Source: Labedaea rhizosphaerae
GTDB lineage: Bacteria; Actinomycetota; Actinomycetes; Mycobacteriales; Pseudonocardiaceae
Direction of reading: 5' to 3'
Assembly (NCBI RefSeq): GCF_004362825.1
Contig: NZ_SNXZ01000003.1
Location: 1 to 64,000, forward strand
DNA length: 64,000 nt
Made by a program: the position numbers and the translations under genes. Each line of letters opens with the position of its first letter. The stretch's first letter is position 1. Below, in pieces: positions 1 through 64,000 of the stretch. The notes beneath the pieces are model-generated. The model was not told the DNA's origin. It ran no database searches and worked only from the letters and a program-made list of their open reading frames with translations.

Positions 1-102
1 AGCAGGACTCAACGTCCAGGAACGATCAGTGCTCACCTGCCGGCCGGCTACCACCAGGAGTGTGCCGGATGACTCACTCCCAGAACTGATTAGGACACGA
101 GG
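1..102. other. left-edge sequence, possible tail of an upstream gene
   Basis: No complete gene is visible. One forward frame stays open from base 2 to a TGA at 104-106, overlapping the ATG of the next gene as ATGA, so this may be the last 34 codons of an upstream protein translationally coupled to it. A second frame closes at 72. The segment is too short to choose between them. Confidence 0.3.
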
Positions 103-420
103 ATGACCGACTACCACGTCGTTCCCGCCGCGCTGCGCCAAGCCCAGCAGTCCTGGGACTACTCGGCGGACGTGTGGCAGGAGTTCGCGGGCGGACTGGA
201 GGGCCGCGCCGTGCTGTCCGAGCACAGCATGGGCGTCATCGGCCGGATGGCCGGGTTCACCAAGGACTACAACAACGCCGTCGACGAGATCCGCGGCAAG
301 GCCGACACCGGCTCCAACCAGCTGAAGATGACCGGCCACGCACTGGCCGAGGTGGCCGGGGACTACGAGCGCCGCGACGAGGCCTACTACCGCAAGTTCG
401 GCTACATCGACGAGCACTGA
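103..420 (+). CDS. small ESX/WXG100-like secreted protein (type VII secretion context)
   Basis: A 105-residue helical protein without a signal peptide or membrane segment. Size, predicted two-helix layout and position directly before another ESX-like protein fit the WXG100/EspC (DUF2580-like) group of small partners exported by type VII secretion. A canonical Trp-X-Gly turn is not obvious; a tryptophan sits at about residue 18 (SWDYSADVW) and the chain ends with a Tyr-rich tail (DEAYYRKFGYIDEH) that could act as a C-terminal secretion signal. The stop lies 15 bases before the next start, so the two are probably co-transcribed. The family assignment is by overall appearance and moderately uncertain. 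Confidence 0.5.
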   Translation: MTDYHVVPAALRQAQQSWDYSADVWQEFAGGLEGRAVLSEHSMGVIGRMAGFTKDYNNAVDEIRGKADTGSNQLKMTGHALAEVAGDYERRDEAYYRKFGYIDEH

Positions 421-435
421 GCACGGAGGGGACCC

Positions 436-1140
436 ATGGGGACCGGAGCCTGGAACAACTTCGACAAGCAGAAGGCGCCGTGGCCGACGGACAACGCCGG
501 CAAGGTGCACGACGCGGCCACCAAGCACCACCACCAGGGCGCCCTGGACATGCTCAAGCTGATCCGCAACGACCTGTTCGGTGACGCGGATCGCTGCGAG
601 GAACTGGCCGTCTGGTGGGGCGAGAGCTACTACATGACCTCGTGCCGCGACTCGGTCAACGAGTCCCGCGAGAACCTGATCGCCTACTGGCAGGGCGGTG
701 CGTTCGACTCCTACAGCACGTACGCGATCAACACGACCGCCACGTTCGACCGCAACGAGGGCGCGCTCAACGAGATCGCGGGCGTGATGACCAACTGCGT
801 CGGCATCGTCTACGACACCTACAAGATGGCGATCAAGTTCATCGGCGACTGCGCGCACGACCTCGCGGATGCGGGCATCGGCCTGGGTGAGGCGATCATC
901 TTCGGCCCGCTCGCGCCCGCGAAGGCCGGCATCGAGGTGATGAAGGCGCTGAACAACTTCGTGCACAACGTCAACAACCTGATCGCCGACGCCGTGCAGC
1001 AGATGGGCCAGTACCGGGAGAACGGCATCTTCCTGGCCCGCCAGGCCAACGACTTCGCGGGGATCCGCCCGGTCGCCGAACCGGTGCACGACCCGAGCAT
1101 GTGGCAGGTGAAGCCGAAGGCGAAGGAACCGGCCGCCTGA
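436..1140 (+). CDS. WXG100-like larger ESX-associated protein, 234 aa
   Basis: An ATG preceded by the ribosome site GGAGGGG starts a 234-residue, mostly helical protein. Residues around 85 carry YWQGGAFDSY, which matches the WXG-type helix-turn-helix of T7SS effectors, followed by long helices and a Gly/Ala-rich hydrophobic stretch near residues 145-175. No C-terminal toxin domain can be recognised: the protein simply ends in a Lys/Pro-rich tail. With the preceding small protein it could form a secreted heterodimer, or a chaperone/target pair. No ESX core component (EccC, EccD) lies in the window, so its export machinery must be elsewhere. Confidence 0.5.
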   Translation: MGTGAWNNFDKQKAPWPTDNAGKVHDAATKHHHQGALDMLKLIRNDLFGDADRCEELAVWWGESYYMTSCRDSVNESRENLIAYWQGGAFDSYSTYAINTTATFDRNEGALNEIAGVMTNCVGIVYDTYKMAIKFIGDCAHDLADAGIGLGEAIIFGPLAPAKAGIEVMKALNNFVHNVNNLIADAVQQMGQYRENGIFLARQANDFAGIRPVAEPVHDPSMWQVKPKAKEPAA

Positions 1141-1207
1141 TCGTCCGGCTTGCGCGTGGCCCTAAGGTGATCGCAGGGCGGGAATTCAACAGAAGGTGAG
1201 CACGAGA

Positions 1208-1639
1208 ATGCTGAAGTCGTTCTATGCGGCTGCGGTCTACACCCTGCTCGGCCTGGGGGCCGGTCTGTTCTACCGCGAGTACACGAAAGCCCACGATTTC
1301 ACCGGTGAGAGCCAGCTTTCGGTGCTGCACACCCACCTGCTGGCGCTGGGCACGTTGTTCTTCTTGATCGTGCTGGTGCTCGACAAGGCGTTCGCGATCT
1401 CCGGCACGAAGATGTTCGCCTGGTTCTTCTGGGTCTACAACGGCGGCCTTCTGCTCACCATCGTGATGATGGTCGTGCACGGCGTGCGCACGGTGGGCGG
1501 CAGCGGGGAATCCCCGGCCCTCGACGGCATCTCCGGGCTGGGGCACATCATCCTGACCGTGGCATTCGTGCTGTTCTTCCTCGCCCTGCGCCGTCCGGTC
1601 GTCGCCGCGGTGCAGGCGCGGGCGGTCAAGACCGACTGA
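1208..1639 (+). CDS. DUF2871 family membrane protein
   Basis: A small integral membrane protein of 143 residues with about four hydrophobic segments (roughly residues 5-20, 40-60, 70-95 and 112-130 from the ATG) and a conserved-looking LHTHLLALGTLFF stretch, matching the DUF2871 family, whose function is unknown. I prefer the ATG at 1208 because the purine-rich AGAAGG at 1191-1196 lies 11 bases upstream; that same sequence overlaps the alternative in-frame GTG at 1196 and could not serve it. It is monocistronic by spacing, with a GC-rich dyad downstream. Confidence 0.75.
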   Translation: MLKSFYAAAVYTLLGLGAGLFYREYTKAHDFTGESQLSVLHTHLLALGTLFFLIVLVLDKAFAISGTKMFAWFFWVYNGGLLLTIVMMVVHGVRTVGGSGESPALDGISGLGHIILTVAFVLFFLALRRPVVAAVQARAVKTD

Positions 1640-1651
1640 CCACACAAGCCC

Positions 1652-1668
1652 GTCCGGCCGGGCCGGAC
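1652..1668. terminator. GC-rich dyad downstream of the DUF2871 gene
   Basis: GTCCGGCC, one base, then GGCCGGAC form a perfect inverted repeat just after the DUF2871 stop; flanking CCACA and TGTGG could extend the stem. There is no T-tract, so this is at best a factor-assisted or actinobacterial I-shaped terminator. Confidence 0.4.
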
Positions 1669-1766
1669 CTGTGGCGTGACCTGCGGGCTTCTGACGTGGC
1701 GTGGCTATGCTTGGGCGCGGCAACGCACGACAGGCGGGTGCCGGTGCGCGAGGGTGGTGGGGTCTG

Positions 1767-2618
1767 ATGGCTGAGGCTGGGCAGCGAGCGAAGCCCGTGG
1801 TGAGCCGGCGCCGCGAGGTGAGCCACACGAGCGCCCGCTCGCTGCTGATGACGGTGCTCGGCGAGTACGTCCTGCCCCGCGCCGAGCCGGTGTGGACGTC
1901 GACGCTGGTCGACGCGCTCGGCCTGTTCGACATCGAGGAGAAGTCGGCCCGCCAGGCCCTCGCCCGCATCGCGGCCGAGGGCTGGCTGGTCTCCGAGCGG
2001 ATGGGCCGGCGCGTGCGGTGGACGCTGACCGCGCCGGGGCGGCGCCTGCTCACCGAGGGCGCGGAACGCATCTACGCCTTCGGCCGGGACCAGGGCGAGT
2101 GGGACGGCCGCTGGCTGGTGGTGATCCTGTCCGTGCCCGAGTCGCAGCGCGACCTGCGCCACCGGGTGCGGACCCGGCTCACCTGGGCCGGGTTCGGGTC
2201 CCCGGTGCCCGGCGTGTGGCTGAGCGCGGACACGTCGCGCCAGGCCGAGGTGGCGGCGATCGTGGCCGACCTGGACGTCGGCGCACCGGTGATGTCGTTC
2301 GTGGCGGAATACGGGCAGATCGGCGATCCCGAGACGATGATCGGCCGGGCCTGGGACCTGACCGAACTCGAGGCCCGGTACGAGGACTTCATCGACGAGT
2401 TCACCGGCCTGCGACCGGCCGTCGGCGCGGCGACCCTGCAGGCGCAGACACGCCTGGTCCACGAATGGCGGCGGTTCCCGTTCCTGGACCCGCAGGTGCC
2501 CGCGAAGTTGCTGCCGACCGGCTGGAGCGGCGCCAAGGCGGCCGACCTCTTCCACGCCCAGCACGAGGCTTGGCATGGCGGGGCTCAGGCGTACTGGACC
2601 GCTCTGGTCGAGTCCTGA
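1767..2618 (+). CDS. paaX: PaaX-family transcriptional regulator of phenylacetate catabolism
   Basis: PaaX proteins are GntR-type repressors that release DNA when phenylacetyl-CoA binds. The 283-residue product shows the expected order: an N-terminal winged helix (about residues 18-95, with ARSLLMTVLGEYVLP and KSARQALARIAAEGWL), then the PaaX central and C-terminal domains (GQWDGRW-like EWDGRWLVVILSVPE, PGVWLS, and the terminal LLPTGWSGAKAADLF). I choose the ATG at 1767 over an upstream in-frame GTG at 1701 because a GAGGGTGG ribosome site precedes it and family alignment begins here. It faces the paa operon, ending 10 bases from the convergent paaE stop. A second paa regulator (paaR) is also present, so control is probably dual. 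Confidence 0.88.
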   Translation: MAEAGQRAKPVVSRRREVSHTSARSLLMTVLGEYVLPRAEPVWTSTLVDALGLFDIEEKSARQALARIAAEGWLVSERMGRRVRWTLTAPGRRLLTEGAERIYAFGRDQGEWDGRWLVVILSVPESQRDLRHRVRTRLTWAGFGSPVPGVWLSADTSRQAEVAAIVADLDVGAPVMSFVAEYGQIGDPETMIGRAWDLTELEARYEDFIDEFTGLRPAVGAATLQAQTRLVHEWRRFPFLDPQVPAKLLPTGWSGAKAADLFHAQHEAWHGGAQAYWTALVES

Positions 2619-2628
2619 TCTCGTCCGG

Positions 2629-3699
2629 TCAGGCGTCGTAATTGACGGTGAGCTTGTCGGACACCGGAAGCGACTGGCAGGTCAGCACGAAACCCGCCGC
2701 CACCTCCGACTCCTCCAGCGCGAAGTTCCGGCGCATGTTCACCTCGCCGTCGGTGACCTGGGCCCGGCAGGTGCCGCACACGCCGCCCTTGCAAGCGAAC
2801 GGCAGGTCCGGCCGCACCCGCTGCGCACCCTCCAGCAAGGACACGTCGCGCGGCAGCGCCACCGTGGTCGAGCGGCTGTCCAGGACGACCGTGACCTCGC
2901 TGGTCGCGCCCTCGGGCACCGCGTCCTCGTGGTGGACCTGCTCCGGCGGGGTGTCCTCGACGAAGAACAACTCCTGGTGGATCCGGTCGGCCGCGACCCC
3001 GCGGTCACGCAGGACCTGTTGCGCGCCAAGGACCATCTCGAACGGACCGCACAGCCACCAGTGATCCACCTGGTCGACCGCGATCAGCCGGTCGAGCACC
3101 GCTTCCAGCTTCGCGGTGTCGAGCCGGCCGGTGAAGATCTCCGCCTCACGCGGTTCCCGCGACAGCACGTGCATCAGCTCGAACCGCGCCGGGTAGCGGT
3201 CCTTCAGGTCGGCGAGCTCGTCGGCGAACATCACCGTGTCGGTGCGGCGGTTGCCGTACAACAGGGTCGCCGTGGCGTCGGCGTTGGTCAGCACCGACGA
3301 CGCGATCGACAGCACCGGCGTGATGCCCGAGCCCGCGGCGATCAGCACGTGGTGCGCGGCCGTGGCCACGTCCGGGATGAACCGCCCGGTGGGCACGCCG
3401 ACCTCGACCCGGTCGCCCGCCTTCAGCTCGCGGACCAGCCAGCTCGAGAACACGCCGTCCGGCACCTCGCGGACGCCGATCCGTGGCGGTGCGCCCGCCG
3501 GCGCGCAGATCGAGTACGACCGGCGCTCGTCGCGGCCGTCGACCATGCGCCGCACGGTCAGCGACTGACCCGGCCGGAACGCGAACTCCTCCGCCAGCTC
3601 GTCCGGCACGTCGAAGGTGACGGCCACGGCGTCGTCGCACAGGCGGTCGACCGCGGCCACGGTCAGCTCGTGGAAGCCGCCGCGCAGGGTGCTTGTCAC
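2629..3699 (-). CDS. paaE: phenylacetyl-CoA epoxidase, reductase subunit PaaE
   Basis: PaaE passes electrons from NADPH through FAD and a 2Fe-2S centre to the di-iron oxygenase that epoxidises phenylacetyl-CoA. Of 356 residues, the first part is a ferredoxin-NADP reductase module (FRPGQSLTVRR near 41 and RSYSICAP near 61 for FAD; a nucleotide domain to about 240), and the end is a plant-type ferredoxin with cluster cysteines at about 303, 308, 311 and 341 (CKGGVCGTC and LTC). It is the last gene of the paaZABCDE operon, starting with GTG three bases after the paaD stop. Confidence 0.95.
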   Translation of the reverse strand: MTSTLRGGFHELTVAAVDRLCDDAVAVTFDVPDELAEEFAFRPGQSLTVRRMVDGRDERRSYSICAPAGAPPRIGVREVPDGVFSSWLVRELKAGDRVEVGVPTGRFIPDVATAAHHVLIAAGSGITPVLSIASSVLTNADATATLLYGNRRTDTVMFADELADLKDRYPARFELMHVLSREPREAEIFTGRLDTAKLEAVLDRLIAVDQVDHWWLCGPFEMVLGAQQVLRDRGVAADRIHQELFFVEDTPPEQVHHEDAVPEGATSEVTVVLDSRSTTVALPRDVSLLEGAQRVRPDLPFACKGGVCGTCRAQVTDGEVNMRRNFALEESEVAAGFVLTCQSLPVSDKLTVNYDA

Positions 3700-3702
3700 G
3701 GT

Positions 3703-4185
3703 CTAGATCTCCTTGACGTGCTCGAACGGTTCCAGACAGGACCGGCAGCGGCGCAACGCCTTGCAGGCCGTCGCGCTGAAGCGGGACACCTCTTCGGTGT
3801 CGTCGCTGCCGCACCGCGGGCAGGCGACCTTGCGTGGCGGCGCGCCCAGGGTCAGCAACACCGGACCGCCGCGGGGTGCGGCCGCCGGCGGGGCGATCCC
3901 CGACTCGGCCAGCTTGCGCTTGCCTTCGTCGCTGATCCAGTCGCTCGACCAGGCCGGGTGCAGCACGGTGCGCACCTCGACCTCGGTGTACCCGGCGTCG
4001 CGCAGGGCGTGCTCCAGGTCGTCGCGCATCGTGTCCATGGCGGGGCAGCCGCTGTAGGTGGGCGTGATCGACACGACCACCCGGCCGTCCTCTTCGGACA
4101 CCTCGCGCAGCACGCCGAGGTCGGCGAGCGTCAGCATCGGCAGCTCGGGATCGGTGACCGTCCCGGCGATCGCGAGCGCGTTCAC
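3703..4185 (-). CDS. paaD: phenylacetyl-CoA epoxidase accessory protein PaaD
   Basis: PaaD is a DUF59/MIP18-type protein thought to help build or maintain the iron centres of the epoxidase complex. The 160-residue product has the DUF59 core (TVTDPELPMLTLADLG, then TYSGCPAMDTM with Cys47) and a C-terminal zinc-ribbon-like part with CxxC pairs at about 122/125 and 147/150. The start is taken at the GTG whose GTGA overlaps the paaC stop by four bases, with a GGAGG ribosome site 7 bases upstream; a GTG one codon earlier is the alternative. Confidence 0.93.
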   Translation of the reverse strand: MNALAIAGTVTDPELPMLTLADLGVLREVSEEDGRVVVSITPTYSGCPAMDTMRDDLEHALRDAGYTEVEVRTVLHPAWSSDWISDEGKRKLAESGIAPPAAAPRGGPVLLTLGAPPRKVACPRCGSDDTEEVSRFSATACKALRRCRSCLEPFEHVKEI

Positions 4186-5069
4186 CACGTCGCCTCCGGA
4201 TGCGCGCGGGCCACGCTCTGCAGCTCGGCGAGGAGGTAACCCATGTCCTCGGTGTGCACGCCGTCGCGCCCGGCCATGCCGCTGACCAGGCCCACGACCT
4301 TGCCCGCGCTGTCCTCGGGCCGGGTCAGGGTCGCCGCGGTGAGCACCTGCGTCAGCACGTCGTCCACTTCGGACCGCAGCCCGTCGCTGTCCGCGGCGAT
4401 GCCCGCCAGCCGCCGCTCGACCGGGTGCACGACGAACAACTCGTCGTACAACGGCCACACCGCGTCGAAGCCGGCTTGCATCCGCTGGTGCGACAGCTCG
4501 GTGCCGTCGCCGAGGCGGACCACCCAGTTCGCCGCGTACTCGCGGTGGTAGGTGACCTCCTTGACGCCCTTGGCCGCGATGGCGGCCAGCACCGGGTCGC
4601 GCGAGGACTCCAGGCGCTGCAACAACGCCAGGCGCCACACCGAGAAGGTGAGCAGGCGCGCCATGGTCGCCGCGAAGTCGCCGTTGACCAGCTCGACCAT
4701 CCGGACGTTGCGGAAGTCGCGTTCCTCGCGGAAGAACGCGTAGCTGTCCTCCGAGCGCTCGCTGCCATCGGCCTTGCCCGCCCGGGCCAGCAGCAACCGC
4801 GCCTGGCCGAGCAGGTCAAGGGCGATGTTGGCGATGGCCAGCTCGTCCTCCAACTCGGGCGCGTGCGAACACCACTGCTGCAGCCGGTGCGACATGATCA
4901 ACGCGTCGTCACCCAGCATCAGGCAGTACGCCGCCAGGTCGGCGCCGTCGACGCCGTCCGGCACGCTGGTGTCCACACCGGACAACGGGTCGACGAACCC
5001 GGTGCCGAACGCCCACCGGGTTTCGTCGTTGTTCTCGGAGATCGCCTCGTAGGCGTTGTCGAACGACAT
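4182..5069 (-). CDS. paaC: phenylacetyl-CoA epoxidase structural subunit PaaC
   Basis: PaaC is the ferritin-like, non-catalytic partner of PaaA in the di-iron ring-epoxidase. The 295-residue sequence is all helical and shows the family stretches LMLGDDALIMSHRLQQWC, IALDLLGQARLLL and EVTYHREYAANWVVRLGDGTELS, ending with the HPEATW region. It overlaps paaD by four bases (GTGA), which implies coupled translation, and follows paaB by nine bases. Confidence 0.95.
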   Translation of the reverse strand: MSFDNAYEAISENNDETRWAFGTGFVDPLSGVDTSVPDGVDGADLAAYCLMLGDDALIMSHRLQQWCSHAPELEDELAIANIALDLLGQARLLLARAGKADGSERSEDSYAFFREERDFRNVRMVELVNGDFAATMARLLTFSVWRLALLQRLESSRDPVLAAIAAKGVKEVTYHREYAANWVVRLGDGTELSHQRMQAGFDAVWPLYDELFVVHPVERRLAGIAADSDGLRSEVDDVLTQVLTAATLTRPEDSAGKVVGLVSGMAGRDGVHTEDMGYLLAELQSVARAHPEATW

Positions 5070-5078
5070 TGCCTCAAC

Positions 5079-5435
5079 TCACATGTGGGGGACGTTGTCG
5101 GGGATCTCGTAGAAGGTGGGGTGGCGGTACACCTTGTCGCCGCTGGGCGCGAAGAACGGGTCCTTCTCGTCCGGGCTGGACGCGGTGATGTCCGTTGCCT
5201 TCACCACCCAGATGCTCACGCCCTCGTTGCGCCGCGTGTAGAGATCACGCGCGTTGTGCAGGGCCATCTCGTCGTCGGCGGCGTGCAGCGAGCCGACGTG
5301 CACGTGGTTCAGCCCGCGCTTCCCGCGTACGAACACTTCATACAGGGGCCAGTCGTGTTTGACCTGGCTCGACCCCGCCGGAACACCTTCCAGCGGGACG
5401 GCGCCATGCCCGCCCTCCGCGGTGAGCTCGGTCAT
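5079..5435 (-). CDS. paaB: phenylacetyl-CoA epoxidase subunit PaaB
   Basis: PaaB is the small subunit that bridges PaaA-PaaC heterodimers. The 118-residue product contains the family core [30 protein letters not shown] and [23 protein letters not shown]. Its ATG overlaps the paaA stop as ATGA. The first 25 residues are a Gly/Ala-rich extension relative to the roughly 95-residue enterobacterial protein. Confidence 0.95.
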
Positions 5436-6373
5436 GCCCGTCCCTCCTGCTTCGCGGCGTAGGCGGCCGCGGCTTCCCGCACCCACGCGCCGTCCTCGTG
5501 GGCCTTGCGCCGGTGCGCGATGCGCTGGGCGTTGCACGGGCCGTTGCCCTTGAGGATCTGCTTGAACTCGTCCCAGTCGATCGGGCCGAAGTTGTGGTGC
5601 TGACGCTCTTCGTTCCACTTGAGCTCGGGGTCGGGCAGCGTCACGCCGAGCGCCTTCGCCTGCGGCACCGACATGTCCACGAACCGCTGGCGCAGCTCGT
5701 CGTTGGTGTGCCGCTTGACCTTCCACGCCATGGACTGCGCGGTGTTGGGCGATTCGGCGTCGGGCGGGCCGAACATCATCAGCGACGGCCACCACCACCG
5801 GTTGACCGCGTCCTGCACCATCGCCCGCTGGGCCTCGGTGCCGCGCATCATGGTCATCAACAGCTCGTAGCCCTGCCTCTGGTGGAAGGACTCCTCCTTG
5901 CAGATGCGGATCATCGCCCGCGCGTAGGGACCGTAACTGCTGCGGCACAACGGAACCTGGTTGCAGATCGCCGCGCCGTCGACCAGCCAGCCGATCACGC
6001 CGACGTCGGCGAAGGTCAGCGTCGGGTAGTTGAAGATCGACGAGTACTTCTGCCTGCCGCTGATCAGCTTCTCGGTGAGGTCGGCCCGGTCGGCCCCCAG
6101 CGTCTCGGCCGCGGAGTACAGGTAGAGCCCGTGCCCGGCCTCGTCCTGCACCTTGGCCAGCAGGATCGCCTTGCGCCGCAAGGAAGGCGCGCGGGTGATC
6201 CAGTTGCCTTCGGGCTGCATGCCGATGATCTCGGAGTGCGCGTGCTGCGCGATCTGCCGGATCATCGTCTTGCGGTAGCCCTCAGGCAGCCAGTCGCGGG
6301 GCTCGATGCGCTGGTCGCGCTCGATGGTGTGCTCGAACAGCCGCTCCAGGTCCGGTTCCGCGGTAGCGGTCAT
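5432..6373 (-). CDS. paaA: phenylacetyl-CoA epoxidase catalytic subunit PaaA
   Basis: PaaA carries the di-iron site that inserts oxygen into the ring of phenylacetyl-CoA to give the 1,2-epoxide. The 313-residue sequence has the ferritin-like carboxylate/histidine motifs expected for the two irons ([13 protein letters not shown] and [17 protein letters not shown]) and the conserved [21 protein letters not shown] opening. The ATG has a GGGGAGG ribosome site. It lies 157 bases after paaZ; that gap holds a dispersed repeat rather than an obvious promoter, so transcription probably reads through from paaZ. Confidence 0.96.
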
Positions 6374-6530
6374 GATCGGCCCGCCTCCCCGAATTTCACT
6401 CCGCCGGTTGCGTTGGCAGCGGAAGGTGCTGCTTGGTCCCGTGCTCGTGGCTGAGTTGCGTCACGTTCCCCTGAGGTGCGGTTGACAGCCCCTCGACCTG
6501 ATCTCGATCCTGAGGCTGACACAGCGGGCG
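6374..6530 (-). repeat. paaZ-paaA spacer containing dispersed repeat copy A
   Basis: Read on the minus strand, this spacer contains CCTCAGGGGAACG followed by GA, GC and CAGCC blocks and ends in GGGGAGGCGGGC just before paaA. The same order of blocks recurs at 34318-34410 at the start of the histidine kinase gene (GGCGAGGCGGAC at its end). Both copies, translated in the same frame, give TSGER(E/D)ATQP. No promoter or PaaR-type site is visible here. Confidence 0.5.
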
Positions 6531-8558
6531 TCATGACTTCTCCTTTGCCACCAGGGTGAGGACGTCGTACTTGGCCACCGACTCGCCGTCGCCGTTGGTG
6601 ACGTCGGCGTCCCAGCGGACCTCGCCGTAGTCGGCGTTCTCGCGTGGCGTGATCTGCTTGGCGGTCAGCGAGACGGTGAGCGAGTCGCCCGGCTTGACCG
6701 GGGTGAGGAAGCGCAGGTTCTCCAGCCCGTAGTTGGCGAGCACCGGCCCGGGTTCCGGCGAGACGAACAGGCCCGCCGCGAACGACACCACCAGGTAGCC
6801 GTGCGCCACGATGCCGCCGAAGAACTGGTTGGCGGCAGCCGCTTCCGGGTCGGTGTGCGCGTAGAAGGTGTCGCCGGTGAACTCGGCGAAGTGGTCGACG
6901 TCTTCCTGGGTGACGGTGCGCGGACCGGCCACCACGGAGTCGCCGATCCTCAGTTCGGCCAACGACTTGCGGAACGGGTGCTCGCCCTCGGTGCGCGGGG
7001 CGCCGCTCACCCACCGACCGGTGACCGCGGTGAGCGTCTTCGGGCTGCCCTGCACGGCCGTGCGCTGCATGTGGTGCAGGACGCCGCGGATGCCGCCCAT
7101 CTCCTCGCCGCCACCCGCGCGACCGGGGCCGCCGTGCACCAGCGCCGGCATCGGCGAACCGTGGCCGGTGGACTCCTTGGCGTCGTCGGCGTCGAGGACG
7201 AGCAGGCGGCCGTGCCACGGCGCGGCGCCGAGCACGACCTCGCGGACGAACTCGGTGTCGGCGCTGACGACCGAGCCCGCGAGGCTGCCCGAACCACGGG
7301 CGGCCAGGTCGATGACCTGCTCGGTGGACGTGTAGGGCATGAGCGTCGAGACCGGGCCGAACGCCTCGACCTCGTGCGGCTCGGCGCGATCGGGGTCGTC
7401 GGCCCGCACCAGCACCGGCGAGATGAACGCGCCGCGCTCGGCATCGGCGTCGACGACGTCGACGTGCTCGGGGTCGCCGAACACGATGGTTCCGGCGGCG
7501 GTGAGCGACTTCAGCGACCGCCGCACCTCCTCGCGCTGCTCGAGGCTGGCCAGCGCACCCATCCGCACGCCCTCGGAGGTCGGGTTGCCCACCGTGGTCT
7601 TGGCCAGCCGCGCGCCGACCGCCTCGGCGACGTCGTCCATCCGTTCTGCCGGAACGAAAGCACGGCGGATGGCGGTGCACTTCTGCCCCGCCTTGACGGT
7701 CATCTCCGTGACCAACTGCTTGACGAACAGGTCGAACTCGGTGGTGCCCGGCACGGCGTCCGGGCCGAGGATCGAGCAGTTGAGCGAGTCGGCCTCGGCG
7801 TTGAACCGCACCGAGTTCCGCACCACGACCGGGTGCGCGCGCAGGTGTTGCGCGGTGGACGCGGAGCCGGTGAAGGACACGAGGTCCTGCGGCGTCACGT
7901 GGTCGAGCAGGTCGCCCGCGCTGCCGGCGACGAGTTGGATGCTGCCCTCGGGCAGGATCCCGGACTCGACGATCAACTCGACGAGGCGCGCCGTGAGGTA
8001 GGCGGTCTGGCTGGCCGGCTTGACCAGGCTCGGCACCCCGGCGACGAACGCGGGCGCGAACTTCTCCAGCGGTCCCCAGACCGGGAAGTTGAAGGCGTTG
8101 ATCTGCACGGCGACGCCCCGCAGGGGCGTGGCGATGTGCTGGCCGAGGAACGTGCCCTCGCGGCTGAGCGGCTCGACGTCACCGTCGACGAGGATCTTGG
8201 CGTTGGGCAGTTCCCGGCGGCCCTTGCTGCTGTAGGCGAAGAGCACCCCGATGCCGCCGTCGACGTCGAACTTCGAGTCGCCGAGCGTGGCGCCGGTGCG
8301 GGCGGACAAGGCGTACAGCTCGTCCCGGTGCTCGCGCAGGTGCGAGGCGAGGACCTTGAGCAGCGCGGCCCGCTGGTGGAAGGTCAGCTCGCGCAGCGCG
8401 GGACCACCCGTGCGCCGCCCGTAGTCGAGCGCGGCGGCCATGTCGATGCCCGCCGAGGAGATGCGCGCCACCTCTTCACCGGTGACGGCGTCGAGCAGCG
8501 GAGCACCGTCGTCCGGGGTGTGCCACGCGCCGGAGACGTAGCTGCGCAGTACTGCCAT
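6531..8558 (-). CDS. paaZ: bifunctional oxepin-CoA hydrolase / 3-oxo-5,6-dehydrosuberyl-CoA semialdehyde dehydrogenase PaaZ
   Basis: PaaZ opens the oxepin ring and oxidises the resulting aldehyde. The 675-residue product has the two expected domains: an aldehyde dehydrogenase (about residues 1-520, with Glu255 and catalytic Cys294 in KAGQKCTA) and a C-terminal MaoC-like hot-dog hydratase (about 535-675, with DHFAEFTGDTFYAHTDPEAA). I place the start at the ATG at 8558 (MAVLRSYVSGAWHTP), since the open frame upstream has no family similarity. It is first in the paaZABCDE operon, with a PaaR-like site 35 bases upstream. Confidence 0.95.
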   Translation of the reverse strand: MAVLRSYVSGAWHTPDDGAPLLDAVTGEEVARISSAGIDMAAALDYGRRTGGPALRELTFHQRAALLKVLASHLREHRDELYALSARTGATLGDSKFDVDGGIGVLFAYSSKGRRELPNAKILVDGDVEPLSREGTFLGQHIATPLRGVAVQINAFNFPVWGPLEKFAPAFVAGVPSLVKPASQTAYLTARLVELIVESGILPEGSIQLVAGSAGDLLDHVTPQDLVSFTGSASTAQHLRAHPVVVRNSVRFNAEADSLNCSILGPDAVPGTTEFDLFVKQLVTEMTVKAGQKCTAIRRAFVPAERMDDVAEAVGARLAKTTVGNPTSEGVRMGALASLEQREEVRRSLKSLTAAGTIVFGDPEHVDVVDADAERGAFISPVLVRADDPDRAEPHEVEAFGPVSTLMPYTSTEQVIDLAARGSGSLAGSVVSADTEFVREVVLGAAPWHGRLLVLDADDAKESTGHGSPMPALVHGGPGRAGGGEEMGGIRGVLHHMQRTAVQGSPKTLTAVTGRWVSGAPRTEGEHPFRKSLAELRIGDSVVAGPRTVTQEDVDHFAEFTGDTFYAHTDPEAAAANQFFGGIVAHGYLVVSFAAGLFVSPEPGPVLANYGLENLRFLTPVKPGDSLTVSLTAKQITPRENADYGEVRWDADVTNGDGESVAKYDVLTLVAKEKS

Positions 8559-8592
8559 GGGGGGCGCCCTTCTGGTTCGTCGCGCTCGAATA

Positions 8593-8614
8593 ACTGACCG
8601 TACGTTCAGTAGGC
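8593..8614. promoter_or_regulatory. candidate PaaR operator upstream of paaZ
   Basis: The sequence ACTGACCGTACGTTCAGT (8593-8610) is an 18-bp palindrome with one mismatched pair. It fits most positions of the 22-bp motif I recall for the Corynebacterium TetR regulator PaaR (ACTnACCGnnCGnn followed by CGGTnAGT), and it lies in the paaZ promoter region. The match is by eye. Confidence 0.55.
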
Positions 8615-8704
8615 GATGATAGCCGGTCGGCGGTGGGCGAGCAATGCCGCCAACCGAATCTTCCGTTCGTGAACCGAGTTGTCCACAGGTTGGCCGGACC
8701 CCCG

Positions 8705-8731
8705 TTGACAAGGCGTTTTCGCCGCTAACGT
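8705..8731 (+). promoter_or_regulatory. candidate promoter giving a leaderless mRNA
   Basis: TTGACA at 8705-8710 and TAACGT at 8726-8731 resemble -35 and -10 elements, with a short 15-base spacer. The -10 ends exactly seven bases before the ATG of the phosphotransferase-like gene, which is the usual geometry for a leaderless actinobacterial transcript and agrees with the absence of a ribosome site. Confidence 0.4.
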
Positions 8732-8738
8732 GGACCGC

Positions 8739-9611
8739 ATGAACACGACACACGCCTGGGCCGCCCGAGCCGTCCACCCCACCGCCACGGTCATCGCCGT
8801 CGAGTACCCGAGCGGACCGAGAGGTCCCGAGTTGCTGACCCTCACGTCGCCCGGCGGGACGACGCGGGCCGTCCTGCGCACAGCGTCGGCTCCGGCGCTG
8901 CTGGCGACCGAAGCATCCGCGTTGCTGGCCGCCGCCGAAGCAGGGATCCCAGCACCCCGGTTGATCGCCTACGACGAAACCGGCGCCGACGCCGGGACGG
9001 TGGCCGTGCTGAGCACCTTCGTCCCCGGTTCGAGCCTGATCGCCGCCGCGCCCGATGCCGGCCGACTGCGTGCCGTGGGGCGGGTCGCGGCCATGCTGGC
9101 AACCAAACCGGCAAGAGCATCGCCGAACCTGCCGTGGCGCGATCGCTCCCTGAGCGACGTCGAGTTCGACCACTCGACCAGCCCCCTGCTGACCCAGGCA
9201 CGCGCGGTCCTGGACGAGTTACCAGTGCCCGACGGACCCCGGGTACTGGTCCACGGCGACCTGTGGCAGGGCAACACGATGTGGGCGGGCAACACCCTGA
9301 CCGCGGTCATCGATTGGGACTCGGCAGGCGTCGGCCACCCGGGCATCGATCTCGGCAACCTCCGCTGCGACGCGGCGGTCCTCTATGGACCGTCGGCGGC
9401 GAGCGCCGTGCTGGACGGCTGGCGCGAGACGGCGGACGACCCGGACTGGTTGCCGTACTACGACATCCTGGCCGCGATCTGCACTCCGGCGGACATGGGC
9501 TACTTCATGCCGCCGTTGCACAGGCAAGGCCGAACGGACCTGGATGCCCACACCGCGGTGACCCGCCGTGACGCATACCTACGAGAAGCCTTGGACGCCA
9601 TCGGATGGTGA
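8739..9611 (+). CDS. aminoglycoside phosphotransferase (APH)-family kinase
   Basis: A kinase-fold protein of 290 residues that would transfer phosphate from ATP to a hydroxyl of a small substrate. The Brenner motif VLVHGDLWQGNTMW (catalytic Asp) and the metal-binding AVIDWDSAG are intact. The APH family includes antibiotic kinases but also choline, fructosamine and homoserine kinases, and nothing here fixes the substrate; resistance should not be assumed. The ATG at 8739 is preferred over a GTG three codons upstream because of the leaderless promoter geometry. It is transcribed away from paaZ and ends seven bases from a convergent acetyltransferase. Confidence 0.8.
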   Translation: MNTTHAWAARAVHPTATVIAVEYPSGPRGPELLTLTSPGGTTRAVLRTASAPALLATEASALLAAAEAGIPAPRLIAYDETGADAGTVAVLSTFVPGSSLIAAAPDAGRLRAVGRVAAMLATKPARASPNLPWRDRSLSDVEFDHSTSPLLTQARAVLDELPVPDGPRVLVHGDLWQGNTMWAGNTLTAVIDWDSAGVGHPGIDLGNLRCDAAVLYGPSAASAVLDGWRETADDPDWLPYYDILAAICTPADMGYFMPPLHRQGRTDLDAHTAVTRRDAYLREALDAIGW

Positions 9612-9618
9612 AGAACGA

Positions 9619-10071
9619 CTAGAGCGACAGCTCCAGAGTCAGCTCGTCCAGGATCGGGATGCCATAGTCCCCGACGAAAGGAATCGACGGCTTGACCGAA
9701 CGCGCCGCCGCGACGGCGTCGGGCGCAAGTCCTACCAACCGGAATCCGCGCCGCTGGTAGAACCGCAACGCGTCGAGGTTGTCGTTGGTCGTCACCAACC
9801 AGACCCGTTGCAATCCCAACGATGACGCCAACTCGCAAGCGGCTGAGACCAACGCAGTCCCCACCCCGCGCCGCCGTTCGAGCGCCTCGAGGGTGACGAT
9901 TTCCAACCCATCACCCGACACGTGGTAAGCGAGCACCCCTGCCTGAGCGCCATCGCGCGAAGCGAGCAGGCAGGGCAGCCCAGCTAGCTCGTAGACGACC
10001 CCGTGCACGACAACGGTTTCGCCCCAAGCCCCGGAAGGAGTCGACGAGGCCCGCCGAATCCGAACCGTCAC
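9619..10071 (-). CDS. GNAT-family N-acetyltransferase
   Basis: A 150-residue acetyl-CoA-dependent acetyltransferase. The acetyl-CoA-binding motif A (LEALERRRGVGTALVSAACE) and the motif B tail (NLDALRFYQRRGFRLVG) are clear. The GTG at 10071 overlaps the thiolase stop as GTGA, so it is co-translated with the thiolase, although no link to phenylacetate metabolism is known. The substrate cannot be told. Confidence 0.85.
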   Translation of the reverse strand: MTVRIRRASSTPSGAWGETVVVHGVVYELAGLPCLLASRDGAQAGVLAYHVSGDGLEIVTLEALERRRGVGTALVSAACELASSLGLQRVWLVTTNDNLDALRFYQRRGFRLVGLAPDAVAAARSVKPSIPFVGDYGIPILDELTLELSL

Positions 10072-11300
10072 ACGCGTTCGACCAGCAGCGACACGCCCTG
10101 ACCGACACCGACGCACAACGTGGCCAGGCCGCGGCGACCCTGCTCGCGCTCCAACCGGCCGAGCAACGTCACCACGAGCCGGGCACCCGAACACCCGAGG
10201 GGGTGACCAAGCGCGATAGCCCCACCATCAGCGTTGACACGAGCCTCGTCGAGCTTGAGCCGGCGGATCACCGCGAGGCTCTGCGCGGCGAACGCCTCGT
10301 TCAGCTCGACCGCGTCCAGGTCATCGGCGGACAGCCCGGTGCGGGCGAACAGCTTCTCCGTGGCCGGCACGGGCCCGAGCCCCATGACGTTCGGCGCCAC
10401 GGCCCCGCTGGCCGAGGCGACGACACGCGCCCGCGGGGTCAGCCCGTACTTGGTGACGGCCTCCTCGCTGGCCAGCACCAAGGCGGCCGCGCCATCGGAC
10501 AACGGTGAGGAGGACCCGGCCGTCACGATCCCGTCCTTGCGGAACACGGGACGCAGCTTGCCCAGCGACTCCAGCGAGCTCTCCCGTCGCGGGCCCTCGT
10601 CGACCGAGACCACGGTCTCCGACTTGCGGCCGCGCACGGTCACCGGGACGATCTCGCGCTCGAAGCGGCCGGCGTCGATGGCGGCGACCGCCTTCTGGTG
10701 GCTGGCCAAGGCGAACTGGTCGCACTCGTCACGGCCGATGCCGTCCAGCGCGGCGACCTCTTCGGCCGTCTCGCCCATCGAGAGGGTGATCTTGCGGGTC
10801 TCCGGACCGGCGCCGGCCGGCACGGCCTTGTCGTAGTCGGCGAAGGTCGGGTTGACGAAGCGCCAGCCGAGCGAGGTGTCGAAGACCTCACCGGGGCGGG
10901 CCCATGCGGTGCCGGGCTTCTGCATGACCCACGGCGCCCGGGTCATCGACTCGACACCTCCGGCGACGATGACGTCCGCCTCACCGGAGCGGATGGTCGC
11001 GGCCGCCGAGGCGACCGCGGTCAGGCCGCTCGCACACAACCGGTTCACCGTGTAGCCGGGCACCTCGTCGGGCAGACCGGCCAGCAGCACGGCCATGCGT
11101 GCGACGTTGCGGTTGTCCTCCCCCGCCTGGTTCGCCGCGCCGAGCACGACCTCGTCCAGCGCGTCGGCCGGCACGCCGGCGCGGCGCACCGCCTCGGCCA
11201 CGACGGTCGCCGCGAGGTCGTCCGGGCGCACCCCGGCGAGCGCACCGCCGTACTTGCCCTGAGCGGTGCGGACCCCGTCGACAAGGAACACCTCGGCCAT
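10068..11300 (-). CDS. paaJ: acetyl-CoA acyltransferase (3-oxoadipyl-CoA/3-oxo-5,6-dehydrosuberyl-CoA thiolase type)
   Basis: A thiolase of 410 residues with all catalytic elements: nucleophilic Cys89 (NRLCASG), His366 in IALGHPLGCSGAR and the second cysteine near 396 in CVGVGQG. In this setting it most likely performs the two thiolytic steps of phenylacetate degradation, giving acetyl-CoA and succinyl-CoA (PaaJ/PcaF role). Sequence alone cannot exclude a general beta-oxidation thiolase. The ATG at 11300 has a strong AGAGGAG site. A PaaR-like box sits in the divergent region shared with paaI, which supports the paa assignment. Confidence 0.85.
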   Translation of the reverse strand: MAEVFLVDGVRTAQGKYGGALAGVRPDDLAATVVAEAVRRAGVPADALDEVVLGAANQAGEDNRNVARMAVLLAGLPDEVPGYTVNRLCASGLTAVASAAATIRSGEADVIVAGGVESMTRAPWVMQKPGTAWARPGEVFDTSLGWRFVNPTFADYDKAVPAGAGPETRKITLSMGETAEEVAALDGIGRDECDQFALASHQKAVAAIDAGRFEREIVPVTVRGRKSETVVSVDEGPRRESSLESLGKLRPVFRKDGIVTAGSSSPLSDGAAALVLASEEAVTKYGLTPRARVVASASGAVAPNVMGLGPVPATEKLFARTGLSADDLDAVELNEAFAAQSLAVIRRLKLDEARVNADGGAIALGHPLGCSGARLVVTLLGRLEREQGRRGLATLCVGVGQGVSLLVERV

Positions 11301-11353
11301 GGCCACTCCTCTTGACAGCTCGTGGGCGGATGCCTTTACTGAGCGCACCGATT

Positions 11354-11375
11354 ATCAACCGTCCATTCGGTCAGT
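11354..11375. promoter_or_regulatory. candidate PaaR operator between the thiolase and paaI
   Basis: ACCGTCCATTCGGTCAGT (11358-11375) with the flanking ATCA matches both ACCG and CGGTnAGT half-sites of the 22-bp PaaR motif I recall from Corynebacterium. It lies midway between the divergent thiolase and paaI-paaK-paaR starts, so one site could control both directions. Confidence 0.6.
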
Positions 11376-11393
11376 AACAAAGGGTGGTGCCCA

Positions 11394-11858
11394 GTGTCAC
11401 AGGACGGGGTGTCACCGGACGGGGTGCGGTCCGCGGCACACGCCATGTTCGACGCCGACGTGGCCTCCCGCTCGCTCGGCATCGAGCTCGTGCAAGCCGG
11501 CGAAGGTCGCGCCGTGGCCAGGATGCGCATCACCGAGCAAATGGTCAATGGGCACGACATCGCGCACGGCGGCTACGTCTTCCTGCTCGCGGACACCGCG
11601 TTCGCCTGTGCCTGCAACAGCCACGGCCCGGTGACCGTCGCCGCGGGCGCCGACATCGCGTTCATCGCCGCCGGCCGGCTCGGCGACGAACTGACCGCCG
11701 TCGCGCAGGAGCGCACGCGGTACGGCCGCAACGGCATCTACGACGTCACCGTGCACCGCGACACCACCGACGGACCCGAGGTGGTCGCCGAGTTCCGCGG
11801 CCGCAGCCGCACGATCGCGCCCACACGGCCGGCCCACGCACCAGGCGGCAGGAGCTGA
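11394..11858 (+). CDS. paaI: hydroxyphenylacetyl-CoA thioesterase PaaI
   Basis: A hot-dog-fold thioesterase of 154 residues that releases CoA from stalled ring-hydroxylated phenylacetyl-CoA intermediates. The family signature is complete (NGHDIAHGGYVFLLADTAFACACNS, followed by AGADIAFIAAGRLGDELTA). The GTG start is taken from position relative to the family; a GTG five codons downstream is possible. It is four bases from paaK, within a paaI-paaK-paaR operon. Confidence 0.9.
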   Translation: MSQDGVSPDGVRSAAHAMFDADVASRSLGIELVQAGEGRAVARMRITEQMVNGHDIAHGGYVFLLADTAFACACNSHGPVTVAAGADIAFIAAGRLGDELTAVAQERTRYGRNGIYDVTVHRDTTDGPEVVAEFRGRSRTIAPTRPAHAPGGRS

Positions 11859-11862
11859 CGCC

Positions 11863-13176
11863 ATGAGTTTCGACAGCGCACCTGGACTCGACGAACTGTC
11901 CGAGGTCGAGCGGCTCAGCCTCGACGAGTTGCAGGCGTTGCAGCTCGAGCGGCTGCGGTGGACGTTGCGCCACGCCTACGAGAACGTGCCGTTCTACAAG
12001 GCGAAGTTCGACGCGGCCGGCGTGCACCCCGACGACTGCAAGGAGCTCGCCGACCTGGCGAAGTTCCCGTTCACCACCAAGGCCGACCTGCGCGACAACT
12101 ACCCGTTCGGCATGTTCGCGGTGCCGCAGGACCAGGTGCGCCGCATCCATGCCTCCAGCGGCACCACCGGCAAGCCCACCGTCGTCGGCTACACCGAGCA
12201 GGACATCGACACCTGGGCCACCGTGATGGCGCGCTCGATCTTCGCCGCGGGCGGGCGCCCGGGGCACAAGGTGCACGTGGCCTACGGCTACGGGCTGTTC
12301 ACCGGCGGGCTCGGCGCGCACTACGGCGCGGAGAAGCTGGGCTGCACCGTGATCCCGGCGTCGGGCGGGATGACCGCGCGGCAGGTGCAGATCATCACCG
12401 ACTTCCGGCCCGAGATCATCATGGTCACCCCGTCGTACCTGCTGACGATGCTCGACGAGTTCGAGCGCCAGGGCATCGACCCGAAGACCAGCTCGCTGCG
12501 CGTCGGCATCTTCGGCGCCGAGCCGTGGACCGAGCAGATGCGCACGGAGATCGAAGAGCGGACGTCGATGCACGCGGTCGACATCTACGGCCTGTCCGAG
12601 GTGATGGGCCCCGGCGTCGCGCAAGAGTGCGTGGAGACCAAGGACGGCCTGCACGTCTGGGAGGACCACTTCTACCCGGAGATCATCGACCCGGTCGACG
12701 AAACGGTGCTGGGTCCCGGCGAGAACGGTGAGCTGCTGTTCACCTCGCTCACCAAGCAGGCACTGCCGATCATCCGCTACCGCACCCGTGACCTGACCCG
12801 GCTGCTGCCGGGCACCGCCCGCCCGGCGTTCCGGCGGATGGAGAAGGTCACCGGCCGCAGCGACGACATGATCATCTTGCGTGGCGTGAACGTGTTCCCC
12901 ACGCAGATCGAGGAGATCGTCCTCGCCACCGCCGACCTGTCGCCGCACTTCCAGCTCCGGCTGTCCACGCACGACCGGTTGGACCGGATGACCGTGCTGG
13001 TCGAGGCCCGCGAGGACACCTCGGACGAACGGCGCACCTCGGCCGCCGAGGAGATCGCGGCACGGGTCAAGGACGGTGTCGGCGTGAGCGTCGGCGTGGA
13101 GGTGGTCGACCCCGACACCCTCGAACGCTCGGTCGGCAAGATGCGCCGGGTGATCGACCAGCGCGAGCGACCATGA
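11863..13176 (+). CDS. paaK: phenylacetate-CoA ligase PaaK
   Basis: PaaK activates phenylacetate to phenylacetyl-CoA with ATP, the entry step of the pathway. The 437-residue length is standard. Visible motifs are the adenylation P-loop (SSGTTGKPTVVGYT), AYGYGLFTGGLGAHYGAEKLG, the YGLSEVMGPGVAQEC core motif, and TGRSDDMIILRGVNVFP near the mobile C-terminal domain. The ATG is preceded by GGAG. Its stop overlaps the paaR ATG as ATGA. Confidence 0.95.
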   Translation: MSFDSAPGLDELSEVERLSLDELQALQLERLRWTLRHAYENVPFYKAKFDAAGVHPDDCKELADLAKFPFTTKADLRDNYPFGMFAVPQDQVRRIHASSGTTGKPTVVGYTEQDIDTWATVMARSIFAAGGRPGHKVHVAYGYGLFTGGLGAHYGAEKLGCTVIPASGGMTARQVQIITDFRPEIIMVTPSYLLTMLDEFERQGIDPKTSSLRVGIFGAEPWTEQMRTEIEERTSMHAVDIYGLSEVMGPGVAQECVETKDGLHVWEDHFYPEIIDPVDETVLGPGENGELLFTSLTKQALPIIRYRTRDLTRLLPGTARPAFRRMEKVTGRSDDMIILRGVNVFPTQIEEIVLATADLSPHFQLRLSTHDRLDRMTVLVEAREDTSDERRTSAAEEIAARVKDGVGVSVGVEVVDPDTLERSVGKMRRVIDQRERP

Positions 13177-13808
13177 CCGCCGGCCGCCAGACCCCCCAAC
13201 CTAGAAGGGGCCGGCCGGGCTACGACCTGGAGTCGTTGCTGGCGGTCGCGGTGAAGCTGTTCAACGAGCGCGGCTACGACGGCACGAGCATGGAGGACCT
13301 GTCCCGCAAGCTCGGCATCACGAAGTCGGCCATCTACCACCACGTGCCGAGCAAGCAGGAGCTGTTGCGCCTGGCGATCAACCGCGCCCTCGACGGCCTG
13401 TTCGCGGTCGCCGACGAGACCAAGGCACGGCACGAGCCCGCGGTGCGCCGCCTGGAACACCTGGTGCGCGGCAGCGTGCGCGTGCTGGTGGACGAACTCC
13501 CCTTCGTCACCCTGCTGCTGCGGGTGCGCGGCAACACCAAGGTCGAGCGCGATGCCCTGGCCCGCCGCAAGGAATTCGACCGCCTGGTCACCGAGCTCGT
13601 GGCCCAGGCGGTCCGCGACGGCGATCTGCGCCAGGACATCGACCCGGCGGTGACCGGCCGGCTCTTGTTCGGCACCGTGAACTCGTTGATCGAGTGGTAC
13701 AAGCCGCGTGGTGGCGTCGGCGCCGAGCAACTGGCGGACGCCGTGATCGCCACGTCGTTCAACGGTCTGCTCACCCACGACGGCGCGGGCGACCGCGCCG
13801 CGGGCTAG
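13173..13808 (+). CDS. paaR: TetR-family regulator PaaR
   Basis: A 211-residue TetR/AcrR repressor with an N-terminal helix-turn-helix (SMEDLSRKLGITKSAIYHHVPSKQELL, about residues 40-65) and a ligand-binding C-terminal half. Translational coupling to paaK and two nearby sites resembling the PaaR box make it the likely phenylacetyl-CoA-responsive repressor of the paa operons. It coexists with PaaX, which is usually the sole regulator in proteobacteria. Its end overlaps the convergent MFS gene by four bases. Confidence 0.85.
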   Translation: MTAGRQTPQPRRGRPGYDLESLLAVAVKLFNERGYDGTSMEDLSRKLGITKSAIYHHVPSKQELLRLAINRALDGLFAVADETKARHEPAVRRLEHLVRGSVRVLVDELPFVTLLLRVRGNTKVERDALARRKEFDRLVTELVAQAVRDGDLRQDIDPAVTGRLLFGTVNSLIEWYKPRGGVGAEQLADAVIATSFNGLLTHDGAGDRAAG

Positions 13809-15109
13809 CGAGCCGCCACACCTGTCGCCGCGGCGAGCAAAGCCACCACAGCCAGGGCGGACAAGGCCAGCGGCGTCCCGGCCACGTGCAGCGACAACGT
13901 CACGGCCGCGACTCCCAGCGCGGTCCCCAACCCCCGCGTCATGTTCACCAAGCCGCCGCCGGTGGCCGCCATGTCCGCCGGGATCGCGGCCATCACGGCC
14001 GCGTTGTTGGCCGGGATGAACACGCCGAGCCCCAATCCCAGCAACGCCAGCCACACCGCCGACGGCCACGGGATCAGCAGTCCTGCCGCACACGCCGCGA
14101 CCAGGCCGCCCGCCAACGCCCGTACCCGCGCCGATCCGCGGCCACCGCCGAAAACCGCGGCCACCGCGAACCCCAGCGGCAGCGCGGTCAACGCCAACGG
14201 CGCCACCGTGCCCGCTTGCGGGAACAACGCCAACGGCCCGAACAGCACCAGGTATCCGCACAACGCCCCCGCCAGCCCGGCCGCGACCGGCAGCTTCGCC
14301 AGCACCGACGGACGAACCAGCGGACTGCGAGCACGCCTCAGCCGCACGACGAAACCGGCCAAGGCCAGCAACGCGATCAGCGACAACGCCAGCGAAAGCC
14401 ACGCCGGCATCGTCAGCCCTGACAACGCGGACAGCGCCAGCAACGCCGCCGTGCTGGTCAGCGCCAGCAACCCGAGCCCGAGCCAGTCAAAGACGCCGAT
14501 CGGGTGCTTGTTCCTGGTGCGGGGCAACAGGTATCGCCCGGCCACCAACGCGACGACCCCGATCGGCACGTTCACCCAGAACACCGATCGCCAGCCGAAC
14601 TCGGCCACCAGCACCCCGCCGAGGGCGGGACCCATCGCGAGGCCGAGGGCCTGCGCCGCGGCCTGCACGCCGAGCCCGGCCCGCACCTGGTCCGGCCGCA
14701 CGCTCGTGACCACCAACGCCACGCTGTTCGCCTGCAGCATCGCCGCGCCCAGGGCCTGCACGACCCGGAAGCCGATCAGCACCGCGAGGCTGCCCGCGAG
14801 CCCGCACGCCGCCGACGCGCCCGTGAAGACCAGGAACCCGTACAGGTAGAAGAGCTTGCGGCCGAACGCGTCCGCCAGCCGCCCGGCTGCGGTGATCACG
14901 CCGACCAGCGTCAGCAGGTAGCACAAAGAGACCCACTGCACCGCGGCCAGCGGCGCCGAGAACGAGTCCTCCAGCGCGGGGAAGGTCAGCGTGACGATGC
15001 TCGCGTCGAGCTGGCCCATGAACGCGCCGAAGCAGACGGTGGCCACCGCGAGCCACCCGGCCTGCGGGTGGTCGCGGATGACCCGGGGTCGCGCGGCCTC
15101 GACCAGCAC
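13805..15109 (-). CDS. MFS transporter, DHA-type drug/H+ antiporter
   Basis: A polytopic membrane protein of 434 residues with about 12-14 hydrophobic helices. The N-terminal motif FMGQLDASIVTLTFPAL is typical of the 14-helix DHA2 exporters, and the loop motif GRLADAFGRKLFYLYG between helices 2 and 3 is the MFS signature. It would export a hydrophobic compound with proton exchange; the substrate is unknown. The start is GTG, with TTGGGGA upstream. No local regulator is clearly linked, since the adjacent TetR gene belongs to the paa unit. Confidence 0.85.
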   Translation of the reverse strand: MLVEAARPRVIRDHPQAGWLAVATVCFGAFMGQLDASIVTLTFPALEDSFSAPLAAVQWVSLCYLLTLVGVITAAGRLADAFGRKLFYLYGFLVFTGASAACGLAGSLAVLIGFRVVQALGAAMLQANSVALVVTSVRPDQVRAGLGVQAAAQALGLAMGPALGGVLVAEFGWRSVFWVNVPIGVVALVAGRYLLPRTRNKHPIGVFDWLGLGLLALTSTAALLALSALSGLTMPAWLSLALSLIALLALAGFVVRLRRARSPLVRPSVLAKLPVAAGLAGALCGYLVLFGPLALFPQAGTVAPLALTALPLGFAVAAVFGGGRGSARVRALAGGLVAACAAGLLIPWPSAVWLALLGLGLGVFIPANNAAVMAAIPADMAATGGGLVNMTRGLGTALGVAAVTLSLHVAGTPLALSALAVVALLAAATGVAAR

Positions 15110-15151
15110 GTCCCCAATTATGTCGGGAGCAGAACTAACCCGGCAATGCGA

Positions 15152-15544
15152 TCACGGCAGCACGGCCAGCGCGTCGATCTCCACGAGCTTGCCCGGCGGC
15201 AACCCGACGTACACGGTTGTGCGTGCCGGCTTGGGTTCGGACAAGAACTCGCTGTACACCTCGTTCATCTCCGTGAAGTGCGCCACGTCGGTCAGGTAGA
15301 TGCGGAACATCAGCACGTCCCGCTCCGAAGCTCCACCCGCGGCGAGCACGGCCAGCACGTTGCGCATGGCCTGCGCGGTCTGCTCCCGGACGGTGTCACC
15401 GACCAGGTTGCCGTTGCCGTCCACGGGGACCTGGCCCGACACCTGGAGCAGGTTGCCGATCCGCACCCCCGGCGACAGCGGGGCGGCCGGGGTGGCCGCG
15501 CCTTCGGGGTGCACTGCAGTGCGGCTTCCTCTGCTGGGCGTCAT
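15152..15544 (-). CDS. RidA-family enamine/imine deaminase
   Basis: RidA (YjgF/YER057c) proteins hydrolyse reactive enamine/imine intermediates released by PLP-dependent dehydratases. The 130-residue product carries the family marks: LLQVSGQVPVD, the AxxNVLAVLAAGG helix and the arginine in KPARTTVYVG that binds the substrate carboxylate. Its start directly abuts the IclR stop (TAG then ATG). A PLP dehydratase is encoded divergently, so this protein probably completes that deamination. Confidence 0.9.
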   Translation of the reverse strand: MTPSRGSRTAVHPEGAATPAAPLSPGVRIGNLLQVSGQVPVDGNGNLVGDTVREQTAQAMRNVLAVLAAGGASERDVLMFRIYLTDVAHFTEMNEVYSEFLSEPKPARTTVYVGLPPGKLVEIDALAVLP

Positions 15545-16297
15545 CTACTTCTTCCTCTCGATCCACCCACAGGCCGCCGACGCCAGCGCCGCGGTCGCAC
15601 GCAACCGCGGTACCAGGGCCAGGAGGCCGTCCTTGCCGGTCAGTACCACCGGCACCGACACCGAGACCGCGGCCACCACGTCGCCGCGCGCGTCCCTGAT
15701 GGGCGCGGCGACGCAGTGGATGAAGTCCTCGTGCTCGCGGTCGTCCAGTGCCCAGCCCCGCTCGGCGACCGCGGCCAATTCGGCGCGGTAGGCCTCGGGG
15801 CTGGTGATCGTGTTGGCGGTCAGCGCCGGGAACTCCATGTGCGCCACCAGCCCGTCGCGTTCGGCCGGGGACAAGGCGGCGACGAGCACCTTGGCGACTG
15901 CGGTGCAGTGCAACGGCGCGCGTTTGCCGATGCGCGAATACATCCGCACCTGGTGCTTGCTGTCGAACTTGTCGATGTAGACGACCTCGCCGTCCTCGTA
16001 GCTCGCGAGGTGCACCGTGTGCCCGGTCTCCTCGTTCAGCTCACGCAACGCGGGTTCGACCGCGCGCCGGACGTCCCGGTCCTCCAGCGACCGGTGGGCC
16101 AGGTCGAACAACGCCGTGCCCAGCCGGTACTGCCTAGTGCCCTCGCGCTGCACGAACCGGTGCGCTTCCAGGGTGCGCAACAGCCGCAGCACCGTCGACT
16201 TGTGCACGTCGACGGCTTCGGCGAGCTGGTCCAGCGTGCGCGGGCCCTCGGCGAGCAACTCGACCAGGGTCAACGCGCGATCGACGCTCTGGCTCAT
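15545..16297 (-). CDS. IclR-family transcriptional regulator
   Basis: A 250-residue IclR regulator with an N-terminal winged helix (LDQLAEAVDVHKSTVLRLLRTLEAHRFVQRE, about 20-50) and the C-terminal effector domain (SRIGKRAPLHCTAVAKVLVA, then a GWALDDREHEDFIHCVAAPIRD segment typical of the family). KdgR-type IclR members sense KDG-like sugar acids, which fits a neighbouring KDG-type kinase. Overlapping dyads in the divergent promoter at 17315-17343 are its likely operator. The ATG overlaps the kinase stop as ATGA. Confidence 0.88.
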   Translation of the reverse strand: MSQSVDRALTLVELLAEGPRTLDQLAEAVDVHKSTVLRLLRTLEAHRFVQREGTRQYRLGTALFDLAHRSLEDRDVRRAVEPALRELNEETGHTVHLASYEDGEVVYIDKFDSKHQVRMYSRIGKRAPLHCTAVAKVLVAALSPAERDGLVAHMEFPALTANTITSPEAYRAELAAVAERGWALDDREHEDFIHCVAAPIRDARGDVVAAVSVSVPVVLTGKDGLLALVPRLRATAALASAACGWIERKK

Positions 16298-17247
16298 GTG
16301 ATCACCGCCGCGGCCCAGGTCGCCGCATCCGCGTCCAGCAACGCCTCGACGACCTCGTCAGGCAGCGGCGGCCCGACGTCGTCGTGGGTGCGCAACGCGG
16401 TCGCCGCCTGCAGGTGCCCGGCCCGCAGCCGCCGCGCCACGTCGTCCCCGGCCAGGGTGGCGGCGAGGAAACCGGCGGCGAAGGCGTCCCCGGCGCCGAC
16501 CGGCTCGACCACCGCCACCTTCAGCGCGGGCTGGAACACCGCCGGTTCGCCGTGGGCGAGCACCGACGCGCCCCGGGCGCCGTGCTTGAGCACGAGCGTC
16601 GCCGGGTCGGGCAGCAAACCCCGCAGTGCCAAGGGATCGGCGGTGCCGAAGGCCGCGGCGGCCTCGTCCTCACCGGCGAACACGATGTCCGCCGCATTGG
16701 CCAGCTCACGCAGGACACCGGACTCGCGGTGGGCCCACAATGCGGGCCGCCAGTTGAGGTCGAACGACAGCAAGTGCGTCCGCGTCGCGGAAACCAGGGC
16801 GTGCATGAGCTCGAGGCACGAGTCGGACAAGGCGGCGGTGATGCCGCTGACGTGCACCAGCCGGATGCCCGTGAGGTCCATGGTGGACACCAACGCGGGC
16901 CCCAGCGCTGAGGCGGCGGACCCGCTGCGGTAGTAGCGCACGGGGCTGCCCGAGGCGTTGCTTTCCTTGACGTACAAGCCGGTCGGCCGAGCGGGGTCGA
17001 TCACCACACCCGAGGTGTCCACGCCGAAGGATGCGACCTCGGCCAGCACGGCCCGGCCGAACGGGTCGTCGCCGAGCGCGCTCACCCACCGGGTCGGCAC
17101 GCCGAGGCGCACGAGGTTGCAGGCCACATTGGACTCCGCGCCGCCGACCGAACGCACCCAGGTTCGCACCAGCTCCGGCGGTCCGGACTCGCCCGGCACC
17201 AGCAGGGCCATCGACTCCCCAACGCAAACCGCGTCCGGCGTGTTCAC
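16294..17247 (-). CDS. kdgK: PfkB-family sugar kinase, probable 2-dehydro-3-deoxygluconokinase
   Basis: A ribokinase/PfkB-type kinase of 317 residues. It has the GG motif near the N-terminus (VGGAESNVACNLVRLG), the anion-hole/catalytic motif PVGAGDAFAAGF with catalytic Asp near 254, and YYRSGSAAS (105-113), a stretch typical of KDG kinases, where the Tyr/Arg residues contact the sugar acid. It is therefore predicted to make KDPG from 2-keto-3-deoxygluconate. GTG start. First gene of the leftward kinase-IclR-RidA operon. A general sugar kinase remains possible. No KDPG aldolase is in the window. Confidence 0.75.
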   Translation of the reverse strand: MNTPDAVCVGESMALLVPGESGPPELVRTWVRSVGGAESNVACNLVRLGVPTRWVSALGDDPFGRAVLAEVASFGVDTSGVVIDPARPTGLYVKESNASGSPVRYYRSGSAASALGPALVSTMDLTGIRLVHVSGITAALSDSCLELMHALVSATRTHLLSFDLNWRPALWAHRESGVLRELANAADIVFAGEDEAAAAFGTADPLALRGLLPDPATLVLKHGARGASVLAHGEPAVFQPALKVAVVEPVGAGDAFAAGFLAATLAGDDVARRLRAGHLQAATALRTHDDVGPPLPDEVVEALLDADAATWAAAVIT

Positions 17248-17314
17248 CGCGTGCCCCCCACCTCTGGCCGTTGACGGTGGTCCACCCGGATGCTACACAC
17301 AACTACACCACATC

Positions 17315-17343
17315 GTGCAATGTTCGTTGCACCATACGCAACG
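17315..17343. promoter_or_regulatory. overlapping inverted repeats, candidate IclR operator
   Basis: Two perfect dyads interlock: GTGCAA-N6-TTGCAC (17315-17332) and CGTTGC-N7-GCAACG (17325-17343). They fill the 98-base divergent gap between the kinase and the dehydratase, right up to the dehydratase start, as expected for autoregulated divergent control by the IclR protein. Confidence 0.55.
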
Positions 17344-17345
17344 AG

Positions 17346-18653
17346 GTGAGAGCGCTGAACGGGATCGACGCCGCCGCCGTGGCCCGGATCGCCGACGAAC
17401 GCCTGGACTGGCGGTTCAAGGCGGTCCCGGACCGCCTGTTCGGCACGACGATCGGTGACGCCGTGCATGGCGGCCTCGGCCTGGTCCGCGACGGCTTCCT
17501 CGGCCCGGTGCTCACCATCGACGACGAGGCGCTGGAACACAACCTCTCGACGATGGCGCACTGGGCCGCCGGACTCGGCGTTTCCCTTGCCCCGCACGGG
17601 AAGACGACGATGGCGCCGCAGCTGTTCGCCCGCCAGCTCGCCCACGGCGCGTGGGGCCTCACGTGCGCGAACGCCGGCCAGCTGCGGGTCTACCGCGCGT
17701 TCGGGGTGCAGCGGATCCTGCTCGCCAACCAGCTGGTCGACCCGCCCGCGTTGCACTGGCTCGCCGGGCAACTCGCCGATCCGGGCTTCGAGTTCCTGTG
17801 CTGGGTGGACTCCGTGGCCGGCGTCGGGCAGATGGCCGACGTGCTGCGCGCGGCCGGAGCGCGGCGACCGGTGGACGTACTGGTCGAGCTGGGTGGCGAC
17901 GGCGGGCGCACCGGCACGCGCAGCCTCGACGAGGCCGTCGCGGTGGCCGAGGCCGTGCACGCCACCCCGGAGCTGCGTCTCGTCGGGGTCGGCGGGTACG
18001 AGGGCGCGCTCGCCCACGACGCGTCCACCGCCGATCTGTCCATAGTGGACGCCTACTTGGTCGGCATCCGCGAACTGACCATCGACCTGGCCGACCGCGA
18101 ACTGCTCGCCGACGCGCCCGAGGTGATCGTCACGGTCGGCGGCAGCGCCTACTTCGACCAGGTCGCGGCCGCGCTGACCGCGCTGTGGCCGGACGGGCTG
18201 ACCGTGCGGCCGGTGTTGCGCAGCGGCGCCTACCTCACCCACGACGACGGCTTCTACCGCGACGTCTCCCCGCTCGGCGCGCACCCGCGCATCACGGGCA
18301 CGCCGCCGTTGAAGCTGGCGTTCACCATCTGGGCCCAGGTCACGTCCCGGCCCGAGCCCGGCCTCGCCTTGCTCACCATGGGCAAACGGGACGCCTCGTT
18401 CGACGAGGGCATGCCCGTGCCCCGGCGCATCCGCACAGCGACCGGTACGGCCGAGCTGACCGGCTGCCGGGTCACGAAGCTCAACGACCAGCACGCGTTC
18501 CTCGAACTCGCTCCCGGCGCGGCGGTGGCCGTCGGCGACTGGATCGGGCTCGGGCTCTCGCACCCGTGCACGGTGTTCGACAAGTGGTCGCTCATCCCGC
18601 TGGTGGCGGCCGACGGTGAGACCGTGGTCGACCTGATCCGCACCTACTTCTGA
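17346..18653 (+). CDS. fold-type III PLP enzyme, predicted D-glucosaminate/D-amino-acid dehydratase
   Basis: A 435-residue member of the alanine-racemase-fold group that includes D-serine dehydratase, D-threonine aldolase and D-glucosaminate dehydratase. The PLP lysine is Lys86 in LAPHGKTTMAPQLF, and a C-terminal metal site like that of eukaryotic-type D-serine dehydratase is suggested by His406-x-Cys408 (LSHPCTVFDKW). The reaction would be elimination plus deamination of a D-amino acid. With a deacylase, KDG-type kinase, RidA and GntP permease alongside, D-glucosaminate to KDG is the most economical substrate pair (inference). The start is the GTG at 17346; nothing further upstream resembles the family. 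Confidence 0.75.
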   Translation: MRALNGIDAAAVARIADERLDWRFKAVPDRLFGTTIGDAVHGGLGLVRDGFLGPVLTIDDEALEHNLSTMAHWAAGLGVSLAPHGKTTMAPQLFARQLAHGAWGLTCANAGQLRVYRAFGVQRILLANQLVDPPALHWLAGQLADPGFEFLCWVDSVAGVGQMADVLRAAGARRPVDVLVELGGDGGRTGTRSLDEAVAVAEAVHATPELRLVGVGGYEGALAHDASTADLSIVDAYLVGIRELTIDLADRELLADAPEVIVTVGGSAYFDQVAAALTALWPDGLTVRPVLRSGAYLTHDDGFYRDVSPLGAHPRITGTPPLKLAFTIWAQVTSRPEPGLALLTMGKRDASFDEGMPVPRRIRTATGTAELTGCRVTKLNDQHAFLELAPGAAVAVGDWIGLGLSHPCTVFDKWSLIPLVAADGETVVDLIRTYF

Positions 18654-18666
18654 GGGGAGTCCAGGG

Positions 18667-20250
18667 GTGGACATAGTGGTGCGGGGTGCACTCGTCGTCG
18701 ACGGCACCGGCGGTCCCGGCCGGCACGCCGACGTCGGCATCGCCGGCGGCAAGATCGCCGAGATCGGCGAGCGGCTGACCGGCACCCGCCTCATCGACGC
18801 CGCCGGGTTGGTGCTCGCTCCCGGTTTCATCGACATGCACGCCCACTCCGACCTGCGGATCCTCGTCGAACCGGACCACACGGCCAAGGTGGCCCAGGGT
18901 GTGACGACCGAGGTGCTCGGGCAGGACGGTCTGTCCTACGCCCCGGTCGACGACGCCACGCTGGCCGCGCTGCGCGAGCAACTGGCCGGCTGGAACGGCG
19001 ACCCGGCCGGGTTCGACTGGAACTGGCGCAGCGTCGGGGAATACCTCGACCGGCTCGACCGGGGCATCGCCTGCAACGCCGCATACCTGGTGCCACAAGG
19101 CACGATCCGGATGCTCGCGGTCGGCTGGGCCGACCGCCCGGCCACCGAGGCCGAGCTGGACCACATGCGCGACCTGGTCGCCACCGGCATGCGCGAGGGC
19201 GCCGTGGGCCTGTCGTCCGGGCTCACCTACACGCCGGGGATGTACGCCGAGACCAGCGAGCTGACCGCGTTGTGCCGGGTGGTCGCCGAGCACGGCGGCT
19301 ACTACAGCCCGCACCACCGCAGCTACGGCGCGGGCGCGCTCGAGGCCTACGACGAGATGGTCGGGGTGTCGACCGAGTCGGGCTGCCCCTTGCACCTGGC
19401 GCACGCCACCATGAACTTCCCGTGCAACGAAGGCAAAGCAGGTGACCTGCTCGCGTTGCTGGACAAGGCGATCGCGCGGGGTGCCGACATCACGCTGGAC
19501 ACCTACCCGTACCTGCCGGGCGCGACGTCGCTCTCGGCTCTGCTGCCCAGCTGGGCGAGCGAGGGCGGGCTCGACGCGACGCTCACCCGGCTGTCCGATC
19601 CGGACACCCGCGAGCGCATCCGTGTGGACCTGGAGGAACGCGGCAGCGACGGGTGCCACGGCGTGCCGGTCGACTGGTCGACGATCGAGATCAACGGCGT
19701 GCGCCGCGCCGAACACGACCACCTCGTGGGCAAGAGCATCGCGGAATCCGCGGCGGCCCAAGGTGTTCCGCCCGCGCGGCTGTACTTCGACACGCTCGTG
19801 GCCGAGCGGCTCGGCGCGTCGTGCCTGATGCACATCGGCCACGAGGACAACGTGCGCGCGATCATGCGGCACCCGGCGCACACCGGGGGCAGCGACGGCC
19901 TGCTGGTCGGCGAACGCCCGCACCCCCGCGCCTGGGGGACGTTCCCGCGCTACCTCGGGCACTACGTGCGCGACGAGCACGTGCTCGGCCTGGAGGAATG
20001 CGTGGCCCACTTGACCGGTCGCCCGGCCGCGCGGCTCAAGCTCGCCGACCGCGGCCTGGTCCGCACCGGCTACGCGGCCGACCTAGTGCTGTTCGACCCG
20101 GCGACCGTGGCCGACAAGGCGACGTACGACAACCCGCGCCAGGTACCGGCCGGGATCCCGTACGTCCTGGTCAACGGCGTCCCCGTGATCGACGACGGCA
20201 GACACACCGGCGCCTTGGCCGGCCATTCGATCAGAAGTCGGGAGAACTGA
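18667..20250 (+). CDS. N-acyl-D-amino-acid deacylase (amidohydrolase superfamily)
   Basis: A 527-residue D-aminoacylase-type metalloenzyme that removes an acyl group from N-acyl-D-amino acids. Seen: the metal-binding PGFIDMHAHSD (His58, His60), later His residues in YYSPHHRSYGAG and CPLHLAHATMN, and the closing AADLVLFDPATVAD. The position that is a metal-bridging cysteine in characterised D-aminoacylases (GNCG) is aspartate here (Asp87 in GQDGLSYAP), which hints at a distinct subgroup. N-acetyl-D-glucosaminate is formally an N-acyl-D-amino acid, so this may be its deacetylase. GTG start; stop overlaps the permease ATG by one base. Confidence 0.8.
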   Translation: MDIVVRGALVVDGTGGPGRHADVGIAGGKIAEIGERLTGTRLIDAAGLVLAPGFIDMHAHSDLRILVEPDHTAKVAQGVTTEVLGQDGLSYAPVDDATLAALREQLAGWNGDPAGFDWNWRSVGEYLDRLDRGIACNAAYLVPQGTIRMLAVGWADRPATEAELDHMRDLVATGMREGAVGLSSGLTYTPGMYAETSELTALCRVVAEHGGYYSPHHRSYGAGALEAYDEMVGVSTESGCPLHLAHATMNFPCNEGKAGDLLALLDKAIARGADITLDTYPYLPGATSLSALLPSWASEGGLDATLTRLSDPDTRERIRVDLEERGSDGCHGVPVDWSTIEINGVRRAEHDHLVGKSIAESAAAQGVPPARLYFDTLVAERLGASCLMHIGHEDNVRAIMRHPAHTGGSDGLLVGERPHPRAWGTFPRYLGHYVRDEHVLGLEECVAHLTGRPAARLKLADRGLVRTGYAADLVLFDPATVADKATYDNPRQVPAGIPYVLVNGVPVIDDGRHTGALAGHSIRSREN

Positions 20251-21716
20251 TGCACTGGTTGCAACACGAGACCGGCGGGCTGCTCCTGCTGGCCGTCATC
20301 GGCATCGCCTTACTGCTCACCATGATCATCAAGTTCAAGGTCGAACCGTTCATCGCCCTGCTGATCGTCGGGCTCGCCACCGCCCTGGTCGCCGGCATCC
20401 CGGTCGAGAAGCTCGTCGGCTCGGCGCAGAAGTCGTCCGGGTCGATCCTGGAATCCGGCTTCGGCAACATCCTCGGGCACATCACCGCGATCATCGGACT
20501 GGGCACGCTGCTCGGCGCGATGCTGGAACGCTCCGGCGGCGCGCAAGTGCTCACCAGTGCCCTGTTGCGGGCGTTCGGCGAGGGCCGCGCGCCGCTGGCG
20601 ATGGGGCTGTCCGGGCTGATCTTCGGCATCCCGGTGTTCTTCGACATCGGCATCTTCGTGCTGGCGCCGCTGGTCTACGTGGCGGCGAAGCAGGGTGGCC
20701 GGTCGATCCTGTTGTACTGCCTGCCGCTGATCGCCGGGCTGTCGGTGACCCATGCGTTCCTGCCGCCCCACCCGGGTCCGGTCGCCGCGGCCGGCCTGCT
20801 GCACCTGGAACTGGGCTGGCTGATCCTGATCGGTGCCGCGTGCGCGATCCCGGCCTGGTTCGTCGGTGGCGTGCTGTACTCGTCGTTCATCGGCAAGCGG
20901 ATCTTCCGCCCGGTGCCGGAGGAGATGCTGGTCGCGGCACACAGCGGCGGTTCCGGCGGCAGTGGCGGTTCCGGCGGCAGCGGCGGTGCCGGTGGCGGGG
21001 TCACCGAGGAAGGCGACGAAAGCGAAGCGGACGAGGGGCCGGAGCCGCCGAGCCTCGCCGAGGTGGCGCTGATCATCGCGGTGCCGCTGGTGCTGATCCT
21101 GCTCGGCACGTTCGGCAGCATCTGGCTGCCCGACGGTTCGGTCGCGGCCGGGATCGCCATCTTCGTCGGCACGCCCGCGGTCGCGCTGACCCTCGCCGTG
21201 CTGCTGGCGTTCTGGCGCCTGGGCTACCGGCGTGGGATGACCCGAACGGACGTGTCGGCGCTGGCCAACGCGTCGTTGCGGCCGGTCGCGATGATCCTGC
21301 TGGTGGTCGGGGCGGGCGGGTTCTATGGCGCCGTGCTGTCGGCGACCGGGATCGGCACCGCGGTCGCGGACACGTTGCGGGGCGCCGGTTTGCCGGTGAT
21401 CCTGCTGTCCTATGTGATCAGTTGCGGGATGCGGATCGCGCAGGGCTCGGCGACGGTCGCCATCGTCACCACGGCTGGCATCGTCGCGCCGACGGTGGCG
21501 ACGCTGGGCTACAGCCAGCCGCAGCTCGCGCTCGTGGTCGCCGCGATCTGCGCCGGGTCGATCATCGCCTCGCACGTCAACGACGGCGGGTTCTGGATCG
21601 TCTCGCGCTACTTCGGCCTGTCGGTGGCGGACACGCTGCGCACGTGGACGGTGCTGGAGACGATCTTGTCCGTGGTCGGCTTCGGCATGGCCGCCCTGCT
21701 GTCCGTGTTCATCTGA
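20250..21716 (+). CDS. GntP-family gluconate-type permease
   Basis: An integral membrane symporter of 488 residues with about 12 hydrophobic segments and GntP-family features (IIGLGTLLGAMLERSGGAQ, GIPVFFDIGIFVLAPL, LPPHPGPVAAAGLL, ASHVNDGGFWI). Family members import gluconate and related sugar acids with protons. In this operon an N-acetylated or free aminosugar acid is a plausible cargo. The ATG at 20250 has GGAG seven bases upstream. Odd: between two helices, residues 232-250 are a run of (Ser-Gly-Gly) repeats followed by an acidic stretch to about 266, an unusual flexible insert for this family. Confidence 0.85.
   Translation: MHWLQHETGGLLLLAVIGIALLLTMIIKFKVEPFIALLIVGLATALVAGIPVEKLVGSAQKSSGSILESGFGNILGHITAIIGLGTLLGAMLERSGGAQVLTSALLRAFGEGRAPLAMGLSGLIFGIPVFFDIGIFVLAPLVYVAAKQGGRSILLYCLPLIAGLSVTHAFLPPHPGPVAAAGLLHLELGWLILIGAACAIPAWFVGGVLYSSFIGKRIFRPVPEEMLVAAHSGGSGGSGGSGGSGGAGGGVTEEGDESEADEGPEPPSLAEVALIIAVPLVLILLGTFGSIWLPDGSVAAGIAIFVGTPAVALTLAVLLAFWRLGYRRGMTRTDVSALANASLRPVAMILLVVGAGGFYGAVLSATGIGTAVADTLRGAGLPVILLSYVISCGMRIAQGSATVAIVTTAGIVAPTVATLGYSQPQLALVVAAICAGSIIASHVNDGGFWIVSRYFGLSVADTLRTWTVLETILSVVGFGMAALLSVFI
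20943..20999 (+). repeat. short tandem repeat encoding a Gly-Ser linker inside the permease
   Basis: A run of about nine-base units of the type GGCGGTTCC/GGCAGTGGC encodes (SGG)n in the cytosolic loop of the GntP permease. Such a tract can change length by slippage without a frameshift. Confidence 0.6.
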
Positions 21717-21725
21717 GGAGGGCAC

Positions 21726-22829
21726 ATGCGCATCAACCGCAGGCGCTTCTTCGGCGTGGTGGGTGGAACTGCCGCTACGGTGGGCCTGATGTCCGCAGGT
21801 ACCGCACACGCCCGGCCCAGGTCCGGCTCGTTGGCCTACGTCGGCAGCTACGCGCCAGGCGACGGCCTGGACGTCGCCAAGGTGCACAACGGGTTGAGCT
21901 TGCGGTCCGCCGTGGCGGGCGACGCGAACGCGTCCTGGCTCGCGTACTCCCCCGACGGCCGCTTCCTCTACAGCACCAACGAAACCGACGACGGCTCGGT
22001 CACCGCACTCGACCTCGCCGACCCGGCGAACCCGGTGGTGCTGAACAGCCAGAGCTCCGGCGGCGACGTGCCGACGCACCTGAGCGTGCACCCGAGCGGG
22101 CGGTTCCTGTTCGTCGCGAACTACGGCAGCGGGTCGGTCGCGGTGCTGCCCATCGGCGGCGACGGCACGCTCGGCGCCTGCACCGACCTCGTGCAGCACC
22201 AGCCGGGTTCGCGACCGCCGAACGCGCACCAGGTCGTCACCGACCCCAGCGGGAACTGGGTGATCTCGGTCGACCTCGGCGCCGACTCGGTCTACGTCTA
22301 CGAGTTCGACACGAGCTCGGGCAAGCTCACCGAGCACCAGCACCTCGTGCTGCCCGACGGCGCCGGGCCCAGGCACCTCGCGTTCCACCCGGGCGGCCGG
22401 ATCGCCTACATCGTGCAGGAACTGCGCTCAGAGGTGACAGTTGCCGGGTGGGACCGCGAAACAGGCACGTTGACCCCGGGGCAAGTGGTGGCGACCGTCG
22501 GCGCGGACGCGCCCGCGGTGAACTACCCGGGCGAAGTCCAGGTCGCGGCGGACGGACGGTTCGTGTACGTGTCCAACCGCGGCGAGAACAGCATCGCGAC
22601 GTTCGCGGCGAGCGCGGGCGGCGCCACGTTGACGTTGCTCGGCCACACGCCGACCGGCGGCGACTGGCCCCGGCACTTCACGCTGGACGCCACCGAGCGG
22701 TGGATCTACGTGTCGAACCAGCGTTCCGGCACGGTCACGTGGCTGCCGCTGGACAAGACAACCGGCACGGTCGGTCCGCCGGCGAACTCACTCGCCGTCC
22801 CGGCGGCCGCGATGGTGCTGCTGCGCTGA
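21726..22829 (+). CDS. Tat-exported lactonase (6-phosphogluconolactonase/cycloisomerase-2 family, YbhE-like)
   Basis: A seven-bladed beta-propeller lactonase of 367 residues. The N-terminus is a twin-arginine signal (INRRRFFGVVGG, hydrophobic stretch, then AHA cleavage near residue 30), so the enzyme acts outside the membrane. Blade motifs include YSPDGRFLYSTNE, SVHPSGRFLFVANYGSGSV and GPRHLAFHPGGRIAYI. An exported lactonase cannot serve the cytosolic pentose phosphate route; hydrolysis of an extracellular aldonolactone, such as one from C1-oxidised chitin, would supply the sugar acid for the neighbouring permease (inference). Confidence 0.82.
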   Translation: MRINRRRFFGVVGGTAATVGLMSAGTAHARPRSGSLAYVGSYAPGDGLDVAKVHNGLSLRSAVAGDANASWLAYSPDGRFLYSTNETDDGSVTALDLADPANPVVLNSQSSGGDVPTHLSVHPSGRFLFVANYGSGSVAVLPIGGDGTLGACTDLVQHQPGSRPPNAHQVVTDPSGNWVISVDLGADSVYVYEFDTSSGKLTEHQHLVLPDGAGPRHLAFHPGGRIAYIVQELRSEVTVAGWDRETGTLTPGQVVATVGADAPAVNYPGEVQVAADGRFVYVSNRGENSIATFAASAGGATLTLLGHTPTGGDWPRHFTLDATERWIYVSNQRSGTVTWLPLDKTTGTVGPPANSLAVPAAAMVLLR

Positions 22830-22845
22830 GGTTTGGAGGCTGCCG

Positions 22846-23769
22846 ATGACGATCACCACCCGCACGGCGACCCTGCACGGGCGACGGGTGACGTTCCGGC
22901 AGTACGACCCGGCGGCGCCGACCACGGCGGAACCGCTGGTGCTGCTGCACGGCATCGCGGGCAGCGGGGACACGTGGCTCCCGCTGCTGGCGGCGCTGGA
23001 CCAGCGCGGGTTCGACCGGACCGTGTACGTGCCCGACCTCGCGGGCCACGGCGGTTCCGAGCCACCCGCGGGCGACTTCTCGATCGGCGGGTACGCGTGC
23101 GCGGTGCGCGACCTGCTCGCGTTGCTGCGGCCCGAGCACGGCCACGACCGCATCACCATCGGCGGTCACTCGCTCGGCGGCGGCATCGCCATGCAGTTCG
23201 CGTACCAGTTCCCCGACCTGACCGGGCGGCTGGTGCTGGTGGACAGCGGCGGGCTGGGCACCGAGGTGGCGCCGATGATCCGCGCGGCCGCGCTGCCGGG
23301 TGCGGTGCCGTTCCTCGCGGTGGCGCTGAACAAGGTGACCATGCCCCTGGCCCGCGCCGTGCTTGGCCTGTTCCCCAAGTGGTCGACCGAGACCCGTGAG
23401 CTGGGCCGGCACGCGGCGTCCCTGGCCGACCCGGACCGGCGGTTCGCGTTCGTGCACACCGTGCGGGCGAGCATCGGGTTGCGCGGGCAGCGGGCGAGCG
23501 CGCTCGACCGGCTCTACCTGGCCGAAGCCGTGCCGACTTTGATCGTGTGGGGCGCGGACGACCCGATCATCCCGGTGTCACACGGCAAGCGGTCGGCCGA
23601 ACTGATGCCCGGCAGCCGGCTGGAGATCGTCGAGGGTGCCGGTCACTTCCCGCACGCGGTGCGTCCGGACCTGGTGGCCGACCTGCTCGTCGAGTTCCTC
23701 GCCGCGACGGCACCGGCCACGATCGACCAGGACGACGTGATCGAACTGCTGCGTGCTCAGGACCAGTAG
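22846..23769 (+). CDS. alpha/beta-hydrolase
   Basis: A 307-residue alpha/beta-hydrolase: oxyanion-hole motif [13 protein letters not shown], nucleophile elbow [17 protein letters not shown] (Ser), an acidic residue in [12 protein letters not shown] and the catalytic His in [11 protein letters not shown]. Substrate unknown. It lies 17 bases after the lactonase with a GAGG-containing leader and so may belong to the same operon. Its last 13 bases overlap the convergent DUF4190 gene. Confidence 0.82.
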
Positions 23770-24119
23770 ACGACGCCCACGGCGATGATGCGGACCAGGA
23801 AGATCGCGCACCACACGATCCCGAGCACGAGGCCGGCGATGGCCATGCCGTCGCCCTTCTCGCCGCGCTGCGCGATCTGGCTGCGGCCCAGGAACCCGAA
23901 GATGATCGCCAGGATGGCGGTGACCAGGAAGAACCCGAGGATGCCGAGCACCAGCGCCGCGACGGCCATGCCGTTGGTCTTCTGCTGGGAGTAACCCTGC
24001 GGGTAGGCATACGCGGGTGGCATCTGGTAGCCCGGCGGTGGGGTCTGCTGGAAACCCGGCGGCGGGGTCTGCGGCGGCTGGGCGCCCTGCTGGTTCTGCC
24101 AGTCCTGCGGGTTGGTCAC
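23757..24119 (-). CDS. DUF4190-containing small membrane protein
   Basis: A 120-residue protein with a cytosolic Pro/Gln/Tyr-rich head ([18 protein letters not shown]) followed by two transmembrane helices (about residues 50-72 and 90-115) in the DUF4190 arrangement ([16 protein letters not shown] and [15 protein letters not shown]). Function unknown; such proteins are common in actinobacterial envelopes. The GTG at 24119 is chosen from the start of the family-like region. It is divergent from recQ with 90 bases between. Confidence 0.75.
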
Positions 24120-24209
24120 CGTGCCGTCACTCCCTGTCCACTGCCGCGATCCGGGCACAGCGTACGTGGTGAACAGCCGCTGTCGGGGGGTGCTCCTAGA
24201 ATCGCCGCC

Positions 24210-26054
24210 ATGTCCGCACCCGAGGTCGATGCCCTGACTGCCGAGTCCCCCACGCTGCGCGTGTTGCGTGGGACGTTCGGCTACGAGGCGTTCCGCGGTG
24301 CGCAGCAGGAGATCGTCGAGCACGTCGTGGGCGGCGGCGACGCACTGGTGCTGATGCCCACCGGCGGCGGCAAGTCGTTGTGCTACCAGGTGCCTTCGCT
24401 GGTCCGCGACGGCACCGGCGTGGTGATCTCGCCGCTGATCGCGTTGATGCAGGACCAGGTCGACGCCCTCACCGAGCTCGGCGTCAAGGCCGGTTTCCTG
24501 AACTCGACGCAGGACCCGACGCAGCGCCGTGACGTGGAGCGGGCCTTCCTCGCCGGCGAGCTCGATCTGTTGTACCTCGCGCCCGAGCGGCTGCGGGTCG
24601 AGTCGACGGTGCGGCTGCTCGAACGCGGCAAGATCGCGTTGTTCGCCATCGACGAGGCGCACTGCGTGTCGCAATGGGGCCACGACTTCCGCCCCGACTA
24701 CCTCATGCTGTCCGAACTGCACCAACGCTGGCCCGACGTGCCGAGGATCGCGCTGACCGCGACCGCCACCGCGGCGACGCGCGCCGAGATCGCCACCCGG
24801 CTCGACCTGGGCAACGCCCGGCAGTTCGTCGCGAGCTTCGACCGGCCGAACATCCAGTACCGCATCGTGCCGAAGAACAACGCGCAGAAGCAGCTGCTCG
24901 AACTGCTGCAAACCGAGCACAAGGGCGACGCGGGCATCGTCTACTGCCTGTCCCGCAACTCGGTGGAGAAGACCGCGGAGTTCTTGTCCGCCAACGGGAT
25001 CGAGGCGCTGCCGTACCACGCCGGGCTGGAGAACCGGGTGCGCGCGGCCAACCAGGCCCGCTTCCTGCGTGAGGACGGGCTGGTCGTGGTGGCGACCATC
25101 GCGTTCGGCATGGGCATCGACAAGCCGGACGTGCGGTTCGTCGCGCACCTCGACCTGCCCAAGTCGGTCGAGGGCTACTACCAGGAGACCGGTCGCGCGG
25201 GCCGCGACGGCTTGGATTCGACGGCGTGGCTGGCCTACGGGCTGCAGGACGTGGTGCAGCAGCGCCGGATGATCGACATGTCCGAGGGCGACCTCGCGCA
25301 CCGGCGCCGGTTGTCGGCGCACCTGGACGCGATGCTCGCCCTGTGCGAGACGATCGAGTGCCGTCGGGTCCAGTTGTTGAACTACTTCGGCGAGAACGCG
25401 GGACCGTGCGGCAACTGCGACACGTGCCTGAACCCGCCGGAGTCGTGGGACGGCACCGTTCCGGCGCAGAAGCTGCTGTCCACTGTGTACCGGCTGCAGC
25501 GCGAGCGTGGGCAGAAGTTCGGCACCGGGCACATCGTGGACATCCTGCTGGGCAAGGAAACCGATCGAGTCCGCCAGTTCCGCCACGACGAGCTGACCGT
25601 CTACGGCATCGGCACGGAGCTGAAGGACACCGAATGGCGTGGCGTGGTCCGGCAGTTGCTGGCCCAGGGCCTGCTCGCGGTCGAGGGCGACTACGGGACG
25701 CTGGCGCTGACCGAGACCAGCGGCGAGGTGCTCGGCAAGCGCCGTGAGGTGCGGCTGCGCAAGGAACCGGAACGCACCCGCCCGGCCCGCTCCAGCCGCA
25801 AGACCGAGCCCACCGCGGACCTGCCGGCGGAGGCAGCGGCGACGTTCGAACTGCTCCGCTCCTGGCGCGCCGCCACCGCCAAGGAACAAGGCGTCCCCGC
25901 CTACGTCATCTTCCACGATGCCACCTTGCGGGAGATCGCCACCCGCATGCCGTCCACTGTGGACGAGCTGGCGCGGGTCAACGGCGTAGGCAAGGCAAAA
26001 CTCGACCGCTACGGCGAACAAATCCTGACCACCTTGGGCGGCCCAGAAGAGTAG
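24210..26054 (+). CDS. recQ: ATP-dependent DNA helicase RecQ
   Basis: RecQ unwinds DNA 3'-5' in recombination and repair. The 614-residue product has Walker A ([10 protein letters not shown], Lys55), a DEAH box ([18 protein letters not shown]), motif VI ([10 protein letters not shown]), the RQC zinc-binding cysteines ([23 protein letters not shown]) and a C-terminal HRDC domain (about residues 540-605). The start is the ATG at 24210. It forms a single unit ending in a strong dyad. Confidence 0.93.
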
Positions 26055-26065
26055 CCCGGCGCAGT

Positions 26066-26118
26066 GCCCTGAATGTCGCATTCGAGACGTTGACCGCCCC
26101 GAATGCGACATTCAGGGC
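26066..26118. terminator. long perfect inverted repeat between convergent genes
   Basis: Arms GCCCTGAATGTCGCATTCG (26066-26084) and its exact complement CGAATGCGACATTCAGGGC (26100-26118) enclose a 15-base loop. It sits between the convergent recQ and amidohydrolase genes and would work as a bidirectional terminator in either RNA. I recall close relatives of this dyad repeated between genes in Amycolatopsis-type genomes. Confidence 0.7.
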
Positions 26119-26139
26119 CCCGGCCCACAGACCAACCCA

Positions 26140-27357
26140 TCAACCGACGAGGAATTCGGCACTGGCCAGCAACTCGTCAACCGGATCGGGACCGGGCTTC
26201 ACCCGCTCCCCGGCAACAAACACATCCCGCACCCGAGAAGCTTCCCCGAACGCCACAAGCGAACCAATCGGATCGTGCCAAGCAGCAACCGGATCCGGCG
26301 CATAGACCACGAGATCAGCCTGCTTCCCCACCGCCAACGACCCGATCGAATCCCCGAGCCCCACTGTCCGCGCCCCACCCAAAGTCGCCGCGAACAGGGC
26401 ATCAGCAGCGGTCCACCGGCTCCCGGGCCCGCACTGCGAAGTCAGCAACCCGGCCCGCATCAACGAGAACATGTCCGACGGCACCGTCGTCACCACGTCG
26501 ACCCCGAGCCCGGTGGTCACCCCGAGCGCGTTCAACCGCCCGGCCATCGGCGCCCCGTGCCCCATCTGCGCCTCGACCGCGGGCGCGATGCTGACCGTCG
26601 CCCCAGCCTCGCCGATCATCGCCAGCTCATCGTCGGCCAGCGAGTTGGCGTGCACGAACGTGATCCCAGCCCGCAGCAATCCGTTGTCCCGCAACAACTC
26701 GACCGGCCGGGTGTTGAGCGGGCCGGCGCTGACGTGCACGAAGATCCGCACCCCCAGCTCGTCGGCGAGCCGCCAGTCCTCGGCCACCGCCTCGACCGGG
26801 GTGTGGGACGGACCCAACGGCGCGAGGGCCATCGTGATCAACCCACCGGCAGCGGTCGCGGCCGCGCGCGCCGCGGCGGGATCACGTGTCGCCCCGCCGG
26901 CCGCCGAGTCGCCGTAGCCGAAGACGGCCCGGATCCCCGACGAACGCAACGCGTCCAGTGACGCGGCCGTGTGCTCCGGGGTGTGCGGGAAGTGGGCGAA
27001 GTCCTGCACCGTCGTCACACCGGAAGCCAACGACCGCCGAGCTCCGGCCAGGGTCGCGACGTGCACATCCGATGGCCGCATCCGCGGCCCGACCCCGACC
27101 CGCACCACCTGGAGGTACTCGGCGAGCGAGCCGCCGACCACCGCCGCCCGCAGCGCCTCCTGCCAGGTGTGCCGGTGGGTGTCGACGAACCCCGGCAGCA
27201 CCTGCATCCCGGTCACGTCCACCACCTCGGCATCCGCGGCCAAGCCGACCCCGACGGCGGCAATGCGCCCGTCCTCGATCAGCAGGTCCGTGCCCGGGCG
27301 CACGACCGGCGCGGGCTCGGTGTCGATCAGGTCCCCGCCTCGCAGCAGCAGTCGCAT
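26140..27357 (-). CDS. amidohydrolase (chlorohydrolase / aminohydrolase ATZ-TRZ type)
   Basis: A 405-residue metal-dependent amidohydrolase that would deaminate or dechlorinate a heterocycle-like substrate. Seen: PGFVDTHRHTWQEALR (HxH metal ligands, His-Arg-His variant), a His in GVRIFVHVSAGPL, another in ITFVHANSLADDE, the Asp in GLGVDVVTTVPSDMF, and the closing KQADLVVYAPD. The ATG has an excellent AGGGAGGA site; codons further upstream do not resemble the family. Divergent from a MarR gene, with a dyad between them, so it is probably that regulator's target. Confidence 0.82.
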   Translation of the reverse strand: MRLLLRGGDLIDTEPAPVVRPGTDLLIEDGRIAAVGVGLAADAEVVDVTGMQVLPGFVDTHRHTWQEALRAAVVGGSLAEYLQVVRVGVGPRMRPSDVHVATLAGARRSLASGVTTVQDFAHFPHTPEHTAASLDALRSSGIRAVFGYGDSAAGGATRDPAAARAAATAAGGLITMALAPLGPSHTPVEAVAEDWRLADELGVRIFVHVSAGPLNTRPVELLRDNGLLRAGITFVHANSLADDELAMIGEAGATVSIAPAVEAQMGHGAPMAGRLNALGVTTGLGVDVVTTVPSDMFSLMRAGLLTSQCGPGSRWTAADALFAATLGGARTVGLGDSIGSLAVGKQADLVVYAPDPVAAWHDPIGSLVAFGEASRVRDVFVAGERVKPGPDPVDELLASAEFLVG

Positions 27358-27374
27358 GAGAATCCTCCCTAGAA

Positions 27375-27390
27375 AGCTTTTCAGAAAGCT
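27375..27390. promoter_or_regulatory. inverted repeat, candidate MarR operator
   Basis: AGCTTT-N4-AAAGCT lies between the divergent amidohydrolase and MarR genes; AGAAAGCT also occurs twice as a 12-base-period direct repeat (27371, 27383). Such AT-rich sequence stands out against the GC-rich surroundings. Confidence 0.5.
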
Positions 27391-27417
27391 ATCACGACAG
27401 CTGCCTACCATGCACCC

Positions 27418-27957
27418 GTGACCGACCCAGTGGATGCGCTGCTGACCGCTTGGCGCGCCGAGCTACCCGACGTGATCGGCCCGGAATCCGAGCTGGTGAA
27501 GCGGATCATGCTGCTCTCGGCGATGCTCGCCGAGGGAACCGCCGCCCTGCTGCCGGAACTCGGGCTCACCGAGGCCGAGTACGACATCCTGGTCGCGTTG
27601 CGCCGCGCGGGCGCGCCCTACCGCGGCAAGCCGGCCGAGCTCACGAGGTTGCTCGCCCTGTCCTCGGGCGGCACCAGCAACGTGGTGAACCACCTGGTCA
27701 GCCGCGACCTCGTGGTGCGCGAGTCCGATCCGGACGACGGCCGCGGCACATGGGTGCGGCTCACCGAGGCCGGGATTTCCCTTGCCGAGCAGGCACTGCG
27801 GGCGAACACGTCGGCGCACCGCGAACTGTTCGCGGGCGTGGACCCGGAGACCATGGACGCCGCCGCGGCGGCACTGCGCGCGGTGTTCCCGGCCGTGCAA
27901 CGGGCTCGCCGGACGCCGCCAGCGGCTCGCGGTCGACGAGCCCGACCGGCGGTGTGA
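27418..27957 (+). CDS. MarR-family transcriptional regulator
   Basis: A 179-residue MarR regulator with the winged helix at about residues 40-110 (GLTEAEYDILVALRRAG, LTRLLALSSGGTSNVVNHLVSRDLVVRESDPDDGRGTWVRLTEAG, shown here in parts). The acidic DPDDGRG wing is intact. The GTG start is six bases after a TACCAT -10-like element, suggesting a leaderless mRNA. It probably controls the divergent amidohydrolase through the dyad at 27375. Confidence 0.85.
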   Translation: MTDPVDALLTAWRAELPDVIGPESELVKRIMLLSAMLAEGTAALLPELGLTEAEYDILVALRRAGAPYRGKPAELTRLLALSSGGTSNVVNHLVSRDLVVRESDPDDGRGTWVRLTEAGISLAEQALRANTSAHRELFAGVDPETMDAAAAALRAVFPAVQRARRTPPAARGRRARPAV

Positions 27958-27974
27958 CCGGTTAGCATGCCCGG

Positions 27975-28544
27975 ATGACCCGGCGCAAGGACGCGACCGC
28001 CACGCGGCAGGCGCTGCTCGACGCGGCCAGGGAACTGTTCACCGGCAAGGGATTCGACCGCACGACGGTGCGCGACATCGCCGCGCTCGCCGGGGTGAAC
28101 CAGGCCCTGGTGTTCCGCTACTTCGGGTCCAAAGAGGAACTGCTGGGCCGCGTGCTCGCCGAGCCCGGCGCCGCGCTGCTGGCCGACGTGCCCCGCGAAC
28201 GCCTGCTCGGCGAACTGCTGCGCCGGGTGCTGAGCGGTGAGCCCGGCAAGGACCGGGAGTCCGGCAAGGACTCGATGCTGATGCTCGCGATGACCGGTCC
28301 CGGCCCCGCCGCCGAGACGCTGCGCCGCGAGGTGGCCGAGCCCTACACCGAGGCGCTCGCCGCGCTCACCGACGAACCCGACGCGCGGGTGCGCGCCGAA
28401 CTGACCCTCGCGTGGGTGCTGGGCCTGTCGCTGACCGTGAACATGCCCGGCGGCAGCGCCCTCGCCGACGCCGACCCGGCCGCCGTGCGCGCGCTCGTGT
28501 TGCGGGCCATGAGCACCCTCTTGGAGCACACCGACGCTCATTGA
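27975..28544 (+). CDS. TetR-family transcriptional regulator
   Basis: A 189-residue TetR regulator: the N-terminal helix-turn-helix is clear ([28 protein letters not shown], about residues 30-57), followed by a helical C-terminal domain of unknown ligand. TAGCAT at 27963-27968 lies six bases before the ATG, the layout of a leaderless promoter. It is followed by the P450 gene in the same direction 62 bases later, which could be its target. Confidence 0.85.
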
Positions 28545-28606
28545 CCGTGAATGGTCATGTGCGTAGCGTTGTCAGCACGTGCTTACATCGCTGATGGGGA
28601 GTGCTG

Positions 28607-29797
28607 GTGACGACGACAGCCGAGACGCACGACTATCCGTTCAACCGCTCCGACGGCCTGGAGCTCGACGAGGCCTACGCCCGCGCCCGTGACACCGACG
28701 GCATGATCCGGGTGCGCCTGCCCTACGGCGAACCCGCGTGGCTCGCCACCCGCTACGACGACGTCCGGTTCGTCATGGGCGATCGCCGGTTCAGCCGGGC
28801 GGCGGCGCTCGAGCACGACGAGCCGCGCAGCAACCCGGGTCGCCGGTCGCAGGGCATCCTCTCGATGGACCCGCCGGACCACACGCGGTTGCGCGTGCTG
28901 GTCGCGAAGGCATTCACGGTGCGCCGCGTCGAACAGCTGCGCCCCCGGGTCAAGGAGATCACCGCCGAGCTGATCGCCGCGATGCGTGAAGCCGGTCCGC
29001 CGGCCGACCTGGTCGACGCGTTCGCGTTGCCGCTGCCGGTGCAGGTGATCTGCGAGCTGCTCGGCGTGCCGGCCGAGGACCGGCACCGGTTCCGGGCGTG
29101 GAGCGACGCGGCGTTGTCGACCAGCGCGCTGACCGCGGAGGAGTTCCAGCGCAACCAGGAAGAGCTGCGCGGGTACATGGCCGGGCTCATCGCCGAGCGG
29201 CGCGAGCACCCGGGCGACGACCTGATGTCCGCGTTGATCGAGGCACGCGACGTGCACGACAAGCTGTCCGAGCACGAACTGGTCGACCTGTGCGTCGGCG
29301 TGCTGGTGGCGGGGCACGAGACCACGGCGACGCAGATCCCGAACTTCGTGCACGTGTTGCTGGACAACCCGGAGCGGATGGCCGAGCTGCGCGAGCACCC
29401 GGACCGGATCCCGGCCGCGGTGGAGGAGCTGATGCGGTACGTGCCGCTCGGCGCGGGCGGCGGGTTCGCCCGCTACGCGACCGAGGACGTCGAGGTCGGC
29501 GGCGTGCTCGTGCGCGCGGGCGAGCCGGTCCTGGTCGCCATCGGCTCGGCGAACCGGGACGGGCGCAAGTTCGCCGAACCCGACAGGCTGCGCTTCGACC
29601 GCGAGGGCAACTCGCACATGGGCTTCGGGCACGGTGCGCACCACTGCCTCGGCGCGCCGCTGGCTAGGCTCGAGCTGCAAGAGGCGCTGCTGGCGTTGCT
29701 GACCGGGCTGCCGGGGCTGCGCGCGGCGGGGCCGGTGGAGTGGAAGGCGCAGATGCTGGTGCGCGGACCCCGGCGGATGCCGGTGCGGTGGGAGTGA
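28607..29797 (+). CDS. cytochrome P450
   Basis: A soluble bacterial P450 monooxygenase of 396 residues. Hallmarks: I-helix oxygen-activation motif VAGHETTATQ, K-helix EELMRY (Glu-x-x-Arg lookalike; the Arg is within LMRY), and heme loop FGHGAHHCLGAPLA with the cysteine ligand. Substrate unknown. I choose the GTG at 28607, five bases after GGGGAG; a GTG two codons upstream overlaps that site. The adjoining 3Fe-4S ferredoxin is its likely electron donor. No ferredoxin reductase is nearby. Confidence 0.92.
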   Translation: MTTTAETHDYPFNRSDGLELDEAYARARDTDGMIRVRLPYGEPAWLATRYDDVRFVMGDRRFSRAAALEHDEPRSNPGRRSQGILSMDPPDHTRLRVLVAKAFTVRRVEQLRPRVKEITAELIAAMREAGPPADLVDAFALPLPVQVICELLGVPAEDRHRFRAWSDAALSTSALTAEEFQRNQEELRGYMAGLIAERREHPGDDLMSALIEARDVHDKLSEHELVDLCVGVLVAGHETTATQIPNFVHVLLDNPERMAELREHPDRIPAAVEELMRYVPLGAGGGFARYATEDVEVGGVLVRAGEPVLVAIGSANRDGRKFAEPDRLRFDREGNSHMGFGHGAHHCLGAPLARLELQEALLALLTGLPGLRAAGPVEWKAQMLVRGPRRMPVRWE

Positions 29798-29801
29798 CGC
29801 G

Positions 29802-30020
29802 ATGACGTGGCAGGTGTCGGTGAGCGGCGAGCGGTGCATCGGCTCCGGCCTGTGCGCCGGAACCCGGCCGGATGCGTTCGTGCTGGACGGCGTGACCGCC
29901 GAACCGGTGAACGCCCAGGTCGAGCCGGACGAAGAGCTGCTCGACGTGGCGGATTCGTGTCCGGCGCTGGCCATCGAGGTCGTCGACGAGGCCGGTCAGG
30001 AGATCGGTCCACGGCCCTGA
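29802..30020 (+). CDS. 3Fe-4S ferredoxin (P450 partner)
   Basis: A 72-residue ferredoxin with three cluster cysteines, Cys12 and Cys18 (RCIGSGLC) and Cys53 (DSCPALAI), the pattern of the single-cluster ferredoxins that feed electrons to actinobacterial P450s. It is four bases after the P450 stop, hence co-transcribed. Confidence 0.92.
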   Translation: MTWQVSVSGERCIGSGLCAGTRPDAFVLDGVTAEPVNAQVEPDEELLDVADSCPALAIEVVDEAGQEIGPRP

Positions 30021-30146
30021 ATATGTGACCCCGGTCACACTGTGTGTGATTTGCCGACTGAGGTGGAACGTAAGAGTTGGCTGCCGCACTTGGTCGGGGG
30101 GTGCGGGAACCTCTCTCTATGTGTGTGAGTGTGTGCGAGTGGTGGA
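30021..30146. other. intergenic stretch ending in a terminator; possible small RNA
   Basis: No protein-coding signal is convincing. The segment is rich in GT runs (GTGTGTGAGTGTGTG around 30120-30135) and leads straight into the terminator at 30147. It is either a long 3' untranslated region of the P450-ferredoxin mRNA or a separate small RNA of up to about 150 bases. Confidence 0.3.
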
Positions 30147-30187
30147 CAACGCCGGCGGGGACGCGCCCCCGTCGGCGTTGTTCTTTT
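30147..30187 (+). terminator. rho-independent terminator after the P450-ferredoxin operon
   Basis: CAACGCCGGCGGGG pairs with CCCCGTCGGCGTTG in all but one position, around a short loop, and is followed immediately by TTCTTTT. A textbook terminator, unusual in such GC-rich DNA, reading rightward. Confidence 0.8.
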
Positions 30188-30194
30188 CCCGCGC

Positions 30195-31310
30195 TCAATC
30201 CGTGCTGTGCATGATCACGCCGCGGATGTTCTTGCCGTCGCGCAGGTCCTGGTAGCCCTCGTTGACCTGGTCCAGGGTGTAGCGCTTGGTGACCAGTTCG
30301 TCGAGCTTCAACTGGCCCGCGTCGTACATGCGCAGCAGGCGCAGGATGTCGTACTGCGGGTTGGCCGAACCGAACAGCGTGCCCTTGATCGTCTTGCCGA
30401 ACAGCGTCAGCAGCGCACCGGACACGTGCACGGTCAGCTTCTCCGGGTTGGCCAAGCCGGTCACCACGACCGTGCCGCCCTTGCCGACGGCGTTGAACGC
30501 GGCGCTCACCACGTCCTCGTCGACGATGCCGACGGTCACCAGCGCCTGGTCGGCCATCTGGCCCCAGGTCAGCTCCTCGATCTTCGCGTGCGCCTCCTCG
30601 GCGGTGGCGAACGCGTGCGTCGCACCGAACTCCAACGCCGTCTCGCGCTTGAACTCGACCGGGTCGACGGCCACCACGTGCCGGGCGCCGGCGTGCGCCG
30701 CGCCCTGGATGGAGTTGATGCCGATGCCACCGATCCCGTACACGACAACGGAATCACCCGCGCGCACCCCACCGGCGTACACGGCGCTGCCCCAGCCGGT
30801 CGGCACGCCGCAGCCCACGAGCACCGCGGTCTCCAGCGGTAGCCAGTCGTCCACCTTGACCACCGAGTGCTGCGAAATCGTTGCCCGCTCGGCGAAGGTG
30901 CCGATCATGCACATCGCGCCGAAGTCCTGGCCGCCGGCGTGGAAGCGGGTCGAGCCGTCGGGGAACGTGCCCTCGAGGATCGTGGCGCCCATGTCGCACA
31001 GGCTCTGCCTGCCCGTCGAGCAGTAGCGGCACACACCGCAGTTCGGGATGAAGCTGCACACCACGTGGTCGCCCGGCTTGACCTTCGTGACGCCGGGTCC
31101 GACGTCCTCGATGACGCCCGCGCCCTCGTGGCCGCCGACGATCGGGAAGCGCGGCACCAGGTCACCATCGGTCAGGTGCAGGTCGGAGTGGCACAGGCCC
31201 GCCGCGGTGTACTTGATCAACACCTCGCCCGGCCCCGGCCCGTCCAGGTCCAGTTCGAGCAACTCGAAGGGTTTTCCCGCCTCGTAGAGCACCGCTGCCT
31301 TGGTCTTCAC
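30195..31310 (-). CDS. NDMA-dependent (mycofactocin-linked) alcohol dehydrogenase
   Basis: A 371-residue zinc alcohol dehydrogenase of the class that keeps its NAD bound and hands electrons to an external acceptor, assayed with NDMA and in vivo linked to mycofactocin. Seen: catalytic zinc region GLCHSDLHLTDGD and GGHEGAGVIEDVGPGV, structural zinc cysteines (NCGVCRYCSTGRQSLC), nucleotide fold GIGGIGINSIQGA, and the subclass-typical DFGAMCMIGTFAERATI insertion. The GTG at 31310 is five bases from GAGGAG. Its neighbours (MftM-like methyltransferase, MnoSR-like system, iron alcohol dehydrogenase) support an alcohol-oxidation role. No mft biosynthesis genes lie in the window. Confidence 0.85.
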   Translation of the reverse strand: MKTKAAVLYEAGKPFELLELDLDGPGPGEVLIKYTAAGLCHSDLHLTDGDLVPRFPIVGGHEGAGVIEDVGPGVTKVKPGDHVVCSFIPNCGVCRYCSTGRQSLCDMGATILEGTFPDGSTRFHAGGQDFGAMCMIGTFAERATISQHSVVKVDDWLPLETAVLVGCGVPTGWGSAVYAGGVRAGDSVVVYGIGGIGINSIQGAAHAGARHVVAVDPVEFKRETALEFGATHAFATAEEAHAKIEELTWGQMADQALVTVGIVDEDVVSAAFNAVGKGGTVVVTGLANPEKLTVHVSGALLTLFGKTIKGTLFGSANPQYDILRLLRMYDAGQLKLDELVTKRYTLDQVNEGYQDLRDGKNIRGVIMHSTD

Positions 31311-31439
31311 AATCACTCCTCGGTGAGTCCTTGCGTGGTGTGACCTGGCTCCCATCCCCACTGTGCAATACGCGACCGGGCGGCGGACCTGCCCGAATGG
31401 GCGGTTGCCTGCGGCGCCGGCACCGGAAAACTGGTCACC

Positions 31440-32291
31440 ATGACCGGCGCCCGGCTGCCTGTCGCCGACATCGACCCGCTCGCTGCGACCCCACGCGGCC
31501 GCTACGAGGACGAGCGGGTGACCGTGTGCCGTGGCAGGCCGGTCGGCCCGACCACGCTGCGCACGGCGCACTTCGGGCTGCGCCGCGTGGGTCGCCGGGT
31601 CGAGCTGACCCACGACCTGCACGTGAGCGAACTCGACAACGACCTCGCCGAACTGCTCGAGACCGAGTTGTTCGCGCCGGGCTGGCTCGCCGGGGTCGAC
31701 CTGTTCGAACGGCTCTTCACCGGCGTCGTCATGTCCACTATGGACGACCCGGCGCAGGCGTGGGCCCACTTCTACCGCAACACCATGACCCGGATCGCCG
31801 CGACGCGGCCGGTCTACCAGCGCGCGATGGAGCTGATCGGGCCCGGCCACGTGCTGGATGTCAACGCCTGCTTCGGTTTCCTCGCGCTACGCCTGGCCGC
31901 CCGGCCCCGCACGACGGTCATCGCCACCGACGGGTCACCGGGCAGCATGCGCCTGCTCGACCGGATGGCCGGGCTGTTCGGCACGCCGGTCCGCACGCTG
32001 ATCTGCGACCCCGCCCGGGTGCCGCTGCCCGACGACGCCGTCGACACCGTCAGCCTCGTGCACGTGCTCGAACACCTCGAACCCGAGCACGGTGCGGCCG
32101 TCGTGTCGGAAGCGGTTCGCCTGGCACGCAAGCGGATCGTCGTCGCGGTGCCGATCGAGGAGCAGCCCAACGCCGCCTACGGGCACCTGCGCACGTTCAC
32201 CCTCGACGACCTCGACCGGCTCGGTGCGGCCACCGGCCTGCGCCACCGAACCGAGGAATACCACAGCGGCTGGCTGACCCTCGACCGCTAG
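31440..32291 (+). CDS. mftM: SAM-dependent methyltransferase, probable mycofactocin oligosaccharide methyltransferase MftM
   Basis: A 283-residue class I methyltransferase: SAM-binding motif I HVLDVNACFGFLALRLA (a Cys/Phe variant of the Gly-rich loop), an acidic end of strand 2 (VIATDGS) and the DTVSLVHVLEHLEPE motif. The first 110 residues form a separate domain that begins RGRYEDERVTVCRGRP and precedes the fold. The order with respect to a response regulator, histidine kinase and iron alcohol dehydrogenase matches what I recall around mftM in Mycolicibacterium smegmatis, where MftM methylates the sugar chain of mycofactocin. The function is inferred mainly from synteny. Confidence 0.6.
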   Translation: MTGARLPVADIDPLAATPRGRYEDERVTVCRGRPVGPTTLRTAHFGLRRVGRRVELTHDLHVSELDNDLAELLETELFAPGWLAGVDLFERLFTGVVMSTMDDPAQAWAHFYRNTMTRIAATRPVYQRAMELIGPGHVLDVNACFGFLALRLAARPRTTVIATDGSPGSMRLLDRMAGLFGTPVRTLICDPARVPLPDDAVDTVSLVHVLEHLEPEHGAAVVSEAVRLARKRIVVAVPIEEQPNAAYGHLRTFTLDDLDRLGAATGLRHRTEEYHSGWLTLDR

Positions 32292-32965
32292 ATCATGCCC
32301 AGCTTGGACGCTTCGTAGACGGCCTCCGCCCGGCTGGACGCGCCGAGCTTGCGCATGATGTTGCGCACGTGGAACTTCACGGTGGTCTCGGAGATGTACA
32401 TCCGGCCGCCGATGTCCTTGTTGGACATCCCGTGGGCCAGCAGCACCAGCACGCCCTGCTCGCGTTCGGTGAGCGCGACCTCGGCCTGGGTGTTGATCGA
32501 GTGCACCATGGCGGCGGCCGACCGGGAGTCGAACGCGCTTTCCTTGCGTGCCACCGCCCTTATCGAGCGGATCAGCTCCGTGGTGTCCACGTCCTTGACC
32601 ACGTAACCGCGCGCTCCGTTGTGGATCGCGTCCACCACGAGCTTGCCGTCGAGGAACGTCGTCAGCACCAGCACGCCCAGATCCGGGTGCTGCTTGGTGA
32701 GTTCGGCGCACAACGCGAGGCCCTCGTGGTCGTTCCCGGTGGAGAGCTTGAGATCCAGCAGCACCACGGTGGGCATCGTGCGCTGCACGACGGCGAGTGC
32801 TTCGGACGCGGTGGACGCCTCACCCACCACCGCGAGGTCGCGTTCGCGTTCCAGGATCGAGCGCAAGCCCTGCCGGACGATCGCGTGGTCGTCGACCAGC
32901 ACGATCCGCACCTCGCTCGAGAGCCGGTCGCCCCGCGGGGCGACCGAGCCATCCGCACGGTTCAC
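32288..32965 (-). CDS. NarL/LuxR-type response regulator (MnoR-like)
   Basis: A 225-residue response regulator: receiver domain with acidic pocket (VLVDDHAIVRQGL) and phosphoacceptor in VVLLDLKLSTG, then a LuxR-type helix-turn-helix (LTEREQGVLVLLAHGMSNKDIGGRMYISE, given in part). It pairs with the kinase that overlaps it by four bases (GTGA). By gene order it corresponds to MnoR of M. smegmatis, reported to control methanol/propanediol oxidation. Likely targets are the two alcohol dehydrogenases. It overlaps the convergent mftM end by four bases. Confidence 0.85.
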   Translation of the reverse strand: MNRADGSVAPRGDRLSSEVRIVLVDDHAIVRQGLRSILERERDLAVVGEASTASEALAVVQRTMPTVVLLDLKLSTGNDHEGLALCAELTKQHPDLGVLVLTTFLDGKLVVDAIHNGARGYVVKDVDTTELIRSIRAVARKESAFDSRSAAAMVHSINTQAEVALTEREQGVLVLLAHGMSNKDIGGRMYISETTVKFHVRNIMRKLGASSRAEAVYEASKLGMI

Positions 32966-34437
32966 GAAACCTCCTCGGCCGGCTCTTCCGCTTGCGGCAT
33001 GGGCACTTCCACCCGGATCTCGACGCCACCGAGCCGGGCCCGCCGGATGGTGAGGGTGCCACCGAGGCTCGTCGCGCGCTCGGCCATGTTGGCCAGGCCC
33101 CGGTGCTTGCCGTCGAGGTCGGCGGCGCTGGTGACCCGCAACTTCTGGCGCATCTGCACCGGATCGCCGTGCCCGTCATCAGCGATGCTCATCGACACCG
33201 TGCTCGCCGTGTAACGCAGCCGGACCACGGCGCGCGTGGCGCCCGCGTGGGCGACGACGTTGAACAACGCCTCCCCCGCGATCCGCAGCATCGCGTGCTC
33301 CGCGCGCAGGGGCAGCGGCCTCGGCGTGCCCGCCACCCGGACCTGGACGTCGACGTCACCGGGCGCGTGCACGCTGGAGAGCTGGCGCAGCAGGTCGTGC
33401 AGCGAGCCCGAGGAATCGTCGGCCGCGCGGTGCAGGGAGTAGATGGACGCGCGCAGCTGTTCGACCGCATGGCGCGTCATGTCCTTGGCGCCGGCCAGGC
33501 GCCGCACGACGTCCTCGGTCCGCTCACCCAGTTCGGCCAGCTCGGCGCGGCACACCTCGATGGTCATGCCCGCGGACAGGACGTACTGCGTCACGCTGTC
33601 GTGCAGTTCGCGCGCGATCCGGTGCCGCTCGTCGGTCAACGCCTGGCGCTGCATGGCCTCCATCAACCGGCGCTGGGTCTGCTGCAGCTCGGCGCTGCGC
33701 ACCGCGAGGTCCTTGGCCTGGCGCGCGGTCTCCTGCGAGAGCTGCACGGTCCGACCGCGGAGCTGGGTCGTGGCGTGCAGGAGGTGCGAGTTGTAGAGCG
33801 CCACCGCGGCCTGGTTGGCCAGCACCCGCAGCACCGCGAGGTCGGTCGGGTCGAGCAGGACGTCCGCACCCGGCCAGCCGACGATCCCGCCGACCGGCTC
33901 GCCGTCGAGGATCATCGGCGCGCGCACCCACCCCGGTCCCCGCGACAGCAACTCGGTCTCCCACGGCCGCGACCGCACGACCTCGAGCTGCTCGACCACC
34001 TCGGGCGGCAGCTCCCGCTCCTGGTCGACGAACCGGCCGTGGTCGATCAGCAAGAACCCCGGTCGCACCCCCCGCAACGCACCGTCGGCGACCGCAAGCA
34101 GCAGCCGGTCGGACTGCAGGTGATCGGCCGCGGCCGCGACGACCTCCTCGACCAGCGCACGCGGGCCTTCCACGTTGCGCACCAACGCACGCGAGATCCC
34201 GTCGAGCGCCTGCACGGCGCTGGTCAGCCGCTCGGTGGAGCGCACGTACTCGCGGTAGAACGTCCGCTTGCCGGACCGGACCCCGGTCAGCCACCCAAGA
34301 TCAGCAGCTTGGCGGTCCGCCTCGCCGGGGTCATGTTCGCCGGCCAGGTTGGGCGGGGCCGGTGCGGGCTGGGTGGCTTCGCGTTCCCCTGAGGTGGGGC
34401 CGACCGCCCCACCGGTCGACCCGAGCCCCCGGCTCAT
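32962..34437 (-). CDS. GAF-domain sensor histidine kinase (MnoS-like)
   Basis: A cytosolic sensor kinase of 491 residues with no transmembrane helix: a GAF-type sensor (about residues 75-215), a coiled coil, a HisKA_3 dimerisation/phosphoacceptor segment (RHRIARELHDSVTQYVLSAG) and a HATPase_c domain (about 365-480). It would sense an intracellular ligand, perhaps an alcohol or aldehyde. The ATG overlaps the iron alcohol dehydrogenase stop as ATGA. Odd: residues 10-40 are the in-frame translation of a dispersed DNA repeat (copy B), so the extreme N-terminus looks like an inserted, possibly dispensable tail. Confidence 0.87.
   Translation of the reverse strand: MSRGLGSTGGAVGPTSGEREATQPAPAPPNLAGEHDPGEADRQAADLGWLTGVRSGKRTFYREYVRSTERLTSAVQALDGISRALVRNVEGPRALVEEVVAAAADHLQSDRLLLAVADGALRGVRPGFLLIDHGRFVDQERELPPEVVEQLEVVRSRPWETELLSRGPGWVRAPMILDGEPVGGIVGWPGADVLLDPTDLAVLRVLANQAAVALYNSHLLHATTQLRGRTVQLSQETARQAKDLAVRSAELQQTQRRLMEAMQRQALTDERHRIARELHDSVTQYVLSAGMTIEVCRAELAELGERTEDVVRRLAGAKDMTRHAVEQLRASIYSLHRAADDSSGSLHDLLRQLSSVHAPGDVDVQVRVAGTPRPLPLRAEHAMLRIAGEALFNVVAHAGATRAVVRLRYTASTVSMSIADDGHGDPVQMRQKLRVTSAADLDGKHRGLANMAERATSLGGTLTIRRARLGGVEIRVEVPMPQAEEPAEEVS
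34318..34410 (-). repeat. dispersed repeat copy B, inside the kinase N-terminus
   Basis: On the minus strand the blocks CCACCTCAGGGGAACG, CAGCC, then GGCGAGGCGGAC follow the same order as in the paaZ-paaA spacer (copy A). Here the repeat is read as protein within the histidine kinase (GPTSGEREATQP). Confidence 0.5.
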
Positions 34438-35642
34438 AGCGCCGCGCGCAGGAGGGCTTCGATGTCCGCCGCGCTCGCGTCTCGGGGATTCGTTTCCAGG
34501 CAGGCGTCGTGCAGGGTGGTGCGGGCCAGGTGCGCGATGTTCAGCTCGCTGACCCCGAGGTGGGCCAGGCCCTTCGGCACGCCGACCGCGTCGGCCAGCT
34601 CACGCACCCGCGTCGCCAGCCGTTCGGCCACCTCCTGCGCGGGCATCCGGTCGACCGCGATCCCCGCGGCGGCGGCGATCGGCACGTAGCGCTCGGGGTC
34701 CTCGGCGGCGTTGAACCGGATCACGTGCGGCAGCAGCACGCCGTTGATCACCCCGTGCGGCGCGTCGAGCAGGCCGCCGACCTGGTGGCTGATCGCGTGC
34801 GTGGCGCCGAGGATCGCGTTGGTGAACGCCATCCCGGCCTCGAGCGAACCCTGCGCCATCGCGATCCGCGGCTCGGTGGCCTCGGGCCGGCGCTGGGTGT
34901 CGAGCAGGTTGCCGGTGACGAGCCGGACCGCGTGCAACGCGTGCTGGTCGGTGAGGATGTTGTGCGCGCGGGAGACGAACGCCTCGATGGCGTGGGTGAG
35001 CGCGTCCAGGCCGGTCGCCGCGTTCAGCCAGTCCGGCATCGTGGTGAGCAGCCGCGGGTCGACCAGCGAGATGTCCGGGACCAGCGTGCGGCTGATGATG
35101 GTCACCTTGGTGGCGTTCGCGGTGTCGGTGACCACGCAGAACTGCGACACGTCGGCGCCGGTGCCGGACGTCGCGGGCACCATCACCAGTGGCGGGATCG
35201 GCCGCACCACCTTGTCGACGCCCTCGAAGCCGAGGATCCGCCCGCCGTTGCCCGACAGGATCGCCACGCCCTTGGCCGCGTCGATGCACGAGCCGCCGCC
35301 GACCGCGACGATCACGTCGGCTTCGCTGGCCCGGTAGTCGGCGAAGGCCTGCTCGATCTCGTGGTCCTTGGGGTTGGGCGTGAGGTCGTGCCAGAGCACC
35401 GGGTGCAGGCCGGCGTCGCGCAAGTGTTTGCGTGCCTGGTCGGCCCAGCCCGCCTCGATGATGCCGGGGTCGGTGACCAGGAATGGCTTGCGCGCACCGA
35501 CGCGCGCCGCCGCGTGCCCGAGTTCGGCCAGCGAATGCGGACCGAAGACGATCTCCGGGACGTGGAACTTGGCCAGCGTGGGTGGCGTCGCCCGCGACTG
35601 GCGCTCGGCCGGGCGTTCGCGAACGGGGAGCGGCTCGACCAT
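34434..35642 (-). CDS. iron-containing alcohol dehydrogenase
   Basis: A group III alcohol dehydrogenase of 402 residues that oxidises short-chain alcohols or diols with NAD(P). It shows the nucleotide-binding GGGSCIDAAKG, a PATSGTGAD stretch, and metal-ligand histidines in THAISHQVGGLLDAPHGVINGVLLPHV (read in parts). First gene of an operon iron-ADH, kinase, response regulator, joined by ATGA and GTGA overlaps. In M. smegmatis an iron-type 1,3-propanediol dehydrogenase occupies the same place. The ATG is at 35642, with GGAAGGG upstream; a GTG one codon earlier is possible. Confidence 0.88.
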   Translation of the reverse strand: MVEPLPVRERPAERQSRATPPTLAKFHVPEIVFGPHSLAELGHAAARVGARKPFLVTDPGIIEAGWADQARKHLRDAGLHPVLWHDLTPNPKDHEIEQAFADYRASEADVIVAVGGGSCIDAAKGVAILSGNGGRILGFEGVDKVVRPIPPLVMVPATSGTGADVSQFCVVTDTANATKVTIISRTLVPDISLVDPRLLTTMPDWLNAATGLDALTHAIEAFVSRAHNILTDQHALHAVRLVTGNLLDTQRRPEATEPRIAMAQGSLEAGMAFTNAILGATHAISHQVGGLLDAPHGVINGVLLPHVIRFNAAEDPERYVPIAAAAGIAVDRMPAQEVAERLATRVRELADAVGVPKGLAHLGVSELNIAHLARTTLHDACLETNPRDASAADIEALLRAAL

Positions 35643-35763
35643 CACAACCGCCCTTCCGGCAGGAACCGACACCGACCGGCACCGACTCGCGGGTCTTGCG
35701 GAGGCCAGTCCCAGGCTACCTCCCGTACGCGGCACGGTAACCCTGCGCGAATCCGCTGGAAAA

Positions 35764-35779
35764 CTGTCCATTTGGACAG
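35764..35779. promoter_or_regulatory. perfect 16-bp palindrome CTGTCCA-TT-TGGACAG
   Basis: Seven-base arms around TT lie in the 212-base divergent region between the iron alcohol dehydrogenase operon and the BTAD regulator gene. It is the obvious operator candidate, for the response regulator or the BTAD protein. Confidence 0.5.
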
Positions 35780-35854
35780 GGCATTGCAGGTGCATACTTG
35801 TCGCGGGCGCGGTTGCGACACCCGCCCGTCGGTGAACCCTGGGGGACAGTCGGT

Positions 35855-36475
35855 GTGCTGACGATGTTTCGGCTGCTTGGACCGGTGGAGTTCGACGCCG
35901 GCGGTCAGACGGTGGTGATCGGCTCGGTGAAGCAGCGCACGCTGCTCGCCGTCCTGCTGTTGCGCGCGGGCGAACCCGTGCGCCTGGAGGAGCTGATCGC
36001 CGAGTTGTGGGGCCCCGCGGCACCCCGCTCGGCCATCGCGAACCTGCGCACCTACGTCTCGGTGCTGCGCGCGTCGGCCGGTGAGCAACGGATCGTCACC
36101 ACCACGCACGGCTACCAGTTCGTGGTGCGGGCCGGCGAGCTGGACGCGATCGTGTTCGCCGACTCGGTGCGTGACGCGCGCGCCGCGGTCACGGCGGGCG
36201 ACTTCGAACAGGCCGACAGCCTGCTGACCACCGCCCTCGGGCTCTGGCGGGGCGCGGCCGCGCAGGACACCGAGCCGAGGTCGTGGCTGGCCGGCATGAT
36301 CGCCGAGCTGGAGGAACAGCGGCTCTCGGCGGTCAGCGACTACGTCGACGTCAAGCTCGCGCTGCGCCAGCACGTCGCCGTGGTGCCCTGGCTGCGCGAC
36401 CTGGTCAGCCAGCACCCCGAGCACGACCGGCTGTGCGAGCAGCTGCGCCTCGCGGTCAGCCGCTGCTGCGCCTAG
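35855..36475 (+). CDS. small BTAD-type (SARP-like) transcriptional regulator
   Basis: A 206-residue regulator with an OmpR-like winged helix (FRLLGPVEFDAGGQTVVIGSVKQRTLLAVLLL then LIAELWGPAAPRSAIANLRTYVSVLR, residues about 4-95, shown in parts) and a C-terminal bacterial transcriptional-activation (BTAD) helical domain. It is shorter than usual SARPs (about 250-270), lacking the last helices. The GTG at 35855 lies eight bases after GGGGGAC. It has no biosynthetic cluster around it; the divergent iron alcohol dehydrogenase operon is the nearest possible target. Confidence 0.8.
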   Translation: MLTMFRLLGPVEFDAGGQTVVIGSVKQRTLLAVLLLRAGEPVRLEELIAELWGPAAPRSAIANLRTYVSVLRASAGEQRIVTTTHGYQFVVRAGELDAIVFADSVRDARAAVTAGDFEQADSLLTTALGLWRGAAAQDTEPRSWLAGMIAELEEQRLSAVSDYVDVKLALRQHVAVVPWLRDLVSQHPEHDRLCEQLRLAVSRCCA

Positions 36476-36565
36476 CCACAGGCGCCTGGTGTCTGAATCC
36501 GTTTAGTTCGCCTGTGCTTCGGGTACGTGCACATCAGATGTCGGCCGAGGGCTCGGGGTGATGGG

Positions 36566-36943
36566 GTGCGTGAAGAGATCGAAATCAGGCTTCCGGCCGA
36601 ACCGGATCAGCTGTCGCTGTTGCGCACGGTGGCGGGAGCCATCGCTATGCGCGCGGACTTCGACCTCGACGCCATCGCCGACCTGAAGATCGCGGTCGAC
36701 GAGGCCTGCTCGATGCTGATCATGCAGGCGGCGAAGGGCGCGGTCCTGCGCTGCACGTTCGGCACCGACGAGGACGGCATCGTCGTCCAGTCCGAGGTGG
36801 CCACCGACGGCAACGAGCCCCTGGACGACACGGCGTTCGGCTGGCACGTGCTGAGCACCCTGACCGACGAGTCGTCGTGGACTCGTTCCGAAGCCGGGGT
36901 GTGCCTACGTCTGTCCTTGCAGCGGAAGGTCAACAACTCGTGA
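36566..36943 (+). CDS. RsbW-like anti-sigma factor (HATPase_c_2)
   Basis: A 125-residue GHKL ATPase-fold protein of the anti-sigma kinase type, which binds a SigB/SigF-class sigma factor and phosphorylates an antagonist. The N-box is visible (IADLKIAVDEACSMLIMQA). Its stop overlaps the sigma factor start as GTGA, the standard pairing of inhibitor and sigma. No anti-anti-sigma gene is adjacent; the STAS protein at 41.3 kb is a conceivable partner. GTG start chosen by family length. Confidence 0.82.
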   Translation: MREEIEIRLPAEPDQLSLLRTVAGAIAMRADFDLDAIADLKIAVDEACSMLIMQAAKGAVLRCTFGTDEDGIVVQSEVATDGNEPLDDTAFGWHVLSTLTDESSWTRSEAGVCLRLSLQRKVNNS

Positions 36944-37725
36944 CCCGGTCCTCGGCGATGGGGCAGACCGGACAGGGCGAGTACGACCACCTGGCCCCGC
37001 TCTTCGAGAAACTGGCGGCCTTGCCGGAAGGCAGCCGGGAGCACGCGCTGCTGCGCGAACGCCTGGTCACCGAACACCTGCCGGTGGCCGAGCACATCGC
37101 CCGGCGCTTCAGCAGGCACGGCGCGCCCGAGGACGACGTCGTCCAGGTGGCGAGGATCGGCCTGATCAAGGCCGTGGACCGCTTCGACCCGTCGCTGGGC
37201 CACGACTTCATGTCGTTCGCGGTGCCCACGGTGATGGGCGAGGTGCGCCGCCACTTCCGCGACACCGGCTGGTCCGTGCGCGTGCCGCGACGGCTGAAGG
37301 AACTCGCGCTGACGGTGAACGCGGCCTCGACCGAGCTGGCCCAGGTCCTCGGCCGCGCGCCGACGCCGAGCGAGCTGGCGAGCCACCTCGGCGTGCCGAA
37401 GGAAGAGGTCTTCGAGGCCCTGGAAGCGACCGGCGCGCACCACGCGTCCTCTTTGGACCGCGAGCTGACCGATCGCCCGGACGCGCCGTCGCTGGCCGAC
37501 ACCCTCGGCGAGGAGGACCCGGAGTTGGCCGACGCCGAGGCGCGGGAGACGGTGTACCCGCTGCTGCGCTCGTTGCCGGAGCGGGAACGGCGGATCGTGG
37601 TGTTGCGGTTCTTCGGCAACTTGACCCAAAGCCAGATCGCGCAACGGGTCGGGTTGTCGCAGATGCACGTGTCCCGGTTGCTGTCGCAGAGCTTGGACCG
37701 GTTGCGCAAGAAGGCCGATTCCTGA
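36940..37725 (+). CDS. sigF: SigF/SigB-type RNA polymerase sigma factor
   Basis: A 261-residue group 3 sigma factor with region 2 (LPVAEHIARRFSRHGAPEDDVVQVARIGLIKAVDRFDP, in parts, and SFAVPTVMGEVRRHFRD), region 3 (RLKELALTVNAASTELAQVLGRAPT) and region 4 (ERERRIVVLRFFGNLTQSQIAQRVGLSQMHVSRLLS). Such factors run stress or development programmes in actinobacteria. The GTG overlaps the anti-sigma stop, so the two are made together. Confidence 0.9.
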   Translation: MTRSSAMGQTGQGEYDHLAPLFEKLAALPEGSREHALLRERLVTEHLPVAEHIARRFSRHGAPEDDVVQVARIGLIKAVDRFDPSLGHDFMSFAVPTVMGEVRRHFRDTGWSVRVPRRLKELALTVNAASTELAQVLGRAPTPSELASHLGVPKEEVFEALEATGAHHASSLDRELTDRPDAPSLADTLGEEDPELADAEARETVYPLLRSLPERERRIVVLRFFGNLTQSQIAQRVGLSQMHVSRLLSQSLDRLRKKADS

Positions 37726-37728
37726 GGG

Positions 37729-37750
37729 CCACCCGCCACGGCGGTGGGTT
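37729..37750 (+). terminator. possible weak terminator after the sigma factor gene
   Basis: CCACC-C-GCC and GGCGGTGG form a short stem with one bulged base directly after the sigma stop, followed by GTTCGGTTT. Confidence 0.35.
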
Positions 37751-37870
37751 CGGTTTGACACGGAGCCCCACGGGTGGCCTCGGCGCACCGAACAATCGAG
37801 CCCGAGGTTGAGGGCCGCAATACCACCCAGGGCATACTTCCCCAGATCAATCCAGGGGAAGGACCCGCAG

Positions 37871-38242
37871 ATGCTCGCAGTGGCCCAGGTGTTCGCGGCG
37901 CTGGCCGCCGCCGTGCACGTGCTGATCTTCACCATGGAAAGCGTGTTGTTCACCCGCCCGCAGGTCTACCGCCGGTTCATGGTCAAGGACGCGCGGGAAG
38001 CGGAGATCCTCCGCCCGATGGCCTTGAACCAGGGCTTCTACAACCTGTTCCTGGCCATCGGCGCGGTCGTCGGCGTGGTCCTCGCCGGCACGCCGCAGGG
38101 CAAGGCGTTGATCTACCTGGCCTGCGGCTCCATGCTCGCCGCCGCCCTGGTCCTGCTGGCCACCGACCGCCGGATGGCCCGCGCGGCCGCCATCCAGGGC
38201 GTGCTGCCGCTCGTCGCCCTCGTCTTCCTGCTGCTCAGCTAA
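37871..38242 (+). CDS. DUF1304 family membrane protein
   Basis: A 123-residue protein with four hydrophobic helices. The family pattern is clear (HVLIFTMESVLFTRPQVYRRF and RPMALNQGFYNLFLAIG). DUF1304 proteins have no established function. The ATG is preceded by AGGGGAAGGA. It overlaps the convergent next gene by four bases. Confidence 0.85.
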   Translation: MLAVAQVFAALAAAVHVLIFTMESVLFTRPQVYRRFMVKDAREAEILRPMALNQGFYNLFLAIGAVVGVVLAGTPQGKALIYLACGSMLAAALVLLATDRRMARAAAIQGVLPLVALVFLLLS

Positions 38243-38631
38243 CCGAAGGTGCGGGCCGCGAGCAGGTGGGCGGTCAAGTAGGCCTCGGTGACCGGCGTCG
38301 CCCGGCTCACCGTGTACGGGACCTGGCGGAACAACGACCGCGGCAGCGGCGTCTCGGCCAGGTAGTCGGTCACCGCCCAGTCCGGCTCCAGGCGCACGAA
38401 CCACGTGCCGGAACCATCTTGGTGCGGATCGTCGACCGCCTTGGCCAGGGCCGTGACGATCTGCTCGGCCCCGCCGCTGTAGATCCACACCAGGTCGCCG
38501 CGGCCGACCTGGTGGAAGTTCGACGCGAGCGCCCAGTCCGCGGTGCCCGTGCGGCGGAACGTCTCCCGAACCCCCGCCGCGTCGCGGCAACCACCGCCGG
38601 CGGCGACCGGGTAGAGCCAGTGCGTGGTCAT
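38239..38631 (-). CDS. small EVE/PUA-like domain protein
   Basis: A 130-residue protein resembling the EVE/YTH-related PUA-like fold: an opening HWLYPVAAGG, then ADWALASNFHQVGRGDLVWIYSG and a following AKAVDDPH beta region typical of the modified-base-binding pocket. EVE proteins bind modified bases in DNA or RNA, but this assignment is by pattern only. It follows fbiC by one base, which suggests co-transcription. Confidence 0.5.
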   Translation of the reverse strand: MTTHWLYPVAAGGGCRDAAGVRETFRRTGTADWALASNFHQVGRGDLVWIYSGGAEQIVTALAKAVDDPHQDGSGTWFVRLEPDWAVTDYLAETPLPRSLFRQVPYTVSRATPVTEAYLTAHLLAARTFG

Positions 38632-38632
38632 C

Positions 38633-41200
38633 TCAGGCCAGCGGCAGCAGGCGCTTCTGCCACACGCCGTCGTTGGCCAGCGCGGTCTGCCGCCGCTCCG
38701 GCGACACCACGCCGTAGGTCGTCGTGCGCTGGCGGGACGGACGACCGGCGGCGGACGCCAGCCCCTCCAGGTCGGCGATGGTCTTGTAGGAACCGTTGGA
38801 CGAGCCGGCCATCCGGCTGATGGTCTCCTCCATCAGCGTCCCGCCGAGGTCGTTCACCCCGCCACGCAACACATCCACGACGCCGGGATCCCCCAGCTTC
38901 ACCCAGCTGGTCTGGATGTTGTCGATCGCGCCGTGCAACAGCAGCCGTGCCAGCGCGTGCACGGCCCGGTTCTCCCGCGCGGTCGGGCCCGGGCGGGCCA
39001 GCCCGGCCAGGTAGATCGGCGAGTTGGTGTGCACGAACGGCAGCAGCACGAACTCGGTGAACCCGCCGGTCCGGGATTGCAGGTCCCGCAACAACTTCAG
39101 ATGTGCGACCCAGTGCGCGGGCGTGTCGACGTGGCCGTACATCATCGTGGACGTTGACGGGATACCCAGCTCGTGCGCCGTGGTCACGACCTCGATCCAC
39201 GCGGCCGTCGGCAGCTTGCCCTTGGTGAGCACCCAGCGCACGTCGTCGTCGAGGATTTCCGCCGCGGTACCGGGGATCGAGTCGAGCCCGGCCTCGCGGG
39301 CGGCGATCAGCCACTCCCGGATGGACAGGTTCGCCCGCGACGCGCCGTTCACTACCTCCATCGGCGAGAACGCGTGCACGTGCATGTCCGGCGCGGCCTT
39401 CTTGACCGCCGCGGCGATGTCGAAGTACGCGCTGCCCGGCAGATCGGGGTGGATCCCGCCCTGCATGCAGACCTCGGTCGCGCCGGCCTGCCACGCCTGC
39501 TCGGCGCGCTGCGCGACCTGCTCCAGCGACAACGTGTACGCGTCGGCGTCCGTGCGCCGCTGGGCGAACGCGCAGAACCGGCAGCCGGTGTAGCAGACGT
39601 TGGTGAAGTTGATGTTGCGTGTGACCACGTAGGTCACCTCGTCGCCCACGGTGTCGCGGCGCACGGAGTCGGCGAGGGCGGCCAGGGCGGTCAGCTCCGC
39701 GCCCTCCTCGGCGTCGAGCAACGTCAACGCGTCCACATCGGACAGTCCACCCGGGTCGGCTTCGGCGTGGCGCAACGCCGTGGTGAACTCCGGGCGCAGC
39801 TTGTCGATCACCCCGGCGTTGCGGGTCGGCTGGTGGATCTGCGCGCGCAGCTCCGACCAGTCGCCGTAGACGGAGTCGAAGTCCGCGCGGCGATCGCTGG
39901 TGCGCCCGGCGGTGTCGATGCTCGTGTGCAGGTCGGTGCGCCCGGTCGCGGTGAGCGGGACCTCCGGCTCCTGCCAGGGCAGGCCCTTCGGGAGCACGTC
40001 ACGGGCCAGCCCGCTCTCGTCGGCCAGCGCGGCGACGTGACCGGCCACGCGCGGGTCGAGCCACGGCTCACCGCGGCGCACGTACTCGGGGTAGATGGTG
40101 AGCCGCTCGGCCAGCCGGAACCCGGCGTCGGCCGTGCGCTGGGCCAGCTCGTCGATCACCGGCCACGGCCGCTCGGGGTTCACGTGGTCGGGCGTGAGCG
40201 GGGAGACGCCACCCCAGTCGTCGATGCCGGCGTCGATCATCATCCGGAACTCGCCGTCGACGAGGTTCGGTGGTGCCTGCACGCGCATCTTCGGGCCGAG
40301 CAGCAGCCGCGCGACGGCGATGGTGGCGGCCAGCTCCTCGGCCTCGGCGTCGGGCATGGCGCGCATGGCCGTGTCCGGCTTGGCCCGGAAGTTCTGGACG
40401 ATGACCTCCTGGACGCCGCCGTACTGGCGGGCCACCTTGCGGATGGCGAGCAGCGAGTCGGCACGCTCGGCCAGGTTCTCCCCGATGCCGATCAGGATGC
40501 CGGTGGTGAACGGCACCGAGCTGCGCCCGGCGTCCTCGAGCACCCGCAGCCGGACCGCCGGTTCCTTGTCCGGTGACGCGTAGTGGGGCTGGCCGGGCTC
40601 GGACCACAGGCGCTCGGCGGTGGTCTCCAGCATCATGCCCATGGACGGGGCGACCGGCTTGAGCCGCTGGAAGTCCTGCCAGGTGAGCACGCCCGGGTTG
40701 AGGTGCGGGAGCAGGCCGGTCTCCTCGAGCACGCGGATGGCCATCGCGCGCACGTAGGACAGCGTGTCCGGGTAGCCGTGCGCCTCCAGCCACTCGCGCG
40801 CGGCCGGCCAGCGGTCCTCCGGGCGGTCGCCGAGGGTGAACAGCGCTTCCTTGCAGCCCAGCGCGGCACCCTGGCGGGCGATCTCGAGCACCTCGTCGGG
40901 GCTCAGGAACGCCGAGGGCACGCGGTGCGGCACGGTCGCGAACGTGCAGTAGTGGCAGCGGTCGCGGCACAGGCGGGTCAGCGGGATGAAGACCTTGCGC
41001 GAGTACGTGATCACCCCGGGCCGGCCGGCCTCGACCAGCCCGGCGTCGCGCACCCGCGCCGCGGCGGCGCTGAGCCGACCCAACTGGTCGCCGCGGGCGT
41101 GCAACAGGACCTCGGCCTCGACGGCGTCGAGGGTGACCCCGTCCTCGGCCCTGCGCAACGCGCGCCGAAGCGCGGACTCCGACGGACGCTCGATCGGCAC
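38633..41200 (-). CDS. fbiC: 7,8-didemethyl-8-hydroxy-5-deazariboflavin synthase FbiC
   Basis: FbiC builds the deazaflavin core of coenzyme F420 from tyrosine and a flavin precursor. The 855-residue protein is the actinobacterial fusion of CofG (N-terminal radical-SAM cluster CRDRCHYC near 76-83) and CofH (second cluster CYTGCRFC near 550). GTG start with a strong AGGAGG site. F420 implies deazaflavin-dependent oxidoreductases elsewhere; no other F420 gene is nearby. Confidence 0.95.
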
Positions 41201-41275
41201 TGCCTACCTCCTGATGTCGACCACCCCGACGCTACCCAAGGGTGCCGACACCAGAGCGGGCCGGAGATATTCCCC

Positions 41276-41599
41276 TCAGCCCACCCCGACGGGGCGTTCC
41301 CGCGAAACGGGCACCCGCGGCGCAGGCAGCGGCCGCAGCGAGTCCACCGCGGTCAGCCGCGGGAGCACCTCGGGGTGCTCGACGACGCCGACGGACGGCA
41401 GGAGCACCCGCAACCGGCCGCCGCCGGTCTGGTGGGCCCAGATCAGCTCGGCGCAGGCCGCGCCGCCGAGCCACGTCACGTCGGTGAGGTCGACGACCGC
41501 CGCTCCGGCGATGGCGGCGGCGAACTCGTCGGTTGCTTCGAAGTCGACCGCGCCCGAGACCCGAACGACGACCGGCTCGGCGCTGCGAGTGATGTCCAC
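41276..41599 (-). CDS. STAS-domain protein
   Basis: A 107-residue STAS (SpoIIAA-like) domain protein with the usual strand-helix order (VVVRVSGAVDFEATDEFAAAIAG and VVDLTDVTWLGGAACAELIWAH). The usual phosphoacceptor serine in DLTGVxxIDSxG is replaced by Gly/Ala here, so it may not act as a classical anti-anti-sigma switch. Start GTG assigned by domain boundary. A tail of about 25 residues follows the domain. Confidence 0.6.
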   Translation of the reverse strand: MDITRSAEPVVVRVSGAVDFEATDEFAAAIAGAAVVDLTDVTWLGGAACAELIWAHQTGGGRLRVLLPSVGVVEHPEVLPRLTAVDSLRPLPAPRVPVSRERPVGVG

Positions 41600-41636
41600 G
41601 GTGTCCGTCTTACCCGGACGGTCACCAGGGCAAACG

Positions 41637-43010
41637 TCAACATTCGATAACGTTGAGGGCGAGCCCGCCGCGCGCGGTCTCCTTGTACTTGGTGTGCATG
41701 TCGGCCCCGGTCTCCCGCATGGTCTTGATCGCCTTGTCCAGGCTGACCACGTGGGTTCCGTCGCCCCGCAAGGCCATCCGCGACGCGGTGAGGGCCTTTG
41801 TGGACCCGACCGCGTTGCGTTCGATGCACGGGATCTGCACCAGGCCACCGACCGGGTCGCACGTCAGGCCGAGGTGGTGTTCGAGGCCGATCTCGGCCGC
41901 GTTCTCCACCTGATCGGGTGACCCGCCACGCACCGCCGTCAACGCCGCCGCGGCCATCGCGCACGCCGAGCCCACCTCGCCCTGGCAGCCGACCTCGGCC
42001 CCGGAGATCGAGCCGGTCTCCTTGAGCACGACGCCGATGGCCGCCGCGGTGAGCAGGAAATGCACCACCCCGTCGTCGTCGGCACCCGGCACGAACCGCA
42101 CGTAGTAGTGCAGGACGGCCGGGATGATCCCGGCGGCACCGTTGGTCGGCGCGGTGACCACGCGCCCGCCCGACGCGTTCTCCTCGTTCACGGCCAGCGC
42201 GAACACGTGCACCCAGTCCATGATCGACAGCGGGTCGGTCGCGTCCTCTCCGGCCATCAGCTTGTCGTAGAGCGCGCTGGCCCGGCGGGGCACCTTCAAC
42301 CCGCCGGGCAGCACACCGGGGGTGTGGCAGCCGCGGGTCACGCAGTCCTGCATGACCTGCCAGATCTCCAGCAGCCCGGCCCGGATCTCGGCCTCGGTGC
42401 GCCACGACAGCTCGTTGGCGAGCATGACGCCCGCGATGTCCAGCCCGGTCTCCGCACAGTGGCCGAGCAGTTCGGCGCCGGTGCGGAACGGGTAGCGCAC
42501 CGGCGTCGTGTCGGCCACGATCGCCGGACCCTCGGCGGCGGTCTGGTCGAGCACGAACCCGCCGCCGATCGAGTAGTACGTGCGCTCGGCCAGCACCGAA
42601 CCGTCACCGGCATAGGCGACGAACGTCATCCCGTTGGGGTGCAACGGAAGCGCCTTGCGCCGGTGCATGACGAGATCGGTGTCCTCGATGAACTCGATCT
42701 CGTGCTCGCCGAGCAACCGCAACCGTTTGGCATCCCGGATCGCGGCCACCCGCTCGGGCACCGACGCGGTGTCCACCGATTCCGGCCGCTCCCCCTCCAG
42801 GCCGAGCAGCACGGCCTTGTCGCTGCCGTGCCCGTGCCCGGTGGCGCCGAGCGAGCCGAAGAGCTGGGCGTGCAGCCGGGTCACGTCCTCGAGCCGGCCC
42901 CGTTCGCGCAGCCCTTCGGTGAACATCCGGGCCGCACGCATCGGGCCGACGGTGTGGGAGCTCGAGGGCCCGATGCCGATGCTGAACAGATCGAAGACGC
43001 TGATGGCCAT
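41637..43010 (-). CDS. sdaA: L-serine ammonia-lyase, iron-sulfur type
   Basis: Converts L-serine to pyruvate and ammonia. The 457-residue single-chain form joins the beta domain ([24 protein letters not shown]) and alpha domain ([26 protein letters not shown]). Cysteines likely to bind the 4Fe-4S cluster occur in [18 protein letters not shown] and LTCDPVGG. As the last gene of the gcvT-gcvH-glyA-sdaA operon it would drain serine made from glycine. Confidence 0.93.
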
Positions 43011-43021
43011 TGGTGGTGCCC

Positions 43022-44287
43022 CTATCCCAGGTCCGGATAGAGCGGGTGCTTCTTGGCCAGCAGGCCGGCCCGCTCGCGAAGGGTTGCCGCGACGGCTTGG
43101 TCGAAGCCGGGCAGCAGCGCGGTGGCGATGATGTCGGCCACCTCGGTGAAATCGGCCGCGGTGAACCCGCGGGTGGCCAGCGCGGGCGTGCCGATGCGCA
43201 ACCCGGAGGTCACCATCGGCGGGCGCGGGTCGTTGGGCACGGCGTTGCGGTTGACCGTGATCCCGATGTCGTGCAGGCGGTCCTCGGCCTGCTTGCCGTC
43301 CAGTTCGGACCCGACGAGGTCGACGAGCACCAGGTGCACGTCGGTGCCACCGGTGAGCACCTTGACCCCGGCGTCCGCGCAGTCCGGTTCGGACAGCCGG
43401 GCGGCCAGGATCCGGGCGCCGTCGAGGGTTCGCTGCTGGCGTTCCTTGAACTCCTCGCCCGCAGCGATGCCGAACGCGACGGCCTTGGCCGCGATCACGT
43501 GCTCGAGCGGCCCGCCCTGCTGGCCGGGGAACACCGCCGAGTTGATCTTCTTGGCCAGGTCCTGGGTACACAGGATGACTCCGCCGCGCGGGCCGCCGAG
43601 CGTCTTGTGCGTCGTCGTGGTGACGATCTGCGCGTGCGGCACCGGGTTGGGGTGCAGGCCGGCCGCGACCAGGCCCGCGAAGTGCGCCATGTCCACCATG
43701 AGCAGCGCGCCGACCTCGTCGGCGATCGCGCGGAACTCGGCGAAGTCCAGCTGCCGCGGGTACGCCGACCAGCCGGCCACGATCAGCTTCGGCTGGTGCT
43801 CGTGCGCGAGCCGGCGCACCTCGGCCATGTCGACCAGACCGGTGTCGTCGGCGACGTGGTAGGGCACGACGTTGTAGAGCTTGCCGGAGAAGTTGATCCG
43901 CATGCCGTGCGTGAGGTGGCCGCCGTGCGCGAGGTCCAGGCCCAGGATCGTGTCGCCGGGCTGGAGCACCGCGACCATGGCGGCGGCGTTGGCCTGTGCG
44001 CCCGAGTGCGGCTGCACGTTGGCGTGCTCGGCGCCGAAGAGCGCCTTGACCCGGTCGATCGCGAGCTGCTCGATCACGTCGACGTGCTCGCACCCGCCGT
44101 AGTAGCGCCGGCCCGGGTAACCCTCGGCGTACTTGTTGGTCAGCACCGAGCCCTGCGCCTGCAGCACGGCGGTCGGCACGAAGTTCTCCGACGCGATCAT
44201 CTCCAGCGTGCTCTGCTGGCGGCGCAGCTCCGCGTCGACCGCGGCGGCGACCTCGGGGTCCACAGTGGACAGGGAGTCGTCGAACAT
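43022..44287 (-). CDS. glyA: serine hydroxymethyltransferase
   Basis: Interconverts glycine plus methylene-tetrahydrofolate with serine. 421 residues; PLP lysine region [30 protein letters not shown] near the N-terminus and [14 protein letters not shown] are all present. Its ATG overlaps the gcvH stop by one base. Being under the glycine riboswitch, it probably serves glycine disposal, with another copy for biosynthesis possible elsewhere. Confidence 0.95.
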
Positions 44288-44667
44288 CAGGCCTCCTCGG
44301 TCAGTGCGGCGTACGCCTGCGGGTCGAGCAGCTCGGGCAGCCCGGCGTGGCGCACCTTGACCAGCCAGCCGTCGCCGAACGGGTCGGTGTTCACCAGCTC
44401 GGGCTTGTCGACGACCGCGTCGTTCACGGCCAGGACCTCGCCGGTGACCGGCGCGAAGAGGTCGCTCACGGACTTGGTGGACTCGATCTCACCGCACGCC
44501 TCGCCCTCGGTGATCCGTGCGCCCACCTCGGGCAGCTGCACGTACACCACATCGCCGAGCGCGTCGGCGGCGTAAGCGGTCACGCCGAAGGTCGCGACGC
44601 CAGGGATTTCACCGGTGTCGGCGACCCATTCGTGCTGGTCGGTGTAACGCAGGTGCTGGGGGGTCAT
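44287..44667 (-). CDS. gcvH: glycine cleavage system H protein
   Basis: The lipoyl carrier of the glycine cleavage complex. 126 residues with the lipoylation site [22 protein letters not shown] (Lys in ESTKS) and the opening [10 protein letters not shown]. Start and stop overlap neighbouring genes by one base on each side (TGATG). Confidence 0.96.
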
Positions 44668-45761
44668 CACGCCTCCCGCTTGTAGAAGGGGAGGGCGACG
44701 ACCTCGACCGGCTGGGCCGAGCCACGCACGTCCACGGCGAGCGCGGTGCCCGGCTCGGCGAGTTCGGTCGCGACGTAGGCCATCGCGATCGGGTACCCCA
44801 GCGTCGGTGACAGCACACCGCTGGTGACCTCGCCGACCGCCGTGCCGTTCGCGTCCACCACGGGGTAGCCGTGCCGCGCGGCCCGGCGGCCCGATCCCTT
44901 GAGCCCGACGAGCTTGCGTCCCGCGCCGTCGTCCTTGCGCCGGTCCAGCGCCGCACGGCCGACGAACTCGTCCTTCTCGAACTTCACCACCCGGCCGAGA
45001 CCCGCGTCGAACGGCGTCATCTCGGCGGTCAACTCGTTGCCGTACAACGGCATCCCGGCTTCCAGGCGCAAGGTGTCGCGGCACGCCAGCCCGGCGGGCA
45101 GCAGGCCGTGCTCCTTGCCGGCCTCGGTCACCACGCGCCACACCTGCTCGGCGCGGTCGGCGGCGACGTAGAGCTCGAAGCCGTCCTCGCCGGTGTAGCC
45201 GGTGCGGGCCAGCAGCGTGTCGACGCCGTCCACCGAGGTGCGCACGCTGGCGTAGTACTTGAGCGCGTCGAGGTCGGCGTCGCAGACCGCGCCGACGACG
45301 TGCACGGCGTTGGGGCCCTGGACGGCGATCAGCGCGGTGTCGGCCGAGCGGTCGGTGACGGTCGCGTCGAAGTCCCCCGCGCGGGCGGTCAACTCGGCCA
45401 GGACGGTCGCGGCGTTGGACGCGTTCGCGACCACCAGGTACTCCTCGTCCGCGAGGCGGTAGACGACCAGGTCGTCGAGCACGCCGCCGTCCTCGGCGCA
45501 GATCATCGTGTACCGGGCGCGGCCGACCTTGACCCCCGAGAGGTTGCCGACCAGGGCGTGGTCCAAGGCCGCGGCGGCACCCGCACCGGTCACCGCGATC
45601 TCACCCATGTGCGAGAGGTCGAACAGGCCCACCGCTTCGCGTACCGCCTTGTGCTCGGCCAGTTCACTGCCGTACCGCAGGGGCATCGACCAGCCCGCGA
45701 AGTCGGTGAACGTGGCGCCGAGTTCGGCGTGGACGGCCTGCAGCGGCGAAGGCCTGCTCAT
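44667..45761 (-). CDS. gcvT: glycine cleavage system aminomethyltransferase (T protein)
   Basis: Transfers the methylene group from the aminomethyl-lipoyl H protein to tetrahydrofolate. 364 residues; family stretches [44 protein letters not shown] and [18 protein letters not shown]. Preceded by a tandem glycine riboswitch. The P protein (gcvP) is not in the window, as is common in actinobacteria. Confidence 0.95.
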
Positions 45762-45854
45762 ACGTGGGCTCCTCAGAGTCGGTTGCGAGCAGCATGGAGT
45801 GGGCGGCGGCGGTGCGCCAGGGGAGGGAATGGGGGCGGTATCGGTTCCGGGGGT

Positions 45855-45871
45855 CTGGGGGCCGCCCCCAG
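45855..45871. other. GC-rich hairpin in the gcvT leader
   Basis: CTGGGGG-CCG-CCCCCAG is a perfect 7-bp stem between the riboswitch and gcvT. It may belong to the expression platform. No T-tract follows in the minus direction. The roughly 195-base spacer is unusually long. Confidence 0.35.
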
Positions 45872-45956
45872 GTGTTTCGGCAGCCGACATGGCGAGCGCA
45901 TTCCGCGAGCGGAGTTGGGCTGAGGGTGTCATTGGAGTCCTCCGACTTCGATGTCG

Positions 45957-46147
45957 TTCGAACTCCCCCTCTGTCATCGGCACCTGAGAGGTTCACCGGC
46001 GAGAGGCCGGCTTGCACCGTGGGTGAGACGCATGAGCGTCTGCTTTCCAGAGTCGGCCTGGCGCGAAGCGGTAGCTGTACCTGAGAGATTGGCGGGGAGC
46101 TTGCTCCTTCGGTGCCTCACGCGCTGGTGAGGACTCTCCCGCTTCGG
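45957..46147 (-). promoter_or_regulatory. tandem glycine riboswitch
   Basis: Reading the minus strand from 46147, both aptamers of the glycine riboswitch are recognisable: first GCGGGAGAGTCC, GGCACCGAAGGAGCAA and CAATCTCTCAGGTACA; then CTGGAAAGCAG, CACCCACGGTGCAAGC and AACCTCTCAGGTGCCGATGACAGAGGGG (given in parts). It precedes gcvT and should turn on the operon when glycine is plentiful. Confidence 0.93.
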
Positions 46148-46181
46148 CTCGTCGTGGCCTTGTTCAGTTGTCGCGGGTAAC

Positions 46182-47270
46182 CTACGCGCCCGCGTCCATC
46201 CGCACCAGGGTACGTGCTCCGTGTCCTGCGGACATCCGGTCGAAGGCGTCGTTGATCCCGTCCAGAGTGGTCTCGCCGGTGACCAGTGCGCTCAGGTCGA
46301 GCTCCCCTGCCGCAACGTGGTCGAGCAGCTTCGGAACGTCGACCTCGGGGTTGCTCGAGCCGAACAGGCAGCCCTGCAGGGTCCGGCCGAACCAGTACAG
46401 CTCCAGCGCACTGAACTCGACCGGCGCCTTGGCCGAGCCGACCCCGACGACCACCACGTCGCCCCCGCGCCGGCTCGCCGACCAGGCCAGCCGGATGGTC
46501 TCGGGGCGACCGACGCACTCGAAGGCGTGGTCGGCGCCGCGACCGCCGGTGGCGTTGCGCACCGCCTTGGCCGCGTCCTTGCCGGAGACCACGAAGTCGG
46601 TCGCACCGTGGGCGCGGGCCAGCTCCCGCTTCTCCTCGGAGACGTCCACCGCGACGATCGGTGCCGCGCCGACGATCCGGGCCGCCTGCAGCACCGAGAG
46701 CCCGATGCCGCCGACGCCGACCACGACGACGGACTGGCCGCGTCGGACCCCGGCCGTGTTGAACACCGCGCCGGCTCCGGTCAGCACCGCGCAGCCGAGC
46801 ACCGCGGCCCGGTCCAGCGGCACGTCCTCGGGGATCTTCACCGCGCCCCGCTCGGGCACGATCGTCTCCTCGGCGAACGCGCCCGCGCCCAGGGCCGGGT
46901 AGAGGTCGGCGCCGTCAAGTTTCGCGTAGGGCACGGCCGCCGCGTCCGATGCGTGCTCGCACAGCCACGGCTCGCCCTGCCCGCAGAACCAGCAGTCGCC
47001 GCAGGCGGGCGCCCAGTTCAGGATCACGTGGTCGCCGGGCGCCACCCGGGTCACGCCCTCGCCGACGGACGCGACGATCCCGGCACCCTCGTGCCCGAGC
47101 ACCGCGGGCACCGGCTGCTTGAGCGTGCCGTTGGCGAGCGACAGGTCGGAGTGGCACACGCCCGCGGCGACCATCCGCACCCGCACCTGGCCCGGACCGG
47201 GCTCCGGCAGGTCGATGTCGCGAACCTCCAGCGGCTTGCCCTGCTCCGTGAGAACCGCGGCCCTGACCAA
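46182..47270 (-). CDS. zinc-dependent alcohol dehydrogenase (MDR family)
   Basis: A 362-residue medium-chain dehydrogenase: catalytic zinc GVCHSDLSLANG and GHEGAGIVASVGEGV, structural-zinc cysteines in ACGDCWFCGQGEPWLC, and nucleotide motif GVGGIGLSVLQAA. The start is TTG at 47270, preceded by GGAG; no better codon fits. It follows two acyl-CoA dehydrogenase genes at close spacing, so it may oxidise an alcohol on the same catabolic route. It is distinct from the NDMA class at 30.2 kb, lacking that insert. Confidence 0.85.
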   Translation of the reverse strand: MVRAAVLTEQGKPLEVRDIDLPEPGPGQVRVRMVAAGVCHSDLSLANGTLKQPVPAVLGHEGAGIVASVGEGVTRVAPGDHVILNWAPACGDCWFCGQGEPWLCEHASDAAAVPYAKLDGADLYPALGAGAFAEETIVPERGAVKIPEDVPLDRAAVLGCAVLTGAGAVFNTAGVRRGQSVVVVGVGGIGLSVLQAARIVGAAPIVAVDVSEEKRELARAHGATDFVVSGKDAAKAVRNATGGRGADHAFECVGRPETIRLAWSASRRGGDVVVVGVGSAKAPVEFSALELYWFGRTLQGCLFGSSNPEVDVPKLLDHVAAGELDLSALVTGETTLDGINDAFDRMSAGHGARTLVRMDAGA

Positions 47271-47279
47271 GTTCGACTC

Positions 47280-48452
47280 CTAACCGAGCGTTCCGGAGAT
47301 GCTGACGTGGCGCTTCAAGAGGTTCCGGGCGATGGTACGGCGTTGGATCTCGTCGGTGCCCTCGTAGATCCGCAGCAGCCGCAGCTCGCGGTACCAGCGC
47401 TCGATCGGCAGCTCACGCGTGTAGCCCATGCCGCCGTGGATCTGCAGGACGCGGTCGACGATCTCGTTGGCCTTGACGCCGCCGTAGAGCTTGGCCATCG
47501 ACTGCGCGTGCCGCGAGTCCATGCCCTGGTCGATCTGCCAGGCGGCGTTCAGCACGAGCCAGCGCAGCGCCTCGATCTCCACCGCGGAGTCCGCGAGCAT
47601 CCACTGGATGGCCTGCCGGTTGGCGATCGGTTCGCCGAACGTGACCCGGTTGTTGGCCTGGTCGATGGCCATCTCGACCAGCCGCTCGCACGCGCCGAGC
47701 GCGCGGGCGGGCAGCATGTAGCGGCCGCGGCCGATCCAGCGCATGGCCAGCTCGAAACCCTTGCCCTCCTCGCCGAGGATCGCGCTGTGCGGGACGCGGA
47801 CGTCCTCGAAGATCAACGACGCCGGGCCCCATTCGCCCATCGTGTCGATGTACTCGCTGCGCCAGCCCTGGTCGCGGTCGACGAGGAAGCACGTGACCCC
47901 GCCGTCGGCACCCTTCTCTTTGTCCGTCACGGCGAAGACCATCGTGAAGTCGGCTTCGTTGCCACCGGTGATGAACGTCTTCTCGCCGTTGATCACCCAC
48001 TCGTCGCCCTCACGCCGGGCGGCGGTGCGGATGTTCTTGGCGTCGGAACCGGCGCCCGGCTCGGTGATCGCGAAGCAGGAGATCCGGTCGCCGGCGATGG
48101 TCGGTTCGAGGTAGCGCTTCTTCTGCTCTTCGTTGGCGTCATAGAGGATGTTGTCGGCGTAGCCGCCGAAGCGGAACTGCACGAACGAGCGGCCGAGCTC
48201 GACCTCCAGCAACGCGGACATCACCGCGGAGAGGTTCATCCCGCCGTACTCCTCGGGCGTCTGCACGCCCCAGAAGCCGGACTCCTTGGCCTTGAGCTGC
48301 AACGACTTCAGCTCGTCGTGGGTCAGCCCGGGCTCGTTCCTGCGCTCGCGCCGCAGCACTTCCGGCTCGAGCGGCATGATCTCCTTCTTCACGAAGGTGC
48401 GGACCCAGTCACGCACCTCGCGTTCGGTGTCGGTCAGCGAGAAGTCGACCAT
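47280..48452 (-). CDS. acyl-CoA dehydrogenase
   Basis: An FAD enzyme of 390 residues that makes a 2,3-double bond in an acyl-CoA. Signature 1 (CFAITEPGAGSDAKNIRTAA), signature 2 (QIHGGMGYTRELPIERWYRE) and the catalytic glutamate in RIYEGTDEIQRR are present. Substrate chain unknown. Middle gene of a three-gene operon controlled from the promoter region at 49.65 kb. Confidence 0.92.
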   Translation of the reverse strand: MVDFSLTDTEREVRDWVRTFVKKEIMPLEPEVLRRERRNEPGLTHDELKSLQLKAKESGFWGVQTPEEYGGMNLSAVMSALLEVELGRSFVQFRFGGYADNILYDANEEQKKRYLEPTIAGDRISCFAITEPGAGSDAKNIRTAARREGDEWVINGEKTFITGGNEADFTMVFAVTDKEKGADGGVTCFLVDRDQGWRSEYIDTMGEWGPASLIFEDVRVPHSAILGEEGKGFELAMRWIGRGRYMLPARALGACERLVEMAIDQANNRVTFGEPIANRQAIQWMLADSAVEIEALRWLVLNAAWQIDQGMDSRHAQSMAKLYGGVKANEIVDRVLQIHGGMGYTRELPIERWYRELRLLRIYEGTDEIQRRTIARNLLKRHVSISGTLG

Positions 48453-48464
48453 GTCCTTACCTCC

Positions 48465-49616
48465 CTACACAAAGGCGTTGATGCCGGTCAGCGACCGGCC
48501 GATGAGCAGCTTCTGGACCTGCGACGTGCCCTCGTAAAGCGTCATCACGCGCGCGTCGCGCAGGATCTTCGCGACGGGGTACTCGTCGAGGTAGCCGTAG
48601 CCGCCGAAGACCTGGATGGCCAGGTTGGCCGCCTTGACCGCGTTCTCGCTGGCGAAGAGCTTCGCCATGGACGCCTCGGTGGAGAACGGCTGCCCGCGCT
48701 CGATCAGGTCGGCGACCCGCCAGACCAGCAGACGCGCGGCGTCGGTGCCGACGGCCATGTCGGCGAGCATGTCCTGCACCAGCTGGAAGCTCGCGATCGG
48801 CTTGCCGAACTGCGTGCGTTCCTTGGCGTACTGGACGCTGGCCTGCAACGCGCCCTTGGCGAGGCCGACGCAGCCGGACGCGACCGACATGCGGCCCTTG
48901 TCCAGCGCCGCCATCGCGATCTTGAAGCCCTGGCCCTCCTCGCCGAGCCGCGCCTCGGCGGGCACGCGCACGTCTTCGAGCAGCAGCTCCCCGGTGGATT
49001 GGCCGCGCAGACCGAGCTTGCCCTTGATCTCCCGGTGGCTGAAACCCTTGGCGTCGGTGGGAACGAGGAACGCCGTGATGCCCTTGGGTCCGGGGCCGCC
49101 GGTGCGGGCGAAAACCAGCGCGACGGTGGCCCAGGTTCCGTTGGTGATGAACATCTTCGAGCCGTTGATGACCCAGTCGTCACCGTCGCGCACAGCCCTG
49201 GTCTTGAGGCTCGCGGCGTCCGAACCGGTGTCGGGTTCGGTGAGGCCGAAGCAAGCAAGGCCCTCACCCGAGGTGAGCGACGGCAGCCACTGCTTCTTCT
49301 GGTCCTCGGTGCCGTAGCTCGCGATCGTCTTGCCGACCAGGCCCAGCGAGACGGACACGATGCCGCGGATCGCCGAGTCGCCGCGGCCGAGCTCCTCCAT
49401 CATCAGCGCGTACGCGACGTGGTCGCCGCCGGAGCCGCCGTACTCCTCGGGGATGGTCACGCCGAGGAAGCCGACCTTGCCGAGCTTGCCGACGATCGAC
49501 CGGTCGACCTGCTCGGCCCGGTCCCAGTCCCTGGTGTGCGGCACGACCTCGGCGTCGATGAAGTTGCGCGCGAGGTCCCACATCCCGGCCTGCTCGTCGG
49601 TGAGCGCCAGATCCAT
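48465..49616 (-). CDS. acyl-CoA dehydrogenase (second paralogue)
   Basis: A 383-residue short/branched-chain-type acyl-CoA dehydrogenase. It has CFGLTEPDTGSDAASLKTRA, QVFGGYGYLDEYPVAKILRD and the base region TLYEGTSQVQKLLIGR. The ATG at 49616 has an AAGGAG site. Only 12 bases separate it from its downstream paralogue. The pair suggests a pathway with two desaturation steps or a heteromeric enzyme. Confidence 0.92.
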   Translation of the reverse strand: MDLALTDEQAGMWDLARNFIDAEVVPHTRDWDRAEQVDRSIVGKLGKVGFLGVTIPEEYGGSGGDHVAYALMMEELGRGDSAIRGIVSVSLGLVGKTIASYGTEDQKKQWLPSLTSGEGLACFGLTEPDTGSDAASLKTRAVRDGDDWVINGSKMFITNGTWATVALVFARTGGPGPKGITAFLVPTDAKGFSHREIKGKLGLRGQSTGELLLEDVRVPAEARLGEEGQGFKIAMAALDKGRMSVASGCVGLAKGALQASVQYAKERTQFGKPIASFQLVQDMLADMAVGTDAARLLVWRVADLIERGQPFSTEASMAKLFASENAVKAANLAIQVFGGYGYLDEYPVAKILRDARVMTLYEGTSQVQKLLIGRSLTGINAFV

Positions 49617-49646
49617 GAAGCTCTCCTTGGCTTGCTGTGCCAATCC

Positions 49647-49667
49647 ATGCCTTACACTGTTAGGCAT
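49647..49667. promoter_or_regulatory. 21-bp near-perfect palindrome, candidate TetR operator
   Basis: ATGCCT-n-ACA-n-TGT-n-AGGCAT is symmetric at all but three positions. It lies between the divergent acyl-CoA dehydrogenase operon and tetR, where autorepression plus operon control is expected. Confidence 0.65.
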
Positions 49668-49716
49668 CGTCCAGCGTAGGCGCGACGGTCGTGCGCGGCA
49701 ACCAGGAGGTGGTGTG

Positions 49717-50364
49717 ATGCCCGGCCCATCGATCCTGAGCAAGACCCAGATCCGCGCGAGCGCGCTGACGATCATCGACGCCGACGGGCTCGCCGGGTTC
49801 TCCATGCGCAAGCTCGCCGCCGCGCTCGGCGTGCAGGCGCCGTCGCTCTACAGCCACTACCGCACCAAGGACGAGCTGCTGCAGGACGTCGCCGACGACG
49901 TGATGACCGCCGTGGACGTCAGCGCGTTCGCCTCGGGCTGGCGGGAAGGCGTGCTGACCTGGGCCCGCAGCTACCGCCGCGCGCTGGCCGCGCACCCGAA
50001 CATCATCCCGGTGCTGGCCGCCGGCCCGGCCCGGCGGGCGACGTCACTGCAGCGCGCGGACGCCGTGCACGGTGGTCTGGTCGCCGCGGGCTGGCCACCC
50101 CGCTACGCCACCATGATCGGCGCGGCGACCAAGTACCTGGTCGTCGGCGCGGCCACCAGCTCCTTCTCCCGCGGTTTCGACGACGACGTGCAGGTCTACG
50201 TCGACCGCTACCCGCACCTCGACCAGGCCCACCGGCTGCGCGAGCACGCCGACGAGATCGACCACGACAGCTTCGAACTGGCGCTCACCGCCTTCCTGCA
50301 CGGGCTCGACGCCCAGTACGAGCTCGTCGCGAAGCCGGCCGAGAGCACGGCCTACCGAGGCTGA
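49717..50364 (+). CDS. TetR-family regulator (TetR_C type)
   Basis: A 215-residue repressor with an N-terminal helix-turn-helix (FSMRKLAAALGVQAPSLYSHYRTKDELLQDVAD) and a TetR-class C-terminal domain. ATG with AGGAGGT six bases upstream. It is divergent from the acyl-CoA dehydrogenase/alcohol dehydrogenase operon and probably its repressor, with an acyl-CoA or related ligand as inducer (inference). Confidence 0.86.
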   Translation: MPGPSILSKTQIRASALTIIDADGLAGFSMRKLAAALGVQAPSLYSHYRTKDELLQDVADDVMTAVDVSAFASGWREGVLTWARSYRRALAAHPNIIPVLAAGPARRATSLQRADAVHGGLVAAGWPPRYATMIGAATKYLVVGAATSSFSRGFDDDVQVYVDRYPHLDQAHRLREHADEIDHDSFELALTAFLHGLDAQYELVAKPAESTAYRG

Positions 50365-50408
50365 ACCGCGCTCGGCGACCCACGAGTCAACAAGCCGGCG
50401 ACTCGCGG

Positions 50409-50434
50409 CAACCTTTCGGGCGTCGCGCTCGTAC
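50409..50434 (+). promoter_or_regulatory. candidate ECF-type promoter of the SigE-family sigma gene
   Basis: CAACC (50409-50413), 16 bases, then CGTAC (50430-50434) resemble the -35/-10 pair seen before many autoregulated SigE-family (TIGR02983-like) sigma genes. The sigma GTG follows 25 bases later. Confidence 0.4.
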
Positions 50435-50458
50435 TACGGCCAGGCGGGAGGGGAACGT

Positions 50459-50968
50459 GTGGGTGACCGGGACGCTGAGTTCGGCGAGTACGTGGACAGC
50501 CGGCTCACGCTCATGCGCCGCACCGCGTTCCTGCTCGGCGGCGGGGACTGGCACGCCGCCGAGGACCTGGTCCAGACCGCGCTGACCAAGCTCTACACGG
50601 CCTGGCCCCGCCTGCGCCAGGACGGCGCCGTCGACGCGTACGTGCGCAAGGTGCTGGTCCGGACCGTGATCGACGAGTCACGCCGGCCGTGGCGCAAGCG
50701 GGAACGCAGCGTCGACGAGCCACCGGACGTCAGCGTGCCGGCCGTTCGGGTGGACGACGTGCTCGACGTGCGGCGTGCCCTGCGGCGGCTGCCCGCGGGC
50801 CAGCGGGCCGTGGTCGTGCTGCGGTACTGGGACGACCTGTCGATCACCGAGACGGCCAGGGTGCTCGGCCGCAGCGAGGGCACCGTGAAGAGCCAGGCGG
50901 CGAAAGGGCTCGCGGCGTTGCGCGACCTGCTCGCCGCCGGGCGGACGCTCGTGGAGGAGGAACGATGA
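50459..50968 (+). CDS. SigE-family ECF RNA polymerase sigma factor
   Basis: A 169-residue ECF sigma: region 2 (RRTAFLLGGGDWHAAEDLVQTALTKLYTAW) and region 4 (LPAGQRAVVVLRYWDDLSITETARVLGRSEGTVKSQAAKGLAALR, in parts). GTG start after GGGAGGGG. It overlaps the next gene, its likely anti-sigma, as ATGA. Confidence 0.9.
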   Translation: MGDRDAEFGEYVDSRLTLMRRTAFLLGGGDWHAAEDLVQTALTKLYTAWPRLRQDGAVDAYVRKVLVRTVIDESRRPWRKRERSVDEPPDVSVPAVRVDDVLDVRRALRRLPAGQRAVVVLRYWDDLSITETARVLGRSEGTVKSQAAKGLAALRDLLAAGRTLVEEER

Positions 50969-51732
50969 CCGGCAACGACACGGTCCGGCGCGTCCTCGAG
51001 CGCGGCTTCGGCACCGAGCCGCCGGTGGGGCTCGACCGCGACGACCTCATCGCACGGGGCAAGCGCCGGCTACGCAGGCAGCGGGCCGCGGCGATCTCGG
51101 GCGTGGCGCTGGCAGCCGTCGCCGTGCTCACGGTGACGTCGATGACGACGTCGTGGTTCACCGGCTCGCCGACCGGCTCCGCCCCGGCCGCGAGCCGGCC
51201 CACGACCACGACCACGCTCGCGACCAAGCCGAGCTCGCCGAAGCAGCGGCTCGGCGAGGCGTTGCGGACGGCGCCCATCACCTGGCCCGACGAGATCACC
51301 GCGCGCACCGGCAACCCCGGCCCGCACTGGTACGACTTCCGCTACGGCTACCTGCCGTCGGCGGACTCGACCGGGTACGAGGCCAACATGAAGCTCGACA
51401 CGCCCAAGGGCTACCGCTGGCTGACCATCGACGTGCTGGGCGTCCCGGCGGGCACGCACGCACCGGAGTGCGTCGGGGCGCAAAGCAAGAAGCCGCTGCC
51501 GGACTGCTTCCGAACGAGGTTCCCCGACGGCACCGAGCTACGAGTGGATGCCGAAACTCCCGCCGACGCCTCCTACCCGACCATCGTGTTGGTCACGGTC
51601 GTGCGACCGGACCACACCCAGGTCGACGTCATGGAGACCTCGTCGGTCGGCAACGGCGCCCGGTCCAGCCAGGTGATGCCGACCCAGGTGCTGATCCAGC
51701 TCGCGAAGCTGCCCGGGTTCGCCATGGGCTGA
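50965..51732 (+). CDS. single-pass membrane protein, probable anti-sigma partner
   Basis: A 255-residue protein: a cytosolic N-terminus of about 40 residues (VRRVLERGFG, ending KRRLRRQR), one transmembrane helix (about 43-64), a Thr/Ser/Pro linker, and an extracellular domain with a Cys pair (PECVGAQSKKPLPDC). Coupled to the sigma gene by ATGA. Architecture matches partners of SigE-family sigmas; no classical zinc anti-sigma motif is seen. Confidence 0.7.
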   Translation: MTGNDTVRRVLERGFGTEPPVGLDRDDLIARGKRRLRRQRAAAISGVALAAVAVLTVTSMTTSWFTGSPTGSAPAASRPTTTTTLATKPSSPKQRLGEALRTAPITWPDEITARTGNPGPHWYDFRYGYLPSADSTGYEANMKLDTPKGYRWLTIDVLGVPAGTHAPECVGAQSKKPLPDCFRTRFPDGTELRVDAETPADASYPTIVLVTVVRPDHTQVDVMETSSVGNGARSSQVMPTQVLIQLAKLPGFAMG

Positions 51733-51738
51733 GCCCGC

Positions 51739-52347
51739 TCAGACCGGCGCGCCGTGCACGGCGACCCAGCGGTGCATCGCGTACTCGACCAGCGTGATCA
51801 GCGTCTGCTTCACCGAGCCGCGCTCGCGTGCGTCGCACACGATGATCGGGACCTCGGGTGAGATGGCGAGGGCGCCACGCACTTCCTCGATCTCGTGCAC
51901 CAGCTCGCCGTCGAAGGTGTTGAGGCCGACCACGTAGGGCAGGCCGCGCTCCTCGAAGAAGTCGATCGGCGAGAACGAGTCCGCGAGCCGCCGGGTGTCC
52001 GCGAGCACCACCGCACCGATCGCGCCTCGCACCAGGTCGTCCCACATGAACCAGAACCGGCGCTGCCCGGGCGTGCCGAACAGGTACAGGATCAGGTCCT
52101 CGTCCAGCGAGACGCGACCGAAGTCCATGGCCACCGTGGTGGTGGCCTTGCTCGGCGTCGCCGCGAGGTCGTCGATGCCCTCGCTCGCCGTGGTCATGGC
52201 CGCTTCCGTGGTCAGCGGCATGATCTCGGAGACGGAGCCGACGAAGGTCGTCTTGCCTGCGCCGAACCCGCCGGCGACGACGATCTTCACCGACGTCAGT
52301 GACGACGCGCCCGCGTCCCGACGCGTGCTATAGCCGACGGAGTCCAC
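51739..52347 (-). CDS. cvnD: conservon GTP/ATP-binding protein CvnD
   Basis: A 202-residue small G-protein-like ATPase (MglA/CvnD group): P-loop VVAGGFGAGKTTFVGSVSE, the strand-3 motif FGTPGQRRFWFMWDDLV and VVGLNTFDGE as the NKxD-like base motif. Last of the cvnABCD operon; its GTG lies 20 bases inside the end of the preceding gene. Such conservons form membrane-associated switch complexes. Confidence 0.92.
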   Translation of the reverse strand: MDSVGYSTRRDAGASSLTSVKIVVAGGFGAGKTTFVGSVSEIMPLTTEAAMTTASEGIDDLAATPSKATTTVAMDFGRVSLDEDLILYLFGTPGQRRFWFMWDDLVRGAIGAVVLADTRRLADSFSPIDFFEERGLPYVVGLNTFDGELVHEIEEVRGALAISPEVPIIVCDARERGSVKQTLITLVEYAMHRWVAVHGAPV

Positions 52348-52984
52348 TCAACACCCTTTCCATCAACTTCAGATGCGATGCGTTGCCACCGCCATTGGCG
52401 GTCTTGTGCACGGTCACCAAGCCAAGCTCGGCCATGTCGCCGAGCAGTACCTTCGCCACGCCGAGCGGCACCGACATCAGCGATGCCACCTCGGCGACCG
52501 AGCGCGGTCTGCCGCACAGCTCGGCGACCGACTGGTGTTCTGCCTGCAACCGGAACCGGCCGTCCCGTGCCCGGTCGGTGGCGGTCAGCAGGGTCTCGAC
52601 CCGAAGCTCCACAGTGGACTTGGTGCGGCCACCCGTCCAGGCGTAGGGCCGCACGAACGACGTGTCCTCGACGTCGTCCTCCTCCGGTGGCCGCAGCGGC
52701 CACCGGCGGTCGGTCACCGGGCTCACCAGCGGCGGTTCCGGCGGCCACGACTGGTCGAAACCCGGCCATGCCGGATCCGGCCGCCCCTGCGGTGGCGGCT
52801 GGGCCTGCGGCGGCTGCGGGTACTGCTGGAACTGGAACGGCGCTTCCGGAGCCGGTTCCGGACGCTTCGGCTTGCGCCGCTTGCCGCCGCCGAGCGTCAG
52901 TCCATTGAGGACTTCAGCAAACCCGCTGCCCTCGTCCTGGTCACCGGGATCCGGCCCCTGGCCGGAGAAGTTGGCATCGCTCAC
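52328..52984 (-). CDS. cvnC: DUF742 conservon protein CvnC
   Basis: A 218-residue protein with a long Pro/Gln-rich N-terminal half (QFQQYPQPPQAQPPPQGRP) and a C-terminal DUF742 winged-helix-like domain (FVRPYAWTGGRTKS, then VAELCGRPRSVAEVASLMSVPLGVAKVLLGDMAELGLV, in parts). GTG start with GAGGG upstream, seven bases after cvnB. Confidence 0.9.
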   Translation of the reverse strand: MSDANFSGQGPDPGDQDEGSGFAEVLNGLTLGGGKRRKPKRPEPAPEAPFQFQQYPQPPQAQPPPQGRPDPAWPGFDQSWPPEPPLVSPVTDRRWPLRPPEEDDVEDTSFVRPYAWTGGRTKSTVELRVETLLTATDRARDGRFRLQAEHQSVAELCGRPRSVAEVASLMSVPLGVAKVLLGDMAELGLVTVHKTANGGGNASHLKLMERVLSGLRRL

Positions 52985-52991
52985 AGCGCCC

Positions 52992-53432
52992 TCACACGGG
53001 CTGGCTGACCATGCGCCCAGCCGATCCCTGTAGCTGCGCGCGGAGTTCCGGGGTGAGGATCTGGCCAACCCGGTCCACCAGCATGGTCATCTCGTAGGCC
53101 ACCTGACCGATGTCGCAGGTGGGTGCGGCCAGCACCGCGAGGCACGAGCCGTCGCCGACGGACATCAGCAGCATGATGCCGCGTTCCATCTCGACCACGG
53201 TCTCCTTGACCACTCCCGCCTCGAAGCACCGCGCCGCACCCTGGGTCAGGCTGGAGAGACCCGAGGCGACCGCGGCGAGCTGGTCGGCGCGGTCCATCGG
53301 GAGCCGAGCCGACGCGGTGAGCAGCAACCCGTCGGCGGAGACGACCACGGCGTGCGCCACGCCGGTGACGCGCTCGGCGAACTCGGTCACCAACCACCCG
53401 AACTGGCTTGGCTGAGACTGCGGCGAAGTCAT
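52992..53432 (-). CDS. cvnB: roadblock/LC7 conservon protein CvnB
   Basis: A 146-residue roadblock/LC7-domain protein, the usual GTPase partner in conservons ([25 protein letters not shown] and [18 protein letters not shown]). Its ATG adjoins the cvnA stop directly. Confidence 0.92.
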
Positions 53433-56400
53433 TCACTCTCCCGTTTCATCGTGGTTGTCGAACGCGCCGGAACCGGTGGGTTGGTCGGCAAGCGAACGCC
53501 TGCCCTTGGTCACCCCGCGTTGGAAGCTGCCGAGGCGGCCACGCAACTCCTCCGCGTCCTGGCGCGACCACTGGGTGGCCGCGAGGTCCGCGCCCGCCCT
53601 GCCCCCGACGCTGCCGGGCACCAGCCGTTCCCGCGGGTTGCGTTGCGGCAGGCCGACATCGGTGTTCTCGTTCGTGTACTCGGACACGCGCTCGGCGGCC
53701 GCGAAGCCGTCGTCCGCGACGAATCGCCAGTGGCCGCTGCGGGCGCCGACCGCGCGCCCGGCTGGTGCGGCCCCGTGCTCGGGCTCCCGGCCGCGGGCCA
53801 GGCCCTCCTGCAGCCGGCTCAGGCGGGTGCGCAGCTCGTGCGCGCTCAACCCGCCGGGCTCGGGCTTGTGCCCGTTCGCGCCGCCGTCGACGCTGCCGGG
53901 CACCAGCTTCTCGCGCGGCGTGCGGCGGGGCAGCCCGTTGTCGGTGTACGCCGACGGTTCCGCGGTGGACACGGCCTCGGCGGTGTGCCAGCCGTCGTCC
54001 GCGGCGAAGCTCCACGCCTGCTCAGCCTGCTCGGCCTGGTCGGTCTCGTCTGTCTTCTCGGCCGGCTCGGTCTGGTCGGCCTGGGTGTGCCGCGCGACGT
54101 CGGCGTCGGTCTCGGCGCGGAACCACGCGGAGACCATGGCGTCGAAGATCGGCGTCGTCTCGGACGGGTCCGGGGTCGTCGGACGGGAAGCGCCGGTCTC
54201 CCACCAGGAGGCGTCGGTCGCCGCGGCGAAGAGGTCGGTGTCCTCAGTGGACCGCCCGTTCGGTGCCGTGGTGGGCTGCTCGGCCCCGTCGGAACCGCTG
54301 GCACGGCGCGGCAGCGGCAGCTCGGCCTCACCACGCAGCCGCTTGGCGATCTCGGACCCGTTGGCGCCGTTGGTGTGGGCGCGCTGCGGCAGCGAACTGC
54401 CGTTGGTGCCGCTCTTCGTGCCGTTGTTGCCGGATCCGTTGTTGGTCCCGTTGTTGGTCCCGTGGTTGGTCCCGTTGACCGTGGACCCGTTGGTGGACCC
54501 GTTGACGAGGCCGTCGGTGGTGCGCGGCCGTGGGCTCGGCCGGGTCGGCACCGGCTCCGTGCGGTGCTGCTGGTCGTCGCCGCGCTGCTTGCGCGTCACC
54601 AGCTCGTGCGGCACCACGACGGCGGCCCGCAGGCCGGCGATGTTCGTGCCACCGTTGAGCCGCACGAGCACGCCGTGGCGGCTGGCCAGCCGGCCGATCA
54701 CGAACAGACCCATGCGGCGCGAGGCGGAGACGTCCACGCTGCCGGGCTGGGAGAGCCGCCGGTTCGCGTCGACGACTTCTTCGTCGGTCATGCCGATGCC
54801 GTGGTCGAGCACGTCCACGCCGACCGAGCCGTCGTCGGTGAGCCGGCTCGCGATGGTCACCTGGGTCTCGGGCGCGGAGAACGCCGTCGCGTTGTCCAGC
54901 AGCTCCGCGATCAGGCGGACCAGGTCGGAGGCGGCGTAGCCGACCACGACCGCGTCGACCGGCGCCTGGATGAGCACTCGCTGGTACTGCTCGATCTCGC
55001 TCACCGCGGCCCGCAGCAGGTCGGCCAGCGGCACCGGCTGGCTCGACCGGCGGGTCAGGTCGCTGCCGGAGAGCACCATCAGGTTCTCGTTGTTGCGGCG
55101 CATCCGGGTGGCGAGGTGGTCGAGCTGGAACAGCGTCGCGAGCTGGTCGGCGTCCTCCTCGTCGCGCTCCAGCCGCTCGAGCAGCTGCAGCTGGCGCTGC
55201 ACCAGACCCTGGCTGCGGCGGGAGAGGTTGACGAACACGCTGCCGTAGTTGGCCCGCAAGGTCGCCTGCTCCGCCGCGAGGCGCAGCGCCTGGCTGTGCA
55301 CCGCGTCGAACGCGCGGGCCACCTGCCCGACCTCGTCCTTGGTGTGCACGGCCACCGGGGTGATCTCCGGCGGGGCGGCCGCGCCATCCCTGATGGACGC
55401 GACCGCGGCGGGCAGGTCCTTCTCGGCGACCTGGAAAGCACTGCGGCGCAACACACCCAGCGAACTCAGCAGGTGCTTGGCCACCATGACCATGGCGCCG
55501 ACCGCGAGCAGCAGAGCGAGCAGGAGCAGCACGGACGCCGTGCCCGCGCCGTCGCTCGCCTCGTCCTGCAGCCGGCTGGACGTGGCCTGCAGCTGCCGGC
55601 CCAGCTGGGCCGACACGGTCGTCATCCGGCCGACGGTGAGCTCGGAGGCGTTGTTCCAGTCGGTGATGCCGATGTGGCTGGGGCTGGTGGCACCGGTGGC
55701 GACCCGGTCGGCGAGTTGCTGGCGTTGCTTGACGACCGTCCCGGAGACCACCTTGTCGTAGGCGGCCTGCTGGTCGGGGTCCGCCTTGGACCGGAAGTCC
55801 TGCACGCGGTCGGCGAGGCGGGCCTGCGACGCGGCGATGCTCGCGGTGTCCGACTGCGGCAGCGTGCCGCGGATGATGCCCGCGCCGAGCAAGGCCTGCT
55901 GGAGGTAGATCTCCTCCTTGGCCGCCTCGAGGTCGTGCAGCGCGCCCGCCGTGCCGGCCAGGCGCGGGTCGACGACCTCTTCGGACAGCGCGGCGTCGAA
56001 GCTGAGCAGCGTCTTGATCACGCTGCTGTACCGCGACACCGAGGACGCCGGGCCGACCGAGCCGCGCACGACCGCGTCGCGGATCTTCGGCAGGCCGGCC
56101 AGCGCCGTGCGCACGTCGCTGTAGCGGTCGGCCGTGGCATCGGTGCCGAAGGTCGACTTGTCCACGGCGGCGAACATCCCGCGGGCCGCGGTGTCGGTGG
56201 TGTGGTAGTCGCCGAGCAGTTGCGACTGGCGGTTCTCCGAGCCGTTGGCGAGCAGGGTCGCCGACTCGGTGCGCTCGCGTTGCAGCCAGGTCGTGAGCTT
56301 GCGGACCTGGTCGCCGGTGGCGACCAGCCGGTCGACCCGCTTGTAGGAGTCGGCGGCGGACACCTGGTTCGCGATGACGACGACGCCGAGGACGATCGCG

Positions 56401-56537
56401 AACACGAGCGGGACCACGGTGATCGCGGTCAGCTTGACCGGCAGCGTCCAGTCCCGCCATCGGGTCAGCGCCGACCACACCGAACGCAATGTGCGCCCGA
56501 TGCCGGAGCCTGTCGTCTTGCGCGCTGGTTCGGTCAC
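53433..56537 (-). CDS. cvnA: conservon sensor histidine kinase-like protein CvnA
   Basis: A 1034-residue membrane sensor: transmembrane helix at about 34-56, a large extracellular nitrate/nitrite-sensing-type helical domain, a second helix near 337-357, HAMP, a coiled segment with RNNENLMVLSG, and HATPase (LIAELLDNATAFSAP, DHGIGMTD, and SRRMGLFVIGRLASRHGV in parts). The C-terminal third is unstructured: an Asn/Gly/Thr-rich tract (about residues 690-730) and two related modules at about 838-915 and 933-1013, each with ADDG..AE, GLP.R.PRE(K/R)LVPGSV and a closing ELR.RL..(L/F)Q.G. GTG start. Confidence 0.92.
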   Translation of the reverse strand: MTEPARKTTGSGIGRTLRSVWSALTRWRDWTLPVKLTAITVVPLVFAIVLGVVVIANQVSAADSYKRVDRLVATGDQVRKLTTWLQRERTESATLLANGSENRQSQLLGDYHTTDTAARGMFAAVDKSTFGTDATADRYSDVRTALAGLPKIRDAVVRGSVGPASSVSRYSSVIKTLLSFDAALSEEVVDPRLAGTAGALHDLEAAKEEIYLQQALLGAGIIRGTLPQSDTASIAASQARLADRVQDFRSKADPDQQAAYDKVVSGTVVKQRQQLADRVATGATSPSHIGITDWNNASELTVGRMTTVSAQLGRQLQATSSRLQDEASDGAGTASVLLLLALLLAVGAMVMVAKHLLSSLGVLRRSAFQVAEKDLPAAVASIRDGAAAPPEITPVAVHTKDEVGQVARAFDAVHSQALRLAAEQATLRANYGSVFVNLSRRSQGLVQRQLQLLERLERDEEDADQLATLFQLDHLATRMRRNNENLMVLSGSDLTRRSSQPVPLADLLRAAVSEIEQYQRVLIQAPVDAVVVGYAASDLVRLIAELLDNATAFSAPETQVTIASRLTDDGSVGVDVLDHGIGMTDEEVVDANRRLSQPGSVDVSASRRMGLFVIGRLASRHGVLVRLNGGTNIAGLRAAVVVPHELVTRKQRGDDQQHRTEPVPTRPSPRPRTTDGLVNGSTNGSTVNGTNHGTNNGTNNGSGNNGTKSGTNGSSLPQRAHTNGANGSEIAKRLRGEAELPLPRRASGSDGAEQPTTAPNGRSTEDTDLFAAATDASWWETGASRPTTPDPSETTPIFDAMVSAWFRAETDADVARHTQADQTEPAEKTDETDQAEQAEQAWSFAADDGWHTAEAVSTAEPSAYTDNGLPRRTPREKLVPGSVDGGANGHKPEPGGLSAHELRTRLSRLQEGLARGREPEHGAAPAGRAVGARSGHWRFVADDGFAAAERVSEYTNENTDVGLPQRNPRERLVPGSVGGRAGADLAATQWSRQDAEELRGRLGSFQRGVTKGRRSLADQPTGSGAFDNHDETGE
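54395..54515 (-). repeat. short tandem repeat encoding an Asn/Gly/Thr tract in CvnA
   Basis: Repeated units of about 15 bases (GTTGTTGGTCCC-like on the plus strand) encode NGTNxGTNNGTNNG. A low-complexity, slippage-prone linker within the cytosolic tail. Confidence 0.55.
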
Positions 56538-57223
56538 GCGTGGCCCTCCGCAGCAGAGATCGCTGATAGTCGGTGGAACTCCGGTTCAGAGAAGAACGGA
56601 GTTTGAATCGTACATTCTTGGTGTCGATCTTCAACGGAACCGAAACCGCGCCCGCGACCTGCGGAAATGCAACTTGATCGCGTCAGAAGGGACGGGAAGG
56701 GGCGCCGTTAGCCCGCATCAACAACCTTTCGAGCTACTTTCCGCACCGCTTTTCCGGCCTTAATGACCCGATCGGGTACCGTTTCCCGGCGCCGGCCAGG
56801 TCCACCGCACAGCGCGAGCGCGGCGCCACCGAACGCGATCACCCCACGACGCTCGCGAATGGCCACACCAGACCGTTCCACCGGGCCTGATCTGCCCAAA
56901 CTTGCGCCCTGCATCATGCAGGTCCACCTGTCCACCAGCGGCGGACCGACCCCGCGACCATCTCGGTAGGACACGCCGGAGACCACTTCGCTCCACCCGA
57001 TCGACACCGGCGGACCCCCGATCGAGCCCCATAACCACGTTCCGTAATCGATGAGTTCACCAGGAAGTGTGATCACTACCCACGCAGGTGGGGTGGATAA
57101 GTTGCAGCACGCAGATCACGGACTTGTCACACCGTGCGGTTGCGTGGCTACTATGTCGGCCGCCATGGCTTGTTTGGCGGAGGCAGTGCCACCGCACGAG
57201 CCGAATCCTCTCCCGGAGGAACC
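56538..57223. other. 686-base divergent intergenic region
   Basis: No convincing gene. On the minus strand, TTGAAG (56629-56634) and TACGAT (56607-56612), 16 bases apart, make a good promoter for cvnA. On the plus strand, TTGTCA (57124-57129) and TACTAT (57149-57154), 19 bases apart, suit the DUF485-actP operon. A minus-strand frame at 56708-57076 (122 codons, ending in a basic helix) lacks a ribosome site and is probably spurious. Confidence 0.45.
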
Positions 57224-57619
57224 ATGACGGAAGTCGCTCGCCCGTTGCCCCGTGCTTCAGTTCCGCCCGTGCCCCTCACGGGAATGGGAGCCGATGCCCG
57301 GCACGCGGCCGGCCCGGATTACTCGGCCATTGTGGACAGTGAAGCGTTCACCGCGCTGCGCAAGCGGTTTCGCCGCTACGTGTTCCCGATGACCGCGCTG
57401 TTCCTCGCCTGGTACCTGACCTACGTGCTGCTCGCCGCGTACGCCCCCGGTTTCATGGGCGTGCGGCTGACCGGCTCGGTGACCATCGGACTGGTCCTCG
57501 GCGTGCTCCAGTTCGTCTCCACCATCGCGATCACCTGGGGCTACGTGCGTTACGCAAGGCGCGCGATCGACCCGCAGGTGGCCCAGATCCGACAGGAAGC
57601 GGGGGTCGACCGCCCGTGA
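57224..57619 (+). CDS. DUF485 membrane protein (ActP partner)
   Basis: A 131-residue protein with two transmembrane helices (about 53-75 and 87-110) in the DUF485 pattern (LRKRFRRYVFPMTALFLAWYLTYVLLAAYAP, in parts). It resembles YjcH, encoded ahead of the acetate symporter in many bacteria. ATG with CGGAGGA. GTGA overlap with actP. Confidence 0.9.
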   Translation: MTEVARPLPRASVPPVPLTGMGADARHAAGPDYSAIVDSEAFTALRKRFRRYVFPMTALFLAWYLTYVLLAAYAPGFMGVRLTGSVTIGLVLGVLQFVSTIAITWGYVRYARRAIDPQVAQIRQEAGVDRP

Positions 57620-59199
57620 TCGAGGCAGCACAGTCCACCGGGAACCCGGTGCTGAACACCGCGGTGTTCGGCCTGTTCGTCGCGTTGACGTTGTTCCTGG
57701 TGTTCAAGGTGAGCACCCGGAATTCGTCCACTTCGGACTACTACGCGGCCGGCGGGCGGTTCACCGGCGCGCAGAACGGCATCGCGCTCTCCGGCGACTT
57801 CCTGTCCGCGGCCTCGTTCCTCGGCATCGCCGGCGCGATCGCGGTCAACGGCTACGACGGGTTCCTGTACTCGATCGGGTTCCTGGTGGCGTGGCTGGTG
57901 AACCTGCTGCTGATCGCCGAGCTGGTGCGCAACACCGGCCGCTTCACCATGGGCGACGTGATCAGCTTCCGGATGCGCCAGCGCCCGGTGCGGGCCGCCG
58001 CCGCGACGTCCACCCTGGTCATCTCGTTCTTCTACATGCTCGCCCAGATGGCCGGCGCCGGTGGCCTGGTCGCACTGCTGCTCGGCGTGCACGGCAAGGG
58101 CGGGCAGGCCATCGTGATCATGATCGTCGGCCTGGTCATGATCTTCTACGTGCTGGTCGGCGGCATGCAGGGCACCACCTGGGTGCAGATCGTCAAGGCG
58201 TCCATGCTGATCGTCTGCGTGGTGCTGATGACGGTGTTCCTGCTGGGCAAGTTCGGGTTCAGCATCTCCGCGCTGCTCGACGGGGCCGCCGAGCACAACC
58301 CCAAGGGCGACAAGGTGTTGACGCCCGGGGCCCTGTACGGCAAGAACGGCATCAGCAAGCTCGACTTCGTGTCGCTCTCGCTCGCGTTGATCCTGGGCGC
58401 GGCCGGTCTGCCGCACGTGCTGATGCGCTTCTACACCGTCCCGAACGCCGGGCAGGCGCGCCGTTCGGTGGTGTGGGCGGTCGGCTCCATGTCGGTGTTC
58501 TACCTGGCCACGCTGGTGATCGGCTACGGCGCGTCCGCGCTGGTCGGCGCCGACGTGATCGCCAACTCCACCGGCAAGGAGAACTCCGCGGCTCCCCTGC
58601 TGGCCTTCGAGATCGGCGGTCCCTTGCTGCTGGGGGTGGTGGCGGCGGTGGCGTTCGCGACCATCCTCGCGGTGGTCGCCGGGTTGACCATCACCGCGAG
58701 CGCGTCGTTCGCCCACGACGTGTACGCGAACATCATCAAGAAGGGCAACGCGGACGCGCCGTCCGAGGTCCGGGTCGCCCGCCTGACGGCCGTGGTCGTC
58801 GGCGCGTTGTCGATCATCGGCGGCATCATGGCCAACGGGCAGAACGTGGCGTTCCTGGTGGCGCTGGCGTTCGCGTTCGCCGCGTCGGCGAACCTGTCGA
58901 CGTTGTTGTATTCGTTGTTCTGGAAGCGTTTCAACACGACGGGCACGCTCTGGGCGATGTACACCGGGCTCGGCTCGTGCCTGCTGCTGGTGATCTTCTC
59001 GCCGGTGGTGTCGGGCAAGTCGACGTCGATCTTCCCGGCCGCGAGCTTCGACATCTTCCCGTTGTCCAACCCGGGCATCGTGTCGATCCCGGTGTCGTTC
59101 ATCGCGGGCTTCCTGGGCACGTTGCTGAGCAAGGACCAGGGCGACCAGGCCCGGCAGAAGGAGATGGAGGTCCGCTCGCTGACCGGCATCGGGGCCTGA
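57616..59199 (+). CDS. actP: cation/acetate symporter ActP
   Basis: A sodium:solute symporter (SSSF) of 527 residues with about 13 helices, importing acetate and similar monocarboxylates. Seen: DYYAAGGRFTGAQNGIALSGDFLSAASFLG (in parts), GAAGLPHVLMRFYTVP and the ITASASFAHDVYANI region typical of ActP. GTG start overlapping the DUF485 stop. Confidence 0.93.
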   Translation: MIEAAQSTGNPVLNTAVFGLFVALTLFLVFKVSTRNSSTSDYYAAGGRFTGAQNGIALSGDFLSAASFLGIAGAIAVNGYDGFLYSIGFLVAWLVNLLLIAELVRNTGRFTMGDVISFRMRQRPVRAAAATSTLVISFFYMLAQMAGAGGLVALLLGVHGKGGQAIVIMIVGLVMIFYVLVGGMQGTTWVQIVKASMLIVCVVLMTVFLLGKFGFSISALLDGAAEHNPKGDKVLTPGALYGKNGISKLDFVSLSLALILGAAGLPHVLMRFYTVPNAGQARRSVVWAVGSMSVFYLATLVIGYGASALVGADVIANSTGKENSAAPLLAFEIGGPLLLGVVAAVAFATILAVVAGLTITASASFAHDVYANIIKKGNADAPSEVRVARLTAVVVGALSIIGGIMANGQNVAFLVALAFAFAASANLSTLLYSLFWKRFNTTGTLWAMYTGLGSCLLLVIFSPVVSGKSTSIFPAASFDIFPLSNPGIVSIPVSFIAGFLGTLLSKDQGDQARQKEMEVRSLTGIGA

Positions 59200-59224
59200 C
59201 CCGCGGGGGTTCTACCCTCGGGCG

Positions 59225-60370
59225 GTGCCCGGTGACCCCATCGCAGCCGCCGCACGGCTGCGCGCGTACCTGGATCGGCGGCAGCCGCCGACGCCTTGTC
59301 TGGCGATCGACCTGCCGCAGGTCAGGGCCGCGTACCAGGACCTGACCGCGGCCCTCCCGTCGGTCGACCTGTACTACGCGGTGAAGGCGAACCCGGCGCC
59401 CGAGCTGCTCGGCGCACTGGTGGCGTTGGGCGCCGGGTTCGACGTGGCCAGCCCCGGCGAGATCGACCTGTGCCTGGCCGCGGGCGCGGACCCGTCCCGG
59501 CTGTCCTACGGCAACCCGATCAAGAAGGCGAGCGACATCGCCCACGCGTACACGAAGGGCGTGCGCCGCTTCACCACCGACGCCCTCTCAGACGTCGAGC
59601 ACCTGGCCCGCTTCGCCCCTGGTTCCGCCGTGAGCTGCCGGATCCTGGTGGACGCACCCGCCTCGCAGACCCCGTTCGGCCGCAAGTTCGGTTGCGCGCC
59701 CTCTATGGCCGTGCGGGTGCTGCGCGCGGCGCGCGACCTCGGCCTGGACGCCGAGGGCCTGGCGTTCCACGTCGGCTCGCAGCACCTGTCGCCCTCGGCG
59801 TGGGTGGCCGGGATCGAGCAGGCTGCCGCCGTGTGGCACGAGGTCGGCGGCTTGCGGGTGCTGAACGTCGGGGGCGGTTTCCCCACCGGCTACCGATCGC
59901 CGGTGCGGGCCCTGCCCGAGTTCGGGCGAGCGATCGACGACGCGGTGGCCCGCTCGTTCGACGAGCCACCGCTGCTGGTCGCCGAGCCGGGGCGTGCCCT
60001 GGTCGCGGAGGCCGGCGTCCTGCGCAGCGAGGTCGTCCTGGTCACCTGCAAGTCCGATGTGGACACCCATCGCTGGGTCTACCTGGACATCGGCCGCTAC
60101 GGCGGGCTGGCCGAGACCGAGCTGGAGATGATCGCCTACCCGCTGGCCACCGCCCACGACGGCGCCGAGGACGGCCCCGTGATCATCGCGGGCCCCACGT
60201 GCGATGGCGACGACGTGCTGTACCAACGCACCCCCTACCGTTTGCCGCTGGCGCTCGCGGCGGGCGACCACGTGGACATCCTGGGTGCTGGTGCGTACAC
60301 AGCCAGCTACGCCTCGGTGGGGTTCAACGGCTTCCCGCCAATGAGCACGCACTGCCTCGACGCCGACTGA
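59225..60370 (+). CDS. ornithine/diaminopimelate-type fold III PLP decarboxylase
   Basis: A 381-residue decarboxylase of the eukaryotic-type ornithine decarboxylase family: PLP lysine in YYAVKANPAPE, phosphate-binding Gly loop VLNVGGGFP, FHVGSQ, AEPGRALVA and the active-site cysteine loop GPTCDGDDVLY. The latter favours ornithine (or lysine) over diaminopimelate. With AdoMet decarboxylase and spermidine synthase next door it should make putrescine (or cadaverine). GTG start. Confidence 0.85.
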   Translation: MPGDPIAAAARLRAYLDRRQPPTPCLAIDLPQVRAAYQDLTAALPSVDLYYAVKANPAPELLGALVALGAGFDVASPGEIDLCLAAGADPSRLSYGNPIKKASDIAHAYTKGVRRFTTDALSDVEHLARFAPGSAVSCRILVDAPASQTPFGRKFGCAPSMAVRVLRAARDLGLDAEGLAFHVGSQHLSPSAWVAGIEQAAAVWHEVGGLRVLNVGGGFPTGYRSPVRALPEFGRAIDDAVARSFDEPPLLVAEPGRALVAEAGVLRSEVVLVTCKSDVDTHRWVYLDIGRYGGLAETELEMIAYPLATAHDGAEDGPVIIAGPTCDGDDVLYQRTPYRLPLALAAGDHVDILGAGAYTASYASVGFNGFPPMSTHCLDAD

Positions 60371-60470
60371 GAGCGCCACAAGAGCCGAGTCGGTACGCCA
60401 GGACTCCCCTCAGCGGCTCACCCCGCACCATGGATACTGCCCAACGGTAGCCGTCCCCGAGAGGAGATCG

Positions 60471-60845
60471 ATGTCGGCTGAAGTAGGGCGGTTCGCGGGC
60501 AGGCATGTGCTCGCCGAGTTCCACGGCTTGCGCGCGGCCGTGCTGGACGACGTGGCGGGACTGCGCCACGCCCTGGAGAACGCATTGCGCAGCGCGGGCG
60601 CGACCGTGTGCCAGGTCGTCTCCCAGCGGTTCGCGCCGCAGGGGGTCACGGTGCTCGCGCTGCTGTCCGAGTCGCACGCCTCCGTGCACACCTACCCGGA
60701 GGTCGGCTCGATGTTCGTCGACGTCTTCACCTGCGGTGACCAGGCGGATCCGGAACTCGCCGTGCAGTTGCTCGCGGACGCGCTCGGCGGCGCGGACACC
60801 ACGATGACCACGGTCCACCGGGGGATGTCGGCGGTGACCGCATGA
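60471..60845 (+). CDS. speH: S-adenosylmethionine decarboxylase proenzyme
   Basis: A 124-residue proenzyme of the small prokaryotic class. It self-cleaves between Glu67 and Ser68 in LSESHASVHTYPE to form the pyruvoyl group, then makes decarboxylated AdoMet, the aminopropyl donor. Strong GAGAGGAG site. ATGA overlap with the synthase gene. Confidence 0.93.
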   Translation: MSAEVGRFAGRHVLAEFHGLRAAVLDDVAGLRHALENALRSAGATVCQVVSQRFAPQGVTVLALLSESHASVHTYPEVGSMFVDVFTCGDQADPELAVQLLADALGGADTTMTTVHRGMSAVTA

Positions 60846-61690
60846 ACGTGATCACCGAACCGCTGGGTGACGGCATGGCCCGGCAGTGGCGCGTCGACGA
60901 GACGCTGGTCGACACGCACACCGGCTTCCAGCACCTGGTGATCGCCCGCACCGCGCAGGGCGTCTCGCTGTTCTGCGACGACGAGCGCCAGAGCACCGAG
61001 TTCAGCCAGCTGCTCTACCACGAGGCCCTCCTGGTGCCCGCCCTGCTGCTGGCCGACCAGGTGCGCGACGTCCTGGTGATCGGTTCCAGCGAGGGCGTCG
61101 TGTGCCAGCTCGCGGTCGCGGCCGGCGCGCGACGGGTCGACCACGTGGACATCGACCAGCAGGCGGTCGAGCTCTGCGCGGAGCACCTGCCCTACGGCTA
61201 CTCCCCCGCCGAGCTCAAGGCCGCGGTCGCGGGGGACGGCCCGATCCGTGTGCACTACGGCGACGGGCTCGCGTTCGTCGCGGAGGCGACCGGCAAGTAC
61301 GACATCGTCCTGGTCGACCTGCCCGACGAGCGCGACGACGACCCCGAGGCGCAGCACAACCGCTTGTACGGCAAGGACTTCCTGGCCGCCTGCCGGGACC
61401 TGCTCACCGACGGCGGCGTGGTCGTCGGCCAGGCCGGCTGCCCCACGCTGTGGCGCAACACGACCCTGAAGCGGTGCTGGCGACGCTTCACCGACGCGTT
61501 CGCGACCGTCGGCTACTTCGGCTCCGACGAGCACGAGTGGGCCTTCCTGACCGGCGCCACCCGCGAGCTCGACCCGCTGACCACGCAACTCGCCCGGCTC
61601 GCCGACCTGCCCTACCGTCCACAGTGGATCGACGCGGCGACGCTGCGGGCGGCGAGCATCCCGCCGCTCTCCGTGCGCATTGCGCCGTGA
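60842..61690 (+). CDS. speE: spermidine synthase (polyamine aminopropyltransferase)
   Basis: Transfers the aminopropyl group to putrescine or a related diamine. 282 residues: QSTEFSQLLYHEALLVPALL, the nucleotide region VLVIGSSEGVVCQLA (a Ser/Ser variant of the usual GGGDG loop), VDHVDIDQQAVELC and DIVLVDLPDE. The changed Gly-loop and acidic catalytic motif (DLPDE rather than DSxDP) suggest substrate differences. Coupled to speH. Confidence 0.87.
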   Translation: MNVITEPLGDGMARQWRVDETLVDTHTGFQHLVIARTAQGVSLFCDDERQSTEFSQLLYHEALLVPALLLADQVRDVLVIGSSEGVVCQLAVAAGARRVDHVDIDQQAVELCAEHLPYGYSPAELKAAVAGDGPIRVHYGDGLAFVAEATGKYDIVLVDLPDERDDDPEAQHNRLYGKDFLAACRDLLTDGGVVVGQAGCPTLWRNTTLKRCWRRFTDAFATVGYFGSDEHEWAFLTGATRELDPLTTQLARLADLPYRPQWIDAATLRAASIPPLSVRIAP

Positions 61691-61794
61691 CGCGGCTCGC
61701 AATTTGACAGCACCCGCATAATAGAAAATCGGCCTGCCCGGATAAAACCGGACGGCCGATCGAATACCGGGAGTATAACAGCGCAGGGGTACAA
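61691..61794 (+). promoter_or_regulatory. AT-rich leader with hairpin before the helD-like gene
   Basis: This spacer is far richer in A/T than its surroundings. It contains TTGACA (61704), CATAAT (61717), a hairpin ATCGGCC..CCGG-ATAAAA-CCGG..GGCCGAT (61728-61760), TATAAC (61774) and TACAAT (61790). It may hold the speE terminator plus an inducible promoter or attenuator for the HelD-type gene; I do not see the rifamycin-associated element as I remember it. Confidence 0.45.
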
Positions 61795-63960
61795 TTGTCA
61801 ACCGAGCAGCACCTGGCCGAGTTGCGACGCGAACGCGAGCACGTGGCGTTCCTTTACCGGCGTCTCGAGCAGGAGCAGGCCGAGGCCAAGGCCGCCCTGG
61901 TCGCGGCCAACAAGACGGCCGACTCGCTCCTCGAGCGCGACTTCGCCGTGAACGCCGTGGCCAACCGCCTGGCCATGACCAAGGTCGCCGACAGCGGCCT
62001 GTGCTTCGGCCGGCTCACCGACGCCGAGGGCGAGCACACCTACGTCGGGCGCATCGGGCTGTTCGACGCCGAAGACGACTACCGGCCGCAGCTGCTGGAT
62101 TGGCGCGCGCCCGCGGCGAAACCGTTCTACTGTGCCACACCCGCGCACCCGGACGGCGTTTCCGTGCGCCGCCAGTTCCAGACCTGGCGCCGGGAAATCC
62201 TCGATTTCCGTGACGAATCCCTCGATTCCGCGAGTGGCGACGGCGACGATTCCGCGTTGCTCGTCGCGCTCGAGTCCGCCCGCGGCGAGACCATGCGCGA
62301 CATCGTCGCCACCATCCAGGCCGACCAGGACGACATCATCCGGCTGCCCGGCAACGGCGTCGTCGTCGTGGAGGGCGGACCCGGCACCGGCAAGACCGCG
62401 GTCGCCCTGCACCGGGTCGCCTACCTGCTCTACACCGAGCGCGAGCGGCTGGAACGCCGCGGCGTGCTGGTGATCGGGCCGAACCCCGGCTTCCTGCGCT
62501 ACATCGGCACCGTGCTCCCCTCGCTGGGCGAGACCTCGGTGGTCTTCGGCACCACCGGCGGTGTGCTGCCGGGCCTGACCACCACGCTGCAGGACGGCCC
62601 CGAAGCACGGCGGGTCAAGGGATCCCCGCAGATGGTCGAGGTGCTCGCCGCCGCGGTGGCCGACCGGCAGGAACTACCGAGCCAAGTAGGTGATCCGGAC
62701 CCGATCCCGATCGAGCTGTCCGACGTCACGGTCCCGCTCGACGACGAGCTGGTCGCCGCGGCCCGGCACCGGGCACGGGCCACCGGGCTCAAACACAACG
62801 CGGCGCGCAAGGTGTTCGCCGAGCACGTGCTGACGCTGCTGACCGAGCGGGCGGTCGGCCTCGTCGGCGACGACTGGTTCGACGTGCGCGACGTGCCGGG
62901 GCTGGCCGAGGCGACCGCCATCGACATCCGCACCGAACTGGAGTCCAGCGACGACTTCCAGCGCGCCGTGAAACGCCTGTGGCCCCGGCTGACCGCGAAG
63001 CGCCTGCTCAGCGACCTGTTCTCCTCGCCCGCCCGGCTGGCCGCCGCGTGCACGGCGCTGCCCGACGGCGACCGCGACGCACTGGCGCGGCCCAAGGGCA
63101 TGCCGTGGACGGTCTCCGACGTGCCACTGCTCGACGAGGCGATCGAACTGCTCGGCACCGGACCGGCTCGGGTCAAGGAGGAGCCGGACGAGGAGTACGC
63201 CCAGGAACTGCTGCGCATCCTCGGCCACGACATGGAGATGGACGACGGCGAGGAACTGCGGGCAGTCGACGTGGTCAGTGCCGAGGCGCTGGCCGAGCGG
63301 CACGCCGAACACGACGACCGCGACGTCGCCGAGCGGGCCGCCGCCGATCGCGAGTGGACCTACGGGCACGTCGTGGTGGACGAGGCGCAGGAGCTGTCCG
63401 CGATGGACTGGCGGATGCTGATGCGCCGCTGCCCCAGCCGCTCGTTCACCATCGTCGGCGACCTCGCGCAGCGCGAGTCACCGGCCGGTGTGCGGTCCTG
63501 GCGCGACATGCTCGCCGAGTACGTCGACGACCGCTGGACCTACCGCGAGCTCACGGTCAACTACCGCACGCCGGAGAAGATCATGGCGCTGGCCGCGCGG
63601 GTCCTCGTCGACGTCGACCCGGCGTTGAAGGCACCGACGTCGGTGCGCACCGGCGGTGCCGAACCGGTCCTGCGCGAGGTCACCGACCTCGACGACGCCC
63701 TGGCCACCGAGGTTGCCTCGGCCATGGCGGCGGCGGGTGCGGGCACGGTCGCGGTGGTCGTCCCGGACGGCGTCGTGGTGGACACGCCGGCCCGCACGTA
63801 CGCGCCGACGGAAACCAAGGGCCTCGAGTTCGACGTGGTCATCGTGCTGGAGCCGCACCTGATGACGGCCACGGACCGCTACGTGGCACTGACCCGGGCG
63901 ACCAAGGAGCTGCGGATCCTGCACACGGTGGCGTTGCCGGGCAACCTCTACAGCGGCTGA
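61795..63960 (+). CDS. HelD/HelR-family RNA polymerase-recycling ATPase
   Basis: A UvrD-like superfamily 1 ATPase of 721 residues that binds RNA polymerase and frees stalled or drug-bound complexes. An N-terminal coiled-coil (about 1-60) that would enter the polymerase secondary channel precedes the HelD signature (CFGRLTDAEGEHTYVGRIGL and LLDWRAPAAKPFY), P-loop GGPGTGKT (194-201), VVVDEAQELSAMDWRML, the long HelD-specific insert, and motif VI YVALTRATKELRIL. Start taken as TTG at 61795, with AGGGG six bases upstream. Class II homologues can give rifamycin tolerance. Confidence 0.88.
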   Translation: MSTEQHLAELRREREHVAFLYRRLEQEQAEAKAALVAANKTADSLLERDFAVNAVANRLAMTKVADSGLCFGRLTDAEGEHTYVGRIGLFDAEDDYRPQLLDWRAPAAKPFYCATPAHPDGVSVRRQFQTWRREILDFRDESLDSASGDGDDSALLVALESARGETMRDIVATIQADQDDIIRLPGNGVVVVEGGPGTGKTAVALHRVAYLLYTERERLERRGVLVIGPNPGFLRYIGTVLPSLGETSVVFGTTGGVLPGLTTTLQDGPEARRVKGSPQMVEVLAAAVADRQELPSQVGDPDPIPIELSDVTVPLDDELVAAARHRARATGLKHNAARKVFAEHVLTLLTERAVGLVGDDWFDVRDVPGLAEATAIDIRTELESSDDFQRAVKRLWPRLTAKRLLSDLFSSPARLAAACTALPDGDRDALARPKGMPWTVSDVPLLDEAIELLGTGPARVKEEPDEEYAQELLRILGHDMEMDDGEELRAVDVVSAEALAERHAEHDDRDVAERAAADREWTYGHVVVDEAQELSAMDWRMLMRRCPSRSFTIVGDLAQRESPAGVRSWRDMLAEYVDDRWTYRELTVNYRTPEKIMALAARVLVDVDPALKAPTSVRTGGAEPVLREVTDLDDALATEVASAMAAAGAGTVAVVVPDGVVVDTPARTYAPTETKGLEFDVVIVLEPHLMTATDRYVALTRATKELRILHTVALPGNLYSG

Positions 63961-64000
63961 CCCGCGGTCACCTTCGCGGTCACCTTGCGCTCGGCGTAGA
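63961..64000 (-). other. right-edge sequence, possible 3' end of a minus-strand gene
   Basis: Two minus-strand frames are compatible with a truncated gene: one stops at 63980, another reads Ala/Lys/Val/Thr-rich codons on to a TAG at 63948-63950. Forty bases are too few to identify it. Confidence 0.25.

Follow-up and report, generated by a model that had tools for sequence, protein, structure and literature searches.

We propose, with confidence that we regard as evenly balanced, that three adjacent genes of Labedaea rhizosphaerae, coding for an iron alcohol dehydrogenase (FeADH), the histidine kinase MadS and the response regulator MadR, constitute an alcohol-sensing module whose output in this organism is an NDMA-dependent nicotinoprotein alcohol dehydrogenase (NDMA-ADH) together with the methyltransferase MftM. 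At the level of sequence, the case starts from the genes and their order, the absence of Mno from the assembly, and a set of operator-like palindromes with their conservation among relatives. The stretch analyzed, henceforth the window, comprises 64,000 nucleotides (positions 1 to 64,000, forward strand, of contig NZ_SNXZ01000003.1, assembly GCF_004362825.1), and the features under discussion are collected in Table 1.

Table 1. Features of the locus and its surroundings, in window coordinates
Feature	Positions	Strand	Evidence or remark
P450	28601..29797	+	beside NDMA-ADH
Ferredoxin	29802..30020	+	beside NDMA-ADH
NDMA-ADH, NDMA-dependent nicotinoprotein zinc alcohol dehydrogenase	30195..31310	-	GTG start; TIGR03989 570 bits vs cut-off 440
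Divergent promoter region, NDMA-ADH/mftM	31311..31439		sequence; 129-bp gap
MadR/MnoR-type operator-like palindrome CTGCCCGAATGGGCGG	31389..31404		14.6 bits, matrix from relatives' promoters
mftM, mycofactocin oligosaccharide methyltransferase family	31440..32291	+	NF041255 303 bits vs cut-off 200
madR, mnoR-like NarL/LuxR-type response regulator	32288..32965	-	NF047785 347 bits vs cut-off 300
madS, mnoS-like histidine kinase	32962..34437	-	NF047786 584 bits vs cut-off 500; HisKA_3 + HATPase
FeADH, ErcA-like iron alcohol dehydrogenase	34434..35642	-	passes Pfam iron-ADH cut-offs
Perfect palindrome CTGTCCATTTGGACAG, MadR-type operator-like	35764..35779		18.3 bits; ~120 bp upstream of FeADH-madS-madR

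All five genes that a first-pass annotation had placed together as a mycofactocin-associated alcohol-oxidation island are real, four of them scoring above the cut-offs of their NCBIfam models (MadS and MadR thereby being members of their families, at more than 500 bits for NF047786 and more than 300 for NF047785) and the iron alcohol dehydrogenase above those of Pfam. FeADH, madS and madR, all on the minus strand, succeed one another in operon order with 4-bp overlaps at both junctions, while mftM converges on madR, again with a 4-bp overlap, and diverges from the NDMA-ADH gene. NDMA-ADH is the only TIGR03989 match above cut-off in the genome, reaches 81.8% identity with NDMA-ADHs encoded on plasmids of Rhodococcus and mycobacteria, and stands at mftM in the position where many relatives have mno genes; the long open reading frame at 30195-31850 overstates it, the family match starting at residue 182.

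For comparison we searched 297 genomes of the same family for MadS, mftA and Mno (E-value limits of 1e-90, 1e-5 and 1e-100, respectively) and assembled 93 loci, namely 17 named ones (L034-L050, matches spanning most of MadS among the 80 matches listed) and those of 80 of the 86 other MadS genomes of the family (G365, G367, G389, G396, G404 and G410 being left out), less four duplicates (L182, L193, L214, L223). MadS was found in 87 of the genomes, mftA in 140 and Mno in 81, and every one of the 81 Mno genomes also codes for MadS and mftA; Fisher values for the co-occurrence of MadS and Mno overstate independence, because the genomes share ancestry. MadS occurs without Mno in six genomes, those of L. 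rhizosphaerae, G175, G217, G239, G293 and G309. The combination of mftA and MadS without Mno is confined, among the 297, to L. rhizosphaerae and G175 (86% complete); the remaining four have neither mftA nor mftC. Within the fetched stretches of the 93 loci madR follows madS in all, mftM is present in 53 and Mno in 51. In relatives, Mno, a MoxR ATPase and a VWA protein occur with FeADH-madS-madR and mftM, the ATPase scoring 378 bits against the MadB model NF047784 (below its cut-off of 475) and the VWA protein 257 bits against the MadC model NF047783 (below its cut-off of 600).

Judged against this arrangement, which we took from L048 and a Tsukamurella plasmid rather than from the M. smegmatis genome itself, the earlier claim of an M. 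smegmatis-type gene order holds for one half only. The L. rhizosphaerae locus shares with the M. smegmatis mno/mdo operon and its MnoSR pair the FeADH-kinase-regulator operon and the convergent mftM, with kinase, regulator and MftM all above their cut-offs; it differs in having NDMA-ADH at mftM and in missing mno and the MoxR and VWA genes. A mno/mad operon, in the sense of an Mno above 625 bits and of MadB and MadC next to the two-component pair, is not what is found here: the window contains no mno, madB or madC match other than FeADH itself, and across the genome the Mno model TIGR04266 (cut-off 625) retrieves nothing but that same FeADH, at about 155 bits. Consequently, methanol oxidation is the least safe of the earlier predictions. 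Mno and its MoxR/VWA partners were probably lost from the locus in the Labedaea lineage rather than never present. An NDMA-ADH of at least 60% identity appears in one of the 93 loci (L232, where Mno is kept), and in none of the 93 does it replace Mno at mftM; one further parallel for an NDMA-ADH near FeADH and MadS without Mno is an alkene monooxygenase plasmid locus of Mycolicibacterium chubuense. The P450 and ferredoxin genes, which run tail-to-tail into the NDMA-ADH gene and had been suggested to generate its alcohols, were rejected as parts of the system: a P450 match lies in three of the 93 loci, each time at 29% identity, and a ferredoxin match in none (E 1e-8).

The suggested link to mycofactocin and the separation of the maker of the cofactor from its users both find support. 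The window (contig C3) yielded no gene for mycofactocin biosynthesis, and the cluster lies instead on contig C6, which carries the one genome match each for mftA and mftC, the single above-cut-off match for mftF, mftR, two mycofactocin OYE enzymes and mft-ETF genes and, among the open reading frames scanned there, mftE and a mycofactocin-coupled SDR. By mftA, mftC, mftE and mftF the genome is that of a probable mycofactocin producer, and the expectation of mftABCDEF elsewhere in it is largely borne out; mftB was recognized on C6 by eye only, and MftD does not exceed its cut-off, the best single stretch reaching 163 bits against the 470.85 of TIGR03966, a model that aligns to each of three candidate frames in two separate stretches.

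FeADH exceeds the cut-off of none of 17 NCBIfam models. It scores best against the ErcA model NF041833, at 464.7 bits versus a cut-off of 550 and hence short of ErcA membership, followed by the lactaldehyde reductase model (314.2 bits), and reaches 154.6 bits against Mno (TIGR04266). The FeADHs of six relatives score 427-472 bits against the ErcA model; for each of the seven proteins scored, that model leads the runner-up by 126 to 151 bits. In 91 of the 93 loci madS has a FeADH match immediately upstream and on the same strand; contig ends truncate the remaining two (L225, L226). The match spans only 73 residues in L233 and is split in two in L194 and L222. FeADH is thus encoded directly with a histidine kinase, as is looked for in an ErcA-type signalling alcohol dehydrogenase. 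This linkage holds in four genomes without mftA, mftC and Mno, and in 33 loci without Mno in reach, of which 26 have CoxE-like genes beside the module and seven only an XdhC-like gene about 7.6 kb away; the genomes of these 33 that were part of the Mno survey carry Mno at another place, with the exception of G217, where it is absent (the named loci L040, L043 and L049 are outside the survey). Against a sensor role, two Rhodococcus plasmids code for FeADH and MadR with no MadS match. In a tree with flagged long branches, and with Pseudomonas ErcA not among its sequences, all 37 FeADHs sampled fall into a single group (support 100/100), apart from all 13 Mno proteins and seven other iron alcohol dehydrogenases. 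As FeADH keeps company with the kinase and not with catabolic genes, in an ErcA-like arrangement and in a tree group of its own, we consider it more likely to be the sensor partner of MadS than the methanol or propanediol oxidation enzyme for which it had been taken.

The kinase itself appears to be soluble: no membrane segment is predicted for the window MadS (hydropathy 1.31, limit 1.6), and six of the MadS set pass that limit. The phospho-histidine box is kept in 93 of 93 MadS proteins (94 less L042, which is too short). A predicted model (pLDDT 75) suggests a GAF-like N-terminal domain, as read from secondary structure, a long helix and a DesK-like kinase core, with DesK and VraS among its PDB matches; given a pTM of 0.39 we make no claim as to the arrangement of these domains.

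The closest functional precedent is offered by the ErcA-ErcS and YiaY-PP_2683 pairs of Pseudomonas, in which an iron alcohol dehydrogenase is likewise encoded with a histidine kinase upstream of cofactor-dependent alcohol oxidation (PMC12997753). According to PMC12997753 and PMC7427536, ercA/yiaY are co-cistronic with the histidine kinase, inactivation of either represses the ped alcohol cluster, and induction suffers when a histidine of YiaY that interacts with NAD(P) is mutated; the former source calls the sensing mechanism unresolved. The Pseudomonas system differs in its hybrid kinase, predicted at the cytoplasmic membrane, and its PQQ-dependent output, whereas in the window the HisKA_3 kinase looks soluble and comes with a NarL-type regulator of its own, the cofactor is mycofactocin and FeADH scores below the ErcA cut-off. 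A second comparison is provided by the M. chubuense NBB4 plasmid (L235), which combines NDMA-ADH (80% identical), FeADH (63%) and MadS (46%) within about 10 kb without Mno; in contrast to the window, it has an alkene monooxygenase, a second GAF-domain protein next to which a regulator is encoded, a MadR match that stops at residue 129, and no palindrome of at least 8 bits.

We then examined the promoters. Palindromes close to CTGTCCGATCGGACAG scoring at least 12 bits were found upstream of Mno in 43 of 49 regions, of FeADH in 46 of 91 and of mftM in 5 of 53, hits whose match starts after residue 90 having been dropped from the scan. Since the matrix was trained on the very Mno, FeADH and mftM promoters that it scores, other upstream regions and shuffled sequences serve as controls, and at 12 bits these gave 0/90 for madS, 0/93 for madR, 0/75 for MoxR, 0/46 for VWA and 0-0.4% for the shuffles. 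The window has a candidate site at both of its promoters (Table 1), and the one in the NDMA-ADH/mftM gap, CTGCCC-GAAT-GGGCGG, matches the operator motif conserved before mno. In having sites at both promoters it differs from M. smegmatis, for which PMC11303327 reports a single MnoR site, upstream of mno; the window motif was compared with the relatives' matrix. One simulated 8.3 Mb sequence held 13 sites at 14.6 bits and three at 18 bits, so that the position of the sites, and not their score, is the evidence: the 31389 site begins 79 bp from the NDMA-ADH start codon, and the chance of such a site in the 129-bp gap is about 2e-4. Among 50 loose palindromes of the genome the 35764 site ranks third and the 31389 site 14th, the strongest (23.2 bits) lying inside an open reading frame elsewhere; of eight others, six are inside called open reading frames, and none precedes an alcohol gene recognizable by eye. 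With chance matches this strong, the genome-wide search was indecisive for defining a regulon. Approximately half of the relatives' FeADH promoters and most of their mftM promoters have no site, and 30 of the 33 loci with cox-type neighbors have no site of 15.5 bits; where the mftM promoter has none, our guess is that transcription of mftM comes from the mno operon. The frequent absence of a site at these promoters and the 14th rank of the 31389 site limit our confidence in the alcohol-regulon reading. A sigma-70 consensus scan of 31311..31439 found no promoter. The 20-kb stretch with the mft cluster (L266) has no operator site of at least 13 bits, and direct control of cofactor synthesis by MadR is therefore not supported. 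A further palindrome at 11359 (15.0 bits) was rejected as a MadR site: it occupies the interval separating a thiolase gene from a thioesterase-family gene, with an AMP-ligase and a TetR gene alongside, and, by analogy with phenylacetate regulators, we take it to be the site of that neighboring TetR regulator.

The three Kibdelosporangium genomes G239, G293 and G309 keep FeADH, MadS, MadR and MftM (311.6 bits in L036, the locus of Kibdelosporangium banguiense) without mftA, mftC or Mno. The dN/dS of the kept genes is 0.12-0.32 in two wider comparisons and, with few changes counted, 0.23-0.37 in the closest pair. In all three, a palindrome of 15.8 to 22.4 bits lies upstream of mftM, and it may be mftM alone that the 31389 site of the window controls, as appears to be the case for the counterpart site there. 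The retention of the module and MftM at low dN/dS without mftA and mftC might point to a role for MftM without self-made mycofactocin; either the Kibdelosporangium MftM acts on another substrate, or a relative of the cofactor is imported or synthesized by these strains. Among the papers covered by a literature search, none has both Kibdelosporangium and mycofactocin.

The preferred reading has to be weighed against a FeADH that is a working catabolic dehydrogenase of 1,3-propanediol or short alcohols, merely co-transcribed with madSR, with MadS sensing the alcohol itself. Scoring below the ErcA cut-off and with its catalytic residues intact, FeADH may simply be an enzyme: the GGGSxxD motif and the residues which, by reference to FucO-type enzymes, we presume to bind metal and NAD are invariant in 90 of 90 aligned sequences (L222 and L233, with short reading frames, being omitted). 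Among its relatives of solved structure, NAD-dependent dehydrogenases of methanol and 1,3-propanediol score best. Mutants in mnoSR reportedly lose growth on 1,3-propanediol, which fits both readings. MSMEG_6239, the M. smegmatis homologue of FeADH, is named a putative 1,3-propanediol dehydrogenase under MnoSR in PMC11303327 and PMC11778925. However, a sensor that reports by turnover would keep its active site too, the linkage is constant to the kinase and not to catabolic genes, and the lead of the ErcA model is uniform across the sequences scored; we accordingly give the catabolic reading a minority share of our confidence. No proposal of this iron alcohol dehydrogenase as a regulator was seen among the listed titles and abstract openings, which, with subscription papers mostly outside this coverage, is weak evidence of novelty.

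Another alternative, which we deem unlikely, concerns the output: NDMA-ADH could be an unconnected neighbor of mftM under some other regulator, the 31389 palindrome controlling mftM alone or nothing. Copies of the enzyme do keep varied company, beside a helix-turn-helix protein and an aldehyde dehydrogenase in L274, the alkene monooxygenase in L235 and CoA-ligase genes in L273; the three Kibdelosporangium loci have such a site upstream of mftM and no NDMA-ADH, and the window site is weak by its genome-wide rank. Against this stand the placement of the site so near the NDMA-ADH start codon, improbable by chance, and the fact that, with no Mno and no other NDMA-ADH above cut-off, MadSR would otherwise be left without a known output dehydrogenase. 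That the locus is an ordinary M. smegmatis-type mycofactocin methanol/propanediol island, as the presence of MadS, MadR and MftM above their cut-offs and of an mft cluster in the genome might suggest, is improbable in view of the absence of Mno from both the window and the 22-contig assembly and of any MoxR or VWA match of the mno type from the window.

Returning to the sensing module with NDMA-ADH and MftM as its output, we posit the following course of events. In the cytoplasm, FeADH would encounter a short alcohol or the corresponding aldehyde and, through binding it or turning it over with NAD, alter the soluble-looking MadS, which would in turn phosphorylate MadR. The regulator would then bind CTGTCC-GATC-GGACAG-type palindromes, raising expression of its own operon and of the divergent NDMA-ADH/mftM promoter. 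NDMA-ADH, probably acting on a short alcohol, would hand the electrons on to mycofactocin, the product of the mft cluster on contig C6, and MftM would methylate the sugar chain of the cofactor. Signalling from FeADH to MadS, binding of MadR to both palindromes with control of NDMA-ADH, and use of mycofactocin by NDMA-ADH in this organism are each inferred steps of this scheme, in which NDMA-ADH may have taken over as the output enzyme after the loss of Mno with its MoxR/VWA partners.

More tentatively, FeADH-MadS-MadR might be a portable alcohol-sensing module with an ErcA-like receptor, independent of mycofactocin, whose outputs are swapped by lineage (Mno with MoxR/VWA, NDMA-ADH in L. rhizosphaerae, and perhaps cox-type genes), with MftM having a role without self-made mycofactocin. 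Alcohol sensing via an ErcA-type dehydrogenase would here take a compact three-gene form that joins a soluble-looking kinase to a regulator of its own and would be directly testable. The iron alcohol dehydrogenase in the mno operon of M. smegmatis may also be a regulator, and the presence of MadSR alone is no safe basis for predicting methanol use.

The module formed by the ErcA-like iron alcohol dehydrogenase (FeADH) and the adjoining madS kinase and madR regulator genes occurs in one relative (genome G217) beside MoxR-, CoxE- and XdhC-like genes, and searches of that genome for mftA, mftC and the methanol dehydrogenase Mno found none of the three. At position 1438 of this locus (L179) a predicted MadR-type palindrome, scoring 19.6 bits, lies within a called ORF, and the gene downstream resembles, by eye, one for the small 2Fe-2S subunit found in enzymes of the CO dehydrogenase type. 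The three Kibdelosporangium loci (L036, L186 and L187) retain FeADH-madS-madR-mftM with low dN/dS; mftA, mftC and Mno were likewise not found in their genomes.

Other relatives carry partial or distant modules. The fetched stretches of both Rhodococcus plasmid loci contain no MadS match, and at L233 (genome G195) the FeADH match ends at residue 95 and the MadS match starts at residue 169, so that the two genes look truncated into each other, by deletion or assembly error. The distant pair in G023, a genome 80% complete and from another family of the same class, has a 16.7-bit palindrome upstream and no mftC match in that genome.

Within the window, a 15.0-bit palindrome resembling the MadR type separates divergent thiolase and thioesterase-family genes and is probably the site of another regulator. 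The fused CofGH gene lies 3 kb away from the FeADH/madSR/mftM locus, and the second zinc alcohol dehydrogenase is intermediate between the two models that it matches, falling under both cut-offs.

Coordinates of the module variants in relatives and of further features in the window
Location	Feature	Score
L179:692-16795	FeADH-madSR with MoxR-, CoxE- and XdhC-like genes	
L036:6619-10966	FeADH-madS-madR-mftM, Kibdelosporangium	
L236:5923-8307	FeADH and a MadR, Rhodococcus plasmid	
L241:7959-10304	FeADH and a MadR, Rhodococcus plasmid	
L009:260-2745	Distant FeADH (51%) and MadS-like kinase (32%), G023	
L233:7627-8850	FeADH and MadS matches, G195	
Window 11359-11374	Palindrome	
Window 38633-41200	Fused CofGH (FO synthase, F420 pathway)	1513.9 bits (cut-off 1018)
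Window 46182-47270	Second zinc alcohol dehydrogenase	NDMA-ADH model 324 bits; S-(hydroxymethyl)mycothiol dehydrogenase model 316
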